DNA from: a candidate division KSB1 bacterium
Lineage (GTDB): Bacteria; Zhuqueibacterota; Zhuqueibacteria; Residuimicrobiales; Krinioviventaceae
Length of the DNA stretch: 64,000 nt
Reading direction: 5' to 3'
Assembly: GCA_034521575.1 (NCBI GenBank)
Contig: JAXHMJ010000005.1
Span: 2,542,001 to 2,606,000, forward strand
This document shows, one piece after another, positions 1 to 64,000 of the stretch (positions within the stretch are counted from its first letter, which is position 1; every line of letters starts with the position of its first letter). The notes beneath the pieces were generated by a model, which saw nothing but the letters and a program-made list of their open reading frames with translations, had not been told where the DNA came from and made no database searches. The position numbers and the translations under genes are program-made.

Positions 1-569
1 GTGATTATTATGAAACCCCGCTGGGGCGTGTACCGGTCAATCAGGAAAAAGCAAAAGAACTTGCAGCTTTTGCTGATGAATTGACCTGCTCTTCGGTCGG
101 CCATTTGGCGGATGCCACGGGCGGAGCTGAACACGCGCTGGAAGTGCAATTGCCCTTTTTGCAGCAGGTCCTGCAAGACTGGACCCTGATTCCTCTGGTC
201 TTTAATGAATACAAATGGAGCAATTGCCGGGTTTTGGGCGAGGCGATTGCATCAGTTTTTGATCCGGATGATACACTCATTGTTGCCAGTTCCGATTTAT
301 ATCACGGCCATGATTACGATCAGGCCCTGAAAACCGATGAACGTACATTGAATTCGATTGAGGCGTTTGACGCAAAAATGTTTTGCGAACAGTCCGAACA
401 AGAAACAATTATGGCTTGCGGTGCGGGTCCCATTACGGCGCTCATATTTGCCGCAAAGAAATGGAATGCACGGGCGCCGCGCGTGCTGTCTCATACCACA
501 TCTGCTGATGCCATAAATCGCACGGGCGGTTATGTCGTCGGCTATGCAGCGGTTGTAATAGAAAAGTAG
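1..569 (+). CDS. AmmeMemoRadiSam system protein B (MEMO1 family), 5' partial
   Basis: C-terminal part of a MEMO1-family protein that starts before the window; the open frame runs from base 3. Family landmarks are TPLGRVPV near the start, EHALEVQLPFLQ, SSDLYHGHDY and the ACGAGPI stretch holding the conserved Cys of the family's metal-type pocket. MEMO1-like proteins often sit with AMMECR1-like and radical SAM proteins (the AmmeMemoRadiSam set), whose reaction is not firmly established; no such partner is visible here. The stop lies 6 bases before the next gene, a PHP phosphatase, so the two are probably co-transcribed. Identification is confident; the cellular role is not. Confidence 0.85.
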   Translation, partial: DYYETPLGRVPVNQEKAKELAAFADELTCSSVGHLADATGGAEHALEVQLPFLQQVLQDWTLIPLVFNEYKWSNCRVLGEAIASVFDPDDTLIVASSDLYHGHDYDQALKTDERTLNSIEAFDAKMFCEQSEQETIMACGAGPITALIFAAKKWNARAPRVLSHTTSADAINRTGGYVVGYAAVVIEK

Positions 570-575
570 GCGGTT

Positions 576-1389
576 ATGCAGGATTACCATATTCATACAA
601 AACTATGCCGGCATGCCACCGGCGATATCGTAGACTATGCAGAAGCAGCGGTGGCAAAAGGATTCGCGGAAATTGGATTTTCCGAACATATACCGATTCC
701 GAACCTGAAATGATCCCACCGGACGGATGAAAATACAGGATTTTGATACGTATCTTGCAGATATCGAGACGGCGCGCAAACAGTTTCCTCAACTCAATAT
801 CAAATTCGGGCTGGAAGCGGATTATATCCCGCAATACATGCCGTTTATACGCTCTTTTGTAGACTCTTATCCGTTTGATTATGTGATCGGTTCGGTGCAT
901 TTTGTTGACGAGTGGGATTTTTCCAATACATCACTCATCGACACTATGAAAACCTATGGAGTGAAGCGTCTGTTTACAACGTATTATACGCGGGTTCAGG
1001 AGGCAGCGGAAACCGGACTTTATGATATTTTCGGCCACCTTGATCTTCCCAAATTAATTGCCGAACCGCCGTTTGATATCACGGCGCTCATCAAGAGCTC
1101 GCTGCAGGCGATACGCGGCCGGGATATGGCCCTGGATATCAATACCTCCGGATGGCGCAAAGGCCTGGACTCCCTGTATCCGGAGCCGGAGATCATTGAA
1201 TCCGCCTTTGATCTGGGAATTCCTGTTGTTCTGGGCAGCGACGCGCATCGCCCCTCTGACATTGGCTATGATTTTTCCAGAGCGGTCAAGCTTCTGCAGT
1301 CCATCGGATACACCGGCAGCTGTTCCTATTCCGGTCGAATTCGTTCACTTGTCCCCTTTCATCAGGATAATGCTAATGACTGTTCGTAA
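576..1389 (+). CDS. PHP-domain phosphatase, HisJ-like histidinol-phosphatase (frameshifted)
   Basis: The start at 576 reads [11 protein letters not shown], the HxH metal-binding motif of PHP phosphatases. Later come [14 protein letters not shown] and [13 protein letters not shown], the remaining metal-site blocks, in the order typical of HisJ (histidinol phosphate to histidinol). The frame is broken twice within about 25 bases: the first frame stops at 711, a middle frame reads EPEMIPPDG, and the third resumes at RMKIQDF (727). Two missing bases near 701 and 726 would restore about 270 residues, the normal length. No other his genes are nearby, so the true substrate could be another phosphoester. 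The 3' end overlaps the dGTPase start. Confidence 0.75.
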
Positions 1390-2696
1390 ACGCAAAACGC
1401 TGGAATCTCAGGAAAACCGCACCCTGATTCCGCTCGCGGCGCGAAGCAGCAAATGGGAGCAGACCCGTTTTCATGCAGAAGAACCGCATCTCTACCGCAC
1501 AGCCTTCCAGCGCGACCGGGACCGCATCATTCACTCGCGCGCATTCCGCCGGCTGAAGCACAAGCGTCAGGTGTTTTTGGTGACCTATGGAGATCATTAT
1601 CGAACCCGTCTGACCCATACGCTCGAAGTCTCTCAGCTTTCCCGTACCCTTGCCCGGGCCCTGGGACTGAATGAAGACCTCTGCGAGGCGGTTGCTCTGG
1701 GACACGATCTGGGACATACGCCTTTTGGCCATATCGGCGAAGTGGTGCTGCATCGAATTATGAACGGACAAGATAAGCTGAACGGTATCATCTGTTTTGA
1801 GAATGCCGGGGGATTCAAGCACAATTACCAGAGCGTACGTATTGTGGACGTGAACGAATCCAAATATGCGTTCAACGGGCTGAACCTGACAGCGCCGGTC
1901 CGGGAAGGGATTTTAAAGCACACCCGGCTGAAACGCGACGAATTAAACTATCCTGACTTTATCAGGGACGGCCTGTATTATGATCAGGATGTCTCGATTA
2001 CGCTGGAAGGACAGATTGTTGCAGTTTGCGATGAGATTGCGCAACGGACACACGATCTGGAAGACGGAATCAGGGCCGGTTATGTCAGCATTGACCAGGT
2101 GAGGCAGGTCCCGTTGATTCGATATCTTGAATCCTCGGGTCAGTTGGAACCGATGAAAAACCATGATCCATTTGCATACCGAAATCAGCCTGATTCGCCG
2201 GCTGGTTGATTTTTTTATCACGGATGTGATTGAAACCTCTGCAAAACGAATATCTGATGATCAGGGCTCTCATGAGATAAACCGGCAATTGATTTGGTTC
2301 AGCCGAAAGGTTGATCCGCTTCAGGATGATCTGGATCAGTTTATTGCTCAACAAATCATTGCCAAAGCCTCTGAACAGCGCAGTGATGAACGGGCGGAAG
2401 AACAGATTCGAAAATTATTTTCCATTTTTTATCAATATCCCAATCTGTTGCCGCTCTATCGCCTGGAGCACGCCGCGGATACGCAGATGATTCAGCAAAT
2501 TTACCAGGCAGACCTGTCCAATAAACAAAATCTCATCCGTACGCTGCAATGTTCAATACGGTTCGCCCGGTCTGTGTGCGATTACGTTGCGGGAATGACG
2601 GACCAGTATGCGGAAAATATAGTGCAGAAACTGAATACCTGTTCAACATCCAGGCTGGTCCGTATAAACGGAAATGAACTGGGGGCGGAAATTTGA
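1376..2696 (+). CDS. dgt: dGTPase-like HD-domain deoxynucleoside triphosphate triphosphohydrolase (one frameshift)
   Basis: Hydrolyses dNTPs, classically dGTP, to the nucleoside and tripolyphosphate in the cytoplasm. Start at 1376 ([10 protein letters not shown]) fits an AGGA at 1364-1367, better than the in-frame ATG at 1370. HD-domain metal ligands are visible: THTLEVSQ, then [11 protein letters not shown]. The C-terminal block [11 protein letters not shown] is typical of bacterial dGTPases. The first frame ends at 2209, and the rest ([17 protein letters not shown] onward) is in another frame. Reading the A5 run at 2155-2159 as A4 joins them into about 440 residues, the family length. The ABC gene begins on its stop codon (TGATG). 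Confidence 0.85.
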
Positions 2697-3541
2697 TGCC
2701 GTTATCACTGGAATTAAAAAATGTTTCGTTCCGATATGAAGACTGGAGCGAAACGGATGTCTGGGTGTTGAACAAAATCAATCTTTTGTTCGGCGCCAAC
2801 GAGTGTACCGCCCTGGTCGGTCCCAGCGGCGCCGGCAAAACCACATTGGTCCAGCATTTCACCGGATTGCTCAAGCCTTCCGGCGGGCAGGTATTGTTTG
2901 AAAACAAGGATATCTGGAATAAATCGTTTTCGCGTTCCCGATTGTTCAAAGAGATCGGTCTGGTTTTTCAGTTCCCGGAAAGCCAGCTGTTCGAGGAAAC
3001 GGTTCGTGATGATGTCGCCTATGGTCCGAAAAATTTACAGCTGGACGATGAAACGATAAATCATCGGGTATACGAATCTCTTGAAATGCTCGGTATTGAT
3101 CCAAAGACGTTTGCCGAACGTTCACCGTTTCAGCTCAGTGAAGGTGAAAAACGTCGGGTGGCCATTGCCGGCATTCTGGCGATGCAGCCGCAAATGATCG
3201 TGTTCGATGAACCCACTGCCGGACTGGATCCTGCAGGCGTGCGTCAGTTCGTCTCATTGATTCAAACCCTCATTGCCTCGGGAAAATCCATTGTGATTAT
3301 CAGTCACAATATGGATTTTGTGGCTCAGGTAGCGGATCGGGTGATTGTTTTGAAATCCGGCAGTGTTCTGTTTGACGGAACCTGTCCCGATTTATTTGAT
3401 GACGATCATCTGCTGAAAACAGCTGATCTGGAGCGTCCCGGCATTCAAACGGCTGTTCTTGAATTGGGGATTCAATTACCGGTTAAACTCTCTTCTGTTT
3501 TGACGCTTCAGGATCTCGAACAGCTTTTATCCCGACTTTGA
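2696..3541 (+). CDS. ECF-type ABC transporter ATP-binding protein (EcfA/CbiO-like)
   Basis: Cytoplasmic ATPase of the energy-coupling-factor class, which powers vitamin or metal uptake. Motifs in order: Walker A GPSGAGKTT (about residue 43), the Q-loop FQFPESQLFEETV characteristic of EcfA/CbiO, signature LSEGEKRRVAIAG, Walker B MIVFDEPTAGLD and switch His in IISHNMD. Length (281 aa) is normal. The ATG at 2696 overlaps the dGTPase stop and has a GGGGGCGG purine run before it. No EcfT, S-component or second ATPase follows; instead there is a uracil-permease remnant. The partners must therefore lie elsewhere, or this is a leftover of a rearranged operon. Substrate unknown. Confidence 0.85.
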   Translation: MPLSLELKNVSFRYEDWSETDVWVLNKINLLFGANECTALVGPSGAGKTTLVQHFTGLLKPSGGQVLFENKDIWNKSFSRSRLFKEIGLVFQFPESQLFEETVRDDVAYGPKNLQLDDETINHRVYESLEMLGIDPKTFAERSPFQLSEGEKRRVAIAGILAMQPQMIVFDEPTAGLDPAGVRQFVSLIQTLIASGKSIVIISHNMDFVAQVADRVIVLKSGSVLFDGTCPDLFDDDHLLKTADLERPGIQTAVLELGIQLPVKLSSVLTLQDLEQLLSRL

Positions 3542-3619
3542 TCCTTTTGCGGTCTGTTTTGCAGCATCCTGTGTGTTCTTTACTTGATTGTTATGTAAAA
3601 TATAAATAGTTTAGTCCCT

Positions 3620-3941
3620 GTTTGTAGCGGGATTGTTGTGGGATATGTTGTTTCTATGTTTTTCGGCAAACTCGGCGCCCTGCTTGAAACCTTTCCGGTT
3701 CCGCTGACGGGCGGTATTATGGTGCTGTTATTTGGCGTGATCGCCGGCGCGGGAATTAATTTTCTGGTTAAGAAAAGCTGATTTGACGAATGACAGAAAT
3801 CTGGTGATCGTGGCCGTTATTCTGGTGTTCGGTCTGGGTGATATGGCGCTCGGCCTTGGAGAGTTTCAGCTGGCCGGTATCGGACTGGCCGATGTTGTCG
3901 GTGTATTGTTGAATAGGATTATCCCTGTAAACAAAAAATGA
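3620..3941 (+). pseudogene. Remnant of a uracil permease (NCS2 family), C-terminal part only
   Basis: Two adjacent frames encode the tail of a UraA-type nucleobase permease. The first (about 3620-3781) gives FFGKLGALLETFPVP, LTGGIMVLLFG and VIAGAGINFLV. The second (about 3779-3941) gives DLTNDRNLVIVAVILVFGLG and ends VVGVLLNRIIP. The order matches the last two to three helices of the family. About three quarters of the protein is missing upstream, where the ABC gene ends directly, so this is a true truncation as well as a frameshift. A complete purine-type NCS2 permease lies at 4634-5930. Confidence 0.7.
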
Positions 3942-3952
3942 AAGGATATCGA

Positions 3953-4621
3953 GTGAAAAAAAGCGTTTTTCTTGCGTTGTCTTTGATGGTCGTATCCGGG
4001 TATTCCCAGATGCTGCAGGTGCATTATGACATGGGCGAGGATCGCGAGTACGTGACCACTACCCTGGAAATGTTCAAGCCCGATGCATTGGGTGCTACCT
4101 TTTGGTTTGTAGATATGGATTATAATTCCGCGGATCAAAACAAATCCAATTCTCTCGCGTATTGGGAAATTGCCCGCTATTTCACAACACCGTTTTTGAA
4201 TGAAAAGCTGTCAGCAACCATCCAGTACAATGACGGCACTGCCACCTGGGGTCCGCTGCACCAGGTGTGGCTCGGTGGTATCAGTTATCCGCTTGATCTG
4301 GGATGTATTACGTTACATACGGATCTGCTGTATCGTCATATGGACGTATCGGATTCTCCGGACTGGCAGCTGACATTTGTGTGGTTTAAACCGCTCTTGC
4401 AGAGCAAGGTTCATTTCACTGGATTTTTTGATCTCTGGACACAAGATATTCCTCAAGAAAATATGGACGAGAAATTTATTGTTATGGCCGAGCCGCAACT
4501 CTGGTATGTGCTGAACAAAACATTTTCGGTCGGTACCGAAGTTGAAATCAGCTATAACTATTTACCTCAGTATGATGAATGGAAAGTCATGCCCACTGTC
4601 GCTGTTAAATGGAACTTTTAA
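3953..4621 (+). CDS. DUF5020-like outer-membrane protein, Tsx-type nucleoside channel relative
   Basis: Predicted secreted beta-barrel of about 222 residues. I prefer the GTG start at 3953 (KKSVFLALSLMVVSGYSQ as signal peptide) because AAAGGA at 3941-3946 is well placed; an ATG 15 bases upstream has no ribosome-binding site. The mature part alternates aromatic and polar residues and ends with WNF, a typical barrel C-terminus. It resembles DUF5020 proteins, related to nucleoside-specific Tsx channels. It lies between a uracil-permease remnant and a purine permease (13 bases to azgA), consistent with passing nucleosides or bases across the outer membrane. Family assignment is from memory of the pattern. 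Confidence 0.65.
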   Translation: MKKSVFLALSLMVVSGYSQMLQVHYDMGEDREYVTTTLEMFKPDALGATFWFVDMDYNSADQNKSNSLAYWEIARYFTTPFLNEKLSATIQYNDGTATWGPLHQVWLGGISYPLDLGCITLHTDLLYRHMDVSDSPDWQLTFVWFKPLLQSKVHFTGFFDLWTQDIPQENMDEKFIVMAEPQLWYVLNKTFSVGTEVEISYNYLPQYDEWKVMPTVAVKWNF

Positions 4622-4633
4622 CGGAGGAACATT

Positions 4634-5930
4634 ATGGAATCATTGTTCAAGCTGAAACAAAATCAGAGCACGGTGAAAACCGAGGTCCTCGCCGGGATTG
4701 CCACATTCCTGGCAACCATGTATATTATTGTGGTGAATCCGGGTATTATCCAGAATACCGGCATGTCGTTCAGCGGCGTTCTGGCGGCTACCGTGCTTGT
4801 CAGTGCGTTCAGCAGTATTGCCATGGGTATTTATGCGAATAATCCCATTGTATTGGCCCCGGGAATGGGCCTGAATGCCTTCTTTACCTACTCTGTGGTC
4901 ATCGGTATGGGGGTCAAATGGGAAGTGGCGCTGGGCGCTGTGTTCTGGTCCGGTGTAATTTTTTTAATTTTGTCTGTACTCAATGTCCGAACCGCAATCG
5001 TCAAAGCCATACCCCGGCAGTTGCGTTACGCCATTGCCTGTGGAATCGGTTTGTTTATCACCATGATCGGATTTATGAATGCCGGATTTATTACCGCCAG
5101 TGAAGCCACTATCGTCACCATGGGCGGTTTGAATTTATCGACTATTACCTTTCTCGTTGGACTCGCGATAACCGCCATTCTGGTGGTCAAACGGGTTCCC
5201 GGCGCCCTGATTCTGGGAATTGCCATTACCACCGTCGTGTCCATTCCGCTGGGCCGTCTGTATGGCGATCAGGCCGTGGTCAACTGGCAGGGATTGCTGG
5301 CCGCACCCGATTTTGGCGTGTTTTTGAAACTGGATTTCTTCGGATCTTCGTAAATTTGCGCTGTGGCCGGTCATTTTTTCGTTTCTGTTCACCGATATGT
5401 TTGACAGTCTGTCCACGTTCATCGGTGTGTCCGAAGCGGCGGAGCTGACCGATGAAGAAGGCGAACCGCGAGCGATCAAACAGTCCCTCATCGTTGATGG
5501 TATGTCAACCACAATATCCGGATTGTTCGGGACAAGCTCAGGCACGGCCTATATTGAATCCGCAGCCGGCATCGAGCAGGGCGGCCGGACCGGTCTAACC
5601 GCAGTTGTGGCGGGATTGCTGTTCCTGCCGTTCATGTTTTTCTCACCGTTGCTGTCCATTATTCCGGCTATTGCCACGGCGCCGGCTCTGGTGCTGGTGG
5701 GTGTGTTTATGATGAAACCTGTAAAGAAAATCAATTGGGATCAGTTTGATGACGCCATCCCTGCGTTTCTGGGTATGTTCCTGATACCATTGACCTATTC
5801 CATCACTCAGGGTATTATTTGGGGGTTTTTGAGTTTTACCCTGATCAAATTGTTAACCGGCAAGGCCAATGAAATCAAACCCATGCTCTATGTGATCGAT
5901 GTGTTTGCCATACTGGCGCTCATTGTCTGA
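4634..5930 (+). CDS. AzgA-type guanine/hypoxanthine/adenine permease (NCS2 family, one frameshift)
   Basis: Inner-membrane purine-base:proton symporter. A GGAGG precedes ATG 4634. The N-terminal block has EVLAGIATFLATMYIIVVNP and the NPIVLAPGMGLNAFFTY signature of the AzgA branch. After a break near 5345 (GSS then stop, where LRKFALWPVIFSF follows in the next frame) the C-terminal block has FTDMFDSLSTFIGVS and FGTSSGTAYIESAAGI. One missing base restores about 431 residues, the usual length. It follows the Tsx-like protein with a 12-base gap, giving a two-gene nucleobase-uptake unit. Confidence 0.88.
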
Positions 5931-6036
5931 GTGAAAGATATTGAACGGTTGTTTCCAAGGGGGGAACTTGATTTGTGCGGACAGAAAACCGGGAACTCTG
6001 TGAAGCGTTAACTTGTTTGATAACCCAAAAGATATA

Positions 6037-6555
6037 TTACCTGATTTTTCGCTTTACAAAGGTCCCGGTCTGCCGATTTTTAACCACGCCCGGCATGCTG
6101 TGCAGCATGCCATGCATACTGATATAGATACCCGGATCAATGATCTGGGAGGCATACAGAGCTTCGGTGAAATTCTGCAGAGCATCCGAGTTTTCAAACC
6201 CGAACGGCGTCATGGCGCCTGTGAACACAACAGGCGCGGGAACGGGATCCAGTACATTGTACATATACTCGGCTGTCAGTTCCATGGTATCGGTACCGTG
6301 CAGAATGACGATAGGTTTCTGTTCTTTCAATAATTGTTGCGTGGTCTGAGTGATTTGTTCGCGGTCCTCATCAGTCATATCCAGCGAATCTTTGTAAAAG
6401 AGATCGTGATGCGTAATAGAGGTATAGGGCAGACGCAGCCGTTTCAGCATTTTTTTGAGCTGAGACCCGCGATTGGACAGGCTGCCATCCATTTCATTAT
6501 ATGTTTTTTCGATGGTGCCGCCGGTTGTAATGACAATAATATCGGATTTTTTCAT
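6037..6555 (-). CDS. Single-domain asparaginase-like protein
   Basis: Contains the N-terminal half of type I/II asparaginases: TTGGTIE (catalytic Thr) near residue 11, ILHGTDTM (second catalytic Thr-Asp pair) and FTGAMTPFGF. The protein ends after about 172 residues, so the second family domain is absent. Short stand-alone asparaginase domains do occur in other bacteria, so this may be a natural form rather than a truncation; activity is unproven. The ATG at 6555 is preferred over 6561 because AGGA (reverse of 6561-6564) is then 5 bases away. It is the only minus-strand gene in the first 22 kb. Confidence 0.75.
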   Translation of the reverse strand: MKKSDIIVITTGGTIEKTYNEMDGSLSNRGSQLKKMLKRLRLPYTSITHHDLFYKDSLDMTDEDREQITQTTQQLLKEQKPIVILHGTDTMELTAEYMYNVLDPVPAPVVFTGAMTPFGFENSDALQNFTEALYASQIIDPGIYISMHGMLHSMPGVVKNRQTGTFVKRKIR

Positions 6556-6679
6556 AATCATCCTGTATTCAGATATTTGTGCTTTGTTGTAAAAATAGTT
6601 ACATTGCTTTCAATAAGCGGTCAACAGAAAAGATACTATTTTTAATACATTTTATCCAGTTTAATTTAAGAGGCGAGCT

Positions 6680-9567
6680 TTGAAGATACATGTCTTGATT
6701 CGGATTTATTTCTTTTTATTCTTCATGTCTGTTTTTACCGGATTTGCAGAGACCGAGATTAACGTCATTCAGGAGAGGATTGATCAATCCGGCGCACAAT
6801 GGACGGCAGAACCCAATTGGGTGACCCGGCTGCCGCAGCGGGAGAGGCAACAATTGTGCGGTACCGTCATGGGGGTGCATGATCCGCTGGCGGAAAAGGT
6901 TGAACTGGAGACGCTGGAATTGCCGTCCTCTTTTGACTGGCGGCAGCATGCCGGGAACTGGGTGAGTGATGTCAAAAATCAGCTGCAATGCGGCAGCTGC
7001 TGGGCGTTTTCAGCCGCTGCACAGGTGGAATCCTGGTGGATGATCAAAGAAAAAGATAACAGTCACAATCTGGACCTTTCAGAACAATTTTTGTTGTCCT
7101 GCAGCGGCAGCGGTTCCTGCGAAGGCGGTTCACTGGAAGGGGTGTTGTCTTTTATGGCCATGGATGGTGTCCCCTCCGAAACGTGTTTTCCTTATACCGG
7201 TGATGACATTGTTTCCTGTGACCAGGCATGCCCGGACTGGCAGACGGAAGCTATAACTATTCCCGGCTGGGGCTATGTGACCCAGGCGGAACCGGTGGTT
7301 GAAAATATAACAGGCTGTTTATCGGCACCCGGTGTCTGCCTCTTATATGGTCTATGATGATTTTTACGCCTATTCGGAGGCGTTTACGAGCACGTCTGGG
7401 GAGAATCCAACGGCGGTCATGCGATTCTTATTGTCGGCTGGAACGATGAAGAACAGTCCTGGATTTGTAAAAACAGCTGGGGACCGACCTGGGGAGAAAA
7501 TGGCTATTTCCGGATAAAATGGGGTGACAGCGATATCGGATCTTTTGTGCCGTTTGTCTATGACCAACTCGTGAGTTCGGCTCTTGCCCTGCACACCGGT
7601 TCGTTGTCCTTTTCAGTACCGGCAGGGGAAACAGTGGAAGATACATTGATACTTGTCAATCAATCCAGTGAGAGGGTGAGTTATGCCTGTATTGATGAAC
7701 AAATTCCGCTTGCCTGGCAGATGAATTCGTTTAACGCATTTGACAACAGCAGCTGGTGGTGCGGGGATACCGAGGTGGGTGGATATGATAATCGTCGGCT
7801 GCAGTACCTGGATACACCGGTGCTGGATTTGTCAGAAACCGAATCCCCGCAACTCTCTTTTATGACATTTTGGGCGATCGAGTATCCTCAGGGCGCCAAA
7901 TACCCGTATGACGGTTGGGACGGCAGCAATGTGTGGATATCTGTTGACAGCGGACGAACCTTTCATGTGATCAATCCTCTGTACCCGGATTATTCTTCTC
8001 AGAGTCTATGGAGTTTTGGTGAAGCGGTCCAGGGGTGGAATATGGGGTATTGATATACCCGGCTGGACCGGGAAAAGCGGGGGGTGGGTTCCGGCGCTTT
8101 TTGATCTCCGTCCTTTTATTTCGGACAAGGTAATTCTCCGGTTTGCGTTTGCGTCGGATATGGGATTTTGCACCCGTGACGATCCCGGGATGAACGGATT
8201 TTTCATCGACGAAATCACGGTATCCGACAATGAGAATGTGCTGTTTTACAACAGTGCGGATGAAATGGATGGTATGACAATCACCGGTGACGGATCAGAA
8301 AAAGCACGGTGGATTCTGGATGCGTCAGGGCGCCGGTGACTTGCTGGCAGGCCAGACCTTGCCTGTTCCGGTCGTCGTGAATACAGCCGGACTGAAGCCG
8401 GGCCGATATCGTGCTAAAATATCTGTTACCTCCAATGATACCAGTCAATCTGAAATAAAGGTTCCTGTCAGTCTGAACGTCAGCGCGCGTCAACAGGATG
8501 CATCTGCGCATATACAGAAAAGTGACAGCGTCTGGCTGATGACCAGTCAGCAGAATATACAGGGTTGGGTGGAGAATGTCGGTTTTGAACCGGTCTCTTC
8601 TGTGATGGCCGAATGTGCTGTTTTATTAAATTCGGTTCAAACAAGTGCAGATACGGTGACGGTAACCAATCTGGCTGCGGGTGAACGCCGGCCTGTGGAA
8701 TTTGAACTCCCGGCTCCTGCGGACAGCGGCGTGGTGCTTTGTGTGATGCAGAGTCATCTCGTAGGCGATCAAAATCTGACCAATAATGCAGACACCACAG
8801 TGATTGCACTTTCAGATAGGGTCAGTGATTTTGATACTATTGAGTCCCACTGGTCTGTAACAGGCAGCTGGAAGCGGGAATACAAATCTATTGATGGTTC
8901 TGTAGAAGCCGTGATGACTATAACCAGCAATGCGCAGTCTCAAACCGGTCCGGCTGTATTGCGTTTCAAATCCCCGCTGAATTTACAAGCTTTGAATTCA
9001 CTTTTGCTCAATATTAAAGCCTCCTGGTGGCAGTCCACTGAGGAACCGGTGTGCTATATTGATGTCAGTTCGGATACGCTTCATTGGATTACCATCGACT
9101 CTCTGGTCGGTTCCACGGACGGATATTCGACGTATTCCACTGACTTGGGTCGCCTGCAGGAAAAAAAGATCTGGTTTCAGCTTCGATACAATCACAATAC
9201 CCTGGACAATCTGAGAGGGATTTCATTGAACCGGCTCACCCTGACTCTGCAGTATCAGGTGAAAGTGTCAGCACCGGAAACGGTACAGCCGGATCATATT
9301 GTCTTGTATCCGAATACACCGAATCCGTTTAATCCGGTCACCACTATTACGTTTTCACTGCCGGCAGACGCTCAGGTGACCCTGGATGTGTTCAATCTGA
9401 ACGGGCAGCGGGTGGCCAATCTTTTGAACCAAAGATGCCCGTCCGGGTTGTCCCGTGTTCAGTGGAATGCCGAACATTTTTCTTCCGGTCTGTATTTTTA
9501 CAGCCTGCAGGTCCAGTCGGCAGCCGGACAATGGGTCAAAGTCGGCAAAATGAATCTGGTGCGCTGA
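6680..9567 (+). CDS. Secreted papain-like (C1A) cysteine protease with C-terminal sorting domain (several frameshifts)
   Basis: TTG start at 6680 after AGAGG; the signal peptide ends near FTGFAET. Catalytic blocks are NQLQCGSCWAFSA (nucleophile Cys), SCEGGSLEG, NGGHAILIVGW (His) and KNSWGPTWGENGYFRI (Asn). A long beta-rich region with immune-sensing-like segments follows, and the end is a FlgD-like or type IX sorting domain (NPFNPVTTITFSL ... GLYFYSLQV). The frame shifts near 7330, 7375, 8045 and 8330; stitched together the protein is about 960 residues. The protease blocks are otherwise intact, so I treat it as one gene. Likely exported to the surface to digest protein; substrate unknown. 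Confidence 0.8.
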
Positions 9568-9677
9568 GGTTTTTGATGAAAAACATCTTGATTTTTACTC
9601 AATTTCCGCGTATTTTATTTAGTTTGACTCTTTAGCAAATTCATTGGTTTGAAACCTATAGATACGAGGATGATTTT

Positions 9678-11486
9678 ATGGCTATTATGAACCGGATGCG
9701 TCAGAACACAAAAATTATATTAATGATTCTGGTTTTTGCGTTTATTCTGACCATTATTTTCAGCTGGGGAATGGGAGGTTTTGAAGGTCGCCGGCAAAAA
9801 GGTGTTATTGCCGAGGTAAACGGCGACGAAATCTCTGCAAAAGAATACTATGACGCCTATCAGCAACAGGTTGAACAGTTTCGGCAGACAGCAGCAGGGC
9901 GCTGAACCCGAAGGCCGGATGCTGGAGCAGATTCAGAATCAGGTATATGAAGGGCTCGTTCAGCAGCGGCTGCTGAGGGATGTGATTGAAAAAATGGGAA
10001 TTGAAGTGACAAATGAAGAGATTGGTGAAGAATTGTGGACCAATCCGCCGCAGTTTCTGCGGCAAAATCCCAATTTTCAGGATTCAACCGGACAATTCAG
10101 CATACAGATTTACCAGGCCGCTTTGCAGGAGCCTTCGGCGGACCGGTTTTGGAACAGTGTGATCATGTATCTGAAAAATTCTCTTCCTGTGCAAAAGTTT
10201 GCTGATCTGATGGAAGCTTCCTCCGTGGTGGTAACGGATAAAGACCTGAAACTGGAATATAAAATGAACAACCTAAAAGCCACAGTTGATTATATTTTTT
10301 ACAACGCGTTTTCATTTACTGATGAAATTCAAGAGCCCACAGAAGAAGAGATCAAGACGTATTATAAAGAACATCAGGATGATTTTGAGGTAGAGGAAAA
10401 ACGTGTTCTCAATTATGTAAAGATGGACATCCAACCGACTCCCTCGGATTCTGCTGCGGTTTACCAGGATGCCAAAGACTTGATTCAGGATATTGAACAG
10501 GGACGCGATTTGCAGAAATGGCGGAAATTTACTCCGAAGACCCCGGGTCCGCTCAAAATGGCGGTGATCTGGGCTATTTCACCCGCTCGCAGATGGTGGC
10601 GCCGTTTTCTGATGCTGCATTCAAAGCGTCTGAAGGACAGGTCGTGGGGCCGGTAGAGTCACGCTTTGGATTGCATATTATCAAAGTAGAAGATAAACGT
10701 ATTCAGGATGGTGAAAGACAAGTCAAGGCCCGGCATATTTTGTTGAAATTTGAAGCCTCTTCGACCACACGCGATGACATGCGCGAAATCATGACCTATG
10801 TGTCCGAGGCGGCTCAGGAAGACAGTTTGAGCACGGTTGCGACGGGCAGCTGCTGGTCCGCGGAAACCACACCGCCCTTTACCCGAGACGGCAGTATTCC
10901 GGGGATCGGCATTGAAACCAGCATTAATCGTTTTGCGTTTCAGTCGGAGGTCGGCCAGGTGAGTGAATTGATTACCACTCAGGATGCGTTTTATGTACTG
11001 GAACTTGCAAAAGTTCAGAACGCACATATACAGCTGCTGGACAACGTAAGGACAAGAATTGTCAATTCGTTGAAAGCCGAAAAACGCATGCAGGCCGCCC
11101 GCGAGCATTGTGAAGCAGGGTATGAGCAGTTAAAGCAGGGCGCTTCGTTTGATCAGGTTGCGGCTATGGACAGTCTGAAGGTCAATCAGACCAAACCCTT
11201 TACCCTGAGCGGCACCATTCCCGGCGTCGGACGTGAGCCCCGGTTTGCTGGAACCGCATTCGCTCTTGAAGAAGGTGATTTCTCGGAACCGGTTAAAGGC
11301 TCGCGCGGATATTATCTGCTGCAGTTGATTGAAAAGGACGAATTTGATGAAAAGGCATTCAATGCCCGGAAAGAAGAACTGGCCACCCGAATCGCTCGGC
11401 AGCGCCGCAATCAAATATTCGCAGAATGGTACGAAAATATCAAAGAGCGTGCGACTATTAAAGATTACAGAGATGAAATCATGTAA
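9678..11486 (+). CDS. PpiD/SurA-like periplasmic peptidyl-prolyl isomerase, membrane-anchored (two frameshifts)
   Basis: ATG 9678 follows GAGGA. Residues 1-35 form a basic stretch and one transmembrane helix (MRQNTKIILMILVFAFILTI), then a SurA-N-like region beginning EVNGDEISAKEYYDAY. Two parvulin-type rotamase segments follow: one with GGDLGYFTRSQMV and GPVESRFGLHIIKVEDKR, then a second, weaker repeat (GVGREPRFAGTAFALEEGDF, VKGSRGYYLLQLIEK). The frame shifts near 9895 and 10530; joined length is about 600 residues, normal for PpiD. It would help fold exported proteins such as the protease upstream. A strong terminator follows. Confidence 0.85.
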
Positions 11487-11523
11487 TACTCTTTTGTTTG
11501 ATTCGAACCCCGGACATCGGTTT

Positions 11524-11550
11524 AACCCCGGTCTCCGGGGTTTTTTGTTT
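11524..11550 (+). terminator. Rho-independent terminator after the ppiD-like gene
   Basis: Perfect 8-bp stem AACCCCGG / CCGGGGTT around a TCT loop (11524-11542), continued by a run of T. It lies 38 bases after the stop codon and ends the transcript of the protease-PpiD stretch. Confidence 0.9.
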
Positions 11551-12105
11551 TAGAGCGCAGCATCCGCGATGCCGTCGTGCAGGGACATCGGGCCCGACAT
11601 ACGGAGGGTGATATATGAGGTTGTCTTGAAAAAAATTAGTCCGGGTTCATCCACAGCAATAGCATCATTGATGACGCTTGTTCTTTTCCCTCCTTTTCCA
11701 AGGAGGGACGCTTTGTCAGAAACGGACGCAGTCCGGAATCTGACAAAGCCGGGTGGTCTGTGCAGCGTATCGCCTGCAGGTGGGTCGCCGCCGGCAAACG
11801 ACGTGCCCGGAATACGCGTTTCCTGCCCAGACGGATGCTTTGGTTTCTGAGCTGCCGGAGTACCTTTGCCCACTGGTGGACTGTGTTCGTCCCTTGGCAA
11901 TTTTATTCGGATCGGTTGCGCGTGGCGGCGCAGCTGTCACTTGCCCGCAGACCGCCCCGGCATCAACACCGGGGCTCAGAAACGAAAGAGGGCCAGGGCC
12001 CCCTGACCCGGTATCGCATCCTGATTCCATCGTTCCGCCTGTCGCTTGCTGAATGCAGTCCGGACACCCGGTTTTTCAAGATCATTCGACTTTGCTTTTC
12101 CTTGT
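11551..12105. other. Intergenic, no supported gene; one palindromic repeat
   Basis: Open frames exist on both strands but none resembles a protein. The one recognisable element is a copy of the CCCTCC...GGAGGG palindrome at 11688-11707, whose relatives lie at about 52244, 53693, 55215 and 55318. Confidence 0.5.
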
Positions 12106-12160
12106 ATTTACCTGAAATATCATTAAATTACGTTATGTTTATCATGAAAAGGAGGGTAAA
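12106..12160 (+). promoter_or_regulatory. Leader shared with the coiled-coil gene at 24202-24810
   Basis: The 26 bases from 12106 (starting ATTTACCTGAAATATC) are identical to the reverse complement of the leader of the paralogous gene (about 24842-24866). Both leaders continue with ATGTTTATC and an AAAGGAGGGTA ribosome-binding site directly before the ATG. Conservation outside the coding part points to a retained promoter or operator, or to a recent duplication. I cannot assign -35 and -10 boxes with confidence. Confidence 0.5.
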
Positions 12161-12480
12161 ATGGCAAAAATTGCTATCGTTGAAAAACCGCCAAGAGAAA
12201 AGCTGGGAGACGAAGGCTAAGTCTCATTTGCTTGATGAATGCAAGTAAAGAAGAACAAAAACAAGAGATGCTGACGTTTGTTGAGAAAAAATTTGAGCAT
12301 CGCTTGACCGAAGAAATCGGCAACGTCAATGAGCGCATGACAGCGGAATTATCCAAGGTTAATGAGCGCATCACTTCAGAAAACAGCAAAACCCGCCCCG
12401 ACCTCATCAAATGGATGTTCATTTTCTGGATCGGTCAGGTGGGGGCATTATTGGGGATTTTGTTTGCGTTTTTCAAATAA
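12161..12480 (+). pseudogene. Broken copy of the coiled-coil membrane protein
   Basis: Starts MAKIAIVEKPPREKLG like the intact paralogue on the minus strand at 24202-24810. A 4-base deletion near 12216 (GGCTAAGTCTC against GGCTCTCAAAGTCTC) then gives a stop at 12218-12220. The original frame resumes at 12232 with an ATG (MNASKEEQKQEML) and continues through two 11-residue heptad-like units (NERMTAELSKV) to the same C-terminal membrane end, LIKWMFIFWIGQ. The 82-residue second part could still be made from the internal ATG. Unlike the one-base shifts elsewhere, the paralogue shows this deletion directly, so decay is credible. Confidence 0.7.
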
Positions 12481-13201
12481 ATTTGTTTGTAAATGGCCAA
12501 CAACGTGTAAAATGTTGTAAAATAAGGTAATAAGGTAGTTGGCACGATGTCTTGCGGCTACTAAGCTTGCAAAGAGAAAAATAAGGTAAATACCCCGGAC
12601 AGGGTGTAAAAAATGCAAAGCTACAAAATGTCGTGTCCCGTATAAACATCTGCTGCTGTGTGCTGAAATCGTATTATTGAAAGCCTTGTTTCAGCTGTTT
12701 TAGCTTGCAGTAATATCGCAAAACCTGTAAAATCAGCACAGCGTACTTCTGCGTATCCACTTGGGGCTAAAGCCCCCCGATAGAGTGTGTTGTGGTGATC
12801 TCGTACCCCCCGAGCTAAAGCTCGGGACTATGAAAAATAGCGGCCGGTCAACACCCCGAACAGGAGTACAAGCAATGGTTCGAGTGAAAATCCCCGATTC
12901 AGGATCGAGCCGGATCGCGTCGGGGCTGCAGCCCGCTATGTTCTTTGTCGTACAGTATGTGCGAATAAATGCGAGGGGCAGAGGTGTCCGTGAGAATCAA
13001 TAGCGGAGACCTCGCGAGGTTCAATTATTGTAGAACGCTATAAATTGATAAAACCGCAATGTTGTAAAAAATTGTAATAAAAAGAGGACTGGAATCATTT
13101 TACTGGAAATTAATTTGATTTTTCACAAGAAATTCAATATCTTTAATTTTAAACTTTATCTGAAATTATAAATACGTTCCAGAATAATGGGAGCATTATA
13201 A
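12481..13201. repeat. Gene-free stretch with three REP-like palindromes
   Basis: About 720 bases before the V-ATPase operon without a credible gene. It holds a short series of hairpins: GGGGCTAAAGCCCC (12763-12776), CCCGAGCTAAAGCTCGGG (12809-12826) and GGGGCTGCAGCCC (about 12934-12946), the second and third followed by related sequence (ACTATG or GCTATG). Such spaced G/C palindromes with a TAAA or TGCA centre resemble the REP elements mobilised by RAYT transposases; a RAYT gene lies at 63181-63684, although its own hairpins differ. The AT-rich 3' part (13030-13200) probably includes the operon promoter. Confidence 0.55.
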
Positions 13202-13804
13202 ATGGCAGAAGTCAAATTAGAAAATCTGATTGAAAAACTGCGCAAAGAGGGCGTTGAGGATGCTCAAAAGCAATCCGACGAAATCATTAAAAAGGCTGAA
13301 AAAGAGGCCAAGGAAATCGTCGAAAACGCCCAAAAAAAAGCAGATGAGATTGTTAAAAACGGCCAAAAAGAAGCCGAAAAATTTCAGCAGAACGCAGAAC
13401 AGTCCATCAAGCAGGCTGCCCGCGACAGCGAGTTGATGCTGAAAGAGATCGAATCACAGAAATGTTTGATGCCCGTGTTCAAACGTGAGGTCTCGGATTC
13501 TCTGGATGCGGAATTTCTCAAAGATCTGATCGCAAAAATTATAGAGAAATGGTCGGATCAACCTGAAATTGAAGTGCAGGTGAGTGACGATGACAAGAAA
13601 AAGCTGGAAGACCTGCTGTTCAAAAGTTTGAAAAAAGATGTCAAAGAGGGCGTCACACTGAGCACCGGTCGCGATATCTCTGAAGGCTTTCGCATTGGTA
13701 TGAAGGATGAAAATGTATATTTTGATTTCTCCGATGAAACACTTGCGGACTTTTTAAAGTCTTTTCTCAACGAACGGCTGAATGAAATACTGGATAATTC
13801 ATAA
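13202..13804 (+). CDS. atpE: V-type ATP synthase subunit E
   Basis: First gene of the V-ATPase operon, encoding the peripheral-stalk subunit that ties the A3B3 head to the membrane subunit I. Residues 1-90 are a continuous Ala/Lys/Glu-rich coiled coil (KKAEKEAKEIVENAQKK); the rest is the globular E domain, ending SFLNERLNEILDNS. The start at 13202 follows GGGAGCATTATAA. The 200-residue length is normal. Its stop TAA overlaps the next ATG by one base. Confidence 0.88.
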   Translation: MAEVKLENLIEKLRKEGVEDAQKQSDEIIKKAEKEAKEIVENAQKKADEIVKNGQKEAEKFQQNAEQSIKQAARDSELMLKEIESQKCLMPVFKREVSDSLDAEFLKDLIAKIIEKWSDQPEIEVQVSDDDKKKLEDLLFKSLKKDVKEGVTLSTGRDISEGFRIGMKDENVYFDFSDETLADFLKSFLNERLNEILDNS

Positions 13805-14301
13805 TGGACAAGTATTATTATACAATTGCCCAGCTTCCGATGCTGTTTTTTGACCGGACTCCTGACATTAATTCGGAGATGTTCCTGGAGGAGGCTGGAA
13901 AATGGCTCACTCCCCGCGATTACACCGTATTGAGCCAGGCAGGTTACGCAACGATGCAACCCATCAAGCGCGGCCCGGGAGTACTGAAACAATATGTCGA
14001 GTTTGAACGCCGTTTCCGTACGGAACTGGTGCAGTGGCGCCGCGCCCAGCGGGAAGGCCAGGATTACAAACCCCGTTCATTTCCCCCGACTTTGGTTAAA
14101 GAAGGAAATCCATTGGAAATTGAGCGCAAGATACTGCGCTACCGTTGGGATATGATCACGGAACTGGAGTGGGATCACCATTTCGACCTGGACTTTTTGG
14201 TGTTATACTATATTAAACTTCAGATATTGGAACGATTATCCCTGTTCGATAAAGAAAAGGGATTGGAACTTTTTCAAAAAATCAGCAAGGTATCCGTATG
14301 A
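13804..14301 (+). CDS. DUF2764 family protein of bacterial V-ATPase operons
   Basis: 165-residue protein (MDKYYYTIAQLPMLFF) of the DUF2764 family, found between subunits E and A in the V-ATPase operons of spirochaetes, chlamydiae and Bacteroidetes. It has no membrane segment and is rich in charged, helix-forming residues. Translational coupling is tight on both sides: TAATG with atpE and ATGA with atpA. Because no subunit C or F gene occurs in this operon, it is a natural candidate for the missing central-stalk adaptor, but that is inference. Confidence 0.85.
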   Translation: MDKYYYTIAQLPMLFFDRTPDINSEMFLEEAGKWLTPRDYTVLSQAGYATMQPIKRGPGVLKQYVEFERRFRTELVQWRRAQREGQDYKPRSFPPTLVKEGNPLEIERKILRYRWDMITELEWDHHFDLDFLVLYYIKLQILERLSLFDKEKGLELFQKISKVSV

Positions 14302-16029
14302 GTCAAATAACTGGATCGATAACAGGTATTAATGGAAATTTGCTCACCGTGGATGTAGACGGCAGTGTCACCCAAAATGAAGTGGCTTATGCGGTGACGG
14401 GCGAGCAGCGCCTCAAATCCGAGGTGATCCGAATTCAGGGAAACACCGCATTTATGCAGGTGTTTGAAAATACAAAAGGTTTAAAAGTAGGTGGTACGGT
14501 AGAATTCACCGGAGATCTATTATCCGTGCAGCTGGGGCCGGGCTTGATCGGCAGTATCTATGATGGTCTGCAGAATCCACTGTTTGGGTTGGCGGAAAAG
14601 CACGGTTTTTTTCTGCCCCAGGGTGATATTCTGGATGCATTGGGCGCTGATACCAAATGGAAATTCACGCCCATTGCCAAAAAAGGCGACAAGCTGCTGC
14701 GTGGCAGCCGTCTGGGCAAAGTCCCGGAAACTCAATTCGATCATTTTATCATGGTGCCGTTTGATGCCCAGGGCGAGTGGACGGTCGAGTCCATAGCCAA
14801 AGAGGGTGACTATACCATCGAAGACAACATTGCCACATTGAAAAATGAGCGCGGCAACACACTTGAATGCCGTTTGCAGTTCGAGTGGCCGGTCAAATTG
14901 CCGATCGACGCGTATAAAACCAAGGTCCTGCCGACCGAACCGCTGACCACCAAGGTCAGAATTATTGATACATTCTTCCCGATTGCCAAAGGCGGCACCT
15001 ATTGTATCCCGGGTCCGTTCGGCGCCGGAAAAACCGTGCTGCAGCAGATCACCAGCCGTTACGCGGATGTTGACATTGTGATTATTGCCGCCTGTGGTGA
15101 ACGTGCCGGCGAAATTGTGGAAACCATGCCGCGAATTCCCGGAATTGACGGATCCGCGCACCGGGCGCAGTTTGATGGAACGGACCATCATTATTGCCAA
15201 CACATCGTCCATGCCGGTGGCCGCGCGTGAAGCGTCGGTGTACACAGCGTCGACATTGGGCGAATACTACCGGCAGATGGGACTGAATGTGCTGCTGTTG
15301 GCGGACTCGACATCACGCTGGGCTCAGGCGATGCGTGAGCTGTCCGGCCGTCTGGAAGAAATCCCCGGAGAAGAAGCGTTTCCGGCTTATCTCGAATCCC
15401 GTATCGCCGAGTTTTATGAACGTTCCGGAATGGTGGAATTGAATTGGGGCGACAAGGGCAGTTTGACCATCGGTGGAACGGTTTCGCCGGCCGGCGGAAA
15501 CTTTGAAGAACCCGTGACCCAGTCGACACTCAAGGTGGTCGGCGCGTTTCACGGATTATCCAGGGACCGCGCCAATGCACGCCGGTTTCCGTCCATTGAT
15601 CCGCTGGACAGCTGGTCGACGTATGAGGGCAAGGTGCCGAAAGAAATGGTCGATCGCGCGCGTGGATTTCTGGAAGACGGCTCCGAGGTCAACCAGATGA
15701 TGCAGGTTGTCGGTGAAGAAGGAACGTCTATTGAAGATTACATAGTTTATCTGAAATCAGATTTTCTGGATATGGTCTATCTGCAGCAGAATGGTTTTGA
15801 TCCCGTGGATGCCGCCTGCTCGACGGAGCGTCAAGTCTATGTGTCCAAAGTGATCGACGAAATCCTGCAAAAGAAATACGATTTTGACAGCAAAGATGCG
15901 GTGCGTAAATATTTTTACGATTTGCGGCAGATGTTTATTGACTGGAATTATACTGAATTTGAATCCGATGAATTCAAAGATCAAGAAAAGAAGATCAAAG
16001 AATTGATAGAAGGAAAGTCAGACCAATGA
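14298..16029 (+). CDS. atpA: V-type ATP synthase catalytic subunit A (one frameshift)
   Basis: Catalytic nucleotide-binding subunit. It has the P-loop [12 protein letters not shown] (about residue 237), the [10 protein letters not shown] block, [18 protein letters not shown] and the [16 protein letters not shown] segment that carries the Walker B region. The family's long non-homologous insert is present. The frame breaks at 15129-15130: ATGCCGCGAA has one extra C compared with the expected METM-REFPEL reading. Removing it gives about 577 residues. Because the cell can hardly do without this subunit and all motifs are intact, a sequence error is more likely than a pseudogene. Overlaps DUF2764 and atpB by 4 bases each (ATGA). 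Confidence 0.93.
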
Positions 16030-17483
16030 GACGAGTATACAATAAAATAGAAAGTGTTTCCGGTAATGTGATCACGGTACGCGCCTCTGATGTGACTTAT
16101 GAGGAGCTGGCCGAAATCACAACGAGGCGCGGAAAATCTTTAGCACAGGTGATAAAGCTGGAAGGAGATCTGGTTTCTCTGCAGGTGTTTGCGGGCAGCC
16201 GGGGTGTCTCTACCAACGATGAAGTGCGGTTTTTAGGACATCCCATGCGGGTGTCGTTCTCGGACAATATGCTTGGCCGTGTGTTCAACGGGGCGGGTGA
16301 ACCCAGAGACGGTGGTCCGGAGATTTCCGAGGAGGTCATCCCGATTGCCGGTCCCTCTGTGAACCCGGCCAAACGGATTATTCCCAGCCGTATGATTCGA
16401 ACCAATATTCCCATGATCGATGTGTTCAATTCACTGGTTGCCTCTCAGAAACTGCCGATTTTTTCCGCATCCGGTGAACCCTATAACGAACTGCTGGCGC
16501 GAATTGCCCTGCAGGCCGAAGTGGACCTGATCATCCTGGGCGGTATCGGACTCAAGTTTGATCAATATATGTATTTTAAAAATACCCTCGAAGAAGGCGG
16601 CGCTCTGAATCGCTCCATTTTTTTTATGAATCTGGCCTCCGAGCCGGTGGTGGAAAGTCTGATGGTTCCGGATTTGGCGCTGGCTGTCGCGGAAAAATTT
16701 GCACTGAACGGCAAGGAAGTGCTCGTATTGCTGACTGATATGACCAACTTTGCCGATGCTCTGAAAGAGATCGCTATTACCATGGAACAGGTGCCGTCAA
16801 ACCGCGGTTACCCCGGCGATTTATATTCCCAGCTGGCTGCGCGTTATGAAAAAGCGGTTGATTTTGAAGGTGCCGGTGCGATCACGATCCTGGGTGTGAC
16901 CAACATGCCCGGCGATGATGTGACGCACCCGGTTCCGGATAACACCGGCTATATCACAGAAGGTCAGTTCTACCTGCGTAACCAGCGTATTGAACCGTTT
17001 GGTTCTCTGAGCCGGTTGAAACAGCTGGTCAATGACACAACCCGTGATGATCACCGTGCGATTATGGACGGTATGATTCAGTTGTTTGCCCAATACCGGG
17101 AAACCGAGGAGAAACGCTCCATGGGATTTCAGATGAGCGAATGGGACAGCAAGTTGCTCAAATACGGCGAACTCTTTGAAACGAAAATGATGTCTCTTGA
17201 AGTGAATATTCCGCTCGAAGAAGCCTTGGACCGGGGCTGGGAGATTTTGGCTCAGTGTTTCGAGCCGCAGGAAACCGGTCTGCGATCGGAACTGATTAAA
17301 AAATTCTGGCCTGAAAAATCCAAAGATGAACAAGCAGAGACAAACGATAAGGAAAAGGCTGAAGCAGAACAGGAACAAAAAGCGAAAAACGGCAAAAAAA
17401 AGGCCGAACCGGATAAAGAAAAACGCGAGAGTGAAAGTAAAAAGGTAAAGGACGATGGCAAAGATAAAGCTGACCAAAAATGA
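16026..17483 (+). CDS. atpB: V-type ATP synthase subunit B with charged C-terminal tail
   Basis: Non-catalytic B subunit of the head: [36 protein letters not shown] in place of a true P-loop, [17 protein letters not shown] and PGYPGD-like [14 protein letters not shown]. The core ends near residue 433 (IKKFWPEKS). The remaining 50 or so residues are an unusual Lys/Glu-rich tail (for example [20 protein letters not shown]) not found in ordinary B subunits. The tail reads through the first 29 bases of atpD in another frame, a longer overlap than elsewhere in the operon. Confidence 0.93.
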
Positions 17484-18066
17484 GTTAAAAACTCAAAAAG
17501 ATGCTCTCAAGCGCTTTACTCGCTATCTCCCGACACTGGAGCTGAAAAAGAAACAATTGATCATGGAGATCAAAAAGATTAAAAAGCGGGTAAACGAACT
17601 GCAGGAGGAAAACAAGCGGATTGAAGGCGAGGTTTCCGACTGGATTGCAGTGTATTCGGATACCTCGGTGGATTTGCAAGAACTCGTACAGGTTGAAGAT
17701 TTAGAAACCGAAACCGGAAACATTGCCGGTATCGATATACCTGTGTTTAAAAACCTGACCTTTAAAGATATTGAATATGATGATTTTGAAACCCCGCTGT
17801 GGGTTGATAAAGGGCTAAATCTGTTAAAAGAACAGATTACTCGCCGGATAGAATGGCAAATTGCCGAGGAACAGCAAGAGTTGATCAGCAAGGAATTGCA
17901 GACCACAATCCAACGGATCAAATTGTTTGAAGAGATTAAAATTCCGGAAGCCCGGGAAAATATCCGGAAAATACAGATCTTTCTGGGCGATCAGCAAACC
18001 GCGGAAGTGGTGCGCGGAAAAATTGCCAAGAAAAAGATTCAACGCAAGAAAGCAGAGGCGGCCTGA
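17455..18066 (+). CDS. atpD: V-type ATP synthase subunit D
   Basis: Central rotor shaft of the V-ATPase. [21 protein letters not shown] at the start and the long alpha-helical hairpin are typical; the C-terminal helix is strongly basic ([15 protein letters not shown]). 203 residues, a normal length. The start lies within the extended 3' end of atpB, and atpI begins two bases after the stop. Confidence 0.9.
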
Positions 18067-18068
18067 TC

Positions 18069-19814
18069 ATGATAGTACCGATGAAACAAATTACACTGCT
18101 GGTGAGTGCGCGGGAACGTGAGCAGGCCCTGAACACATTACGCTCATTGGGTGTGCTGCATATCAAATACGTACAACAACCGGTATCCGATGATATCAAT
18201 GAATTGCGTTCCAAAATCGAACAGGCGGAAAAGGCCGAAGCGGCGCTTGAAAGCGAGAGTACCGCCAAAGGTAACGCTGAAAAGGGTAAAGAACTCACCC
18301 GGCATGTCCTGGATCTGCTGGCTCAAAAGGACGAAATTCAGACTCTATTGGATGAAAAACGTGAAACCGATTCCTGGTTTCAGAATTGGGGACATGTTTC
18401 TCTCGATTCCCTGGAAAAGCTTCAACAAGCCGGTTTGTATTTAAGATTTTACGTCGCATCTCCCGAACAGTATAATGAGCTTCCGGAAGATGCCGATGTG
18501 ATGGTGATCGACGCAGATAAAAGCCGGGTTCGATTTCTATATATCAGTCCGGATCCTGACGCGCGGTTGGATGTTCCGGAATATCCCATGCCGGATGCCG
18601 AGGTCAGTGATCTCGAGAAAGAAATTGCTGATCTAAAAAAACAACTAACTGACACAGAAAAAGAATTGAAAAAAGCGTCCGCTAAAAAACCGGATATCAT
18701 CGCGCACAAAGCAGAACTGCAAAAGCAGCTTGAATTTGAAAACGTGCGTCAGAGCATGGCGGAAGAGAAATCTTTTCAGTATCTGGAAGGATTTATCCCT
18801 AAAGATCAGGTCGATTCCATAAAAAAAAGCGCCGACAAGGAGGAATGGGCCTATATCATTGATGACCCGGATGATCCTTCTCAGGTTCCGACCCTGCTGC
18901 GCAACAAAAAGCCGATCCGTATTATCCAGCCGATTTATGATTTTATGGGCACGCTGCCGGGTTATCACGAAATGGATGTCAGCTTTTTATTCCTGCTGTT
19001 CTTTTCCATTTTTTACGCAATGCTGGTCGGTGACGGCGGTTACGGATTGATTTTTCTGGGCGGTACCATTTGGGCGGCAAAAAAATACAAGAACGCCCCG
19101 CGCGAACCGTTTATTTTATTTTATGTCTTGAGTATCTGCACCATTATCTGGGGACTGGTGACGGGAACCTGGTTTGGATCCAGGGCTATTGCTGAACTTC
19201 CGGCGCTGAACATGTTCGTCGTTGATCAGATTTCAAGTTTTAATGATTCTGAAGCGTCCATGCAATTTATGATGCAGCTGACGTTTATAATCGGTGTGGT
19301 TCAGCTGGTTCTGGCGCGGATTTCCGCAGCGCTGAAAAAATTTCCGTCCCTGCCGTTTATTGCCGAGCTCGGATGGGTGCTGATTCTAAGCTGTATGTAT
19401 TTTGTCGCCAAATTGATGGTGCTTGGACACTCGATGCCTGATTTTGCCCTGCCGCTTCTCATTGCAGGCGCGGTGTTGGTCGGACTGTTTGCCAATTTTC
19501 AAAAAAATATCATCAAGGGATTTTTCATTACCCTTGGGAATTTACCGCTTGATATCATCAGCAGCTTTTCGGATATTGTGTCCTATATCCGTCTGTTTGC
19601 CGTGGGTATTGCAACTGTGACGGTTGCGGTCAGTTTTAATGAAATGGCCGGCGGTATTATGGCTCCCCTGGTGCTGGTCTTTGGGCACGGATTGAATATC
19701 ATCCTGGCGCTGATGGCTGTGCTGGTACACGGTGTTCGATTGAATATGCTGGAATTCTCCGGTCATCTGGGTATGGAATGGACCGGACATGAATATAAAC
19801 CGTTTAAAGAATAA
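18069..19814 (+). CDS. atpI: V-type ATP synthase subunit I (a-subunit)
   Basis: Membrane stator that carries the ion half-channels. The N-terminal cytoplasmic half (residues 1-290, coiled-coil with VSDLEKEIADLKKQL) begins MIVPMKQITLLVSARERE, as in this family. The C-terminal half has seven or eight helices, including FLFLLFFSIFYAMLVGDGGYG and the essential-Arg helix FSDIVSYIRLFAVGIATVTVA, followed by the last helix with HGVRLNMLEFSGHLGMEWTGH. 581 residues, intact. Confidence 0.93.
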   Translation: MIVPMKQITLLVSAREREQALNTLRSLGVLHIKYVQQPVSDDINELRSKIEQAEKAEAALESESTAKGNAEKGKELTRHVLDLLAQKDEIQTLLDEKRETDSWFQNWGHVSLDSLEKLQQAGLYLRFYVASPEQYNELPEDADVMVIDADKSRVRFLYISPDPDARLDVPEYPMPDAEVSDLEKEIADLKKQLTDTEKELKKASAKKPDIIAHKAELQKQLEFENVRQSMAEEKSFQYLEGFIPKDQVDSIKKSADKEEWAYIIDDPDDPSQVPTLLRNKKPIRIIQPIYDFMGTLPGYHEMDVSFLFLLFFSIFYAMLVGDGGYGLIFLGGTIWAAKKYKNAPREPFILFYVLSICTIIWGLVTGTWFGSRAIAELPALNMFVVDQISSFNDSEASMQFMMQLTFIIGVVQLVLARISAALKKFPSLPFIAELGWVLILSCMYFVAKLMVLGHSMPDFALPLLIAGAVLVGLFANFQKNIIKGFFITLGNLPLDIISSFSDIVSYIRLFAVGIATVTVAVSFNEMAGGIMAPLVLVFGHGLNIILALMAVLVHGVRLNMLEFSGHLGMEWTGHEYKPFKE

Positions 19815-19852
19815 GTGTATTGTTATAAATTGAAAGATGAAAGGAACATGCT

Positions 19853-20290
19853 ATGATCGAAGGATTGGGTGATATGAATCTATCCCTGGCGTTGGCCGCT
19901 ATCGGATCCGCTCTGGGTACGGGTGTGGCTGGTATTTCTGCCGTGGGAGCATGGAAGAAAGCTTTTTCGCAAAATAAAGCAGCGCCGTTTATTCTTGTAG
20001 CATTCGTCGGTGCACCCCTGTCCCAGACTATTTACGGTATGATCTTGAGAAATGCTATTCTGGAAGTCAATGCCGGTCCGGAATCCTACGGATGGATGTG
20101 TCTGCTGGGCGGAATCGCCGGTCTCGCTATGGGAATGTCTTCTTATATGCAGGGTAAAGCCGGAGCCAAAGCCTGTGACGCTTTGACGGAAACAGGCAAG
20201 GGGTTTGGTAATTATATTATGGTCGTCGGTGTTATCGAGACCGTGGCCCTGTTCGTTATGGTGTTCGCCATGACGGCGCTTCCCGCATAA
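19853..20290 (+). CDS. atpK: V-type ATP synthase subunit K (c-ring proteolipid)
   Basis: Two-hairpin proteolipid (145 residues, four helices) forming the rotor ring. The carboxylate is Glu in VVGVIETVALFV of helix 4; the matching position in helix 2 is PLSQTIYGMIL. The Ser-Gln of that motif, a Gln in YMQGKAG and the helix-4 Glu correspond to Na+ ligands described for the Enterococcus hirae ring, so sodium coupling is possible, as inference. The ATG follows GAAAGGA. A terminator follows the gene. Confidence 0.92.
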   Translation: MIEGLGDMNLSLALAAIGSALGTGVAGISAVGAWKKAFSQNKAAPFILVAFVGAPLSQTIYGMILRNAILEVNAGPESYGWMCLLGGIAGLAMGMSSYMQGKAGAKACDALTETGKGFGNYIMVVGVIETVALFVMVFAMTALPA

Positions 20291-20312
20291 CTCTGTTATC
20301 AGATTTTATTTC

Positions 20313-20341
20313 AAAGGCGGCTTTTGCCGCCTTTTTTTGTT
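20313..20341 (+). terminator. Rho-independent terminator of the V-ATPase operon
   Basis: Stem AAAGGCGGC / GCCGCCTTT around a TTTT loop (20313-20334), followed by more T. It lies 22 bases after the atpK stop. Confidence 0.9.
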
Positions 20342-20407
20342 ATTGAAATAATTTGGAATGGCTACTTTTAGAAAATGTCATGACTGCATGAACTCGGTGC
20401 TTGATCT

Positions 20408-21652
20408 ATGAACCTGTTCGATATCTGGCTGAATTTTATTGGGTTTTTCCATGACAGTATTGTACTCAGCCTCGGAATCCTGCTGTTTTGCGGTTTTTTT
20501 ATCGGAAAGCTGTTTGAAAAACTAAAGTTACCGGCGTTGACCGGGTATATTGTCTCGGGTCTTTTGCTGGGAGAATCCATTACCGGCGTGATCCACGCCA
20601 ACATGAGCAGCAATCTGACTCATATCACGGAAATTGCGCTCGGTTTTATCGCCTTGACGATCGGCGGCGAATTCAGTATTGCCAAGATGAAACGCACCGG
20701 CACCCGGATTCTGATGCTGACCCTGTTTGAATCGCTGTTCGCCTTTGCCGCGGTCACGGCAGCGATGCTGTTGCTCGGATTCCGGTACGAGATCGCTTTG
20801 ATCTTGGGGAGTATATCCGCCGCGACGGCCCCGGCGGCTACGGTGGTGATCATTAAGGAACTGCGCGCCCGAGGTGATTTTGTCGATCATTTGTACGGGG
20901 TCGTTGCCTTTGACGACGCTGTTTGTGTGATCCTTTTTGGGATTGTTTTCGCGGCCGTTAGTCCGCAGCTCGGCGGCGCTGCGGTGCATGCCAGTGTTTG
21001 GATCGGTCTGGCACATGCCTTGTGGGAAGTCATTCTCTCCATACTGCTCGGACTCGCTGGAGGGATTATTACGCATGTCTTGACTATCCGGCGCAAGCAC
21101 GCCAATGAAATACTGCTGGTGTCACTGGCTCTGATGTTCATTGTTTCGGCTTTGGCCGCTACGCTACATGCATCACCCCTGTTGGCCACCATGGCCATGG
21201 GCGCCACGCTGATCAATATATCGCATAAAAATCAGCGTATTTTCAGTTATCTCGAACCTCTGACGCCTCCGATTTTTGCCATGTTCTTTATTCTGGCCGG
21301 AACCGAAATGCATGTGCAAGTACTGGCGCACGCTGCGGTAATGGGGGCAGGCTTTGTTTATTTGCTGTCGCGGTTTGCGGGCAAATCAGCCGGAATTTTG
21401 ACAGCCGGACTGTTGACCCATACACCGGCGCATATTCGCCGGAATTTGGGATTCTGTCTTTTTCCGCAGGCCGGGGTTGCTATCGGCCTGGCGTTGTTTG
21501 TACAAAATTCGCCGGTTGCCGTCCAGGCTGCGCCGCACTTGAAAGCATCCTTTATGATGATTGTCAACATCATCCTGTTGAGTGTATTTATCAATGAACT
21601 GATTGGTCCGGCCATTTCACGGTTCGGCATTAAACGCGGCATGGACCTTTAA
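20408..21652 (+). CDS. Cation:proton antiporter, CPA2/KefB-like membrane domain
   Basis: About 12 transmembrane helices over 414 residues, with no C-terminal TrkA-N domain. Family blocks are KLKLPALTGYIVSGLLLGE, TIGGEFSIAKM, SAATAPAATVVIIKE and VVAFDDAVCVILFG, where the Asp pair is the likely ion site. Probably a Na+/H+ or K+/H+ exchanger; the ion cannot be told from sequence. It starts after the V-ATPase terminator and so has its own promoter. The next gene, 20 bases on, encodes a PTS-IIA/PII-like protein that may regulate it. Confidence 0.87.
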   Translation: MNLFDIWLNFIGFFHDSIVLSLGILLFCGFFIGKLFEKLKLPALTGYIVSGLLLGESITGVIHANMSSNLTHITEIALGFIALTIGGEFSIAKMKRTGTRILMLTLFESLFAFAAVTAAMLLLGFRYEIALILGSISAATAPAATVVIIKELRARGDFVDHLYGVVAFDDAVCVILFGIVFAAVSPQLGGAAVHASVWIGLAHALWEVILSILLGLAGGIITHVLTIRRKHANEILLVSLALMFIVSALAATLHASPLLATMAMGATLINISHKNQRIFSYLEPLTPPIFAMFFILAGTEMHVQVLAHAAVMGAGFVYLLSRFAGKSAGILTAGLLTHTPAHIRRNLGFCLFPQAGVAIGLALFVQNSPVAVQAAPHLKASFMMIVNIILLSVFINELIGPAISRFGIKRGMDL

Positions 21653-21672
21653 ATTCAAACGTTGAGTGAACT

Positions 21673-22490
21673 ATGGATATCATTCAATTTTTAAAACAGG
21701 ACGCCTGTTCGGTGTCTCTGTCGTCCCGGCATAAAAAAGAATGTGTGCGGGAGTTGGCGCAAATCCTTAGCCGGGTTCTCCCCGACATCCCGGCGGAAAA
21801 CCTGAACGCGGCGTTTATGGAGCGCGAGGAGCAGGGCTCGACGGCGTTCGAGAACGGCGTTGCCATACCGCATGCCCGTATCAAAGAACTTGATTCATTT
21901 TATGTTGGCATTGCGCTGTCCCGAAAAGGGGTCGATTTTCAAAGTATGACGGCAAACGCACGCATCTTTTCTTTTCTCTGGTCGGTCCGCCAGCCCAATC
22001 GAATGAGTTTCTCCGCCTGCTCGCGCAGATTTCTCTGGTGGCCAAAAACTCAGGTGCCCGGCGTGACCTGATGCGCGCCAAATCTTCGCTGTCCCTTAAG
22101 GAAGTGTTTCTGGAACATATCCCCGGCGGACTGCCGTCACGGCGGCCTGAGGGTAAAAAGAAATTGTTGACGATGGTGCTTTATGAAACGCAGTATCTGG
22201 ATGATATCAGTGAGATTTTCCTGGAAAATGGTGTGCGCGGGGCTTCGGTGGTGGATTCTGTCGGACTGCGCGGCGTACTGACGCATGTGCCGTTGTTTGC
22301 TGATTTTATGAATTTTTTAGGTGATACCTCTGAGGAAAGCAAGACCATCACAACGATTGTCGCTGAAAATCAGCTGCAGCGGATAGTCGACAGTGTGGAA
22401 CAGCTTTTGGGAGATCTGGGAACCCATAGCGGCGTGATGATCTATACAACAGATATCGATTTTATGAAGGGTAGCCTGGAAGTTTATTAA
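21673..22490 (+). CDS. PTS EIIA-like domain fused to a PII-like signalling domain (one frameshift)
   Basis: Residues 1-150 resemble EIIA of the fructose/nitrogen type: IIQFLKQDACSV, REEQGSTAFENGVAIPHARI with the phospho-accepting His, and THLFFSLVGPPAQSNEFL. Residues 165-272 look like a PII-like (GlnB-fold) domain: KKLLTMVLYETQYLDDISE, GVRGASVVDSVG, TITTIVAENQLQRIVDSVEQLL. The reading frame breaks at about 21948, where one G after ATG is missing. No EIIB or EIIC is nearby, so a sugar-transport role is unlikely. Pairing with an antiporter suggests a phosphorylation- or nucleotide-sensing regulator of ion flux; this is inference. Confidence 0.75.
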
Positions 22491-22559
22491 AAGACGGTCT
22501 GAACAGAGGCACATTTTAAGCCCCGGTTCATCCGGATAACAGTGCCGGAATCATGCAAA

Positions 22560-23380
22560 TTATGATGTGCGTTTTCCAGGAACCGGCTGTTTCAGGCGAT
22601 CCAGACGCAGACGCTGACGCTGGTCAAACAGATAGCGGGAGGCCATCCAGACCGCGGCAATGGTGCCGAATCCCACCGATGATGCAATGAGAAAAAAAAT
22701 CAAGATCTGATATTTAACCGCTTCCATCGGCGCGTTTCCGGCCAGAATCTGCCCGGTCATCATGCCGGGTAAACTGACAATTCCGGCCACCGCCATAGCA
22801 TTGACAATAGGAATGAGTCCGCTGTGAATGGCCTCCCGCCGCACATCCTCGATCGCCCGGTTCCAGGTCTGAGCCAGCATCAGCCGATTCTCAATAATGT
22901 CACGCTGCTGCCAGGCGCTACTGGTGAGGCGTTCCAGTCCCAGAGAAATCCCGTTCATGGTATTGCCGAGCATCATACCCAGCACCGGCACGGCATAGCG
23001 CGGCTCATACCAGGGATCATGTGAAATAATGACGGTCAGGGCGATCAGGGTTACGGTGAATGAGACCACAAACATGGCGCTGCCCCCGAACAACAGCCCC
23101 CACAACGCGCGGAATTTTCGTGTTTGACGGCGCACGGCTTCCCGCGAGGCGGTTAACAGCATGACCAGCGCCATCAAAGCGACCCAGATCAGACGGTCGT
23201 GTTCGAACAGGGTTTCAAGAACAAAACCGACCAGCAGCAGCTGGGCCAGTGCGCGTGCCGCTGATATCAAGAATTGGCCCGCCCAGCCGCAATCGTAAGG
23301 CAAATGTCAACCCGGCATACGGACAGAATGATAAACGCCGCAAGCGCGAGATCGAACGGGGAGAGAGAGATGATTGTCAT
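22560..23380 (-). CDS. fetB: FetB-like (UPF0014) ABC exporter permease (one frameshift)
   Basis: Inner-membrane subunit of the FetAB type, linked in E. coli to iron export and oxidative-stress resistance. The N-terminus MTIISLSPFDLALAAFII (start at 23380 after GGGAGG) and SAARALAQLLLVGFVLE are typical, followed by PVLGMMLGNTMNGISLGLERL and SLPGMMTGQILAGNAPMEAVKYQI. The N-terminal 35 residues and the rest are in different frames, joined near 23285. The start overlaps the fetA stop by 4 bases (ATGA). Confidence 0.85.
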
Positions 23381-23976
23381 ATCTGCACCTCCCGCCATCG
23401 CTTGTCACGGATTTCCCACACCCGATCGGTTAACCGCTGCAGCTGCGCCCGGTCATGACTGACCCACAGACAGACCACCGCGTGTGTCTTTTTATAATCC
23501 AGCAACAGCAATTCAACCTTTTCAACAAAACCCGGGTCCAGATTTGAGGTTGGTTCGTCTAACAGCAGAACATCCGGCTGGTTGGCGAGCAGCCGCAACA
23601 ACGACAGCCGTTTTTTTTCACCGCTGGACAAACGGCTGATACTCCAGCGCATGACATCCGGTGCAAATCCCAATTGCAGAAGCAAATCTTTGTTCCAGGC
23701 GCTGAAATGCTCTCCGACACTGTCATGCCACCACTGGCTTTCGGCTGGCAGCAGCCCCACACGTCTGCGCCATTCCGGCGGCTTGTAATCCTGATAGGAT
23801 ACGCCATCGAGATGCATATCACCCTTGAACGGCTCCAGGTCCGCCAGAGACCGCAGCAGACGGGTTTTTCCCGAACCGGACGGTCCGGCAAGTCCCAGAC
23901 ACTGGTGAGGATTCAGGTTCAGAGTGAGCGGCTGAATATCAAAATATTGAAATTGATAAAGTGAAAATTGTGCCAT
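23377..23976 (-). CDS. fetA: FetA-like ABC exporter ATP-binding protein
   Basis: Compact 199-residue ATPase. Walker A GPSGSGKTR, signature RLSSGEKKRLSLLR, Walker B VLLLDEPTSNLD and switch His in LWVSHDRAQ. The ATG at 23976 follows CAGGAA (8-base spacing); an upstream TTG would add six residues but has no ribosome-binding site. It precedes fetB with a 4-base overlap, so the two form one transporter. Confidence 0.87.
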   Translation of the reverse strand: MAQFSLYQFQYFDIQPLTLNLNPHQCLGLAGPSGSGKTRLLRSLADLEPFKGDMHLDGVSYQDYKPPEWRRRVGLLPAESQWWHDSVGEHFSAWNKDLLLQLGFAPDVMRWSISRLSSGEKKRLSLLRLLANQPDVLLLDEPTSNLDPGFVEKVELLLLDYKKTHAVVCLWVSHDRAQLQRLTDRVWEIRDKRWREVQI

Positions 23977-24201
23977 ATTGATGTTCCTGTTCAACGATGT
24001 ATCAATATATAAAATTTTCGGGATATTTTACAAGGAAAAACAGACAATTAGTTGACAGATAAGAAAGGCAGAGTTACTAAATCAGGTCTGATGCTGTTTT
24101 GGCCTTTTGATTTGTTACAGAGCAGGGGCGCTTTACGACAAAAATAGGCTCGTCGTACAATTCCCAATTGTGCGACGGTTGCCGTAATTGTTCGGAACGA
24201 T

Positions 24202-24810
24202 TTATTTAAAAAAAGCAAACAACAACCCCATAATCGCACCAATCTGACCGATCCAGAAAATAAACATCCACTTGATGAGGTCGGCGCGGGTATGCTCAAT
24301 TTTGGAGTCAAGGCGTTTTTCTACATCGGCAATTGTCACATTAACCTTGCCGACTTCTTCCGTCATACGCTCATTGACCTTGCCGACTTCTTCCGTCATG
24401 CGCTCATTGACTTTGCCGATTTCTTCCGTCAGGCGCTCATTGACCTTGCCGACTTCTTCCGTCAGGCGCTCATTGACCTTGCCGATTTCTTCCGTCATGC
24501 GCTCATTGACCTTGCCGATTTCTTCCGTCATGCGCTCATTGACTTTGGATATTTCTATAGTGATCCGATTATCCAGACGCTGTTCTGTTTGAGATATTGC
24601 AAGCTTGATCTCTCCTGTTTCTTTAGTGATGCGCTCATTCACATTTCCGGTTTCTGTGGTCAAGCGATGCTCAAATTTTTCCTCAACAAACGTCAGCATC
24701 TCTTGTTTTTGTTCTTCTTTACTTACATTCATCAAGTTAATGAGACTTTGAGAGCCTTTTTCACCCAGCTTTTCTCTTAACGGTTTTTCAACGATAGCAA
24801 CTTTTGCCAT
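24202..24810 (-). CDS. Coiled-coil membrane protein with expanded 11-residue repeats
   Basis: 202 residues. The N-terminal block MAKVAIVEKPLREKLGEKGS is followed by six near-identical 11-residue units of the type GKVNERMTEEI, plus degenerate ones on both sides. The C-terminus is one transmembrane helix (ADLIKWMFIFWIGQIGAIMG). The ending resembles DUF1640/CCDC90-type coiled-coil membrane proteins, so I expect a soluble oligomeric rod anchored by its C-terminus. Function unknown. It shares N- and C-termini and 5' leader with the broken copy at 12161-12480, which has only two units. Confidence 0.7.
   Translation of the reverse strand: MAKVAIVEKPLREKLGEKGSQSLINLMNVSKEEQKQEMLTFVEEKFEHRLTTETGNVNERITKETGEIKLAISQTEQRLDNRITIEISKVNERMTEEIGKVNERMTEEIGKVNERLTEEVGKVNERLTEEIGKVNERMTEEVGKVNERMTEEVGKVNVTIADVEKRLDSKIEHTRADLIKWMFIFWIGQIGAIMGLLFAFFK
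24341..24560 (-). repeat. Six-fold 33-bp coding tandem repeat
   Basis: Six consecutive 33-bp units (plus partial flanking ones), each encoding GKVN-ER-M/L-TEE-I/V. Units differ at only a few positions (ATG or CTG for M/L, ATC or GTC for I/V). An 11-residue period is a hendecad, which makes a nearly straight or right-handed coiled coil rather than the left-handed heptad form. Confidence 0.85.
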
Positions 24811-25285
24811 TGTACCCTCCTTTATAGGATAAACATTGTGTAATTTAATGATATTTCAGGTAAATGCAAACAAAAAGTCAAGTTGGAAAGGCGCAAGGTT
24901 GGAAAGTAAAATTGCCGGTCTTTAATGCGCATCCATTCCATTTCTCATCAGTGTCTCCGCCAGGACTATATGGATTGTTTATGAATTGTAAATAATCCGG
25001 TTGTGACAGGGGGCTACTTGGGTAAACACCTGAAACCAGGTTTTCTTTTATTTCTGCATGGAACAGGTGGCGATTCTGAAATAATGTTCTGTGTCCAGGC
25101 TTGTTTTGCCAAGGGTCGCGGTTGGTTATTATGACAGGATTTGCAGGATGCTCGGAATCGACAGGCGTATATAGCATTCGCGTTAGAATCTTGCAGCAAA
25201 AGAGGAACATGTATTTGGCGAGTTAAACCCCGACCGGACGATGATAGCTATGGTTTATATACATTGTCCGGCTGGTTTTGTTTTC
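24811..25285. other. Intergenic, no supported gene
   Basis: The first 60 bases are the conserved leader of the minus-strand coiled-coil gene (AAAGGAGGGTAC before its ATG). No credible coding frame, repeat or RNA gene is seen in the rest. Confidence 0.5.
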
Positions 25286-26386
25286 TCAGTATTTTAATTC
25301 AATTGCAATCTCGGCCACGCATTCTGTTTTGGTGACAACTGCATTTCTTTTATAATGATCAAAATTGACGAGTATTTTGCTGCCGCCGGGCAGATGGTAG
25401 GCAATACCGCTGATCCAGCGGTTGCGTGTGTCATCAACGGCGGTATCAACGGATTCAACATGATCGTGACGCGCGAAAACAGACAGGTTGGTTACGGGCG
25501 TATACACATCGGCGAACAGAGAATATCCGGTCATACGGACAGATTGATTGTTGTCATTAATCCAGCTGCCTTTACCGTTGCCCAGACTGTTGAACCAGGT
25601 TGCTGTAGTGGTAAATATTCGGTGTTCCATGGACAGGAACAATGAATTCATCTCCCAGTCCGGGGCCAGCGCAGTGTTGCCTTTGCCATAGATGCCGTGA
25701 TAACTGAATTGAAGACCCGGAATGAAATCAGGCAGAGGCCGCAAGGTGATACGCGATTCCAGAGTCTTGTTGCGGTTTTCTTCGATCGCATGATAACCGC
25801 CGCCGTTATAGATACCAAATGATAAAGACCCGTAACGTCCCGGATACGCTGAATTGACATTGTCCTGATACGCTTGATCGATTTCTCCGCCCAGCAGGCT
25901 GAACGCTGTTACGCCAAAATCCGCCGAGCTGACAATACCGGCGCGTTCCAAAAACAGCGTGCCCTGCACCCGATAGGGATTAATGTTTTGTTCAAAATCT
26001 ATCCAGGGGCGATGTGCCACACCGAATTCAATAGAAGGCTGTGTCAAGATACTGACATCATTGAATTTATAACGCAAGTAGCAGTATTTGATGCGCATTT
26101 CGATGTCCCCCCGGCCGTCTCCTTCGCCGTCCACAGAGACATCCGGTGTGATCCGGGTGGATAGATGCGCGCTGATCTGTTTTTTAAAATTCAAATAACC
26201 CCGCTTCATGGTAAAATAATTATAGGCGCTCCCGTCGGATTCGCCGTTCAGATAGGACAGGAACCACTGTGCGGATATGGACATGCCGTTCAGGGCGGAT
26301 AATTCCTGTGCGTGTATTCCTGAAACGGCGCCGAATAGACATAGCACAGCAATTAGAATCACGCAGATTCTATTAAAACTCATCAT
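25286..26386 (-). CDS. Outer-membrane porin-like beta-barrel protein
   Basis: 366 residues. Signal peptide MMSFNRICVILIAVLCLFGAVSGIHAQ in outline (cleavage after HAQ). The mature part is rich in alternating aromatic/polar strands (YFTMKRGYLNFKKQI, TLESRITLRPLP) and ends in IELKY, consistent with a phosphate-selective or general porin of 16-18 strands. A GAGGTA precedes the start. The substrate cannot be read from the sequence. No transporter neighbour in the same direction suggests one. Confidence 0.65.
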   Translation of the reverse strand: MMSFNRICVILIAVLCLFGAVSGIHAQELSALNGMSISAQWFLSYLNGESDGSAYNYFTMKRGYLNFKKQISAHLSTRITPDVSVDGEGDGRGDIEMRIKYCYLRYKFNDVSILTQPSIEFGVAHRPWIDFEQNINPYRVQGTLFLERAGIVSSADFGVTAFSLLGGEIDQAYQDNVNSAYPGRYGSLSFGIYNGGGYHAIEENRNKTLESRITLRPLPDFIPGLQFSYHGIYGKGNTALAPDWEMNSLFLSMEHRIFTTTATWFNSLGNGKGSWINDNNQSVRMTGYSLFADVYTPVTNLSVFARHDHVESVDTAVDDTRNRWISGIAYHLPGGSKILVNFDHYKRNAVVTKTECVAEIAIELKY

Positions 26387-26439
26387 TACCTCGTTTAGGG
26401 TATTCAGGTTTCTGCTGTGTAAATATACGAAAATGTTGA

Positions 26440-26868
26440 ATGTTGTTCAAGGGTGGAACGGTTATAGTTGTGGATTATTACTCTGATTATGCTGTTCTCG
26501 GTTGCTATTGTGCAAACTGCGGTCATCCGCCGCTGCTGCATTATGATGAAAAGCGTGCAACCCTCTCATTGCTTCGCACAGGGAATCCGGCCCTGGGTTT
26601 GTCGGCTCAGAGTGAGTATTCTCAAGACCGCATTTCAATCTCAGCCGGTGACATATTCCTGTTTTACAGCGGCGGCTTGCCAGAAACGGTGGATGCCGAT
26701 GGCCGCGAATTTTCTCAGGATCAGCTGCAGCGCCTTGTCCTAAGTTACGCGGATCAGGACCCTGAGGAGATTTATTCACATCTGATCATCACAATTGCCC
26801 AATACAGATCCGGCAGCGCTCAGCTAAATGATATCACTGTATTAATCACCAAGGTACAGGTCCGGTAA
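26440..26868 (+). pseudogene. Truncated SpoIIE/PP2C-type serine phosphatase domain
   Basis: The frame carries the C-terminal half of a SpoIIE-like phosphatase: CANCGHPPLLHYDEKR, SLLRTGNPALGLS, ISISAGDIFLFYSGGLPETVDADGREF (metal-binding Asp region) and LNDITVLITKV. The N-terminal half of the domain, with the first metal-binding Asp block, and any sensor domain are absent. The start overlaps the upstream region of the divergent porin gene, so this is a remnant left by rearrangement, probably inactive. Confidence 0.7.
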
Positions 26869-26914
26869 CGCGAGTAGATCGCGTTTGCTGGTTCTGCAGA
26901 CGGTAATTGTCTTT

Positions 26915-27667
26915 TTATTTATCAATCCACTTGCGAAACTCCGGCATACGCTCGCCGCTGACAATGGCGTATTCTATGGACGGCGCCTGCGGCTGCAAAT
27001 CGACTTTGTAGCGCGACCGGCTGTAAATGATCATGTCTTTGATGGCGCTGTACTGAATGATCATTTTGCGGTTGATGCGGAAAAACGGGTCCGGGTCCAG
27101 AATTTCCTGCAGTTTATCCAGGGTGTAATCGATGATATAGTTTTGCTTTTTGAACGTGGTCAGAAACAAACATTTATCCATTGCATAGAAAAAAGCGGCG
27201 TCTTTGGTGTTCACTGTGGTGATGCGGTCGCCGGTTTTGATGAGAAATCGTTTCTTATACTCCGTCTGCGGCCCAAACGCGGCCATGAGTTTGGCCAGGT
27301 CCGGCTGCATGATGGTCTGCATGGACCGGTATTTGTCCAGACTTTTTTGAATATCAGCTTTGCGGATGGGTTTGAGCAGATAATCAATGCTGTAGAGTTC
27401 GAATGCGCGCATGGCGTATTGATCAAAAGCGGTAGTAAAGATCACCGGGGCCGTGACCTTGATCTGTTCAAAGATGGAAAAACACAACCCGTCGGATAAC
27501 TGGATGTCCAGAAAGATCAAATCCGTTGTATTTTCTTTGAGCCATTGTACTGATTTTTCCACCGACGGCAGTTTGGCGGCAATATCAGCGCCCGGTTCCA
27601 CGCTCTGGATCAGTTCTTCCAGACGGTCGGCCGCATGCTGTTCGTCTTCGATAATACAAATGTTCAT
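26915..27667 (-). CDS. LytTR-family response regulator
   Basis: Receiver domain (residues 1-120) with acidic IIEDEQ, phospho-Asp in LIFLDIQLSDGL, TTAFDQYAMRAFE and KP in DYLLKPI. It is followed by a LytTR DNA-binding domain (about 140-250: RFLIKTGDRITTV, FFRINRKMIIQYSAI). The ATG overlaps the stop of the sensor kinase gene (ATGA), so both are made from one transcript. Targets unknown. Confidence 0.9.
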   Translation of the reverse strand: MNICIIEDEQHAADRLEELIQSVEPGADIAAKLPSVEKSVQWLKENTTDLIFLDIQLSDGLCFSIFEQIKVTAPVIFTTAFDQYAMRAFELYSIDYLLKPIRKADIQKSLDKYRSMQTIMQPDLAKLMAAFGPQTEYKKRFLIKTGDRITTVNTKDAAFFYAMDKCLFLTTFKKQNYIIDYTLDKLQEILDPDPFFRINRKMIIQYSAIKDMIIYSRSRYKVDLQPQAPSIEYAIVSGERMPEFRKWIDK

Positions 27668-28717
27668 GATTCATCCGGTTCGATTAATGGCAAATTGACT
27701 TGATAATCCTGTTCCGTAATCATGACCTCCGGCAGTTTACCGGCAATCAGATGATAACGGTGCTTTAAATTTTCAAATCCGATTTGTTTTCCTGATGAAC
27801 TGCCGGACTTGCGCTGCAATGTGTTTACCACCAGCAGTGTGTTGTCCCGGCTGACGATCCGGATCGTCAAAGGCTGTTCATCGGTTACAATATTATGTTT
27901 CAATGCGTTTTCCACCAGAACCTGCACCGCCAGCGGCGGCAGCAGACTATGCATTGCATTTTCGTCCGCCTCGATACTCAATCGCACAGCCGAACCGAAC
28001 CGCTGCTGCTGAAGAAACATATAGGAGCGGATAAAGTCCAGTTCCCGTTCGACCGTCACCAGGGGTTCGTCAATGACATCAAGGGTATAGCGGTAAATCG
28101 CTGAAAATTCGTCCACAAAATCCTGAGCAGTTGCTGTATCCCGGTTGATCAGGGACGACAGAACATTGAGACTGTTGAACAGGAAATGCGGATCGAGCTG
28201 GCGTTTCAAAAGCTCAAAGCGCATGCCCAGGTTTTCGCGCTCTAATGTTTCTGCCCGCAGTTTTTCTTCCTGGTGCTGTTTGTAAAACAATACGGATTCC
28301 AGCACCGCGATCATGATCAGATTGGTCACCGCGCCGATCAGAGCATTGTACAGAAATACTTCACCCAGCGGTTCGGTATAGCCGAACAGGGTTTCAGAGA
28401 TTGCGGTAAACAATGCACCGAAAAATGCGCCGGAGAGCATGGCGGCAGCCGTTTCTGTCGATATGCGCAGCAGAACGTGTTGCGACCAGTTCAGCCGCGT
28501 ATTCAGCGACTGGATAATTTTAAGATCCGTCAGCAGAATGACGCTCATGACCAGTACGGTCAGGCCGGTTCCGGTGAGCCAGGTGAGTGCAAATTGAGTC
28601 CAGCCCGTTAGCACCACATAGCCGCTGAGATGTTTGTACACGATCAGCGGCAGTGTTAACAGCGAAGAGCCCAGCAGGATATAGGAAAATATACGCAGAT
28701 AACGTTTTCAAAGTCAT
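27664..28717 (-). CDS. LytS/YehU-type sensor histidine kinase (one frameshift near the N-terminus)
   Basis: Membrane kinase with four to five helices in residues 1-135, a short coiled coil, the His_kinase box LLKRQLDPHFLFNSLNVLSSLI (phospho-acceptor His) and an HATPase domain (LAVQVLVENALKHNI, SGKQIGFENLKHRY). The first residues (ATG 28717, MTLK) are in another frame than the rest. Reading the T4 run at 28705-28708 as T3 joins them into MTLKRYLRIFSYILLG. The cognate regulator follows directly. The signal sensed is unknown. Confidence 0.87.
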
Positions 28718-28788
28718 GCCTGAATCAATTTGAGAACCTTATCAAATTTGTCAGCTCAATGATACAAAAAAAGACGCAGGTTATCAAG

Positions 28789-29720
28789 TTAAAAACGTGC
28801 AGCGGCTTTCAAACGCTGGTGCAGCAGGTCACCGCATTTTTTCGGTTCCTGGCGCACCAGCTGGTGACCGGAATGCTCAAACCAGAACAAGCGTTTTTCG
28901 GGACTTTTGAGAGCATTGAATGCTTTCTCAATCAGGTCTCCGGCGTTCAGAAAGTCATATCGACCGGACAGGAACCAGGCCGGGATGTCCAGTCTTTGAA
29001 TATCAATCCTGTGATTTAACAGCGCCGGATAGATTCGGCGGTAAAATGAGCGTTTGCGGCGGGCAGGGCCCCGCGCCATCGTACAGCGGTTGTCCCAAAC
29101 CGACCATTTATCCCGGAGCGGGGTCGCCTGAAACCGGATGTTCGCAGCGGTCTCTTCGAGATAAGAATAGATCAGCCGGTACGAGCTGCCCGACCGCTGA
29201 GAATAGGGCGGAGGACCGTTTTGCAGCATTTTCTGAAGAACACACGCCGGTGTCTCAGTGACTGGGCGGTGTTCAGAGCGCTTTGATAAGCGGAATGAAC
29301 CGTTTCTGCCGGTTTAATGCATTGCCCGATTCCTATATATGAATGATACAGATCAGGCTGCCGGGATGCCGCCGGTAGTGCAAACAGCGAACCGAAAGAA
29401 TGTCCGACCAGGATGACCGGTTGACGCGCGACCTGTTCACTCAACTGATGAATACAGTGAATGATGTGTTCATAAACCGGTGCCGGTTCCACAGCCAGCC
29501 TGTTCATTTGACGGCTGTTATTGCCGGTATACCAGATCATTAAACGGTATTTTGACAGCGTTGGACTCCAGATATCATACAGCCGGCGCAAATAGTACGG
29601 CCCGAAATCAATCCACAGCAAAACAGCGGCTGCATCTGTGCGCCCGCATGTCGTGACCCATTCGCTGTTGTTGCAGAGCCTGATTTGTTGATGTTGGCAA
29701 ACGTTAAATCGCAGTGACAT
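28789..29720 (-). CDS. Alpha/beta-hydrolase fold protein (one frameshift, altered oxyanion motif)
   Basis: Matches the hydrolase group that opens with N-G-x-EQWVTxRG: here CNNSEWVTTCGRTDAAAVLLWIDFGP. Nucleophile elbow VILVGHSFGSLFALP, then SYIGIGQ. In another frame (shift near 29230) follow the acid LSGRYDFLNA and the His in WFEHSGHQLV. The usual HGGPG oxyanion-hole motif is replaced by DFGPYY, and the region after MIWYTG is poorly conserved. The enzyme may therefore have changed function or be decaying. Substrate unknown. Confidence 0.6.
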
Positions 29721-29769
29721 AATATGTGACCCTGAAAGGCCGGCCACATTGGTGGCCGGCTTGGTTAAA

Positions 29770-30364
29770 TTACAATGAATATCTCAGATCCAGTCCGGCG
29801 CTTGCGTTTTTGATCAGGTTTGCCGGTGTGCCGATGAGTTCGATCGGGGAACTGTTGCGGTACCCCGTGGTCAAACCGATCTGGAATTGGTCGGACACAG
29901 TGATACCGGATACCCAGGCATAATTCCTGAACACCAAACGTCGTCTGGTCGATGATCTCTTCGTGCCAGACTTTATCGTCGCGGTATTCATTGTCATAAC
30001 GGTAATTGACCAGGCCCTGACCGGTCATCAGTGACAGAGATGCCTGCAGATGACGGGTCAACGGGATCAGGTGTTCGAGAAACAGTCCGCCATACACCAG
30101 ACCCATGTGATAGGTGCCGTCGTCCACCAGTTTGTTCATCTGATGATCGTAAATCAAACCGGAAGCAGTGAGTCCCAGTACCCAGTTCTCGTGTATGTTG
30201 ATCCCGGCGCTCACATCCAGATAACCGGCATTTTCAGAAAATACGCTGGAGGCCCGGCCGGATATTCCGATATAACCGTCGAGTCCGTATTGTTCCAGAG
30301 GTTGTGCGGCTGCGGTGAAAACGGCTGCAATGAGCAGTACCAGTGTGAGTGAAAGTTGTTTCAT
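29770..30364 (-). CDS. Small outer-membrane beta-barrel protein, function unknown (one frameshift)
   Basis: ATG 30364 after GGAGATTTAAA; signal peptide ends at FTAAAQP. About 198 residues once a shift near 29940 is joined. The mature part has repeating strand patterns (GYIGISGRASSVF, YHMGLVYGGLFLEHLI, FQIGLTTGYRNSSPIEL) and ends in LDLRYSL, a barrel-like end. I do not recognise a named family. Confidence 0.55.
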
Positions 30365-30507
30365 TTTAAATCTCCTGAATTGGTTCGTGGTTGTGTTTAT
30401 TACGCGATAAATATAGGTTGATTTTCCTGTAAAAAGAAATCAGAGACGACGAACACGCAGTCGGAGCGGAAGAACGCGTAAAAAGGAGAGATGAACCGCA
30501 GCAGAGT

Positions 30508-31514
30508 ATGAGGTTTTTATTTTTTCTCAGTGTTTTGATAGCGGCTGCCGTGAATGCGGCCGATCTGTCTTTTCCTCTGGTGGATACCGGGCAGAGTATT
30601 TGTTATGACGAGAGCCGGGAAATAACCGCACCCGGCGCAGGTGATCCGTTCTACGGCCAGGATGCCCAGATGAACGGCAATCAACCGAATTGCCGGGATA
30701 ACGATATCTGGCCATCGGATTGATGTGGGATCAGTCCGGAAGCCCGGAGGGCATGAACTGGCAGGAGGCGCTCGTCTGGGTGAAAGACAAAAATGCGGAA
30801 AATTATCTGGGTTATTCCGACTGGCGTCTGCCCAATGCCAAAGAACTGCAGAGCATTGTCGATTACGAACGCTCGTCGTCAGAGCCAAGTTCGCCCGCAA
30901 TCTCTCTATTATTTTCCGTGCCGGTGATTGAGGATGAGGAGGGGAATAAAGATTATCCGTTTTACTGGACCTCGACCACGCATGTGGAAAACCAGGGAGG
31001 AAATAAAGCTGTGTATATCAGTTTCGGGCGCGTGCTCGGATTTATGGAAATGCTGGCGGGTTCCGGCAATTATACTCTGACGGATGTGCACGGCGCCGGG
31101 GCTCAGCGCAGTGATCCCAAGCAGGGCGATCCTGCCGAGTATCCCTACGGCCACGGACCCCAGGGCGATGTGATCCGCATTTATAATTATGTACGGCCGG
31201 TGCGCAATATCAGCAGTACCGCCACCGATGTCGATCAGTCCGCGATCCCGACCGGATTTCGGCTTTATCAGAATGTTCCGAATCCGTTCAATCCGGTCAC
31301 CACTCTGGCTTTTAATCTGGATCAGAGTGGGCAAACTCGATTGACGATATACAATCTGATCGGGCAAGAGATTGAAATTCTGGTGGATGCCCGGCTGCCG
31401 GCGGGCGTGCACCGCTATCGATGGGACGCCGGTAATCAACCGGCCGGGATGTGTTTCTGTCGTTTGAGTTTCGCATCGCAACAGCAGGTCCGGCGTATGC
31501 TGCTGGTCAAATAA
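30508..31514 (+). CDS. Secreted DUF1566 (Lcl C-terminal) protein with sorting domain (one frameshift)
   Basis: Signal peptide MRFLFFLSVLIAAAVNA. A DUF1566 domain follows: LMWDQSGSPEGMNWQEAL, NYLGYSDWRLPNAKELQSI, FYWTSTTH, RIYNYVRPVR. The last 85 residues are a FlgD-like or type IX sorting domain (NVPNPFNPVTTLAFNL ... HRYRWDAG). The break at 30715-30722 (PSD stop where GLMWDQ continues in the next frame) fits one missing base. Such proteins are exported and probably surface-attached; DUF1566 domains are linked to lectin-like or adhesive roles, which I cannot confirm here. Confidence 0.75.
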
Positions 31515-31584
31515 AGAATCGGGGGCTGTGCATCTGAATGATGCACACATGAATTTGTATTCAAGGGTTTGTTTCAAAAAAACA

Positions 31585-31622
31585 GCACGCAAAGCCGTTC
31601 AGTCCTCCGTGTCTTTGCGTGC
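31585..31622. repeat. Hairpin with GCACGCAAAG arms
   Basis: Ten-base arms GCACGCAAAG (31585-31594) and CTTTGCGTGC (31613-31622) between the convergent DUF1566 and GH2 genes. The same 10-mer occurs inside the two direct repeats around trpF. It may act as a bidirectional terminator or belong to a dispersed repeat. Confidence 0.55.
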
Positions 31623-31682
31623 CATTTCTGCAAGTCAAACCGGACATCAAGTTGTGCGGAAATCCGGGTGATGACGAGTTTA

Positions 31683-34452
31683 TTATTTCATCTCCAGCAC
31701 CACCTGCGGGTCCAGGGGATAGCGTCCGAAATTCTCACCATAGATGGCCAGTCCGCCTGGCAGGCTGTCATCCACCTTGAACCGGATGACCAGTTCACCG
31801 CTTTGCGCGGCGCGCTGCAGCAGGTCCATTGAAATCCCGGCTTCGACCAGGTACCCGTAGGAACCGGCTTCATGCAGGGTGCGGTCCTGTTTCTGGGCGT
31901 GCCAGGAGAGAATGCCGCGGTGATCGGCCGGATCGTCTTTTAAATCAAATATGCCAAGGGACTCGCCGTTGAACTGCAGCGTCACGGCGCCGGGAAATTC
32001 ATCCGTATCGGTCATGGGATAGGAATTGGGATTGCGGCTGCGATCCACAGCGCCGCCGCCGCGCATGTAATCGCCTTCTACGCCGCCTGCTTCCCGGTCT
32101 TTGGTAAACAGCTGTTTGGCCGAGCATTCGGCGCGAAACACGGCGGATGCAATATCGTCCGGATTCAGGTCCTGCGGCCAGGGCAAACGATACTCGAAAT
32201 ACCCGGACCCGGCGCCGTTGACCTTGAGTCCGTCCATGACCTTCCACTGTTTATGCGACCAGACCGCGTCTTTAAAGCGGTCCGGGGCAAACGACAAAAT
32301 CCTCAGAGGCTTATCTGACCGAACCAGCGTTTCCGGTGTTCCACCGGTCACTCGGAATGACGTGAAATTGCGCTGCAATACGCGGCCGGTCGCGTCGCGC
32401 AGCACGAGGCGCAGAATGGCCAGACCCGGTTCATCGGGCAGGGTCAGCTTGAGCGGTGACAGGGCGTGGTTCATCCAGGGGGTGAACGGGACGATTCTAT
32501 CGGACTGCGGTCGCAGAGATTCCTGTCCCAGCGCATCGCGGAACAGCAGCTGAGTGGACAGGGTCAGAGAATCGGACGCGCAACAGCCGGTCATGAACGA
32601 GGCGTAAAGCGGCACCTCGACCGTTTCGCCCGGCCGGGCGTCCCGACAAATATCCTGGCCGGTGGAAATATAAAAGGCACTGTGCCAGTCACGCAGTGAC
32701 ATCCCCGGCACCAGATCGTCCAGTCCGGTGATCTTTGCGCTGCGGTCGTACTGATAATAACCATTCCATTCATTGATCACGTCATGGTGTTCCGTGTAAA
32801 GCCAGCCGGCGATCTCGGGATGCCGGCGGAATTCGTTGATCATGCGGTGATAATCGTAACTCCAGTCCACATCGCCGGTGCTGCCCTCATACCCCCACAC
32901 ATTGCCGCATTCGCTGTTGAAATTAGGTTCCACATCCTGTTTGCGTCCCTTGACGTAATTCCATTTTGAGCCCGGATAGGTGTTTTCGCAGATTTTGTCC
33001 AGATGCTCTTCCCAGGCATAACCGGGCAGATAAGCGTGCCAGGTATTCAGATCCGTGATCACATGATCTTTTTTGTTCGGGGAATTGTCTTCTACCAGAC
33101 GCGTGGGATCCAGTTTTTTGGCCAGATGAACCATCTCTGCCACCCAGTTTTGGGTTTCTTTGGTGTACACCCGTTCATCATCCTTTTCCGTTTTGGTAAC
33201 CAATCCCCAGGTTTCATTGAACAGCACCCAGGAGAATATGGACGGATGATTGAAATCGCGTTTTCAGCATACCGCGCAGGGCAGTGAGAAAGTCCTGCTG
33301 CATGGGTTCAGTCGGTTCGCCCCAGCTGTTGGGCACATCCGCCATGATCAGCACGCCCAGCCGGTCGGCCCAGTACAGTTTGCGCGGCGGATCGATTTTG
33401 ACATGGATGCGCTGACCGTTCAGACCCAGTCGACGGGTGCGCAGAATGTCATTACGTATAAATTCGTCACTGGGATACGTATAATAGCCTTCGGGATGAT
33501 AGGCCTGATCCAGCGCCATCTGCAGATACACTGGTTCGTTGTTGAGCGCCACATAGGGGAAATCCGTGCCCGGCAGCATTTCCACACTGATTTTGCGCAT
33601 GCCGAAATAAGTGGACACCCGGTCGGTGGCCTGTTTGGTCAAGAGTTCGACCTCGACGTTGTAAAGAAACGGATTCTCCAGCGTCCACAGCCGCGGATCC
33701 TCGATTTTCACAACAAATTCGAACTCTTTTGTGTTTCCTTTGACAGCCCGTCTGACCTCCGGCACGCCGCTGTTCATAAATGTTAAAATCAGACCGGCGC
33801 TGCCCTGCAGAGGCCGGGCGAATTCACCCTTGACGGTGACTGTCTCTGTGTCAATATCCGGCGTGAAATGAATATAATCAATGTGCTCCTGCGGCCGCGC
33901 TTCCAGATACACGGTCTGCCAGATGCCGCGTGCATTGCCGTAGCCTTGTTTGCCGAACAGCTTGAACTCGTGTTCCGTGTCATCGGCGCGAATCACCAGT
34001 TTCTGCGGCGTGCCGAAATAGACGTACGGCGTCAAATCAAGTTCAATCGGCGTATAGCCGCCGCGGTGCTCTCCGATCTTGTGGCCGTCCAGCCAGACCG
34101 TGGTGTGCCAGTCCGAGGCGCCGATGATCAGATGCACCTGTTTGCTCTTCCATTTTTGCGGAACCACAATGTCCCGGTGATACCAGCCGATATCCGCCTG
34201 ATCGGTGATCCCGGACAGGGGCGCGCCCCAGGGAAACGGAACGGTGATCTCCTGTCCAAAGTCCTCCGGGTAGCGGTACCATTGCTCGGAATTGCCGCGG
34301 TCCTGCGGATGGAACCGGAAATTCCAGTCGCCGTTCAGATTGATCCACTCGCTGCGCTTGAAATCCGGTCGCGGATGTTCGGGCAGGGGGATGGTTTGGG
34401 AATATAATGAGACGATGCAGAGCAGGGTGAGGGATAGTATTATTTTATTCAT
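31683..34452 (-). CDS. Glycoside hydrolase family 2 protein, secreted (one frameshift)
   Basis: Signal peptide MNKIILSLTLLCIVSLYSQ after AGGAG. The sugar-binding jelly roll has DWHTTVWLDGHKIGEHRGGYTP in outline, then the immunoglobulin-like domain and TIM barrel. The acid/base Glu is in LFNETWG and the likely nucleophile in FNSECGN. A C-terminal beta-rich extension of about 250 residues follows. The first 410 residues and the rest are in different frames, joined near 33240 where the NHPSIFSWVLFNETW reading is split. Full length about 920. Likely a beta-galactosidase, beta-glucuronidase or related exo-enzyme acting outside the cytoplasm; the exact sugar is not readable. Confidence 0.85.
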
Positions 34453-35115
34453 CAGAACTCCTGTTTCAGGTGATTCAGTTTTATGGTGTGATCATCAGCG
34501 GTATGAAAATCATCTGTGCATCCGATAAACCGCTGATTTCAGGCCGTGCCCGGTTGGATATTCACTCCTCTGAAAGACACACCGATGTTTTCGTTTAGCG
34601 CCAAAGCGCGTTATGTATTATGCACAAAATTATGCCAATATTCAACAAGTTTTTATTTCAAGATGATATGAATTTCAGCTTTTTTAGTACTGCACACCGG
34701 TTTGCCGTCCTGCTGAGAAACGCAGGCCGTCCGCTCGGCTGCCTGTCTTCCGCTTCCCCCTCTGTTTTCATAATGTGCTATGTTTGTATGCATTGCCTAA
34801 GAATACTTGTTTGATCTGATTTGCATTCGAGAACCTGTCTTTTCGGATATTGATCTCGGAACGGTTGCTGTTATTATGGTAATTTTCGAGTTCAACCGCA
34901 CCCTCTCGTGCCAAAACTTCATTTTGGTACGCCATTGCCCGCGAAACTTTGTTTCGTGTCTGTCCTGGGTCTCAGATCATATCTCACGATTGCGTCTGGA
35001 TTCCACCCCGTCGCGCAGGAGTGTCGAAGGCTCTACCTCTTGAAACGCTGAAACTCATAGCTCTACCTCCGGTTATTAACGGCTTGGAGGCCGTGTAACA
35101 GAAGGATTGCTCACA
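34453..35115. other. Intergenic, no supported gene
   Basis: About 660 bases between the start of the GH2 gene and a REP-like hairpin. Short open frames exist but lack coding character and resemble nothing known. Confidence 0.45.
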
Positions 35116-35179
35116 GTAGGATGGGTTTGTAACGAATTTTCATTAAACCCGGATAAACGTCATTACAAACCCATCCTAC
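35116..35179. repeat. RAYT-family hairpin at the 3' end of the dehydrogenase gene
   Basis: Arms GTAGGATGGGTTTGTAA (from 35116) and TTACAAACCCATCCTAC (35163-35179) with about 30 bases between. It is the same family as the hairpins around the RAYT gene at 63181-63684. On the minus strand the TAG within GTAGG is the stop codon of the dehydrogenase gene. Confidence 0.85.
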
Positions 35180-36093
35180 TCACAAATGGTAATTGCAACA
35201 TTGCCTCTCTTATGCCCCTGATCCACATAGCGGTGAGCCTCGACTATGTCATTCAGGGAATACGTCCGGTCCAGAACGGGCCTGAGTTTGTTCTGCTCGA
35301 TCAGGTCTTTGAGAAACAGCAGATCGTTTTCCGTCATTTTTTCAAGATGCGAATTATTGAGAAACACCCCGTTCGTTTTCAATATGGGTTTGCAGCGGCG
35401 GCGACTGGATTTCATCACAGCGTCATAGACCACATCGTATCGGTCGCCGGTTTTGGTAAAATCCTCACGGGTATAATCAATGACTTTATCCGCTCCCAGG
35501 GATAGAACCAGCTCAAAATTCCCGGCGCTGCACACTGCCGTGACATTGGCGCCATAATATTTGGCCAGCTGAATCGCATAGGTGCCGAGACTGCCGGAGG
35601 CGCCGTTGATGAGGATGCTTTGTCCCTTGCGGATATCGGCTTTTTGCAGGTTTTTCAATGCTGTCAGGGCGCCGGCCGGAACCGCAGGCCGCTTGTCGCA
35701 GGAGAGATTTCCGGGTTTCAGGGCAATCAGTCCGTTTCGTTCCGGATTTCCGTTTTTCACGGGCAGGCAGCGGTATTCGGCATATCCGCCCAGCCCGAAT
35801 CCGGTAAAGGCAAACACCGCATCTCCCGGTTTGAATGCGGCCACGTTGTTGCCGACGGATTCAATGATCCCGGCGATTTCCATGCCGGGAATCAGATTCT
35901 TTTTCGGTTTGAACAATCCAAAGGCCAGCCGCACCGGAAACGGATCGGCCCGGCGGATACGGGTGTCGCCGATATGGGCGGTGGCGGCGGCTGTTTTGAT
36001 CAATACTTCGTTGTTGTTCGGGACCGGTTTTTCCACCTGTGTGATTTTCAGGACATCCGGCGGACCGTAGCGGGCGCATATAACGGCTTTCAT
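35176..36093 (-). CDS. Zinc-independent MDR alcohol dehydrogenase/quinone oxidoreductase family protein
   Basis: 305 residues, cytoplasmic NAD(P)H-dependent oxidoreductase. MKAVICARYGPPDVLKI, PGMEIAGIIESVG, and the nucleotide-binding block ILINGASGSLGTYAIQLAKYYGA; no structural zinc cysteines. It ends VAITICE, and the stop TAG is supplied by the hairpin inserted at 35116-35179. The original C-terminus may have been slightly longer or different. The substrate is unknown; relatives reduce quinones or enones. Confidence 0.85.
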   Translation of the reverse strand: MKAVICARYGPPDVLKITQVEKPVPNNNEVLIKTAAATAHIGDTRIRRADPFPVRLAFGLFKPKKNLIPGMEIAGIIESVGNNVAAFKPGDAVFAFTGFGLGGYAEYRCLPVKNGNPERNGLIALKPGNLSCDKRPAVPAGALTALKNLQKADIRKGQSILINGASGSLGTYAIQLAKYYGANVTAVCSAGNFELVLSLGADKVIDYTREDFTKTGDRYDVVYDAVMKSSRRRCKPILKTNGVFLNNSHLEKMTENDLLFLKDLIEQNKLRPVLDRTYSLNDIVEAHRYVDQGHKRGNVAITICE

Positions 36094-36154
36094 GTCAAGA
36101 TTCCCATTACAGATTCAAAATTTGATACATCCATAATCCTCTTCTTGTAACAAT

Positions 36155-36545
36155 TTATTGACTTTCTTTATCAAAATACTTGGGATCAAATTCCCCTCCC
36201 AGCCATTCAATGGTGCTTTCATATTCTTTATGATCAGGATCTTTGAGGATGTCCAGCATGTCAGAATAACCGAATGCACCCCCGCAATCCTCCGGCGGAC
36301 AATTCATCTCACCGTCCAGACAGACAGGATATTGGGTGTCTTCATCAAAGGCAAGTATCTTTTCCAGAACAATATCATGTTCCCAGCCATCGCCAAAGTC
36401 ATACTCGTAAATGATTTTCTCTTTTTTGTTAATAAATCAGAGAGCCTAATATTTTTATAATCTACTTGAAAATTGTCATCAAAATCAATCTCTGGGGATT
36501 TATGTGTAAAAATAACATTGTTTTTGATAAATTGATGCGCTGTCA
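36155..36545 (-). pseudogene. Truncated, frameshifted pRiA4b ORF-3-like protein
   Basis: Stop-to-stop reading on the minus strand gives HQFI..., VDYKNIRLSDLLT, then after a shift at the A6/T6 run (36422-36427) IIYEYDFGDGWEHDIVLEK, NCPPEDCGGAFGYSDML and WLGGEFDPKYFD. These are the hallmark blocks of the plasmid pRiA4b ORF-3 / IS1096 TnpR-like family. The N-terminal 45 or so residues are missing at the junction with the GH36-like remnant (its stop is at 36543). Both genes seem cut by the same rearrangement. Confidence 0.7.
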
Positions 36546-37535
36546 GCCGTCCCAGTGACCTTCTCTGGGTTCACCGAATCCGGGCAAATCTTTGCGGAAC
36601 GACATGTAATTGTATTGGTTCTGCATGTCCCGCATCCAGTCGGACCACGCCTTGATGCGCGCCCGTTGTTGCGACGGCACCTGGCGCGGATCGCCGAGCA
36701 CGATGGGCAGGGTGTTGATCAGGGATTTCAGGGCAAATTCAAACTCGGGATCGTCCAGCGCCTGATTGCCGATGACCAGCGAGCTGGCCGGCAGGGCGGG
36801 GGAGCGCCACCAGGCTATGTGACGAACGCGCAGGGGGCCCACCGGCGACGGCGATTCGAAATTGGACAGCCAGTTGACCTCGGCGTGCCTGGCAATGGCG
36901 TAATCCATGAGCTGCAGTTTGCCGGCGGTCTCGAACGTACAGTCGATGAACAGCTCCGGCGCCTCGCGGTGCAGATCATCAAACAGTCCCAAAAGACGTT
37001 CATAGAACACAATGAACGACTCGCGGTGATCGCGGTAATAGGGGTGATCCGTGGCATAGGACCCGGACAGCGAATCATTGTTCACATAAGCGCTGGTGAC
37101 CACGGCGAAATCCAGTTTCAGATCCTGATCTCCGGTGTTGATGAACGTGCACACCTCTGCGTATGACCGGCAGTCCCGGATAGGTCAGATAGCGGATTCT
37201 CGATCTCGAAATCGGGTTGGGGGAACGCATCCGGCCAGACGCAGACACAGTCCGCTGCCGCCGCTGCTGTCCCGGATGACGGTTTTTCCCAGCAGCCGCC
37301 AGCCGCTGAATCCGCTGTAGAGCTTGTCATTGACGCGGAAGGAAAAATTGCGGCTTTTTGTGATAAATTGACTGCAATCGGCGTGCAGGAGCAGGGAAGT
37401 TGAGAACAGGCTGTCGTTCTGAAGCGTGAGGGTCCGGGTAATGCGGGCGTTTCCGATTTCATAGTCTGCCGGTGATCCGGTGATCCCGGACACGGGAAGG
37501 ATAATACATAAAACCGCGAATATGAATGATATCAT
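36543..37535 (-). pseudogene. Remnant of a GH36-like alpha-galactosidase
   Basis: The N-terminal part (37185-37535) has a signal peptide and the beta-sandwich start YEIGNARITRTLTLQNDS. A second frame reads YLTYPGLPVIRR, then CTFINTGDQDLKL. The next 200 residues hold catalytic-domain end blocks: HREAPELFIDCTFETAGKLQ, HAEVNWLSNFESPSPVGPLR, VIGNQALDDPEFE. In this family several hundred residues should separate NTG from the APELFIDC block; here only about 40 do, so a large internal part is deleted. The C-terminus is also lost at the pRiA4b junction. Family assignment is by pattern and moderate. Confidence 0.5.
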
Positions 37536-37550
37536 GGCGTTGCCTGTCTA

Positions 37551-39043
37551 TTACTTTTTACCGGTTTGTAAAACTTGCACTACCGCCACATAAGACCGGT
37601 GATCTTTGGGCGTCAGGGTGAGGATGCGCTGCGGTCCCCACCAATCGGTGCCGTCGAAATGATCCCATTCGGGTTCTATGATTGTTTCCTCGCTCCAGGT
37701 GCGGGCGGCAACATCCAGCCATTTGACCGAGACTTTTTTTACATACACCCATGGGTCCAGGTGAACCGTGGCCCGGCCGGCGGGAAAATACACTGCATAT
37801 GTTTTGCCGATATTTGCCAGACAATAGGAATCCACCGAGTTGCCCACGGTTGAGAACGCTTCATAGGGTTCGGCGCTGTAAATATCAAATGTATCCAGGA
37901 ACATATTAACGGCGCGCAGGGTTTGCTGCGCGCGCTCGGAAAGTCCGATGCCCCAGCCCCAGGCGCCGCTGTCGCGCTGGCCGGTCGGTGAAACCGCGTG
38001 GACGCGGCGCCGCCGAAAATATTTCTCCAGAATCGTTCCACCGCTTCCTTTTCGCTCCCCGCTGCGGTATTGAGTCCGACACCCTCGCCATACACTTTGA
38101 CGTTGTTGATGGGCATCGGCCCCTCGTCGCTCATGGCGATCATTTTTCGCCAAAAAAGCAGGTTTTCCCAATGTTTCTTGCCGACCGGTCCCAGGGCATC
38201 CTGGTTGTTCTGGGAAACATCAACAAAACTGAAAACATCCCGCCGGCTCATGACCCGGCGCACGGAAATGTCCGGCGCAAACCGCATGGTGGTCACGTGA
38301 ATCGTTTTCCCCCGCGCTTTTGCCGCTTTTTTGATATCAGTCGCCCAGTAATTATCCCATTCCATGTCGAGACCGCTTTCATTGCCAATGTTGTAAATAA
38401 TGTGATTGTATCGCGCCGAGATGGACATGAGACGGTCGACGTAACGATGCTGATAGTCGAGCGCTTTTTGATTTTCATCTTCAAGGGAACCGCCATAGTA
38501 ATCCCAGGCATTTTCAATGGCGCCCGCTTCCCAGTTGATGTTGTTTTCAGGATTCAGAGGATGTACGGCAAAACGACCGTACACATCGTCGCCCGAAAGA
38601 TCGAACCAGTCCGAGAGAGTCAGATGAACGATAATGCCGCGTTTTGCGGTCTCGTCGAGAAAAAAGGTTAATTGATCCCAATAAGCCTCGTTCCACTGCT
38701 CCAGATCGTAACGGCCGTTGTCGAGTTGTTTGACGGCAAAAATATTGCCTTCACTCCGGTCGCTCATGGTGTTGCGCACATAATTGCCGCCCATTGATTT
38801 TATCAGATCAAGATGCTCGATGAGAGCATCGCCGTTCCACTGAAGCAGGTTGTCGTCATCGCTGGCGCCGATGAGCATCATGGGCTTGCCGTCGTATTCC
38901 CAGAATACGCAGGAATTGTCGCGCCAGGGCTGAATGGAACCGGCATCGCCGGCCTGTGCATTGCCCGAGGCGGTCAGGAACATTGCGGTAAAAATGGTCA
39001 TCCATAAAGTATGCGCCAAACGACTGAAAAATTTCTTGTCCAT
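37551..39043 (-). CDS. Putative glycoside hydrolase, apiosidase/DUF4038-like (copy 1, one frameshift)
   Basis: Secreted (beta/alpha)8-type enzyme family, four members in this cluster. Start MDKKFF at 39043 with AGGA 8 bases upstream; signal peptide to NAQAG. Blocks: YDGKPMMLIGASDDDNLLQW, MGGNYVRNTMSDRSEGN, IIYNIGNESGLDMEWDNYW (candidate acid/base Glu), NNVKVYGEG, ERFWRNIFGGAASTRFHRP. The C-terminal beta-sandwich (YCLANIGKTYAVYFPAGR) is in another frame, joined near 37960. About 495 residues. The substrate is unknown; the GH2 and DUF1080 neighbours suggest plant-type glycans. Confidence 0.6.
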
Positions 39044-39072
39044 ATTCTCCATCCTTTTCTTTTGGAAGTCAT

Positions 39073-40586
39073 TTATTCCACCGGCCGGATCAAAACGACC
39101 CACTGATCATCCGACGGCGTCTTTAATACGCCGGGCAGTTCCGCGGTTTGCACATCGCTCCATTGCGACGTCCGGATTTGCAGCCACCTTGTCTCATAGT
39201 CACCGGCCGTAACGTCCAGAGTGACGCTGCCCTTGCCGGTAAAATAGACGGCATATTCCACACCTTTATCGGCCAGACAATAGGCTTCATTTTCTTCCCG
39301 GTTCATCAATAAATGATTCGCCGGCGTGCTGTTCATAAAATCGAGTTCATCGGTCAACATGCGCATGCTTTTTATGTGATGCCGGGCGACGTGATTCAGA
39401 GCCAGACCGTGAGGCGGCCGGTGAAAACGGGCGGATGCGTGTCCGGCAAAAATATTTCTCCAGAATCGCTCCTCGCCATCCTTGTGAAAACCGGTCCAGT
39501 ATTCACCATCCTGTCCCAGGGTGTTCAGCATGCCGCCGTAAATTTTCACATTGTTAACGGGTCGGGGATGCTTTGAATACCGCACATGATTCCTGACAAA
39601 CAGCGCGGTGTTGTAATGCACCTCGCCCCGCTGGGCATTGTGATTGGAAATATCGATAAACGAATAGGATTCCGGATCATTGATCGTGTTCGACGGTTTT
39701 GCCCACGTGCTCATCTCCGGGTCGGCACTGCTGCATACCATCCGCCCAAACCAGGGCTTTGGTTGACGGCGCCGGCAACCAGGCCGCTGGTGGGGTCCCA
39801 GTTGTCCCACATCTCGGTGACGTAAATCTCCTTGCCGGCCGAACAGGCGATGTCCCGGATATAGGCCGACCAGTAGCGGCCCCATTCCGGTCGGGCTTTG
39901 GTTTCATTGTCGATGCAATACAGCACATTGGGGTATTGCAGAGCGATGGACATGAGTGTATCGACAAATTTTTGCTGAGTTTCGAGAACCAGCCGATTGT
40001 TATCCAGTTTCGGCACCGAGCGGAAAAAGGGATTGTTTTTTTGCTGAGCCGGATAATCGATGTCTTCCGGGAGTCGACTCTGCGAGGCGGAATAGGATCG
40101 GTTCAGTTTCGGATTAAAGGGATTTTGCGCCCAGCCCGATTCGCCCCAGTAAAAATCATACGTGGCCCAGAGTTCAACCTGTGCTATAATATCCCGCTGC
40201 AACGCGAGCGACAGCAGATGTTCAAAGCGGTTCCAGTAATCGGGATTGGGTTTATCCAGATTGAACAGGCCGTTTTCCCGGACAAAGGGTTTTACGTTGC
40301 CGGAATCGCGGCTGCTCAGGGTGCAGCGCACATAATTGCCGCCAACCGAGGCCAGCAGGTCGAGATGTTCTTTTAGATTGTTTATCTGGAAAAGATTGTC
40401 ATCGACCGTACCGCCGAGCAAAAGCACCGGCGCGCCGTTGTATTGCCAGTAAAGCGGATTCCGGGCGCCGGGCTGAATGTGCCCGATATCCTTGGCGTTG
40501 GCTGAACCGCCGGTCATCGTAACTATAAAGACGGCGGTAAAAACGGTCGATATACGACAGCAGGTTTGTTTGATTTCTGAAAACAT
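39073..40586 (-). CDS. Putative glycoside hydrolase, apiosidase/DUF4038-like (copy 2, one frameshift)
   Basis: Paralogue of the neighbouring genes. ATG 40586 after GGAG; signal peptide ending GGSANAKD. Blocks: [62 protein letters not shown] (candidate catalytic Glu), NNVKIYGGML, ERFWRNIFAGHASARFHRP, ENEAYCLADKGVEYAVYF. A shift near 39740 separates the barrel's last third. Joined length about 504. Gap to copy 1 is 29 bases, so they are in one operon. Confidence 0.6.
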
Positions 40587-40646
40587 CTCCAGGCTCCTTT
40601 GCTTATTTTTTATGACGCTCAAACCGCCGCCCGCCGCCGGCAGGCC

Positions 40647-42404
40647 CTATTTCAGCTCCCGCAGTTCAATATCTTTGAACCAGATTTTATTTTGCGAATT
40701 TTTATGCAGTTGCAGCGCAATATGTCCGCGCATGCCCACCTTGTACTTTTGGTGCGCATTGTCATCCAGAACGCCGGCGCCGTCGTAATCCGATACCACC
40801 ACATTATTGACCCGGGTTTTAATGTGCGTCCCCCGGCAAATAATCGTCATATCGTTCCACCCGGTTTCTTCGTCTTCCCAGTAGTAAATCACTCTTTTAG
40901 GCGCATACGTTTCCTTGTCAATTTTCCAGTCGGGCAGGGACGGGTGAATCCACCGGCGGGTGTCGCGCGTTTCGTCATAAATAAAACCATTGCGCCATGG
41001 ATTTTGCGGCTCAATATCCACCTGCGGCCCATCGAGCCAGCCGGCCTGGCCGCCTTCATCCACAACCGCTTTATCATCGTAGCGGCTGCGAATCTGGACG
41101 CCGGAATTCCCACGGTGTTGGCGCGAGACTTTGAATTTTAACCGCAATTCAAAATCGCTGTATTCTTTTTCATTTTGCAGCCACACATAGCCATGATCCG
41201 TGCTTCCCAGAGAATTGCAATAGATGGCGCCGTCATCCACCGACCAAAACGTTTGATCTTTATCTTTTTCCCGGCATTTGACCTGCCAGCCGTCGAGCGT
41301 TTCGCCGTTAAAGAGGCTTTGCCACTCGTGATCAGCCGAAAAAACTTCGATAGAGGTCATGTTGCCGCCGCCTTTATTGGGGCTTCCGGCGGCCGTGTAA
41401 ATATTATTCTCGTATAAAATGGCGCTGCTGCCATGTCTGCCGATCGACAGCGGCGCTAGCTGTGTCCATGTGCCCGTGCTGAGATCAAGACACTGGGTTT
41501 GGTTATAGGCCTGGGCCTGGCTGGCCTCGCCGCCCATATAAATCAGGTTCGTGCCGATACTGACCATGCCGCCGGCCGCGGTGGGAACCGGCAGAGGCTC
41601 TTTCAGGGTGAACCATTTTTCCTCTTTAAAATCGTAATAATCCACCTGCGGGACAGTGGCGCTGAAAAAGGCGCCGAAATTATCCGGATGATGCACACTG
41701 GTGTTTCTGCCGCCGATGCAATACAGTTTGTCATCCACCACAACCGCCGGGAAATGATCACGGATATGCGGCGCGTCGGTCAGGATGTCCCACTCGCCGG
41801 TTTTCAAGTCGTAGCTATCGAAAGAGTTGGTCGTGCCGCTGGTATGCCCGAACTTGATGCCGCCCACCAGATAAATTTTATCGTTGTAAAGAACCGCGCC
41901 GGCGCCGCCTCTGCGCCGGTTTTCCGGAATCTCCGCGCCTTGTTTCCAGGTATCGGTCTGCGGGTAATACATCCAGATATGTTGCAGGGGGTGTTCCCTG
42001 GGATAGCCGCCGGTCATGGCTCCCATCAAATAGACGGCATCGCCGTAAACCACCGCCTGAAAGTGATGAATTTCCAGGGGCGATTTGCCTTTGGCTTTCC
42101 AGGAATGGGTTTGGGGATCGAAAACATTGACCGGATTCACGCCCCGACCTCCCAGTAGATAAAATTTGCCCTGGTATTCGACAAACGCGTTTTCGTGCCG
42201 TCCGGTGACCTTGTCCTCATTCTCGGCCTTGATGAGCGTCCAGCGGTAATCCGATAGAGGAGCAGGCTGACCTGTAACGGTCAACGCGGAAAACAAGATG
42301 AGGTGAATTGCAATATATAAAATCAGGTGATCGATCTTTAAAGCGCCGCGAATGTCCATCCGTTGCACGAACCGCATGGCGGCGATCATATTGTTTGTTT
42401 TCAT
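40647..42404 (-). CDS. Kelch-repeat protein fused to a DUF1080 (3-keto-disaccharide hydrolase-like) domain
   Basis: 585 residues, intact. After an N-terminal hydrophobic segment come about six Kelch blades (GKFYLLGGRGVNPVNVFD, DAVYLMGAMTGG, DKIYLVGGIKFG, DKLYCIGGRN), residues 50-365. A DUF1080 concanavalin-like domain (residues 375-585) follows: SLFNGETLDGWQVKC, SDFELRLKFKVSRQHRGNSGVQIRS, GPQVDIEP. Some DUF1080 proteins hydrolyse 3-keto-glycosides. The beta-propeller may bind the glycan. Start after AGGAG. Confidence 0.8.
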   Translation of the reverse strand: MKTNNMIAAMRFVQRMDIRGALKIDHLILYIAIHLILFSALTVTGQPAPLSDYRWTLIKAENEDKVTGRHENAFVEYQGKFYLLGGRGVNPVNVFDPQTHSWKAKGKSPLEIHHFQAVVYGDAVYLMGAMTGGYPREHPLQHIWMYYPQTDTWKQGAEIPENRRRGGAGAVLYNDKIYLVGGIKFGHTSGTTNSFDSYDLKTGEWDILTDAPHIRDHFPAVVVDDKLYCIGGRNTSVHHPDNFGAFFSATVPQVDYYDFKEEKWFTLKEPLPVPTAAGGMVSIGTNLIYMGGEASQAQAYNQTQCLDLSTGTWTQLAPLSIGRHGSSAILYENNIYTAAGSPNKGGGNMTSIEVFSADHEWQSLFNGETLDGWQVKCREKDKDQTFWSVDDGAIYCNSLGSTDHGYVWLQNEKEYSDFELRLKFKVSRQHRGNSGVQIRSRYDDKAVVDEGGQAGWLDGPQVDIEPQNPWRNGFIYDETRDTRRWIHPSLPDWKIDKETYAPKRVIYYWEDEETGWNDMTIICRGTHIKTRVNNVVVSDYDGAGVLDDNAHQKYKVGMRGHIALQLHKNSQNKIWFKDIELRELK

Positions 42405-42428
42405 GAGCTGGTCTCCTTTTGACTGTCA

Positions 42429-42680
42429 TTATTCCGATTGCAGAATCAGCGCCGCCCCATGTCCCGCGCCGGGCGTTTTGAGCTGAAAGAGATTGTCATC
42501 GGACGTGCCGCCCAGCAACAACACCGGTTTGTTATTATACTGCCAGTAAGCGGGGTTTTGGTGAAACGGTTGAATGCGCCGGTCATCCTTCGCCGCGAAT
42601 GCGTCATTGGTTGTTAGAATAATTATCATTGTTGCAACATAGATCGGTGCAAAGTATCGTCGATTGATTTTTATTAACAT
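42429..42680 (-). pseudogene. Collapsed copy of the apiosidase/DUF4038-like gene (start and end only)
   Basis: 83-residue open frame. The first 66 residues are the signal peptide and entry block of the family ([32 protein letters not shown]). The last 17 ([16 protein letters not shown]) match the very end of copy 4 (DAPGSGQWAALVLAQ). About 400 internal codons are gone, but the frame is kept. It is a deletion derivative and cannot have the catalytic barrel. It may still be expressed as a small exported peptide. Confidence 0.75.
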
Positions 42681-42809
42681 TTATTCACGTTCGTCTGTCA
42701 ATTTTCTACCTCTGTATTATCGTTTTAAAAACAAAACCTGGTGGTTATCACTATCTGTATATCTGCAAAAGTTACAATAATAAATTATTTTATCATCTTT
42801 TTTCTAATT

Positions 42810-43610
42810 TTAATAAATTCCCAGGCCCGTAGCAGCCCAGTAAATACCACCATAAATATGGTCGAGAAAATTTTTGTCGCGGAAAAGCGCAGGCATGTGC
42901 CCAAACGAAGTATAGAATGATCGTCCACCCTCAAATTCGTGATACCAGGCCAAAGGATGAAAATCGCCCATGGCCGTAAATCGTGTATCATCGCCCCACG
43001 TTCTGTCCGGGTCATAGGTTGCTTCATCGGCAGTGACGAGATAATTTAAACCATCAACGAGCTCCGGGCCGAATGAATACAACTCGTCTGTCCAAATCCA
43101 TTTGTCTGGTAAATGCATGGTTGAAGGATGATTTTTATGGATTACATGCAAAACCGCAGTTTGTTCTTCAGGATGACCTGTAAACACCCGTCCCACCAGT
43201 TTCCTGAACCACTCGGGCTCATCCCGGCAAGCCGAAGTGCCATGAATACCGACAAATCCGCCGCCATTTCGTATAAATTTTTTAAAACTTTTTAGTTGTT
43301 CTTGCGAAAGGTCTCTAACGGTTGATTGAAGGAAAACAATAACATCAAACTGAGCGAGTGCCTCATCATTAAATCTACTGTTTAAGGCAGTCCAGGTCAG
43401 CCCAAAAGCATGTCTTTGAGCCATGTCCTGAAACTCGAGCATAGCAACCGGTTCGGTAAGGTTATGCCAATGATCGGGACTGGTATAAACCAACACCTCG
43501 AACTGGTTACGGCTGTGAGGCTGTCGAAAACGGTTGTCAACCTGGGCTTTTGCGTCATTTACACTTGTATAAAAGATGCAAATAAGAATCAAGTACAGAT
43601 ATTTTTTCAT
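42810..43610 (-). CDS. ThuA-domain protein, secreted
   Basis: 266 residues; signal peptide MKKYLYLILICIFYTSVNDAKAQ. ThuA (trehalose-utilisation-like, glutamine-amidotransferase-like fold) blocks: FDVIVFLQSTVRDLSQEQLKSF, GGGFVGIHGTSACRDEPEWF, RTWGDDTRFTAMGDFHPLAWYHEF and GRSFYTSFGHMPALF. ThuA proteins act on oxidised disaccharides in some pathways and often accompany DUF1080 proteins and oxidoreductases, as here. The reaction in this organism is unknown. Confidence 0.85.
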   Translation of the reverse strand: MKKYLYLILICIFYTSVNDAKAQVDNRFRQPHSRNQFEVLVYTSPDHWHNLTEPVAMLEFQDMAQRHAFGLTWTALNSRFNDEALAQFDVIVFLQSTVRDLSQEQLKSFKKFIRNGGGFVGIHGTSACRDEPEWFRKLVGRVFTGHPEEQTAVLHVIHKNHPSTMHLPDKWIWTDELYSFGPELVDGLNYLVTADEATYDPDRTWGDDTRFTAMGDFHPLAWYHEFEGGRSFYTSFGHMPALFRDKNFLDHIYGGIYWAATGLGIY

Positions 43611-43628
43611 TTCAATTTCGTTTTAAAA

Positions 43629-43742
43629 TTATTGAATTTCAATTAACGGAAACTCCCATTCATTCTGGTAATCAGGATAAATGTAAGCGTCGGCTTGATT
43701 ATCCTGAAACTTTTTGACCTGGCAGATAATCGAGGGTTTTAC
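43629..43742 (-). other. Short unassigned coding-like remnant
   Basis: A 37-codon stretch ending in a stop at 43629 reads VKPSIICQVKKFQDNQADAY followed by IYPDYQNEWEFPLIEIQ. It has a protein-like composition but no start. It lies between the ThuA and copy 4 genes and is probably the C-terminal scrap of a deleted gene. Family not recognised. Confidence 0.3.
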
Positions 43743-43812
43743 CGCCTAATCTGCGAAATATTGGCAAGACAGGCCACTTGTATTGCCAGGCTTTCCTTGT
43801 CAAATTTAAATT

Positions 43813-45267
43813 TTATTGCGCCAAAACCAACGCTGCCCACTGCCCGCTGCCGGGTGCATCAAGCGACAGTGTTTCACCGGAAACGCGTTCCGCTTCCAGC
43901 CAGGCGCTTTTACTGATGTCCAGCCAACGGATGCTCAATGATGCATTCGAGTCAGAAATATCCAGCAGCACCTCGCCGCCCTCCGGGAAATAGACCGCGT
44001 ATTGGTGTCCCGGTTCGGCCAGGCAATAGGCCTCGTTATCCTCGCACTCTGTCAGCAGGTCGTTGTGCGGCTCGCAGGTGAACACGGTCATCGCGTCGGT
44101 GAGCAGGCGCATGCCGCGGATATGTGTTTGCGCCAGTTCGCTCAGGCCAATGCCGAAAAAGTGTTTCGAAGGCCCGGGACGGTGAAACCGCGAAGACGCA
44201 AGTCCGCCGAACAGGTTGCGCCAGAACCGTCGGGTGCCTTCCTCAACGCTGGTGGTCCAACTGCCGATCTTTCCACCGTAAATTTTGATATTGTTGAGCG
44301 GTTTGGGATTGTCGGTGAGTTGTGAGCGAATCGACAGAATCTGATCATAATGATGTTGCCCGTTGTTGGCGGTGTTTTGCGAAATTTCGAAAAAATCATA
44401 ATGCTTCCGGTCGTGCAGCAACTTGACCTGCTCTTCGGACTCGAAATTGGAATTGCGGCGCATATCGGCCAGATAGACGGGTTTGCCCGCCGTTTCGGCC
44501 AGGCCGCGGATAAAGCGCGCCCAGTATTTTCCCCATTCCGGCGGCTCGCCGATTTCGTTGTTCATGCAGTACAACACATTCGGATAGTCGAGGGAAATGG
44601 ACAGCAGCTTTTCGACAAATTTTTCCTGAACCTGCCGGATCAGGGGGACATCCTTTAACGCCGGTACGGTATGAAAAAACAGATGATCGCTCGGTTTGTC
44701 GGATGAATAATAATCAATCCCGGTTGCCAGCCCCGATTCCTCGGCTGTATAGTTGATGTTCAGGGCGGGATTGAACGGGCAGCGTTCCCAGCCGACGTTA
44801 TCCGGGCCGTATCCGAGAGGCGCTTCGGTTTTGAAATAATCCCAGGGATCCCAAATCTCGATTTGAACAATAATGTCGCGTTCGACACACAAATCAAGCA
44901 GGTTTGTAAAACGGCTCCAAAATTCATCATCCCACTGGTTCAGGTCGTACAAGCCGTTGTCGAGTTTTTTGAATGCCCAGGGATTGCCGGGATTGCGGCT
45001 GCTCATGGTGTTGCGGATATAGTTGCCGCCGCAGGCCGCCAGCGTATCGAGATGCGCCGCCAGTCCAACTGGATGGTTGAACAGATTGTCCTCACGCGAG
45101 CCGCCCAGCAGCAGCACGGGGTCGCCTTTGTATTGCCAATAGTACGGATTGGACGCGTACGGGCGTATGGCCGCCTCATTTTTGCCTTGCGGCGCATTGG
45201 CTTTTTGGCAGCTTGTGGTTATCATCAAAGTTGACAGGACGAGCACAGAGATCATTGATTGGTTCAT
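43813..45267 (-). CDS. Putative glycoside hydrolase, apiosidase/DUF4038-like lipoprotein (copy 4, intact)
   Basis: The only uninterrupted member, 484 residues. The signal has a lipobox-like MITTSC (Cys 20), so it is probably a lipoprotein. Blocks: NPYYWQYKGDPVLLLGGSRE, CGGNYIRNTMSSRNPGN, IIVQIEIWDPWDYF, VLYCMNNEIGEPPEWGKYW with the candidate acid/base Glu, NNIKIYGGKIG, RFWRNLFGGLASSRFHRPG. The C-terminal beta-sandwich ends AALVLAQ. The fold and glycosidase role are inferred from the strand-end Asn-Glu motif typical of clan GH-A; the substrate is unknown. Confidence 0.65.
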   Translation of the reverse strand: MNQSMISVLVLSTLMITTSCQKANAPQGKNEAAIRPYASNPYYWQYKGDPVLLLGGSREDNLFNHPVGLAAHLDTLAACGGNYIRNTMSSRNPGNPWAFKKLDNGLYDLNQWDDEFWSRFTNLLDLCVERDIIVQIEIWDPWDYFKTEAPLGYGPDNVGWERCPFNPALNINYTAEESGLATGIDYYSSDKPSDHLFFHTVPALKDVPLIRQVQEKFVEKLLSISLDYPNVLYCMNNEIGEPPEWGKYWARFIRGLAETAGKPVYLADMRRNSNFESEEQVKLLHDRKHYDFFEISQNTANNGQHHYDQILSIRSQLTDNPKPLNNIKIYGGKIGSWTTSVEEGTRRFWRNLFGGLASSRFHRPGPSKHFFGIGLSELAQTHIRGMRLLTDAMTVFTCEPHNDLLTECEDNEAYCLAEPGHQYAVYFPEGGEVLLDISDSNASLSIRWLDISKSAWLEAERVSGETLSLDAPGSGQWAALVLAQ

Positions 45268-45330
45268 GCTTTATCCTTTTCTTTTCGAGTCCGTCCATCA
45301 AGTTTTGTACACTGCATTCTTGCCGTCAGA

Positions 45331-46095
45331 TCAATGCGGTATTTTTAACAACTCTATTTTTCGGAATTCAAGCGGTTGACTTTCGGCCTGCAAGGCAATG
45401 TACCCCTCGGACAGCGGTCTGCCGTCGTCCGCGCGTCTGAGATTGGTATAGGTCAACACCGTGTCGCCTTGCACCATGTGATGAACAATCGAATCGCCGT
45501 ACACCGCCACTTCCAGTTGCACCCACTGATCGGCGGGATAGGCTTTCGAGTTCGAGTTCATGTTCCGCTCCGGGGCTTTTGCACCATTGATATCAATAAT
45601 AGTCCCGATTTGACAGGCATTTGCCGTGACCGCCTCGCCCAATAATTGACATTCGATAGAGAGGGGGAAATGCACGAGAAGGTCCAGATTTTCATCCGTG
45701 GGGTCTGCAATGAACGGCATGGTTTCCGGCGCCTGCGCATGAATCATCACACCGCTGTTATTTTCGGTCCACCAGGGACTGTCGGGCAGCTTTTCACCGG
45801 TAAAACGGTACTCTAATCTCAAGCGGTAGTGAGAAAACGGTTCTTGATAAAAAAGATGTCCGTATCGGTTCTCGAACAATTCATACTCGTCATAACATAC
45901 CTTGAGAAGACTGTCCTCGACCCGGAATGTGTTCAAATAGTTTTCGTTCAACTCGCAGCCGCTGAATTTCATGGTCCAGCCGTCAAGGTTGACGCCGTTG
46001 AAAAGCGAAATCCATTCCTGTTTTTCAGCATCATGACGGCACGTGATGCTATTGAGAACACCGATTGCAAGAGCCAAAATCAGTAATTTTTTCAT
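45331..46095 (-). CDS. DUF1080 family protein, probable lipoprotein
   Basis: About 254 residues. Start MKKLLILALAIGVLNSITC (46095, AGGA 9 bases upstream) with a lipobox-like ending. The DUF1080 domain follows: ISLFNGVNLDGWTMKF, HYRLRLEYRFTGE, NNSGVMIHAQ, IECQLLGEA and LEFRKIELLKIP. It lies between copy 4 and the FGE-like gene in the same direction. It resembles the 3-keto-disaccharide hydrolase group; activity unproven. Confidence 0.8.
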   Translation of the reverse strand: MKKLLILALAIGVLNSITCRHDAEKQEWISLFNGVNLDGWTMKFSGCELNENYLNTFRVEDSLLKVCYDEYELFENRYGHLFYQEPFSHYRLRLEYRFTGEKLPDSPWWTENNSGVMIHAQAPETMPFIADPTDENLDLLVHFPLSIECQLLGEAVTANACQIGTIIDINGAKAPERNMNSNSKAYPADQWVQLEVAVYGDSIVHHMVQGDTVLTYTNLRRADDGRPLSEGYIALQAESQPLEFRKIELLKIPH

Positions 46096-46128
46096 GTTTA
46101 TATGTCCTGGTTTCATGAGAATTTGAAT

Positions 46129-47000
46129 TTAATTCAAAGGTTTTACACATCGAAATCCGTCGGACGGCCAGGCCGCGTACGGATAGGTCCAACCGCGTGT
46201 TGCTGAAGTCACCAGGTCTTCATAACGATCATCATGCGCCTTGTACGCTCCTCCGCGTAAAGCTTTTTCAATGCCGAATTCCGGGCCGGTGGGATTTTTG
46301 ACGGTTTCTTCAGAATAGTGATAGAACCAATTGTTTGTCCACTCGAAAACATTTCCCAACATATCGTATAGACCCCATGGATTTGGTTTTTTTGTCGCGA
46401 CCGGGTGCGTGGTGTTGTCGCTGTTGCGGGCCCACCATAAATAATCTCCGTTTATTTCATCTCCCAAAAATAGGTGGTCTGCGTGCCTGCCCGGCAGGCA
46501 TATTCCCATTGAGCTTCGGTGGGCAGCCGGTACCCACTTTTCGAGGGATCGAATTTCAATCCATACAGCATACGGCAGCGACCTTTGACCTCACGGTCTG
46601 TTTCTATGCGCGAATAGCTGTATGCCGGTTCCAGACCATCGCGTTCACTGCGCGCGTTGCAAAAGAGCACTGCATCAAACCAGGTCACCTGCTCGACCGG
46701 CTTGAGCGGATCGTCGTTATGAAAAGCAGGATTTCTGCCCATTAAACGTTCAAACTCTTTTTGGGTCACTTCGGTTGCGTCCATGTAAAACCCGTCTAAA
46801 ATGACGTTGTGCTCCGGCTTTTCATATTCTTGTTGTCCCTCTGCTCCCATGATAAATTCACCAGCGGGAATCAAAATCATTTTGGTATCGCCCGGCAAAT
46901 GAATTTCAGAGTCTTGTGCCTGGACGGCTGAAAAACACAATATGAAAATAGCGTAAAACGTGAATGCGGTTCTTTCAAACTTTTTTGTGCTGTTCACCAT
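46129..47000 (-). CDS. Formylglycine-generating-enzyme-like (SUMF1/FGE-sulfatase) protein (one frameshift)
   Basis: Start MVNSTKKF at 47000 after AAGGAG; signal peptide to VQAQD. The FGE fold is clear: MILIPAGEFIMGAEGQQ, DGFYMDATEVTQKEFERLM, PVEQVTWFDAVLFCNARS, YRLPTEAQWEYACRAGTQT. After a shift near 46465 come WGLYDMLGNVFEWTNNWF and ALRGGAYKAHDDRYED and a GFRCVKP end. The two active-site cysteines of true FGE are not evident in the C-terminal part, and no sulfatase gene is nearby. It is more likely a secreted family member of unknown role than a sulfatase activator. Confidence 0.8.
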
Positions 47001-47724
47001 TCTCTCCTTGTTTATTTTTAATTTCTGATGTTGGAAATGATCCTGATGCCCGGCAAGCTTGAGTACAGTCAGTAATGCGATCATGTTTTTCATGGCAGCG
47101 CTTTTCCGGGAGGGTCTGATTCCTTTAATGATAAGGATCAAATGCATGGCTATTGAGCACAGCTCGACAGTGTGATAGCATGCATGTTGTGACCCTGATT
47201 GTGTTGTCAAGAGTTTCCGCAAGTATTTTTTGCATGAGACAATATATAAAATAAAATATTGTTTTGCCATTTACAAGTCTTTTCTGTCAGGGCGGGTGCC
47301 GCATAGGATGAAAATTTACAATAACAGCAGCTTGTGTTATGATTTATCCCAATGCGTCAACGCGTGATGGTGACCCTGAGAATGCAATCACATTAACGCT
47401 TCGACGGTTGGAATGCATACGTGTATAATATGCGGCACATATAATGAAAGTAAAAATGTCTGTCCAAAACTGGAAAAAATGTCAGCATAAAACCGAGCGC
47501 TATCAAGCGTTTGTTGTTTAGAAATAGCCGTATATAGTCCATAGTGTAATAATCCACTGTTATTGACGGCCTTTATCATCCGGGCTTTTGCAGCTCCGGG
47601 ACAGCGCACGCTGTCCTCCAAGATGGTCTAAAGCCGTTGTCTGTTCGTATCCCTGATTGTAAGAACGGGTTTCAAAATAGGCGAGCCTGCCCCAACAAGT
47701 CTTTTTCTTGACGGCACGGCAGCG
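47001..47724. other. Intergenic, no supported gene
   Basis: About 720 bases between the FGE-like and dksA-like genes. Frames are short and without recognisable motifs. The 5' end holds the promoter region of the minus-strand FGE-like gene. Confidence 0.45.
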
Positions 47725-48069
47725 TCAGCGCCTGCCCTGCGAGGCGCAGGTTATGCAGTAGGGGGAATGCGGCAGATACATTAACCGTTCAAAGGCAATC
47801 TCGCTGCCGCAGTGAGCGCATTGACCGAAATCGGCCGCATCAATTTTTGTCAAGGCTTGTTTTAGATTGGAAAACGTGGCTCGCTTGTCGACAAGCGCCG
47901 CTTCCGCCACCGCTTTGTTGTTAATGGCGTCCATCCGCGTGAGTCGTCCAATGGCGTTATCCGGCGCTATGGGCGCTGTCGCTTCCTCGAGTAATTCAAT
48001 ATCTTTTTCAATAAGAGACAATTGCTCTAAAATGGCGCTTTTGATTTGTTGTTTCTTGTTCTCGTTCAT
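47725..48069 (-). CDS. DksA/TraR-type zinc-finger protein
   Basis: 114 residues: a helical coiled coil (residues 1-80) and a C4-type zinc finger CAHC ... CITC near the end. Relatives bind the secondary channel of RNA polymerase and tune transcription in stress; some are general or phage-borne. The ATG overlaps the prfC stop by 4 bases, so it is translated from the prfC transcript. Confidence 0.85.
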   Translation of the reverse strand: MNENKKQQIKSAILEQLSLIEKDIELLEEATAPIAPDNAIGRLTRMDAINNKAVAEAALVDKRATFSNLKQALTKIDAADFGQCAHCGSEIAFERLMYLPHSPYCITCASQGRR

Positions 48070-49687
48070 TCAAACATTCCTTTATTGGTTTCATCCAGCA
48101 ACAGCGTTTGTGCATTGTGCTCAATAGCCGATAGAAAAGTAACCTGCGGATTATTATCCCCGGCCATCTTTAGCGCGAATTCGGAACCTGCAATAAAAAC
48201 GAGATTGTTATCTTTGTCCTGATACAGCGAATGTGATCGAAATCGTAACAACTCGGCGATCTCGTCTGCATCATTGTATTGCAGCCAAAAGGCTTTAAAC
48301 GCCGGCATGGGTTTAAATTCGACCCGTGCTCCATATTCGTTGAGCAAGCGGTATTTTAGCACATCAAGCTGTAGCTCTCCTACAACGCCCACGACCTTTT
48401 TATTCCCCTGAGATTGGGTGAACAATTGCGCCAGACCTTCATCCGTCAGCGATTTTATACCCTTTTCCAGTTGTTTTGATTTGAATGGATCGTTGTTATA
48501 GACAACGGCGAAAACCTCGGAAGAAAGCGGGGAATGCCCCTGAACATAAACGTATCGCCCTCGGTGAGGGTGTCGCCGATATTAAAAATCCCGGAATCAT
48601 AAAGTCCGACAACATCGCCGGGAAACGCGGTGTCGAGCAGTGTTTTGTTTTGCGCCATAAATTTGACCGGCGCCGAAAATTTAAGCTGCCGGTTCAAGCG
48701 GACATGATGATAAAACGTGTTTTTCTCAAAGCGTCCCGAACACACACGTAAAAAGGCGGTGCGATTTCTGTGTTTCGGGTCAAGGTTGGCGTGTATTTTA
48801 AACACAAAACCGCTGAATTTGGTATCCGTAGGCGATACCTCGCCGCCGGTTGTGTTGCGGCTGGTGGGCGACGGCGAAATGTCGATGAATGTATCCAAAA
48901 GCTCCCGAATGCCGAAATTATGCAACGCGCTGCCGAAAAATACCGGCGCCAGTCCGCCGCTCCGATAGGTATCGAGACTGAAATTTTCATAAATGCCGTC
49001 GACCAGTTCAATATCATGCCTCAAGGAGTCGGCTTGCTCGCCAAAAGCCCTATCCAATTCCAGATCCTGCAGGTCGTCAAACACGCGTATTTCCTCGGAG
49101 ACATGCTCCTTGTTTGGCCGGTAAAAAATAAACGACTTTTTGTAAATATTGTAAACGCCCTTGAATCGCTTGCCCATGCCCAGAGGATAGGTTAACGGCC
49201 TCACCTTTAAGGCAAGCCGGGATTCCAGCTCGTCCAGCAATTCAATCGGTTCTTTGCCGTCCCGGTCAAATTTATTGATAAAAACAATCACCGGTGTGTT
49301 GCGCATACGGCAGACCTGCATGAGTTTTTCCGTCTGCTCTTCAACGCCTTTGACGCCGTCAACAACCAGGATAACACTATCCACGGCCGTCAAAGTTCGA
49401 TAGGTGTCTTCGGCAAAATCTTTATGGCCCGGCGTGTCCAAAAGATTGATCTTGTAATTTTTGTATTGAAACGACAGCACCGACGTGGCGACCGAGATGC
49501 CGCGTTGTTTTTCAATCTCTAAAAAATCCGAGGTTGCTGTTTTTTTGATCTTGTTCGATTTGACGGCGCCGGCCACTTGAATGGCTCCGCTGTACAAGAG
49601 CATTTTTTCGGTTAATGTTGTTTTACCCGCATCCGGGTGACTGATGACGGCAAAGGTTTTTCGCCGGTTAATCTCGTTATGAGACAT
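48066..49687 (-). CDS. prfC: Peptide chain release factor 3 (one frameshift)
   Basis: Translational GTPase that recycles RF1/RF2. G motifs: [10 protein letters not shown] (G1), the switch region RGISVATSV (G2), [10 protein letters not shown] (G3), FINKFDRD (G4). RF3-specific segments follow ([50 protein letters not shown]). The frame breaks near 48525 between FRGIP and [19 protein letters not shown], and continues to 48066. All motifs are present, so I expect a sequence error. About 535 residues. Confidence 0.92.
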
Positions 49688-50300
49688 ATCTTGTCCTGAT
49701 GTAAAAAGTTATTGAATGATTAGATTAAACAGGTGAGCGCGCTGTCCGTATCCAATCGATACACAGCGCGGACGCGATCTCAAATAGGGGAAAGAATGTC
49801 GAATGTCTTTAAAATCATAGCAAAATATACGGAAAAAAATGAGAAAAAAAAAGCAATGATTTTATGGCTCTATGCGGATGCTGATCCTTACCGCCGGTCC
49901 AGGCTTTTCCCGAGTGTGATTCAGAGTGGATGGGCGCCCATCAGTTGTTCCTGCAGCCCCTCCCGCGACGTGCTGTTCATATCGCCGTCGACAAACATGC
50001 CGCGGAAACTCGAGTGACAGGTATCTCCCGAGCGGTCCAGAGAGGGGATGATGTACAACTCGGGACAATGTTCAATAATCCGTTCATTATTCAATCTTGT
50101 CCCATCCCGGTATATCATTGTCTTTGACTTTTGCCATGACCTCATCAAATCCGGACAGTATTTCGTATTTGGAATATCCTTCCCGGATTCTTGAAATAGA
50201 CTGTCCGGCGTTTATTTTATGGTTTCCCGACGTAGGCGATAAATCTTGAGAGTTTATCTATATCGGTGCTTTCCAACGCAAAATAGCGTGTATTTTTTAA
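49688..50300. other. Region with possible degraded coding sequence, not identified
   Basis: On the minus strand, about 50110-50215 reads SKYEILSGFDEVMAKVKDND and ends IPGWDKIE, and 49921-50110 reads HCPELYIIPSLDRSGDTCHS, SFRGMFVDGDMN and STSREGLQEQLMG. Both look protein-like, with conserved-type Gly/Asp/Cys spacing, but lie in different frames with no credible start. I do not recognise a family. The rest is featureless. Confidence 0.3.
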
Positions 50301-50303
50301 TAC

Positions 50304-50342
50304 CAATGCACGCAAAGAAGCAAAGATCGCAGAGAAAAACAA
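50304..50342. repeat. 39-bp direct repeat, copy A (3' side of trpF)
   Basis: Begins CAATGCACGCAAAGAAGC and recurs at 51268-51306 in the same orientation with one mismatch. The two copies bracket the trpF gene. Confidence 0.85.
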
Positions 50343-50345
50343 CAG

Positions 50346-50993
50346 CTAATCCATTTGTTTGAACAAATTCTCAACTTTGTTTTCGTCCAGATTTCCGTTT
50401 GTACGCAGACCGCTGCAGAGGTCAATGCCGAACGGGCGCACGCGCTGCACTGCGTCTTTGACATTGCCGGGATGCAGTCCGCCGGCCAGATACACCGGGA
50501 CGGGTACACGCTCGCGGATTTCGCGGCTCAGGTCCCAGTTGTGGGTGCGGCCGGTGCCGCCGAGCTGCTTGACGGCCAGATCGGGATTGCCGCTATCCAG
50601 TAAAATCGCGTCCGCGTGTTCAGCCGCTGCCAGGGCTTCGGTCACAGATTGTTCATTTAAAACGTGAACCACCTGTACCAGTCGGATGGCGGGCAGGGCC
50701 TCACGCAATACTTGATAGGAGTCCGGTTGCAGTCGGTCCACCAACTGGATAATGTCCGTGCGCGTGGCGCGGTGATGCCGGATAACGGACTCGGGATCGG
50801 TTTCCGAGGTCAGCAGAAACGTCGAAACGCCCGGCGGGACTGTGCGCGCAATCTCGTAAATGCGTTCGTCCGGGATGGGGCCCGGCCCGCCGGGCATACG
50901 CCCGACCAGTCCCACGGCTGACGCGCCGTGCGCAACGGCGATTTCGGCTTCACGGATGCTGCTGATGCAGCAGATTTTGACGCGGAGGGGCAT
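50346..50993 (-). CDS. trpF: Phosphoribosylanthranilate isomerase family protein (TrpF)
   Basis: TIM-barrel isomerase of tryptophan synthesis (phosphoribosylanthranilate to CdRP). MPLRVKICCISSIREAEIAVAHGA, where the second Cys stands at the usual KICGI Gly; then LVGRMPGGPGPI, DIIQLVD, LLDSGN, and the phosphate-binding end YLAGGLHPGNVKDAV and DLCSGLRTNG. No other trp genes are adjacent, and the VKICCI/MPGGPG pattern marks a divergent stand-alone branch, so a different substrate is possible. I take ATG 50993 over an upstream TTG. Confidence 0.8.
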   Translation of the reverse strand: MPLRVKICCISSIREAEIAVAHGASAVGLVGRMPGGPGPIPDERIYEIARTVPPGVSTFLLTSETDPESVIRHHRATRTDIIQLVDRLQPDSYQVLREALPAIRLVQVVHVLNEQSVTEALAAAEHADAILLDSGNPDLAVKQLGGTGRTHNWDLSREIRERVPVPVYLAGGLHPGNVKDAVQRVRPFGIDLCSGLRTNGNLDENKVENLFKQMD

Positions 50994-51005
50994 AAATAGG
51001 TCCAA

Positions 51006-51367
51006 AAAGGATTTAAAAATTTGTGCTCTCGGACAGCGGAGCTGCCGGGTTTGCGTTTATGAAAACTAAGAAATATGGGGGTGATTTGCAAGAAAAAGAG
51101 AACCGGTATGAGAAAAGGATGCCCGATGGCGGGCGCAGCATGGGTTTTTTCAATTCCTGTCATAATCGATCGGAAAAAGTTCAAGGACAATGATCGTAAA
51201 GACTATTAATAGCAGATATACTGTTTTTTTTTGGCATTCCGCTGCAACCAGTGGTATAAAATAAAAACAATGCACGCAAAGAAGCAAAGATCGCAAAGAA
51301 AAACAAGAATCAAACCATATTATGGTTTTGAATGGTTGGGTATACGTATGGGGTTCTATTTGACCAT
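51006..51367. other. Intergenic with repeat copy B
   Basis: No credible gene. It contains the second 39-bp repeat (51268-51306) matching the one after trpF. Confidence 0.5.
51268..51306. repeat. 39-bp direct repeat, copy B (5' side of trpF)
   Basis: Same orientation and one mismatch against 50304-50342, 964 bases apart, with trpF between. It carries the GCACGCAAAG core also found in the hairpin at 31585-31622. Confidence 0.85.
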
Positions 51368-52135
51368 TTATTTTTCCGCAAGACAACCGGGCAGCATGGC
51401 CAGAAATGGCAGGCAGCCGGAATCATCCAGTTCGTAATAGTTCACACCAAGATTGATGTTTTCGTAATATTCGGGCCGATGATCCCAATAGTATTTTTCC
51501 GATGGAATTTTCCAGAAATGCTCTCCCAGAACCTGACTGATAAACCATTTTTCCAGCAATCGCGCTCCCCGGCCATTGCCGTCAAGAAAGGGGTGGATAT
51601 GAACGAATATCAAATGAATGAGTGACGCATGATAAAATGTCGCTTCTTCGGATAAATCTGCTTTCAGCAGAGTGGTTATTCCCTGAAAAAATGCATTCAT
51701 CCGCTCTTTAACCTTTTCGGGTTCAATGGCCAGGTAGACCAACCCGTTTTGATCATAAACCCCCACTTTTTCATCTCTGTATGTTTCTCTTTTGCTTTTG
51801 ATCAGCAGTGTTTTGGAAAAGAGCGCCTGGCAGGCTAAAAAGTTTGTTTCATTCAGCTCGTTTTGCAGCGCCAGCTCATAGGCTGCGATCAGATTATCAA
51901 TTTCCTGAAGTTCTTTAGATTTGAATTTGGTTTGTGACCGCTTTTGATTCATATAAGAATTGAGGTCAAGCGGGTTGCCTTCAATATTGGCAGAGTAAAC
52001 GGCGGACGATCGTGTCGAATAGCTGAATTCGATCGTACCCTCGCTGAAATCATGGTTGCTTATCAGATTTGGGATTTTGTGGCCTATGCGGTCATGATAG
52101 GCAGCAAAATAGATTGTGTCTGTGACTCTCATCAT
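51368..52135 (-). CDS. Fic-domain protein (probable AMP-transferase) with N-terminal inhibitory motif
   Basis: 255 residues. The Fic core HPFLDGNGRGAR (catalytic His, Asp, Arg) lies near residue 180; the flap region is before it. SSAVYSANIEGNPLD (about residues 43-57) fits the [S/T]xxxE[G/N] inhibitory helix, here on the N-terminal side (class II), whose Glu blocks ATP binding. A C-terminal stretch follows instead of a helix-turn-helix domain. Such proteins usually AMPylate a host or self target; the target is unknown. No separate antitoxin is required in this class. Confidence 0.85.
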   Translation of the reverse strand: MMRVTDTIYFAAYHDRIGHKIPNLISNHDFSEGTIEFSYSTRSSAVYSANIEGNPLDLNSYMNQKRSQTKFKSKELQEIDNLIAAYELALQNELNETNFLACQALFSKTLLIKSKRETYRDEKVGVYDQNGLVYLAIEPEKVKERMNAFFQGITTLLKADLSEEATFYHASLIHLIFVHIHPFLDGNGRGARLLEKWFISQVLGEHFWKIPSEKYYWDHRPEYYENINLGVNYYELDDSGCLPFLAMLPGCLAEK

Positions 52136-52274
52136 TCTTAAAGATAAACTATTATATATTTAAAAGCAAGAATCACCTAAATAGCACGGGACTGGTTGGA
52201 GAGCGCGATTGGACCACCCCCTGTCCAGAAAGCTTTCGGAACGTCCCCTCCCCGGAAAAGGAGAGTGAATCTAT

Positions 52275-52712
52275 TCAGGCTGTTTGTGGACAATGTTTTA
52301 TCCGGTTGATATCACCCATCGGCAGCCCGTCATCCATATTTTTATAATCGGAACGGTCGATTTGAAAGAGTGAGCGGGGTAAACGCTCTGATTGAGATCG
52401 GGCAAATTTTAGTGCTTTTTTGACCTTTTGCACTTTTTTGTCAATTTTGGCAGCCAGTTGATCTTGTGCTACATCAAGATCATAGTCCATTTGCAAACCC
52501 AGCCAAAATTGCGGGGACATGTTAAAGTACGCTGCCAAACGCAATGCTGTATCCGGGGTGATTCTTCTTTTTTCAAGTACGATCTCATTAATGCGTCTCG
52601 GAGAAATCCTCATATTCAGGGCAATTTTATTTTGGCCGAGTCCCATAGGTTTTAAAAATTCTTCCAAAAGTATTTTCCCGGGGTGCAAGGGAGGGATTTT
52701 ATTGTTCATCAT
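52275..52712 (-). CDS. higA: HigA-type antitoxin (XRE helix-turn-helix), orphan
   Basis: The first 100 residues are typical HigA: IPPLHPGKILLEEFLKPMGL, RISPRRINEIVLEKRRITPD, TALRLAAYFNMSPQFWLGLQ, DLDVAQDQL. A 45-residue tail (SERLPRSLFQIDRSDYKNMD) is longer than usual. GAGGAG precedes the two adjacent ATGs at 52712 and 52709. The toxin HigB, normally just upstream, survives only as its last codons (52721-52765). The protein likely still binds its own operator. Confidence 0.8.
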   Translation of the reverse strand: MMNNKIPPLHPGKILLEEFLKPMGLGQNKIALNMRISPRRINEIVLEKRRITPDTALRLAAYFNMSPQFWLGLQMDYDLDVAQDQLAAKIDKKVQKVKKALKFARSQSERLPRSLFQIDRSDYKNMDDGLPMGDINRIKHCPQTA

Positions 52713-52720
52713 GTTTCTCC

Positions 52721-52765
52721 TCAGTGGCAATCAACGATCTCAACGTGACAGGCATCCTGCAACTG
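52721..52765 (-). pseudogene. C-terminal stub of a HigB/RelE toxin
   Basis: The 15 or so codons before higA read LQDACHVEIVDCH and stop, matching the conserved end (AxxVEIVDYH) of HigB toxins, 9 bases before the antitoxin ATG. The rest of the toxin is replaced by unrelated sequence and the end of the AhpD-like gene. Confidence 0.6.
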
Positions 52766-52814
52766 CAGTTCAAGCTGATGGTGTTCACTCCGGGCCTGTG
52801 ACTTTTTCCGAAAA

Positions 52815-53414
52815 TTATTCGATTTGCGGTTGCGGCCGCAGGGATTTTATCAATTTTTTTGCCTTGACCGCCAGCATGGCGGGAAGCGCGATGGGGGCGT
52901 TAAAAGTAAAAAACAGCAGTTCAAACAGGAGACTGCTGTGGTCCCGCCGGACGGCCCTTCGGCTGATCACGGCATCCCAGGTGTTGCCGTAGAGATTGCC
53001 GAACGTGATCATTCTGATGATCAGCCGAATATTGTCCGCGGTCTGATCCCCGTAGTATTCATACAGATTCCGCGTCATGTCCGGATCGGGATGGCGGTCG
53101 GTTTCCGCCACGTGCTGGGCGTATAACAGAGCCGGCAGTTCAAAATCAGAGGCGTCGGCGTGAAACTGCAGATTGAGCAGGTTTTTGACCTCTGTTTGAC
53201 TGATGCCGCTGCGCACCGCCTGTCCGGCATGAAACCAGGCGCAATAGACGCAGCCGTTCACCGCCGTGGTCACGGTCATGATCTTTTCAACGAATTGACG
53301 GTTGATGCCGGGATCCCGGCGCAAATTGAGCATGCCGGGGAGGTTGCGGCTGAGATAGCCGATGTCGTGGAAGAGGGTGCGGGGGGTGTAGATTTTTTTG
53401 TGAAAATTATTCAC
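52815..53414 (-). CDS. Carboxymuconolactone decarboxylase/AhpD-like protein
   Basis: 199 residues. The AhpD-like core carries the redox motif VNGCVYCAWFHAGQAVRSG (CxxC and a nearby His) near residue 55. A C-terminal hydrophobic segment (LFFTFNAPIALPAMLAV) may attach it to the membrane. Relatives act as peroxidase partners or decarboxylases; the exact reaction is unknown. It ends shortly before the higBA remnant. Confidence 0.8.
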   Translation of the reverse strand: MNNFHKKIYTPRTLFHDIGYLSRNLPGMLNLRRDPGINRQFVEKIMTVTTAVNGCVYCAWFHAGQAVRSGISQTEVKNLLNLQFHADASDFELPALLYAQHVAETDRHPDPDMTRNLYEYYGDQTADNIRLIIRMITFGNLYGNTWDAVISRRAVRRDHSSLLFELLFFTFNAPIALPAMLAVKAKKLIKSLRPQPQIE

Positions 53415-53846
53415 TAGTCTTTGTTTTATTGTGCCAGGTCAGATACTCTTTAATTGCCTACAACGTTTGTCCGCCAGGTCTCCAAAAATATACTTTAGAT
53501 TTAACTCTTGTAAAAAGTGAAATCAGTGATTGTCACTAACACCAAAAGTATTTCATTCAAATACCGTAATTTTGTTTATCAGGAATAGTTGTATTATGAT
53601 TTCATTTTGTATCCTGACAAAATAACTGAATATGGTTTTAAATGCAAGAATTACCTGTATAGAACCTTAATGGATGGGCAGGATGATGCTATCGTCCCCT
53701 CCTTGGAAAAGGAGGGGGAAATGTTATAGCTGTTACGTGAATACGTTTGAGTCTGTCATTGAGAGCCGGTTCGATATTTATCAATTTGTCCCTCGTGCCA
53801 TGGCGGCGGATTCCGATCTAAGCTATTGGTGGGGTATCACCGGGCT
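53415..53846. repeat. Intergenic with CCCCTCC palindrome
   Basis: No supported gene. About 53693-53718 holds the palindrome GTCCCCTCCTTGGAAAAGGA, continued by GGGGG, one of at least five copies in the window. Slightly AT-rich elsewhere. Confidence 0.5.
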
Positions 53847-54261
53847 TTATAGGATATGCAAAAATTCATCATAGGGTGAGATCATATCTTTTTGAATCGG
53901 ATAGACCGCATTGCCGGGAATGACCGGATAATTTGAAAAAATACCTTTGCCTCCTTCCGGCCAGTCATATCCGATACTGTGTTTGTTGATAAAGGGAAGA
54001 ATAACCACGGGCTGTTCTGTTTCTAAATATTGAATGCCGGCGTCCCTTCGGACAACAATCCCGGCTCCTTCGTGTCCGATTCGGCCTTGAACGTCTGTTT
54101 TTTGTCCGTTGATAATCGATTTGTCGCGTCTCACAATACCCCATGCTTAACATTTTTACCCGGATTTCATGTTCTTTGGGCTCACTTGACGCTGTCATCC
54201 GCATGACGGGAAGGGCTCCACGGCGCGGAATGATGACAGATAATTGTTTTTCATCAGACAT
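53847..54261 (-). pseudogene. N-terminal remnant of a zinc-type alcohol dehydrogenase
   Basis: Begins MSDEKQLSVIIPRRGALPVM with KEHEIRVKMLSMGYCETRQID. It shifts frame near 54130 and continues GRIGHEGAGIVVRRD, the GHE zinc-site block of medium-chain dehydrogenases, to a stop at 53847. The nucleotide-binding half is absent, so this is a real truncation. Confidence 0.65.
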
Positions 54262-54373
54262 GAGCGCATCCTCTTCTTTATACTTTTTCTTGTATCTAAA
54301 ATTCGAACCGCGCTATGATTTGAAAATCCCGATAGCGGTGTTCGGGTATACGGTCTGTTTTTTACGTTTGCCT

Positions 54374-55021
54374 TTACGGCCTGAGTTTTTCTAGGATTGC
54401 TGCATCGATCCAATAGTTCATACAGTTGTCCGTAATAATCTCTCTGACCTCTGCGAGCCAGTTCAGGCGCTCATCGTGTGTACTGTCTGCAATGATTCTG
54501 AACATTTTTCTGTCATACCGGTCAATTCCGCAAAATCCGAACACGCATTTGTTCCAAATGAACTCTAATGGGTCATGAAAATAAGTGTTTTCTCTGTCTT
54601 TTTCCGTGTTGGACGTGTTGAACACAATGCCCGTTTTCCCCGCCAGTTTACCGACGGGCAGACCGCCGCCCGAATCCTGTTCCGGAAAATCATAGGCATG
54701 CGGCGGCCGGATCACCCGGTCGATATAGCCCTTTAAAATGGCGGGCGGCTGTCCCCACCAATTCGGATGAATAAAGACCAGAATATCGGATTGCATGAGC
54801 TCTCGAGTGTATTGCTGTACCAATTTATCCGTCGTCGGTTTTTTCCCGAGTTCCGCTGTGGTTAACACCGGATTGAATTGTTCTTTGTACAGGTCATGTG
54901 CAAACGTTTCAATATCGAGTGTGACAAACGTCTGCAAAACGGTTTGATAGATGGCATAATTAAAGCTTTTATCATACGGATGGGCATAAATGACGCTTGA
55001 TGTTATATCAGATATCTGCAA
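54374..55021 (-). CDS. Flavodoxin-fold NAD(P)H-dependent quinone oxidoreductase
   Basis: 215 residues, KefF/MdaB/NQO-like. IYAHPYDKSFNYAIYQTV (FMN phosphate region), DILVFIHPNWWGQPPAILKGYIDRV and GKTGIVFNTSNTEKDRENTYF are standard blocks; the WWGQPPA segment is the best marker. Cytoplasmic two-electron reduction of quinones or related electrophiles. No linked KefC-type channel is adjacent. Confidence 0.85.
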   Translation of the reverse strand: MQISDITSSVIYAHPYDKSFNYAIYQTVLQTFVTLDIETFAHDLYKEQFNPVLTTAELGKKPTTDKLVQQYTRELMQSDILVFIHPNWWGQPPAILKGYIDRVIRPPHAYDFPEQDSGGGLPVGKLAGKTGIVFNTSNTEKDRENTYFHDPLEFIWNKCVFGFCGIDRYDRKMFRIIADSTHDERLNWLAEVREIITDNCMNYWIDAAILEKLRP

Positions 55022-56038
55022 TCCGGACTCCTTTGCTGGCTGTTGACACTGTTATTCTCGTTAGATCTTTGATGATCCCCGTTTATCGGGTTTAAATTAC
55101 TTTAATTAATGTGTAAAATCAAGTTTAATTTGCGAGTTTTCAATTGATAATAGGGGGCTTAAACTGAAACGTACAATATTTCGGGTGTGGCGGCCGGACC
55201 ACCCCTGATTCTCCGCCATCCGGCGGAGAATCGTCCCCTCCTTGAAAAAAGGAGGGGAAATCTGTTCAGGCTTTTTGTAGGGAGGATTCAAAGCAAAAGC
55301 CCTCAAGCATGGTTTTGTCCCCCTTTTCCAGGGGGGCAGCGCCTGACAGGGCTCATCCTGTCTCTGCAAATTTTGTACCTGCGTTTAATTCCCGTTCATA
55401 CGCCTCCGCAAATCCTTTGCGTTCAGCTACCAGGTAATCGACGCCCGTCTCGCGCAGGTGCATGTCGGGTTGAATGAGGTGAATGCGGGGGGTGCCTGAG
55501 ATTCCGGGATTTCGGCGGACCGGAAATGATCCCGGTACAGGGGGCGGATGCCGGAGAAACAGCGATTGTCCGGTCGCAGCCCGGGCACGCCAGCTCGACG
55601 GCCGCACACATGCAGGTGTAAGCGGCATTGATGCCGGCCGGAATGCGCCAGGCGTGCAGTATGCGATTCCGGTTGCCATGGGCTGGTTTCCGAATGATGG
55701 TTTTAATAGCGGTTTCCGGTTAACTTTTAATACTCAAAAAGGCAACCGAATCGTCCAGTGAACCGGTATGCCGTGTATGGCAACCCCGGGTATGAGCTGC
55801 TACTTGTCTTCACAACAGAACGTACTATAGTACGTTCTGTTTGTGGTGATTATAAATAACAATAAAACAATCAATTAAAATATACTTTAAAAATACATGT
55901 TTGCAACTTGATTTCACTCGTCCCGTTATGAGTGCACCCTCCCGGGATCGTCAGGTGCGTTGCTTTTTTGAAATATTTCCGCTATATTATCGAAAAGGTA
56001 ATCACTACCATTGAACTTACAATACCGGGGCGGACGCC
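55022..56038. other. Gene-free kilobase with palindromes, upstream of the restriction-modification gene
   Basis: Holds two CCCCTCC-type palindromes (about 55213-55262 and 55318-55338); the first shares its flank (GAAATCTGTTCAGGCT) with 52262-52285. A minus-strand stretch at 55353-55620 has protein-like pieces (IHLIQPDMHLRETGVDYLVA, ERELNAGTKFAETG) in several frames that I cannot name. 55815-55840 is a perfect palindrome. Confidence 0.5.
55815..55840. promoter_or_regulatory. 26-bp perfect palindrome, possible operator
   Basis: Each half is ACAGAACGTACTA. It lies 199 bases before the ATG of the restriction-modification gene and is not followed by a T run, so it is not an ordinary terminator. 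It could bind a dimeric regulator or form a cruciform. No controller-protein gene is adjacent. Confidence 0.5.
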
Positions 56039-58954
56039 ATGTCTGACGCCAAATCTAAAATTGCCGAGCTGGTTGAGAAATTTGACCGCAATCTAAGCGA
56101 GTACAAACACCCGAAATACAACGAAACCCAGATCCGGGTGGAATTTATCAATCCGTTCTGGGAGGCGCTGGGCTGGGACGTGAACAATCGCAGCGGCTAT
56201 GCCCTGTCGTTCAGGGATGTCATTCACGAGGACGACATCAAGGTGGGCGGCCACACCAAGGCGCCGGATTACTCATTCCGCATCGGCGGACGGCGTATCT
56301 TTTTCCTGGAAGCGAAAAAACCGTCCGTGGACCTGAAACACAATCCCGAACCGGCGTTTCAGCTGCGCCGCTACGCCTATTCCGCCAAACTGCCGGCGTC
56401 CATGCTGTCGGATTTTGAGGAACTGAGCATTTACGATACGCGCCTCAAACCCGCGATCACCGACAAGGCGCACACCGGCCGCATGCTGTATTATACGTTT
56501 CGCGACTATGCCGACAAATGGGACGAGATTGAAGCGGCCTTGTCCCGGGAAGCGGTGCTGCGCGGCGATTTCAACCGTTTTATCGAGGACAACCAGGCCA
56601 AACGTCCCGGCGCGGAACTGGACCGCGATTTTCTCAACAGCCTGGACGAGTGGCGCATGCTGCTGGCGCGCAATATCGCCCTGCGCAATCCGGATCTGTC
56701 GGAACGCGAGCTGAATTTCGGCGTGCAGATGACCCTGGACCGGCTCATCTTTTTGCGCATGGCCGAGGACCGCGGCATCGAGCCCTATGGCGCGCTGCAG
56801 TCGCTATTGAACGGCGAGAACAGCTATAAACGCCTGGTGGAGATTTATCATCACGCCGACGAGCGCTATAATTCCGGGTTGTTTCATTTTGACGACCGGG
56901 ACGGTGAACACCCGGATACCATCACGCCCGGTCTGCAGCTGGACGACAAGGTGCTCAAAGAGATTCTCAAAAACCTGTACTATCCCTGTCCCTACGAGTT
57001 CAGTCAGTTCCCGGTCGAGGTGATGGGGCACGCCTATGAGCAGTTTTTGGGCAAGCGCATCACCCTGACCGGCGGCCACCGCGCCCGCATCGAGGAAAAA
57101 CCCGAGGTGCGCAAGGCCGGCGGCGTCTATTACACACCGCAGTATATTGTCGATTATATCGTCGAGCACACCGTGGGCGAACTGCTCAAGGACAAAACCC
57201 CGCAGCAGGTCAGTGACCTGCGCATTGTCGATCCGGCCTGCGGCTCCGGATCGTTTCTGCTCGGCGCGTTTCAGTATCTCATGGACTGGCACCTGCAGGC
57301 CTATCAAGCCGAATACAAACGCACCGGAACGCTGCCGGGCCGTCCGGTGAACGGCAAACGGCCGCGCAAATCCGATCCCCAGGCCATCTTTCAGGGCGCG
57401 GAGGACGAGTGGTACCTGACCACAGCGGAGAAAAAACGCATTCTGCTGAACACGATTTACGGCGTGGACATTGACGCCAATGCCGTCGAAGTGACCAAAC
57501 TCAGTCTGCTGCTCAAGGTGCTGGAGCACGAAGACAGCGAAACCCTGAACCGCCAGCTCGGACTCTGGCACGAACGCGCCCTGCCGAACCTGGGCGACAA
57601 TATCAAATGCGGCAACTCGCTCATCGGCCCGGATTATTACGACAATCAACAGGGCAACATGTTTGATGAACAGGAACTGCTGCGCGTCAACGCGTTCGAC
57701 TGGGAAGCGGAATTTGCACACGTGTTTGAACAGGGCGGCTTTGATGCGGTGATTGGGAATCCGCCGTATGGGGCGATTTTTACTGAATCTGAAAAGGATT
57801 ATTTGTTAAACACTTTTCAGTCCTTTGAATATCAAATTAATAGTTTTGTATTTTTCCTTGAAACAGGTTTAAAATTGCTTTCAAAAAATCGTTTACTTTC
57901 ATACATAACACCTGCTGTTTTTCTCAATCAACACTATTTTGAAAAAATAAGAAAAGTTATTTTGGACGAATCTTGTATCAACAAAATATTAGTTTTGAAT
58001 TATAAAGTTTTTCAGGATGCAGATACGGGGGACACTGCTGTTTTCATTTTTGAAAAATCTGATGAGGAAAGTTTTGATGTCGAGTTTTCAAAAATGAGTA
58101 GCGCAAAAGCGTTTGAAAATATAAAATATGAAAAAGTTGCTCAGAGGACATTTTACCAAAATGAGAGATATGAATTTCAATTAAGATCAAATAATGATTT
58201 ATTCGAAAAGGCATACTTTAATTCTGTTTTGTTAGGTCATATCTCAAATTGTATCGTTGGTATAAAACCTTATCAGAAAAATAAGGGACAGCCAAAACAG
58301 ACAGCAAGTACTGTAAAAAACAGGATTTTCGATAGCGATGAAAAACGTGATGAGACATATAAACAATATATTGTTGGGAAAGATATTGATAGATATACAT
58401 TGAAGCCAATTGCGAAAAGATTTATTAGTTATGGAAAATGGCTTGCCGAACCTCGTTTTCCAGCGCCATTTGAACGAGAAAAGCTTGTTCTGAGGCAAAC
58501 TTCAGATAGAATTAGAGCCACATATGATTCAAATGGATTTTATAATCTGAATAATGTTTATAATATCGAAATGACTGATAAAAGATATAATCTCTTTTAT
58601 GTGCTTGGCATTATCAATTCGAAATTGATGGTATATCTATATCAGGAAATCGTCCCGGAAAAAGGGCGTGTTTTTGCAGAGATAAAAAAAGTAAATCTTA
58701 TCAAGATTCCCATCCGAAAAATAGATTTCGAAAATCCCAAAGACAAAGCCACCCACGACCGCCTCGTTGACCTCGTCCAGCACATGCTCGACCTGCACCG
58801 GCGCCTGTCCGCCGCCCGCGATCCGCGCACCCGCGAACAACTGCAGCGCCAAATCACCACCACGGACGGTCAGATTGATCGGTTGGTGTATGGGTTGTAC
58901 GGGTTGACGGAAGAGGAGGTGGGGATTGTGGAAAATAACGTCAAAAAAACATAA
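56039..58954 (+). CDS. Eco57I-like single-chain restriction-modification enzyme (type IIG/IIL)
   Basis: 971 residues combining nuclease, adenine methylase and target recognition. Residues 1-150 hold a PD-(D/E)xK nuclease (APDYSFRI ... FLEAKKPS). The methylase has motif I DPACGSGSFLLGA near 398 and motif IV IGNPPYG near 575. The recognition domain spans about 580-900, followed by a conserved helical C-terminus (HMLDLHRRLSAARDPRTREQ). The stretch coding for the recognition domain (about 57775-58735) is plainly AT-rich while both sides are GC-rich, as if it had been swapped. One polypeptide would methylate one strand and cut; specificity unknown. It is intact. Confidence 0.88.
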   Translation: MSDAKSKIAELVEKFDRNLSEYKHPKYNETQIRVEFINPFWEALGWDVNNRSGYALSFRDVIHEDDIKVGGHTKAPDYSFRIGGRRIFFLEAKKPSVDLKHNPEPAFQLRRYAYSAKLPASMLSDFEELSIYDTRLKPAITDKAHTGRMLYYTFRDYADKWDEIEAALSREAVLRGDFNRFIEDNQAKRPGAELDRDFLNSLDEWRMLLARNIALRNPDLSERELNFGVQMTLDRLIFLRMAEDRGIEPYGALQSLLNGENSYKRLVEIYHHADERYNSGLFHFDDRDGEHPDTITPGLQLDDKVLKEILKNLYYPCPYEFSQFPVEVMGHAYEQFLGKRITLTGGHRARIEEKPEVRKAGGVYYTPQYIVDYIVEHTVGELLKDKTPQQVSDLRIVDPACGSGSFLLGAFQYLMDWHLQAYQAEYKRTGTLPGRPVNGKRPRKSDPQAIFQGAEDEWYLTTAEKKRILLNTIYGVDIDANAVEVTKLSLLLKVLEHEDSETLNRQLGLWHERALPNLGDNIKCGNSLIGPDYYDNQQGNMFDEQELLRVNAFDWEAEFAHVFEQGGFDAVIGNPPYGAIFTESEKDYLLNTFQSFEYQINSFVFFLETGLKLLSKNRLLSYITPAVFLNQHYFEKIRKVILDESCINKILVLNYKVFQDADTGDTAVFIFEKSDEESFDVEFSKMSSAKAFENIKYEKVAQRTFYQNERYEFQLRSNNDLFEKAYFNSVLLGHISNCIVGIKPYQKNKGQPKQTASTVKNRIFDSDEKRDETYKQYIVGKDIDRYTLKPIAKRFISYGKWLAEPRFPAPFEREKLVLRQTSDRIRATYDSNGFYNLNNVYNIEMTDKRYNLFYVLGIINSKLMVYLYQEIVPEKGRVFAEIKKVNLIKIPIRKIDFENPKDKATHDRLVDLVQHMLDLHRRLSAARDPRTREQLQRQITTTDGQIDRLVYGLYGLTEEEVGIVENNVKKT

Positions 58955-59747
58955 ACCACAGATGTCAGATCGTCCGGGATATCGATCCCGGACGGGCGCT
59001 GATTGGAGACATCCGTCTCCAGCCTCCTTGCCTGGAGTGCCGCGTTTAGCCATTACGGTCTATCTTTGATTTTCGGGCAGTCGTGCAGTGACGCCGGCTC
59101 AGATGCTGCGGCTCATCTGTGCGGCATGCGGGACAGATGTCCCGGTTCATTGTACACCCCGGATGGATATCCGGGGCGATCTGTTTTGGTGAAAAGTCAC
59201 CGCGAAACCGAAAATATTTACCCTTCTGGGCATAAGTAACAAAGTGAGTTCGACCTGCACCGGCGCCAAAGCGCCGCCCGCGATCCGCGCACCCGCGAAC
59301 AACTGCAGCGCCAAATTACCACCACGGACGCTCAGATTGACCGGCTGGTGTATGGGTTGTACGGGTTGACGGAAGAGGAGGTGGGGATTGTGGAAAATAA
59401 CGTCAAAAAAACATAAACCACAGATGTCAGATCGTCTGGGATAACGATCCCGGGCGGGCGCTGATTGGAGACATCCGTCTCCAGCCCCCTTGCCTGGAGT
59501 GCCGCGTTTAGCCATTACGGTCTATCTTTGATTTTCGGGCAGTCGTGCAGTGACACCGACTCAGATGCTTCGGCTCATCTGTGCTGCATGCGGGACAGAT
59601 GTCCCGGTTCATTGTACACCCCGGATGGATATCCGGGGCGATCTGTTTTGGTGAAAAGTCACCGCGAAACCGAAAATATTTACCCTTCTGGGCATAAGTA
59701 ACAAAGTGAGTTCGACCTGCACCGGCGTCTGTCCGGCCGCCCGCTGA
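58788..59747 (+). repeat. 462-bp tandem duplication of the restriction-modification gene 3' end
   Basis: The phrase TCGACCTGCACCGGCG starts at 58788, 59250 and 59712, an exact period of 462. Unit 1 holds the last 55 codons of the enzyme, its stop and about 290 bases of downstream DNA. Unit 2 repeats all of it with a few changes (including a different junction, GCCAAAGCGCC). Unit 3 stops after about 36 bases. The second copy of the C-terminus has no start and is presumably silent. Confidence 0.92.
59712..59731 (+). repeat. 20-bp direct repeat, left of the DarTG module
   Basis: TCGACCTGCACCGGCGTCTG, identical to 63034-63053. It is the start of unit 3 of the tandem duplication. Both copies carry GTCTG where the gene itself has GCCTG. 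Confidence 0.8.
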
Positions 59748-59791
59748 ATTTGTGCCCATATGATAAATACGGTTTCACGAACCCACCCGAC
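59745..59791. repeat. Half of a RAYT-family element
   Basis: TTTGTGCCCATATGATAAATA and CACGAACCCACCCGAC match the loop and right arm of the complete element after the RAYT gene (63750-63793); the left arm is missing. It sits between the tandem duplication and darT. Confidence 0.7.
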
Positions 59792-60263
59792 TTTTGATTT
59801 TTTTATTGATTTTTAAGCTCTGAATACCGATTTTACCTTAAAAAGGATAACTGCTGCAACGCCCAATTGACATTTACCATATTACTCACATTGATAATCT
59901 GGAAAGTATTATCAAAGAAAACGGATTATGGTCGGATTCTGAACGGATCAGGCGCAATTTATCCTACAACAAAATAGGCTACCAGCACATCAAAGACAGA
60001 AGAATGCGCAGAAAAGTTAATGTTGGTCGTGGCGGTTGTCTTGGCGATTATGTTCCGTTTTATTTTGCGCCACGGTCTCCGATGCTGTACACGATTAATA
60101 AAGGAAATGTCCCGGACTATCAGGACGGACAGGAACCCATTATACACCTGGTTTCTAACATAGATCTGGTCATTTTCCAAAACAGTCAATTTGTTTACAC
60201 CGACCGTCATGCAGAATTGTCGCACGCTGAATATTCCAATAACCTGGATGCAATCAGTAACGT

Positions 60264-61554
60264 CCGGTTAGGTTTTTGCACGTAAGTAATTTCGTCGATT
60301 TTTTCGATGAGATTTTCTACGATTTTTCTTGTCGGAATCTCGCACTTCATTTTGAATTTGAATACGGAGTTCTCGCACTCTTTCGATGTTAACTTTTTCG
60401 TTATAATTTTCATGACAATAGATTGCCAGTAGCAAATATGTAATGAGGCCGCCGAGAATTTGAACCATAAGTCCGTACTGACTTCGAGCTATGAGATGAT
60501 AGACTTTGAGATGGCGTTTCCACCAAGCGAAGAAATTTTCAATTTCCCAACGAAGTTTGTATGCCTGAGCAACATCTTCTGCAGAGAGGTCATAACGATT
60601 TGTCGCGATCCAGTATTTTACATTGCCGATTTTATAACCGACAAGTCGTATCGACTTTTTTGTTTGATTGGTGCCCGGCGTCCCCAATAAAACTATAGCA
60701 TCATAAAAAACAATGCTTTCTGGTTTTATGTCATGTGCATAAAGACATTTTTTTTCGTCGATGCTTTGATGCGGCAGAAAAATTGACGACCGTCCTCCTG
60801 CCATTGGTCAAAGCGTTTATGGCATTGATAGCCCCGATCAAGAACGCCGGACTGGTCAGAAGAGAGTATTTGATCGACAAATGGTCGTTCACCGGCTAAA
60901 CCGCCTGTGAGATATAGTTTTGTTGGAATGGACCGATTAATATCAAAACCGAGATGAACTTTTGCCTTTTTAGAGCCGTTTCTATAATCAGCCCAAGTCA
61001 TTGAAAGAACAGCATCAATCAAAGAACCGTCGATGGCAACAAGCTCCCCCAAATGTTCAAATTGCTTTGGGATAGTGGTCGCAGCTTTGGCTTGAAGTTC
61101 ATTAAAAACAACAGCTAGTTGTTCGAGGCCGCGATTGTTGATAGCCTCAAAAAAGCTACTTTTTTTGATTCCTTCTTTCGGGCAATATGCTCCCGAGCAA
61201 ATGTATCTTCTTGAAGAACCTGGACAAGATGAGTCCCTGATTCATGCTCTTCAAGATGATAAAACACGAGGGCATTGAGTTGATCTTCAAATGTCATTTG
61301 CAGAGGTCGATCTCCTCGTGAAACTAATGGTGGTACCTTGGACAAGATAGCCTTGATCGGTTCCATTAGTCTTTTGAATGTTTTAGATTTTTGTCGAGGC
61401 TTAAACTTTTTGAATTTACGTCGCATTTCCATAACACCTTATATTTATTAATGTTATGAAAATCGACTTCAAAATTTTTGACGTAATGTCAAGTGTTTTT
61501 TTGTGTTATGTCATATTTTTTTGTATAATCTGAGCGTTGCAATTACCTAACCGG
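60264..61554 (-). mobile_element. IS4-family insertion sequence (1291 bp) inside darT
   Basis: Inverted ends CCGGTTAGGTTTTTGCACG (left) and CCGGTTAGGTAATTGCAAC (right, read inward) match at about 15 of 19 positions. ACGT flanks both ends (60260-60263, 61555-61558), a probable 4-bp target duplication within the palindromic site TAACGTTA. The transposase stop codon lies inside the left terminal repeat. Confidence 0.85.
60268..61432 (-). CDS. IS4-family DDE transposase (two frameshifts)
   Basis: Three overlapping frames give one product: an N-terminal block (KIDEL-like MRRKFKKFKPRQKSKTFKRL, FEDQLNALVFYHLEEHESG), first catalytic Asp in LVAIDGSLIDAVLSM, second Asp in GVLDRGYQCHKRFD, and Glu in the family signature YKLRWEIENFFAWWKRHLK, which fits the Y-(2)-R-(3)-E-(6)-K pattern of IS4 elements. 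Shifts lie near 61100 and 60780. Joined length about 385 residues. Probably inactive if the shifts are real. Confidence 0.85.
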
Positions 61555-61815
61555 ACGTTACTGGGATGCAATAGAACATATGGTTGATTTTGCAGTCATG
61601 AAGGAAATATACTGGCATAATACCCCGGATGATCCGGATAGAAAAGAGCGGCGCCAGGCTGAATTTCTTGTTTTCAGATTTTTCCCCTGGAATATTGTAA
61701 CTCAAATCGCCGTTTTGAATGAAAATATCGCACAAAAAGTCGAATCCATTTTAGAAACAAGTGAATACAAACCGGCTGTCAAATTGAAACCTGAATGGTA
61801 CTATAGGTTTTAAAC

Positions 61816-62859
61816 ATGATCACATTCGCGCAAGGTGACATACTGAAAGCAGATGCTGAAGCCCTGGTCAACACGGTCAACACGGTGGGGGTAATGGGCA
61901 AAGGCATTGCTCTGCAATTTAAAAAAGCATATCCGGAGAATTACAACGTTTATAAAAAAGCCTGTGATCACGGAGATTTGAAACCCGGTAAATTACTGGT
62001 ATATGATCGTCACAGTTTTACCCATCCCCGCTATATCATCAATTTTCCAACGAAAACCCACTGGAAATCAAAAAGCCGGTATGAATACATTGAATCGGGG
62101 TTGGAAACCTTGAAGCATGAAATCAAACGTTATCAAATCCATTCCATCGCCGTGCCGCCGCTCGGCAGCGGATTGGGCGGACTCGACTGGAACCGGGTCA
62201 GAACCTTGATCACACAATATCTTGAACCCTTGAAAGATGTTCAAATATTTGTTTATGAACCGCACGGAGCACCGCCACCTCAATCGATGATCAAACAATC
62301 AAAACCGCCGAAAATGACGCATGGCCGTGCTTCACTTCTTGAGTTGATGCGAATTTATGCAGTCCCCGGCTATGATTACCGTTTATCGCTGCTTGAAATT
62401 CAAAAATTGATGTATTTTTTACAGGAAGCCGGTGTTCCACTTAAACTGCAATATGAAAAGGGGCATTACGGGCCTTATGCAGATAATTTGCGACATGTTC
62501 TGCATCACATCGAAGGTCATTTCATCGTTGGTTTTGGGGATGGTCAGAACGCTCCTGATGTTCCAGTACAAATTAGAGACGAGTCTGTGCTGCAAACAGC
62601 AGATGCATTCTTACAGCCATACAATGAAACGCGCGAAAAAATTGATCGAGTCAAAGATCTGATTGAAGGGTTTGAGACGCCTTACGGCATGGAACTGCTC
62701 GCCAGTGTGCACTGGGTATGCACACGTGAGGTACAAAGTGATGATGTTGATCAGGTTATTGATAAGGTGCATCAATGGAATCCACGTAAACGAGATCTGT
62801 TAAAGGCCAAACATATTCATGCGGCATGGCAGCGGTTACGGGGTGAATCCTGGATTTAA
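61816..62859 (+). CDS. darG: DarG-like antitoxin: macro-domain DNA ADP-ribosylglycohydrolase
   Basis: 347 residues, intact. The macro domain (1-155) has ALVNTVNTVGVMGKGIALQF, NFPTKTHWKSKSRYEYIE and IAVPPLGSGLGGLDWNRV, the loops that bind ADP-ribose and are typical of DarG. It would remove ADP-ribose from DNA thymidines. The C-terminal part (175-347: LLELMRIYAVPGYDYRLSLL, EIQKLMYFLQEAGVPLKLQY, KGHYGPYADNLRHVL) is the domain that binds and masks DarT in this family. It starts 2 bases after darT, now without a working partner. Confidence 0.92.
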   Translation: MITFAQGDILKADAEALVNTVNTVGVMGKGIALQFKKAYPENYNVYKKACDHGDLKPGKLLVYDRHSFTHPRYIINFPTKTHWKSKSRYEYIESGLETLKHEIKRYQIHSIAVPPLGSGLGGLDWNRVRTLITQYLEPLKDVQIFVYEPHGAPPPQSMIKQSKPPKMTHGRASLLELMRIYAVPGYDYRLSLLEIQKLMYFLQEAGVPLKLQYEKGHYGPYADNLRHVLHHIEGHFIVGFGDGQNAPDVPVQIRDESVLQTADAFLQPYNETREKIDRVKDLIEGFETPYGMELLASVHWVCTREVQSDDVDQVIDKVHQWNPRKRDLLKAKHIHAAWQRLRGESWI

Positions 62860-63033
62860 ATACTTGTAATCGGGGCAAGTTTTACATAACCTTTTTATAG
62901 AGTAAAATTACGTAACGGATATGTAACAATAAAACTGCAGAACCGGCAGCATATACCATATATAGGCGAATGATTGATTTTTATTCAATATTTTCCAGGT
63001 AAAATGATTGAAATATGTAACAGCATATTGATT

Positions 63034-63080
63034 TCGACCTGCACCGGCGTCTGGCCTGGTGTATGGGTTGTACGGGTTGA
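63034..63080 (+). repeat. 20-bp direct repeat and restriction-gene scrap, right of the DarTG module
   Basis: 63034-63053 equals 59712-59731. It is followed by CTGGTGTATGGGTTGTACGG, another piece of the enzyme's C-terminal coding sequence, with about 100 bases between the two pieces deleted. The first RAYT hairpin starts directly after. Confidence 0.8.
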
Positions 63081-63084
63081 CAGA

Positions 63085-63148
63085 GTAGGTGGGTTCGTAA
63101 TCCAGGATTTTCCATGTTTAAAGAAAATTCGTTACGAACCCACCCTAC
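63085..63148. repeat. RAYT hairpin, upstream
   Basis: Arms GTAGGTGGGTTCGTAA (63085-63100) and TTACGAACCCACCCTAC (63132-63148), one-base bulge, loop about 31 bases. It lies 33 bases before the RAYT start codon. Confidence 0.9.
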
Positions 63149-63180
63149 GGAAATCGACGGATAAACACAAGGGGGTAACC

Positions 63181-63684
63181 ATGTCCAATTATCGAAGGTA
63201 TTACGTGCCGGGCGGCACTTTTTTTATTACATTGGTCACGCACAAACGCAAACCGATTTTGACATCAGATCTCGCCCGGACCTGTCTGAGGCGGGCCTGG
63301 CGAATTGAACAATCCCGACGTCCGTTTAAAATCGTGGCTTTTTGTCTGTTGCCGGATCATCTGCATGTCATGATGACACTTCCGGCGCATGATGCGGATT
63401 TTTCAACCCGTGTTCGAAATATAAAACTGCGCTTTACCCGGTCTTTTCTCAAGAACGGCGGTGATGAGAGTGCCGTAACAGCATCGAAAATTCGTCACAG
63501 GGAACGCGGGGTGTGGCAGCGCCGGTTTTGGGAACACTGCATCCGTGATGACCGGGATTTTGAAAATCATTTGCATTATATTCATTACAATCCCGTCAAA
63601 CACAGTCTTGTCAAAAGCGCTGTTTTGTGGCCGTATTCAACCTTTCACCGGTATGTAAAAATGGGTTGGTATGAAAAAGATTGA
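63181..63684 (+). CDS. REP-associated tyrosine transposase (RAYT, TnpA-REP)
   Basis: 167 residues from ATG 63181 after AAGGGGG. Y1 HUH-type transposase: YVPGGTFFITLVTHKRKPIL, the metal-binding HUH motif within LLPDHLHVMMTLP, GVWQRRFWEHCIRDDRDFENHLHYIHYNPVKHSLV with the catalytic Tyr in the last block, and WPYSTFHRYV. It lies between two hairpins with matching arms, the usual arrangement in which the RAYT moves or tends dispersed palindromes. Intact. Confidence 0.92.
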   Translation: MSNYRRYYVPGGTFFITLVTHKRKPILTSDLARTCLRRAWRIEQSRRPFKIVAFCLLPDHLHVMMTLPAHDADFSTRVRNIKLRFTRSFLKNGGDESAVTASKIRHRERGVWQRRFWEHCIRDDRDFENHLHYIHYNPVKHSLVKSAVLWPYSTFHRYVKMGWYEKD

Positions 63685-63728
63685 GGTGAAATGGAACCGG
63701 ATCATTTCTTGCAATTGAATTTCGGCGA

Positions 63729-63793
63729 GTAGGTGGGTTCGTGCTGCTGATTTGTGCCCATATGATAGATATGGTAGTACGAACCCACCCTAC
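63729..63793. repeat. RAYT hairpin, downstream
   Basis: Arms GTAGGTGGGTTCGT (63729-63742) and ACGAACCCACCCTAC (63779-63793) around a loop with GATTTGTGCCCATATGATAG. On the minus strand its TAG is the stop codon of the next gene. Confidence 0.9.
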
Positions 63794-64000
63794 CTTGCCA
63801 ACACCATTTTCCCGGTCCGCACCTCATCGTCCGCCTGCAGGCGGTACAGGTACACGCCGCTGGCCTGTCCGCGGCCGTCAAATTCGATCTGATGCGGTCC
63901 GGCGGACTGTACCGCGTTCACCAGTGCAGCGACGCGGCGGCCGCGGATGTCAAAGACCTGCAGCTGTACGCGGCCGCCGCGGTTCAGGCTGTAGCGAATG
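63790..64000 (-). CDS. C-terminal sorting domain of a secreted protein (partial)
   Basis: 70 residues of a gene that extends beyond the window: SLNRGGRVQLQVFDIRGRRV, ALVNAVQSAGPHQIEFDGRG, ASGVYLYRLQADDEVRTGKM and VLAR then TAG. This is the FlgD-like or type IX sorting domain seen in the protease and DUF1566 proteins. GC content is high. The stop codon comes from the RAYT hairpin at 63729-63793. Confidence 0.8.
   Translation of the reverse strand, partial: IRYSLNRGGRVQLQVFDIRGRRVAALVNAVQSAGPHQIEFDGRGQASGVYLYRLQADDEVRTGKMVLAR

Follow-up and report, generated by a model that had tools for sequence, protein, structure and literature searches.

A DarTG2-type toxin-antitoxin locus in a candidate division KSB1 bacterium, with the toxin gene split by an IS4-family element and the antitoxin probably a young leftover

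In the genome of a candidate division KSB1 bacterium, an IS4-family element divides the toxin gene of a DarTG locus, darT, and the antitoxin gene, darG, is complete. We are confident, short of certain, that this is a DarTG2-type locus whose toxin was recently inactivated by the insertion and whose antitoxin is a young leftover. The host assembly comprises 5.26 Mb in 5 contigs. The window, the whole 64,000-nucleotide stretch of DNA that was analyzed, corresponds to C5:2542001-2606000, and its features are as follows (window positions):

56039 to 58954, plus strand: type IIG-like, Eco57I-type restriction-methylase gene, upstream neighbor, outside the toxin-antitoxin pair
59851 to 60254, plus strand: darT N-terminal part (Pfam DarT 1-124 of 201, E 6.8e-41)
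60246 to 60254, no strand: target duplication, left copy, 9 bp, GGATGCAAT (direct-repeat comparison of copies)
60255 to 61563, minus strand: IS4-family element, 1309 bp, with 26-nt terminal inverted repeats that are 92 percent complementary
61432 to 61115, 61052 to 60726 and 60804 to 60268, minus strand: transposase of the window copy, as three open reading frames
61564 to 61572, no strand: target duplication, right copy, 9 bp, GGATGCAAT (direct-repeat comparison of copies)
61573 to 61813, plus strand: darT C-terminal part (Pfam DarT 125-201 of 201, E 1.4e-20)
61816 to 62859, plus strand: darG, complete frame of 347 aa, macrodomain (K80) and C-terminal domain

Results

The original prediction recognized a DarTG locus with darT motifs on either side of an insertion. 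Both genes match family models (Pfam, PADLOC, NCBIfam), and the split motifs are borne out by Pfam DarT and by NCBIfam toxin_DarT, which matches the left part over positions 1-128 and the right part over 130-204 of 204. The left border first given for the locus, 59842, needs correction, as it precedes an in-frame stop at 59848-59850. The two parts of darT are separated by the 1309 bp of the element plus the 9-bp duplication. Positions 60254 and 61572 are the same base of the duplication and each is a second codon position in its darT frame, so the two parts are in one codon phase.

The translated left part of darT matches the N-terminal region of 7omv, a Thermus chain; an Arg-Arg pair near positions 51-52 falls within this alignment, and NAD binding presumably belongs to the same region. 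The right part contains the catalytic-glutamate motif QAEFLV. From the alignment, we take its Glu codon (61661-61663) to be the equivalent of E160 in Thermus aquaticus (Taq) DarT. In 7omv the residues aligned with this motif are QAAFLV; we read this as the E160A mutant of Taq DarT that PMC5179494 describes as non-toxic. The earlier proposal that the insertion parts the N-terminal half from the catalytic half thus holds, and the N-terminal part and the catalytic Glu are not found in one DarT protein, as a DarTG2 toxin would have them. Because the two halves are parted in this way, we conclude with high confidence that DarT activity would be lost through the split.

Ahead of its conserved IYHITH motif, darT has no ATG, GTG or TTG as far back as the in-frame stop at 59848-59850; CTG codons at 59851 and 59854 directly follow the stop. 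Among 63 intact darT frames of relatives (62 adjacent to darG, plus L078), one lacks a standard start, namely L037 (L037:4333-4400), and the window and L037 genes both have a CTG six codons ahead of the motif's ATT-TAC. L037 lies in a KSB1 genome of the host's own order (G010) and encodes the closest full-length DarG among the genomes searched, at 64 percent identity; the comparison set held 98 other genomes, none from the host's genus. The missing start is therefore unsupported as a second darT lesion, and a habit of the lineage explains it better: the otherwise intact L037 gene, the closest relative, shares it, with CTG at the matching place. Translation of both genes may perhaps start at CTG, keeping toxin levels low.

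The darG gene is a full-length frame (61816-62859, 347 aa), as predicted. Its product matches the PADLOC DarG model over 1-326 of 329 (E 3.3e-136) and NCBIfam antitoxin_DarG (NF048014) with 466 bits, the cut-off being 250. A gapless phmmer alignment with Taq DarG (5m31) puts K80 on K80. Residues N22, K29 and K80 are important in Taq DarG, with K80 catalytic, according to the available text of PMC5179494. The window DarG keeps these three among 56 of 56 near-invariant family positions, a near-invariant column being one in which a single residue occurs in at least 95 percent of 61 DarGs with an adjoining intact DarT; L116, the 62nd paired locus, was left out of the column set because a contig end cuts its darG.

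Structural modelling against known DarG, proposed earlier as a check, points the same way. The AlphaFold2 model of the window DarG has a mean pLDDT of 91.3 and a pTM of 0.64. In Foldseek, the modelled macrodomain aligns with 5m31 at a TMt of 0.96 and with 55 percent identity to Taq DarG, and the model aligns at a TMt of 0.83 with chain B of 7yk3, the DarG part of an M. tuberculosis complex, which by sequence covers DarG residues 167-340. Judged by sequence and model together, the protein is predicted to have the macrodomain and C-terminal DarT-binding domain of a DarTG2 antitoxin, with K80 and the other active-site residues in place. If expressed, it should strip thymidine-linked ADP-ribose and bind DarT, as its characterized relatives do. 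It is the one DarG copy found in the host genome. A dN/dS comparison of the window darG with L037 is uninformative, since synonymous sites are saturated (pS 0.755). An outward promoter of the element driving darG was rejected as a candidate, TATAAT at 61524-61529 not being among the promoter-like sites scored. There are 5 promoter-like sites versus 7.2 expected, and 4 terminator-like sites versus 3.0 expected, numbers that do not amount to evidence of a promoter or a terminator.

The element had been described as 1291 bp long (60264-61554), with ACGT as its target duplication. Searching the whole genome with the element turned up 10 full copies, along with two fragments of a diverged copy. All 10 full copies share the ends CAGTAACGTCCGG and CCGGACGTTACTG, and in all of them ACGT stands in the context CAGTAACGT...ACGTTACTG. 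These common ends make the element 1309 bp long, at 60255-61563, with ACGT part of the terminal inverted repeat; identical bases border all 10 full copies, and ACGT is rejected as the target duplication, which is 9 bp long. A repeat search also gave the 26-nt arm pair spanning 60255 to 61563. Perfect 9-bp direct repeats lie outside the shared ends in 9 of the 10 copies, the exception being L008, whose flanks are unlike.

The transposase belongs to the IS4 family, as sister copy L009 matches NF033592 with E 2.5e-58, and DDE_Tnp_1 matches two of the three transposase pieces in the window, one of them slightly below cut-off. An uninterrupted transposase frame from the usual start is absent from all 10 copies; the longest frame, 382 aa in L009, is severed from that start by an indel. 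The element thus shows the DDE transposase, inverted repeats and constant-length duplication of the IS4 family, and an intact transposase frame is missing. Since sister copies adjoin other frames as well, darT seems to be no special target. One such copy (L006:1026-3418) sits between two same-strand ORF pieces, one with an HNH endonuclease domain.

The window copy differs by 0 substitutions from L002-L005, 1 from L006, 7 from L007 and from L008, 13 from L009 and 14 from L010, with 1-11 gap columns across these comparisons. Between the window copy and L002-L006 there are 0-1 substitutions yet 1-3 indels, so that indels outnumber substitutions; in the comparisons with L007-L010, substitutions outnumber indels. 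Of the 18 gap columns among the 10 copies, L010 alone accounts for 9, all insertions; another 4 each occur in a single other copy, and 5 are common to more than one copy. Few substitutions but several indels make sequencing error likely in the transposase frames, and the copies likely reflect recent spread plus residual sequencing error. A transposase acting in trans and homogenized copies are alternatives. The indels between copies also mean that small frame calls in the host genome are not fully safe.

The absence of substitutions relative to L002-L005 makes the insertion in darT look young, a likeness that assembly polishing or gene conversion could inflate. If the insertion is young, an intact darG is expected with or without selection. 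The original prediction offered two options for the lone DarG, protection against DarT from elsewhere or a recent leftover. The latter is the best fit, because an IS copy with 0 substitutions would leave too little time for selection on darG, or for its decay.

The junction was read from the assembly, and an assembly chimera, or a minority variant in a population that carries an intact darT, could produce it. Misassembly is conceivable given ten near-identical copies of the element, and the flanks of L008 are unlike. The perfect 9-bp duplication exactly at both borders and the single codon phase of darT across the insertion speak against this, as does a profile search of the contigs, which found the two darT pieces and no other DarT. 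We consider such an artifact or variant very improbable.

The upstream neighbor of the pair is repeated in part: the 3′-terminal stretch of the restriction-methylase gene, together with the DNA downstream of it, occurs in tandem (58788-59087 and 59250-59549; 462-bp step, 96 percent). Fragments are also present at 59702 and at 63024-63092, and remnants of this tail thus lie on both sides of the darTG segment. A REP-associated tyrosine transposase lies at 62974-63684 (NF047646, 182 bits) with GTAGGTGGGTTCGT-type repeats on either side; the exact 14-mer occurs at only 2 places in the genome, both around that gene.

A different reading of the lone DarG is that it is selected as an anti-addiction immunity gene against DarT from phages, plasmids or other elements. 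It would act by reversing DNA ADP-ribosylation and by blocking incoming DarT through its C-terminal domain. Relatives bear on this reading. Our survey took the best 80 of 104 confirmed darG loci from GTDB genomes. The scan depends on exact matches to short peptide patterns, which biases the set toward relatives of the window DarG. At 62 of these 80 loci an intact darT frame ends within 120 bases of darG, and at 13 a full DarG lies beside an abnormal darT. Among the 13, darT is structurally lost in 7, being absent in L042 and L108 and present as pieces in L050, L064, L071, L088 and L100. Five (L044, L047, L054, L084 and L097) have a frameshift or stop in darT, which may be sequencing error in these draft genomes, and L078 has a near full-length darT that is separated from darG by a DDE transposase gene. 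Four of the 80 loci (L066, L068, L099 and L103) are unclassified, with a contig end too near.

This recurrence among the best 80 loci favors an immunity role, as does the Pfam DarT search of the 13 genomes, which gave no match for L042, L064 and L108, 3 of the 7 with structural loss. The L086 locus (L086:1500-3260) speaks against it: darT and the first ~70 DarG residues are gone, the rest is open and 2.3 kb upstream are present, possibly a late stage of decay.

Several loci are of interest in themselves. At L050:4569-6038, the DarT N-terminal part (Pfam 1-124) is in one frame with a complete DarG, and the catalytic half is gone. A shared origin of the truncations in L088 and L100 may be considered, as their truncation points are close, but their upstream DNA differs; elsewhere in the L088 genome DarT is encoded at a second locus, in two frames. 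L106, L107, L109 and L111 have a second DarT-like frame of 455-462 aa (~2990-4380) immediately upstream of their darTG pairs; the records of these four loci bear the names Bacteroidales, Fibrobacter, Limimorpha and Duncaniella.

The evidence on selection of lone DarGs is mixed. At the 56 near-invariant columns the 13 abnormal-locus DarGs have 0-2 deviations, and paired DarGs have 0-3, which is in line with maintained function under the immunity reading. Relative rates (abnormal versus paired relative) do not differ significantly for L042 (14 v 13), L064 (23 v 22), L071 (6 v 11), L050 (32 v 40), L044 (30 v 25), L047 (30 v 41), L054 (3 v 6), L097 (29 v 22) or L108 (1 v 0), nor for the window DarG (23 v 32 and 33 v 29); L078 and L084 were outside this set. 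Counts of unique changes show L100 evolving faster than a paired relative (44 v 11, p 9e-6); L088 is faster than L091 (29 v 11, p 0.006) but not than L079 (22 v 16). These are raw p values over 14 tests, of which L100 alone would survive correction. Both rates suggest relaxed constraint and count against an immunity role. The comparison of darG in L108 and L109 (dS 0.036, dN 0.001) favors it, but the L108 branch has just 3 resolved synonymous changes and 1 non-synonymous one, too few to decide. The DNA common to L108 and L109 starts 17 bases before the darG start, at 99 percent identity, with no blastn match further upstream.

A further point in favor of immunity comes from a genome of the host's family, G002 (L019:1501-1950), which encodes a DarG macrodomain of 150 aa that ends at a stop codon of its own and is 59 percent identical to that of the window. 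The gene overlaps the last bases of the HsdS gene, the HsdR gene follows, and a DarT match was not found in the G002 genome. EPEC DarTG2 is placed between hsdS and hsdR in the available text of PMC12255303, and the G002 gene therefore looks like a toxin-free form of the hsdS-DarTG2-hsdR arrangement. A full DarT frame adjoins DarG in 9 of 9 viral contigs and in Thermus phage phiMa. DarT therefore travels, which an immunity role would call for. Among 50,697 phage records, 869 have a DarG relative, with a match covering at least 80 percent of DarG in 2 only, and many phages may carry a lone DarG-like macrodomain.

A reciprocal search for intact DarT without DarG covered the window's phylum (82 genomes). 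DarT matches occur in 11 of them. Six (G010, G019, G030, G031, G062 and G081) have a near-full DarT with an adjoining or fused DarG or macrodomain. In G047 and G059, DarT lies within a very large protein and the fetched stretch has no DarG match. The remaining three are the window, a truncated DarT in G068 and a fragment in G046. An asymmetry between lone DarG and lone DarT was rejected as a claim, 11 cases being too few.

Discussion

Toxin loss before antitoxin loss is the order that a cell survives. The ancestral state here would have been a DarTG2-type toxin-antitoxin locus, darT followed by darG. An IS4-family element, now in ten near-identical copies, would then have jumped into darT, duplicating 9 bp and parting the N-terminal half from the half with the apparent catalytic glutamate. 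The toxin would thus have been lost first, leaving DarG whole with the active-site residues that we tested, and DarG is now most likely a young leftover.

The locus resembles DarTG2 of Thermus aquaticus and M. tuberculosis in having darT ahead of darG, with a gap of 2 bases from stop to start, in the catalytic Lys80 of DarG, and in the match of both genes to family models. It differs in that darT is split by an IS and has no standard start codon. The setting differs as well: DarTG2 appears beside type I RM genes in the available text of PMC5179494 and PMC12255303, whereas the neighbor in the window is a type IIG-like methylase gene.

The literature already contains a DarG-type hydrolase that stands alone and counteracts DarT: SCO6735, a DarG-like macrodomain, neutralizes DarT in E. 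coli and S. coelicolor (PMC9411070). According to the portions of that paper available, S. coelicolor has only SCO6735 and no DarTG, and SCO6735 removes thymidine-linked ADP-ribose without a DarT partner (PMC9411070). This is the closest published precedent that we found for a lone DarG-type immunity gene. SCO6735 differs from the window DarG in belonging to a separate macrodomain subgroup, with catalytic Gln85, conserved in Streptomyces, and the same portions do not describe it as the remnant of a broken darTG pair (PMC9411070).

Other systems offer partial parallels. Chromosomal hok-sok copies of E. coli K-12 are also toxin-antitoxin loci inactivated by insertion sequences, among other causes, according to the accessible part of PMC2654758, but hok-sok is a type I system and the window antitoxin is an intact 347-aa enzyme. 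ICP1 Gp145, an antitoxin mimic from a V. cholerae phage, likewise counteracts DarT without a toxin of its own, but it is borne by the attacker, binds DarT and is not termed DarG in the text available (PMC11481870). No survey of darG loci with lost darT was among the literature matches listed, and one may exist.

The published work that speaks for immunity comprises, as far as the sources at hand go, the anti-addiction model (PMC2654758), rescue from DarT by the DarG macrodomain alone (PMC5179494) and SCO6735 (PMC9411070). In the window, the insertion is too young for such selection to show, and a promoter for darG does not rise above chance. We therefore regard selection of the window DarG for immunity as quite unlikely, and keep to the young leftover.

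Taken alone, the window shows a routine toxin loss, the ordinary way for toxin-antitoxin pairs to fall apart. It matters a little because an enzymatic antitoxin seems to have been left here without its toxin only very recently, and because several cases of DarG next to a missing or broken DarT came out of the survey. It is tempting to speculate, though we hold it unlikely, that DarG, once rid of its toxin, stays on by itself in DNA repair or immunity, so that the host carries a kind of vaccine against DarT arriving from outside. If so, the window would capture this state just born, and the macrodomain between hsdS and hsdR in G002 would be its settled form. SCO6735 is a published parallel to the general idea, and what would be new is that broken darTG pairs give rise to such genes repeatedly.

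Follow-up and report, generated by a model that had tools for sequence, protein, structure and literature searches.

Why should the stop codon of a gene lie inside the end of a repeated hairpin? The question is raised by the right end of a 64,000-nucleotide stretch of DNA from a candidate division KSB1 bacterium (hereafter the window), where a gene whose product carries a CBM35 module and a C-terminal sorting domain is closed by a TAG that also belongs to the neighbouring hairpin. The first-pass annotation had read this end as GTG TTG GCA AGG TAG running into the hairpin arm, and this reading is correct: the minus strand from 63790 to 63846 translates as YRLQADDEVRTGKMVLAR followed by the stop, and the TAG lies within GTAGGGTGGGTTCGT (63779-63793), in the outer tetranucleotide GTAG of the hairpin. 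The gene extends beyond the window, and the tail of its product matches Por_Secre_tail / TIGR04183 nearly to the profile end in a profile search.

63790-64000, minus strand: 3' end of the gene for a protein with CBM35 and a C-terminal sorting domain (708 aa at full length in the genome; extends to G000:C5:2607916)
63790-63792, minus strand: stop codon TAG of this gene, inside the GTAG tag of hairpin H3
63730-63793, unstranded: hairpin H3 (GTAGGTGGGTTCGT ... ACGAACCCACCCTAC), with GTAG at both outer ends and a loop of about 30 nt; right border of a REP-RAYT-REP unit

The proposal that the hairpin belongs to a family is supported. Pattern and covariance-model searches, on which the genome-wide hairpin counts are based, yielded nine complete hairpins with arms in common (the complete ones by covariance model) and two half copies in 5.26 Mb. 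The half copies (at 59.8 kb in the window and at C5:1886.8k) were recognised by arm and loop, and their covariance-model scores are weak. GTAG, or a one-base variant of it, is present at most ends of the nine copies, and the loop GTAACGAATKTTCATCAAACCYGGATAAA is common to five of them, in one orientation. The six arm matches counted in the window were reached in none of 100 shuffles (mean 0.89), and the arm is thus not a product of chance. The hairpins fold stably as RNA, with energies of -28 to -34 kcal/mol and z values of -5.6 to -7.0. Three further members lie in the window.

63085-63148, unstranded: hairpin H2, which borders the REP-RAYT-REP unit on the left; a methylase-tail fragment ends at its left TAG
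35116-35179, unstranded: hairpin H1, a solitary family copy; the loop GTAACGAATTTTC(A/T)TTAAAC is common to H1 and H2
59752-59791, unstranded: half copy, with only the right arm and an H3-type loop; the loop TTTGTGCCCATATGATARATA is common with H3

What H2 and H3 enclose points to the origin of the family, since the two hairpins border on both sides, as in a REPtron, a gene for a REP-associated tyrosine transposase (RAYT).

63181-63684, plus strand: RAYT gene (167 aa from ATG), with the HuH motif PDHLH and a candidate catalytic tyrosine in YIHYNPVKH

This open reading frame scores 183.5 bits against NCBIfam NF047646 (REP_Tyr_transpos; cut-off 80) and also matches Y1_Tnp. Over residues 1-165 it aligns to the E. 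coli TnpA-REP (PDB 4er8) with E = 3e-35, PDHLH falling on PEHMH and YIHYNPVKH on YIYINPVKH, so that both the HuH motif and the tyrosine are found in place. Of the genes in this genome, it alone was shown to be a RAYT; six other Y1_Tnp matches were without a family arm within 1.5 kb.

RAYTs 46-59% identical to that of the window were found in Methylomonas (Methylococcales), Planctomycetota, Chloroflexota, Cyanobacteria and others. Many of the relatives examined have palindromes of the GTAGGGTGGG / GTAGGGTGCG type at their flanks, either alone or as spaced inverted pairs, and relatives from the same class carry GTAGGTTGGGTTCGTTTTTTGAACCCAACA at the RAYT borders, several of them in one genome, G040. 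At the borders of two relatives' RAYTs (L050 and L052) the GTAG hairpin was not found. Taken together, the relatives and G040, with their GTAG border palindromes, place the window hairpins among the GTAG-REPs, as a form with a long loop and two tags. As in a REP, the palindrome has GTAG at its 5' border; however, REPs have an unpaired GTAG and a short loop (2-20 nt), whereas here GTAG pairs with CTAC at the other end across a loop of about 30 nt, a layout closer to that of two REPs placed head to head around a 30-nt spacer than to a single REP. The copy number (9 complete and 2 half copies) is below the tens to hundreds per genome expected of REPs; small GTAG-REP families have also been described (PMC3733652). 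We note that the left and right arms of H2 and of H3 differ alike (GTAGG-TGGG versus GTAGGGTGGG), and that the identical one-base asymmetry is seen in the RAYT-border repeats of Methylomonas and Brasilonema (L080 and L101).

The first-pass annotation had also suggested that the TAG of the hairpin took the place of a native stop, which is very probable. A paralogue of the sorting-domain gene, 78% identical, is present in the same genome (C5:2414826-2415083; locus L218) and ends TTG GCA AGG TGA, that is, in TTGGCAAGG TGA / GGTGTTGGCAAGG TGA, with the same last codon as the window gene. The two genes match in DNA as far as the edge of the hairpin, where the identity stops. When the sequence past the element was compared, in search of an empty site, with the DNA that follows the paralogue, no match was obtained. 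Since the TGA paralogue is a different locus and not the empty site of H3, we infer the replacement event from the comparison of the two genes: H3 apparently replaced the stop at the native codon, with no residues lost. The pair thus offers a clear case in which a mobile repeat seems to have taken the place of a stop codon while leaving the protein unaltered.

Genes stopped by such a TAG in other genomes were compared with their family profiles. HtpG (614/614), SthA (462/464) and HycI (145/146) reach or nearly reach the profile end, which indicates proteins without truncation and TAGs at native ends. A companion case in the window, put forward in the first-pass annotation, was confirmed at hairpin H1.

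35176-36093, minus strand: gene for a zinc-type alcohol dehydrogenase (305 aa), whose stop is the TAG of H1

This protein ends two residues past its conserved tail; homologues end 0-26 residues past it.

How often does a hairpin supply the stop? The statement that two of three complete hairpins end a gene in this manner holds inside the window but not genome-wide, where a complete gene is stopped by the hairpin TAG in two of the nine (2 of about 20 ends). A third hairpin end in the genome closes a gene fragment: the left-end TAG of H2 (63086-63088) terminates in frame a duplicated methylase tail that ends VYGLYGLTE. Other copies in the genome sit 7 or 17 nt past the stop of a gene, and at several no gene runs into either end. 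An 85-codon open reading frame stopping at the hairpin at C5:1890k, with a TAG that overlaps the tag at -2, was left out of the count as apparently spurious.

The surroundings of these copies show further features. Extra partial copies of the 3' end of the Eco57I/TaqI_C-type methylase gene, together with the repeat that follows it, lie at 58760-58951, 59240-59430 and 63020-63088; the last of them is cut by H2. Between the methylase and a macro-domain gene lies a broken DDE transposase (60268-61432; a PF01609 piece and unmatched open reading frames on the same strand), which marks the region as a site of past rearrangement. Elsewhere in the genome, the family hairpin G000:C5:783434-783504 is found 17 nt past a gene with a sorting-domain-like end (...TRKMLLMR, stop TGA).

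Loci of RAYT relatives in other genomes allowed these frequencies to be assessed on a larger set, in which genes were called simply as open reading frames, loci were chosen for the presence of a RAYT, and heads are not independent of each other. There, 331 GTAG heads were counted in 80 of 109 loci, and 13 of them (3.9%) provide the stop of a called gene, the RAYTs themselves accounting for four of the 13. At this rate, the chance of at least 2 among 20 ends is about 0.18 by our own arithmetic. Stops located 3-14 nt upstream of heads number 34, against 12.3 +/- 3.6 expected under random intergenic placement (300 simulations, maximum 23). Most gene-adjacent heads follow 4-9 nt after a stop codon of the gene itself; these codons comprise 15 TAA, 11 TAG and 8 TGA. 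Exact overlap of the TAG with a stop amounts to 13/253 (5.1%), as compared to 57/686 (8.3%) for ordinary GTAGs outside genes (p = 0.12). Thus, the crowding of REPs just behind gene ends, which exceeds all simulations, is real, whereas exact stop overlap, not enriched over ordinary GTAGs outside genes, is no separate signal.

Two other treatments of the same heads lean the other way. The 13 exact overlaps exceed the roughly 4.8 stops per position at -4 to -9 (Poisson p = 0.0015, in a test picked post hoc). Among open reading frames that run into heads, 13 of 29 do so in the TAG frame (p = 0.13, raw); removal by eye of spurious-looking frames gives 13/17 (p = 0.0003), a figure too subjective to be relied upon. 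The first-pass annotation had regarded stop overlap as a signal that would have to be dropped if its genome-wide frequency were no higher than expected; with 2 of about 20 ends here, 13/331 elsewhere and a rate no higher than that of ordinary GTAGs, it is dropped. Of its suggestion that insertion is targeted to gene ends, or that selection keeps such copies, the preferential position behind gene ends stands and stop-specific targeting does not; that position fits either targeting of gene ends or selective removal of harmful insertions.

Why, then, TAG? GTAG is the conserved tag of REPs and a recognition element for TnpA-REP (PMC8266576). Since every REP begins with GTAG, every copy offers a TAG stop to genes where it lands. 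Of the three frames in which a coding sequence can run into the tag, one contains this TAG, and another contains TAA if the arm has the sequence GTTCGTAA. The first-pass interpretation was right as to the hairpin family and the replaced stop; it missed the cause, that the TAG is part of a tag that a RAYT would recognise. In our view the hairpins are, with high probability, REP-type repeats spread by the RAYT at 63181-63684, and the stop overlap is a by-product of a TAG-containing tag together with tolerance at gene ends, not of stop-codon targeting.

In this scheme, the RAYT encoded between H2 and H3 would most likely work on single-stranded DNA, as RAYTs do, and spread the repeats as single strands, recognising the GTAG tag beside the hairpin, as is known for E. 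coli TnpA-REP. A selective filter would then act on the products: copies inside genes would be lost, and survivors would be mostly intergenic, especially just behind gene 3' ends. A copy that arrived at the last codon, and in the one frame of three that reads its TAG, would provide the new stop without loss of a residue and would be tolerated. Such tolerance or selection at gene ends suffices, and the data contain no evidence of stop-codon-specific targeting; a preference of the RAYT for gene ends, for example for single-stranded DNA behind transcribed genes, is possible. The CTAC-paired GTAG, which is unpaired in E. coli REPs, and the low copy number (9 + 2) count against this explanation. 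If it is right, a puzzling-looking coincidence follows from a simple rule, that the tag read by the transposase contains TAG.

The position behind genes could also reflect host use, the hairpins being kept as transcription terminators or as stabilisers of mRNA 3' ends. They are indeed stable and lie directly behind genes, and a REP at a distance of up to 15 nt from a stop reduces translation in E. coli (work reviewed in PMC12306157). However, the T-run is absent after the hairpins, which are therefore not classical intrinsic terminators, the 5.26 Mb contain only nine complete copies, which are tied to a transposase, and at several of these neither end is reached by a gene. We thus consider retention for such a role unlikely, and a secondary effect of the hairpins on expression possible.

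Insertion aimed at stop codons themselves appears about as unlikely. Here a pre-existing GTAG, made of a last codon ending in G and a TAG stop, would be the target, becoming part of the border of the element like the fixed tetranucleotide of IS200/IS605. IS200/IS605 elements, whose transposases are relatives of RAYTs, have a target-site motif as their left flank, and the post hoc excess of exact overlaps over neighbouring positions is in keeping with this model. However, the closest hairpin-free sequence, the sorting-domain paralogue, ends in TGA and not TAG; most gene-adjacent heads lie past stops of mixed identity; and REP heads are no more often gene stops than other GTAGs outside genes. 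That RAYT-driven insertion recognises a G-ending last codon plus TAG, in which case the transposase would use stop codons as landing sites, is very doubtful. Finally, that the hairpins are MITEs of a transposon unrelated to the RAYT, one whose terminal inverted repeats are long, and that the adjoining RAYT is coincidental, is highly improbable: the 13-15 bp arms and 30-nt loop do resemble short inverted-repeat elements, but two copies border the one RAYT while the other Y1_Tnp matches lack the arm within 1.5 kb, GTAG is part of the arms, and arms of this kind also border RAYTs elsewhere.

The reading of the hairpins as RAYT-spread REPs can be set against known systems. In G040, short REPs (GTAGGTTGGGTTCG-loop-GAACCCAACA) carry the same tag and nearly the same arm as the window hairpins and likewise border RAYT genes, but their loop is only a few nt long and the REP-RAYT-REP units occur in several copies. 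Six contigs of this genome (C32, C75, C95, C142, C164 and C246) hold several RAYT genes or remnants bounded by REPs, in an IS-like manner, and two REP pairs only about 230 bp apart are MITE-like. RAYTs are usually regarded as single-copy.

E. coli TnpA-REP (RayT, 4er8) and the Y and Z REPs (PMC8266576) share with the present system a full-length transposase match, the HuH motif and a GTAG beside the hairpin; the E. coli REPs differ from the window hairpins in their short loop, bulged stem and unpaired GTAG, which is present on a single side, 5' of the stem. Closest to our observations are the GTAG-REPs and REPtrons (Nunvar et al. 2010, PMC2817692; Di Nocera et al. 2013, PMC3733652), in which a RAYT is bordered by inverted GTAG palindromes with solitary copies elsewhere, and copies lie at gene 3' ends where the TAG of the tag is the stop of flanking ORFs. 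The use of GTAG-REP ends as TAG stops, frequent in other bacteria, has thus already been described (Di Nocera et al. 2013, PMC3733652). With GTAG at both outer ends, paired to CTAC, a 30-nt loop and few copies, the window hairpins differ from the REPs of those reports, and the locus adds a REPtron with an unusual, long-loop and doubly tagged repeat.
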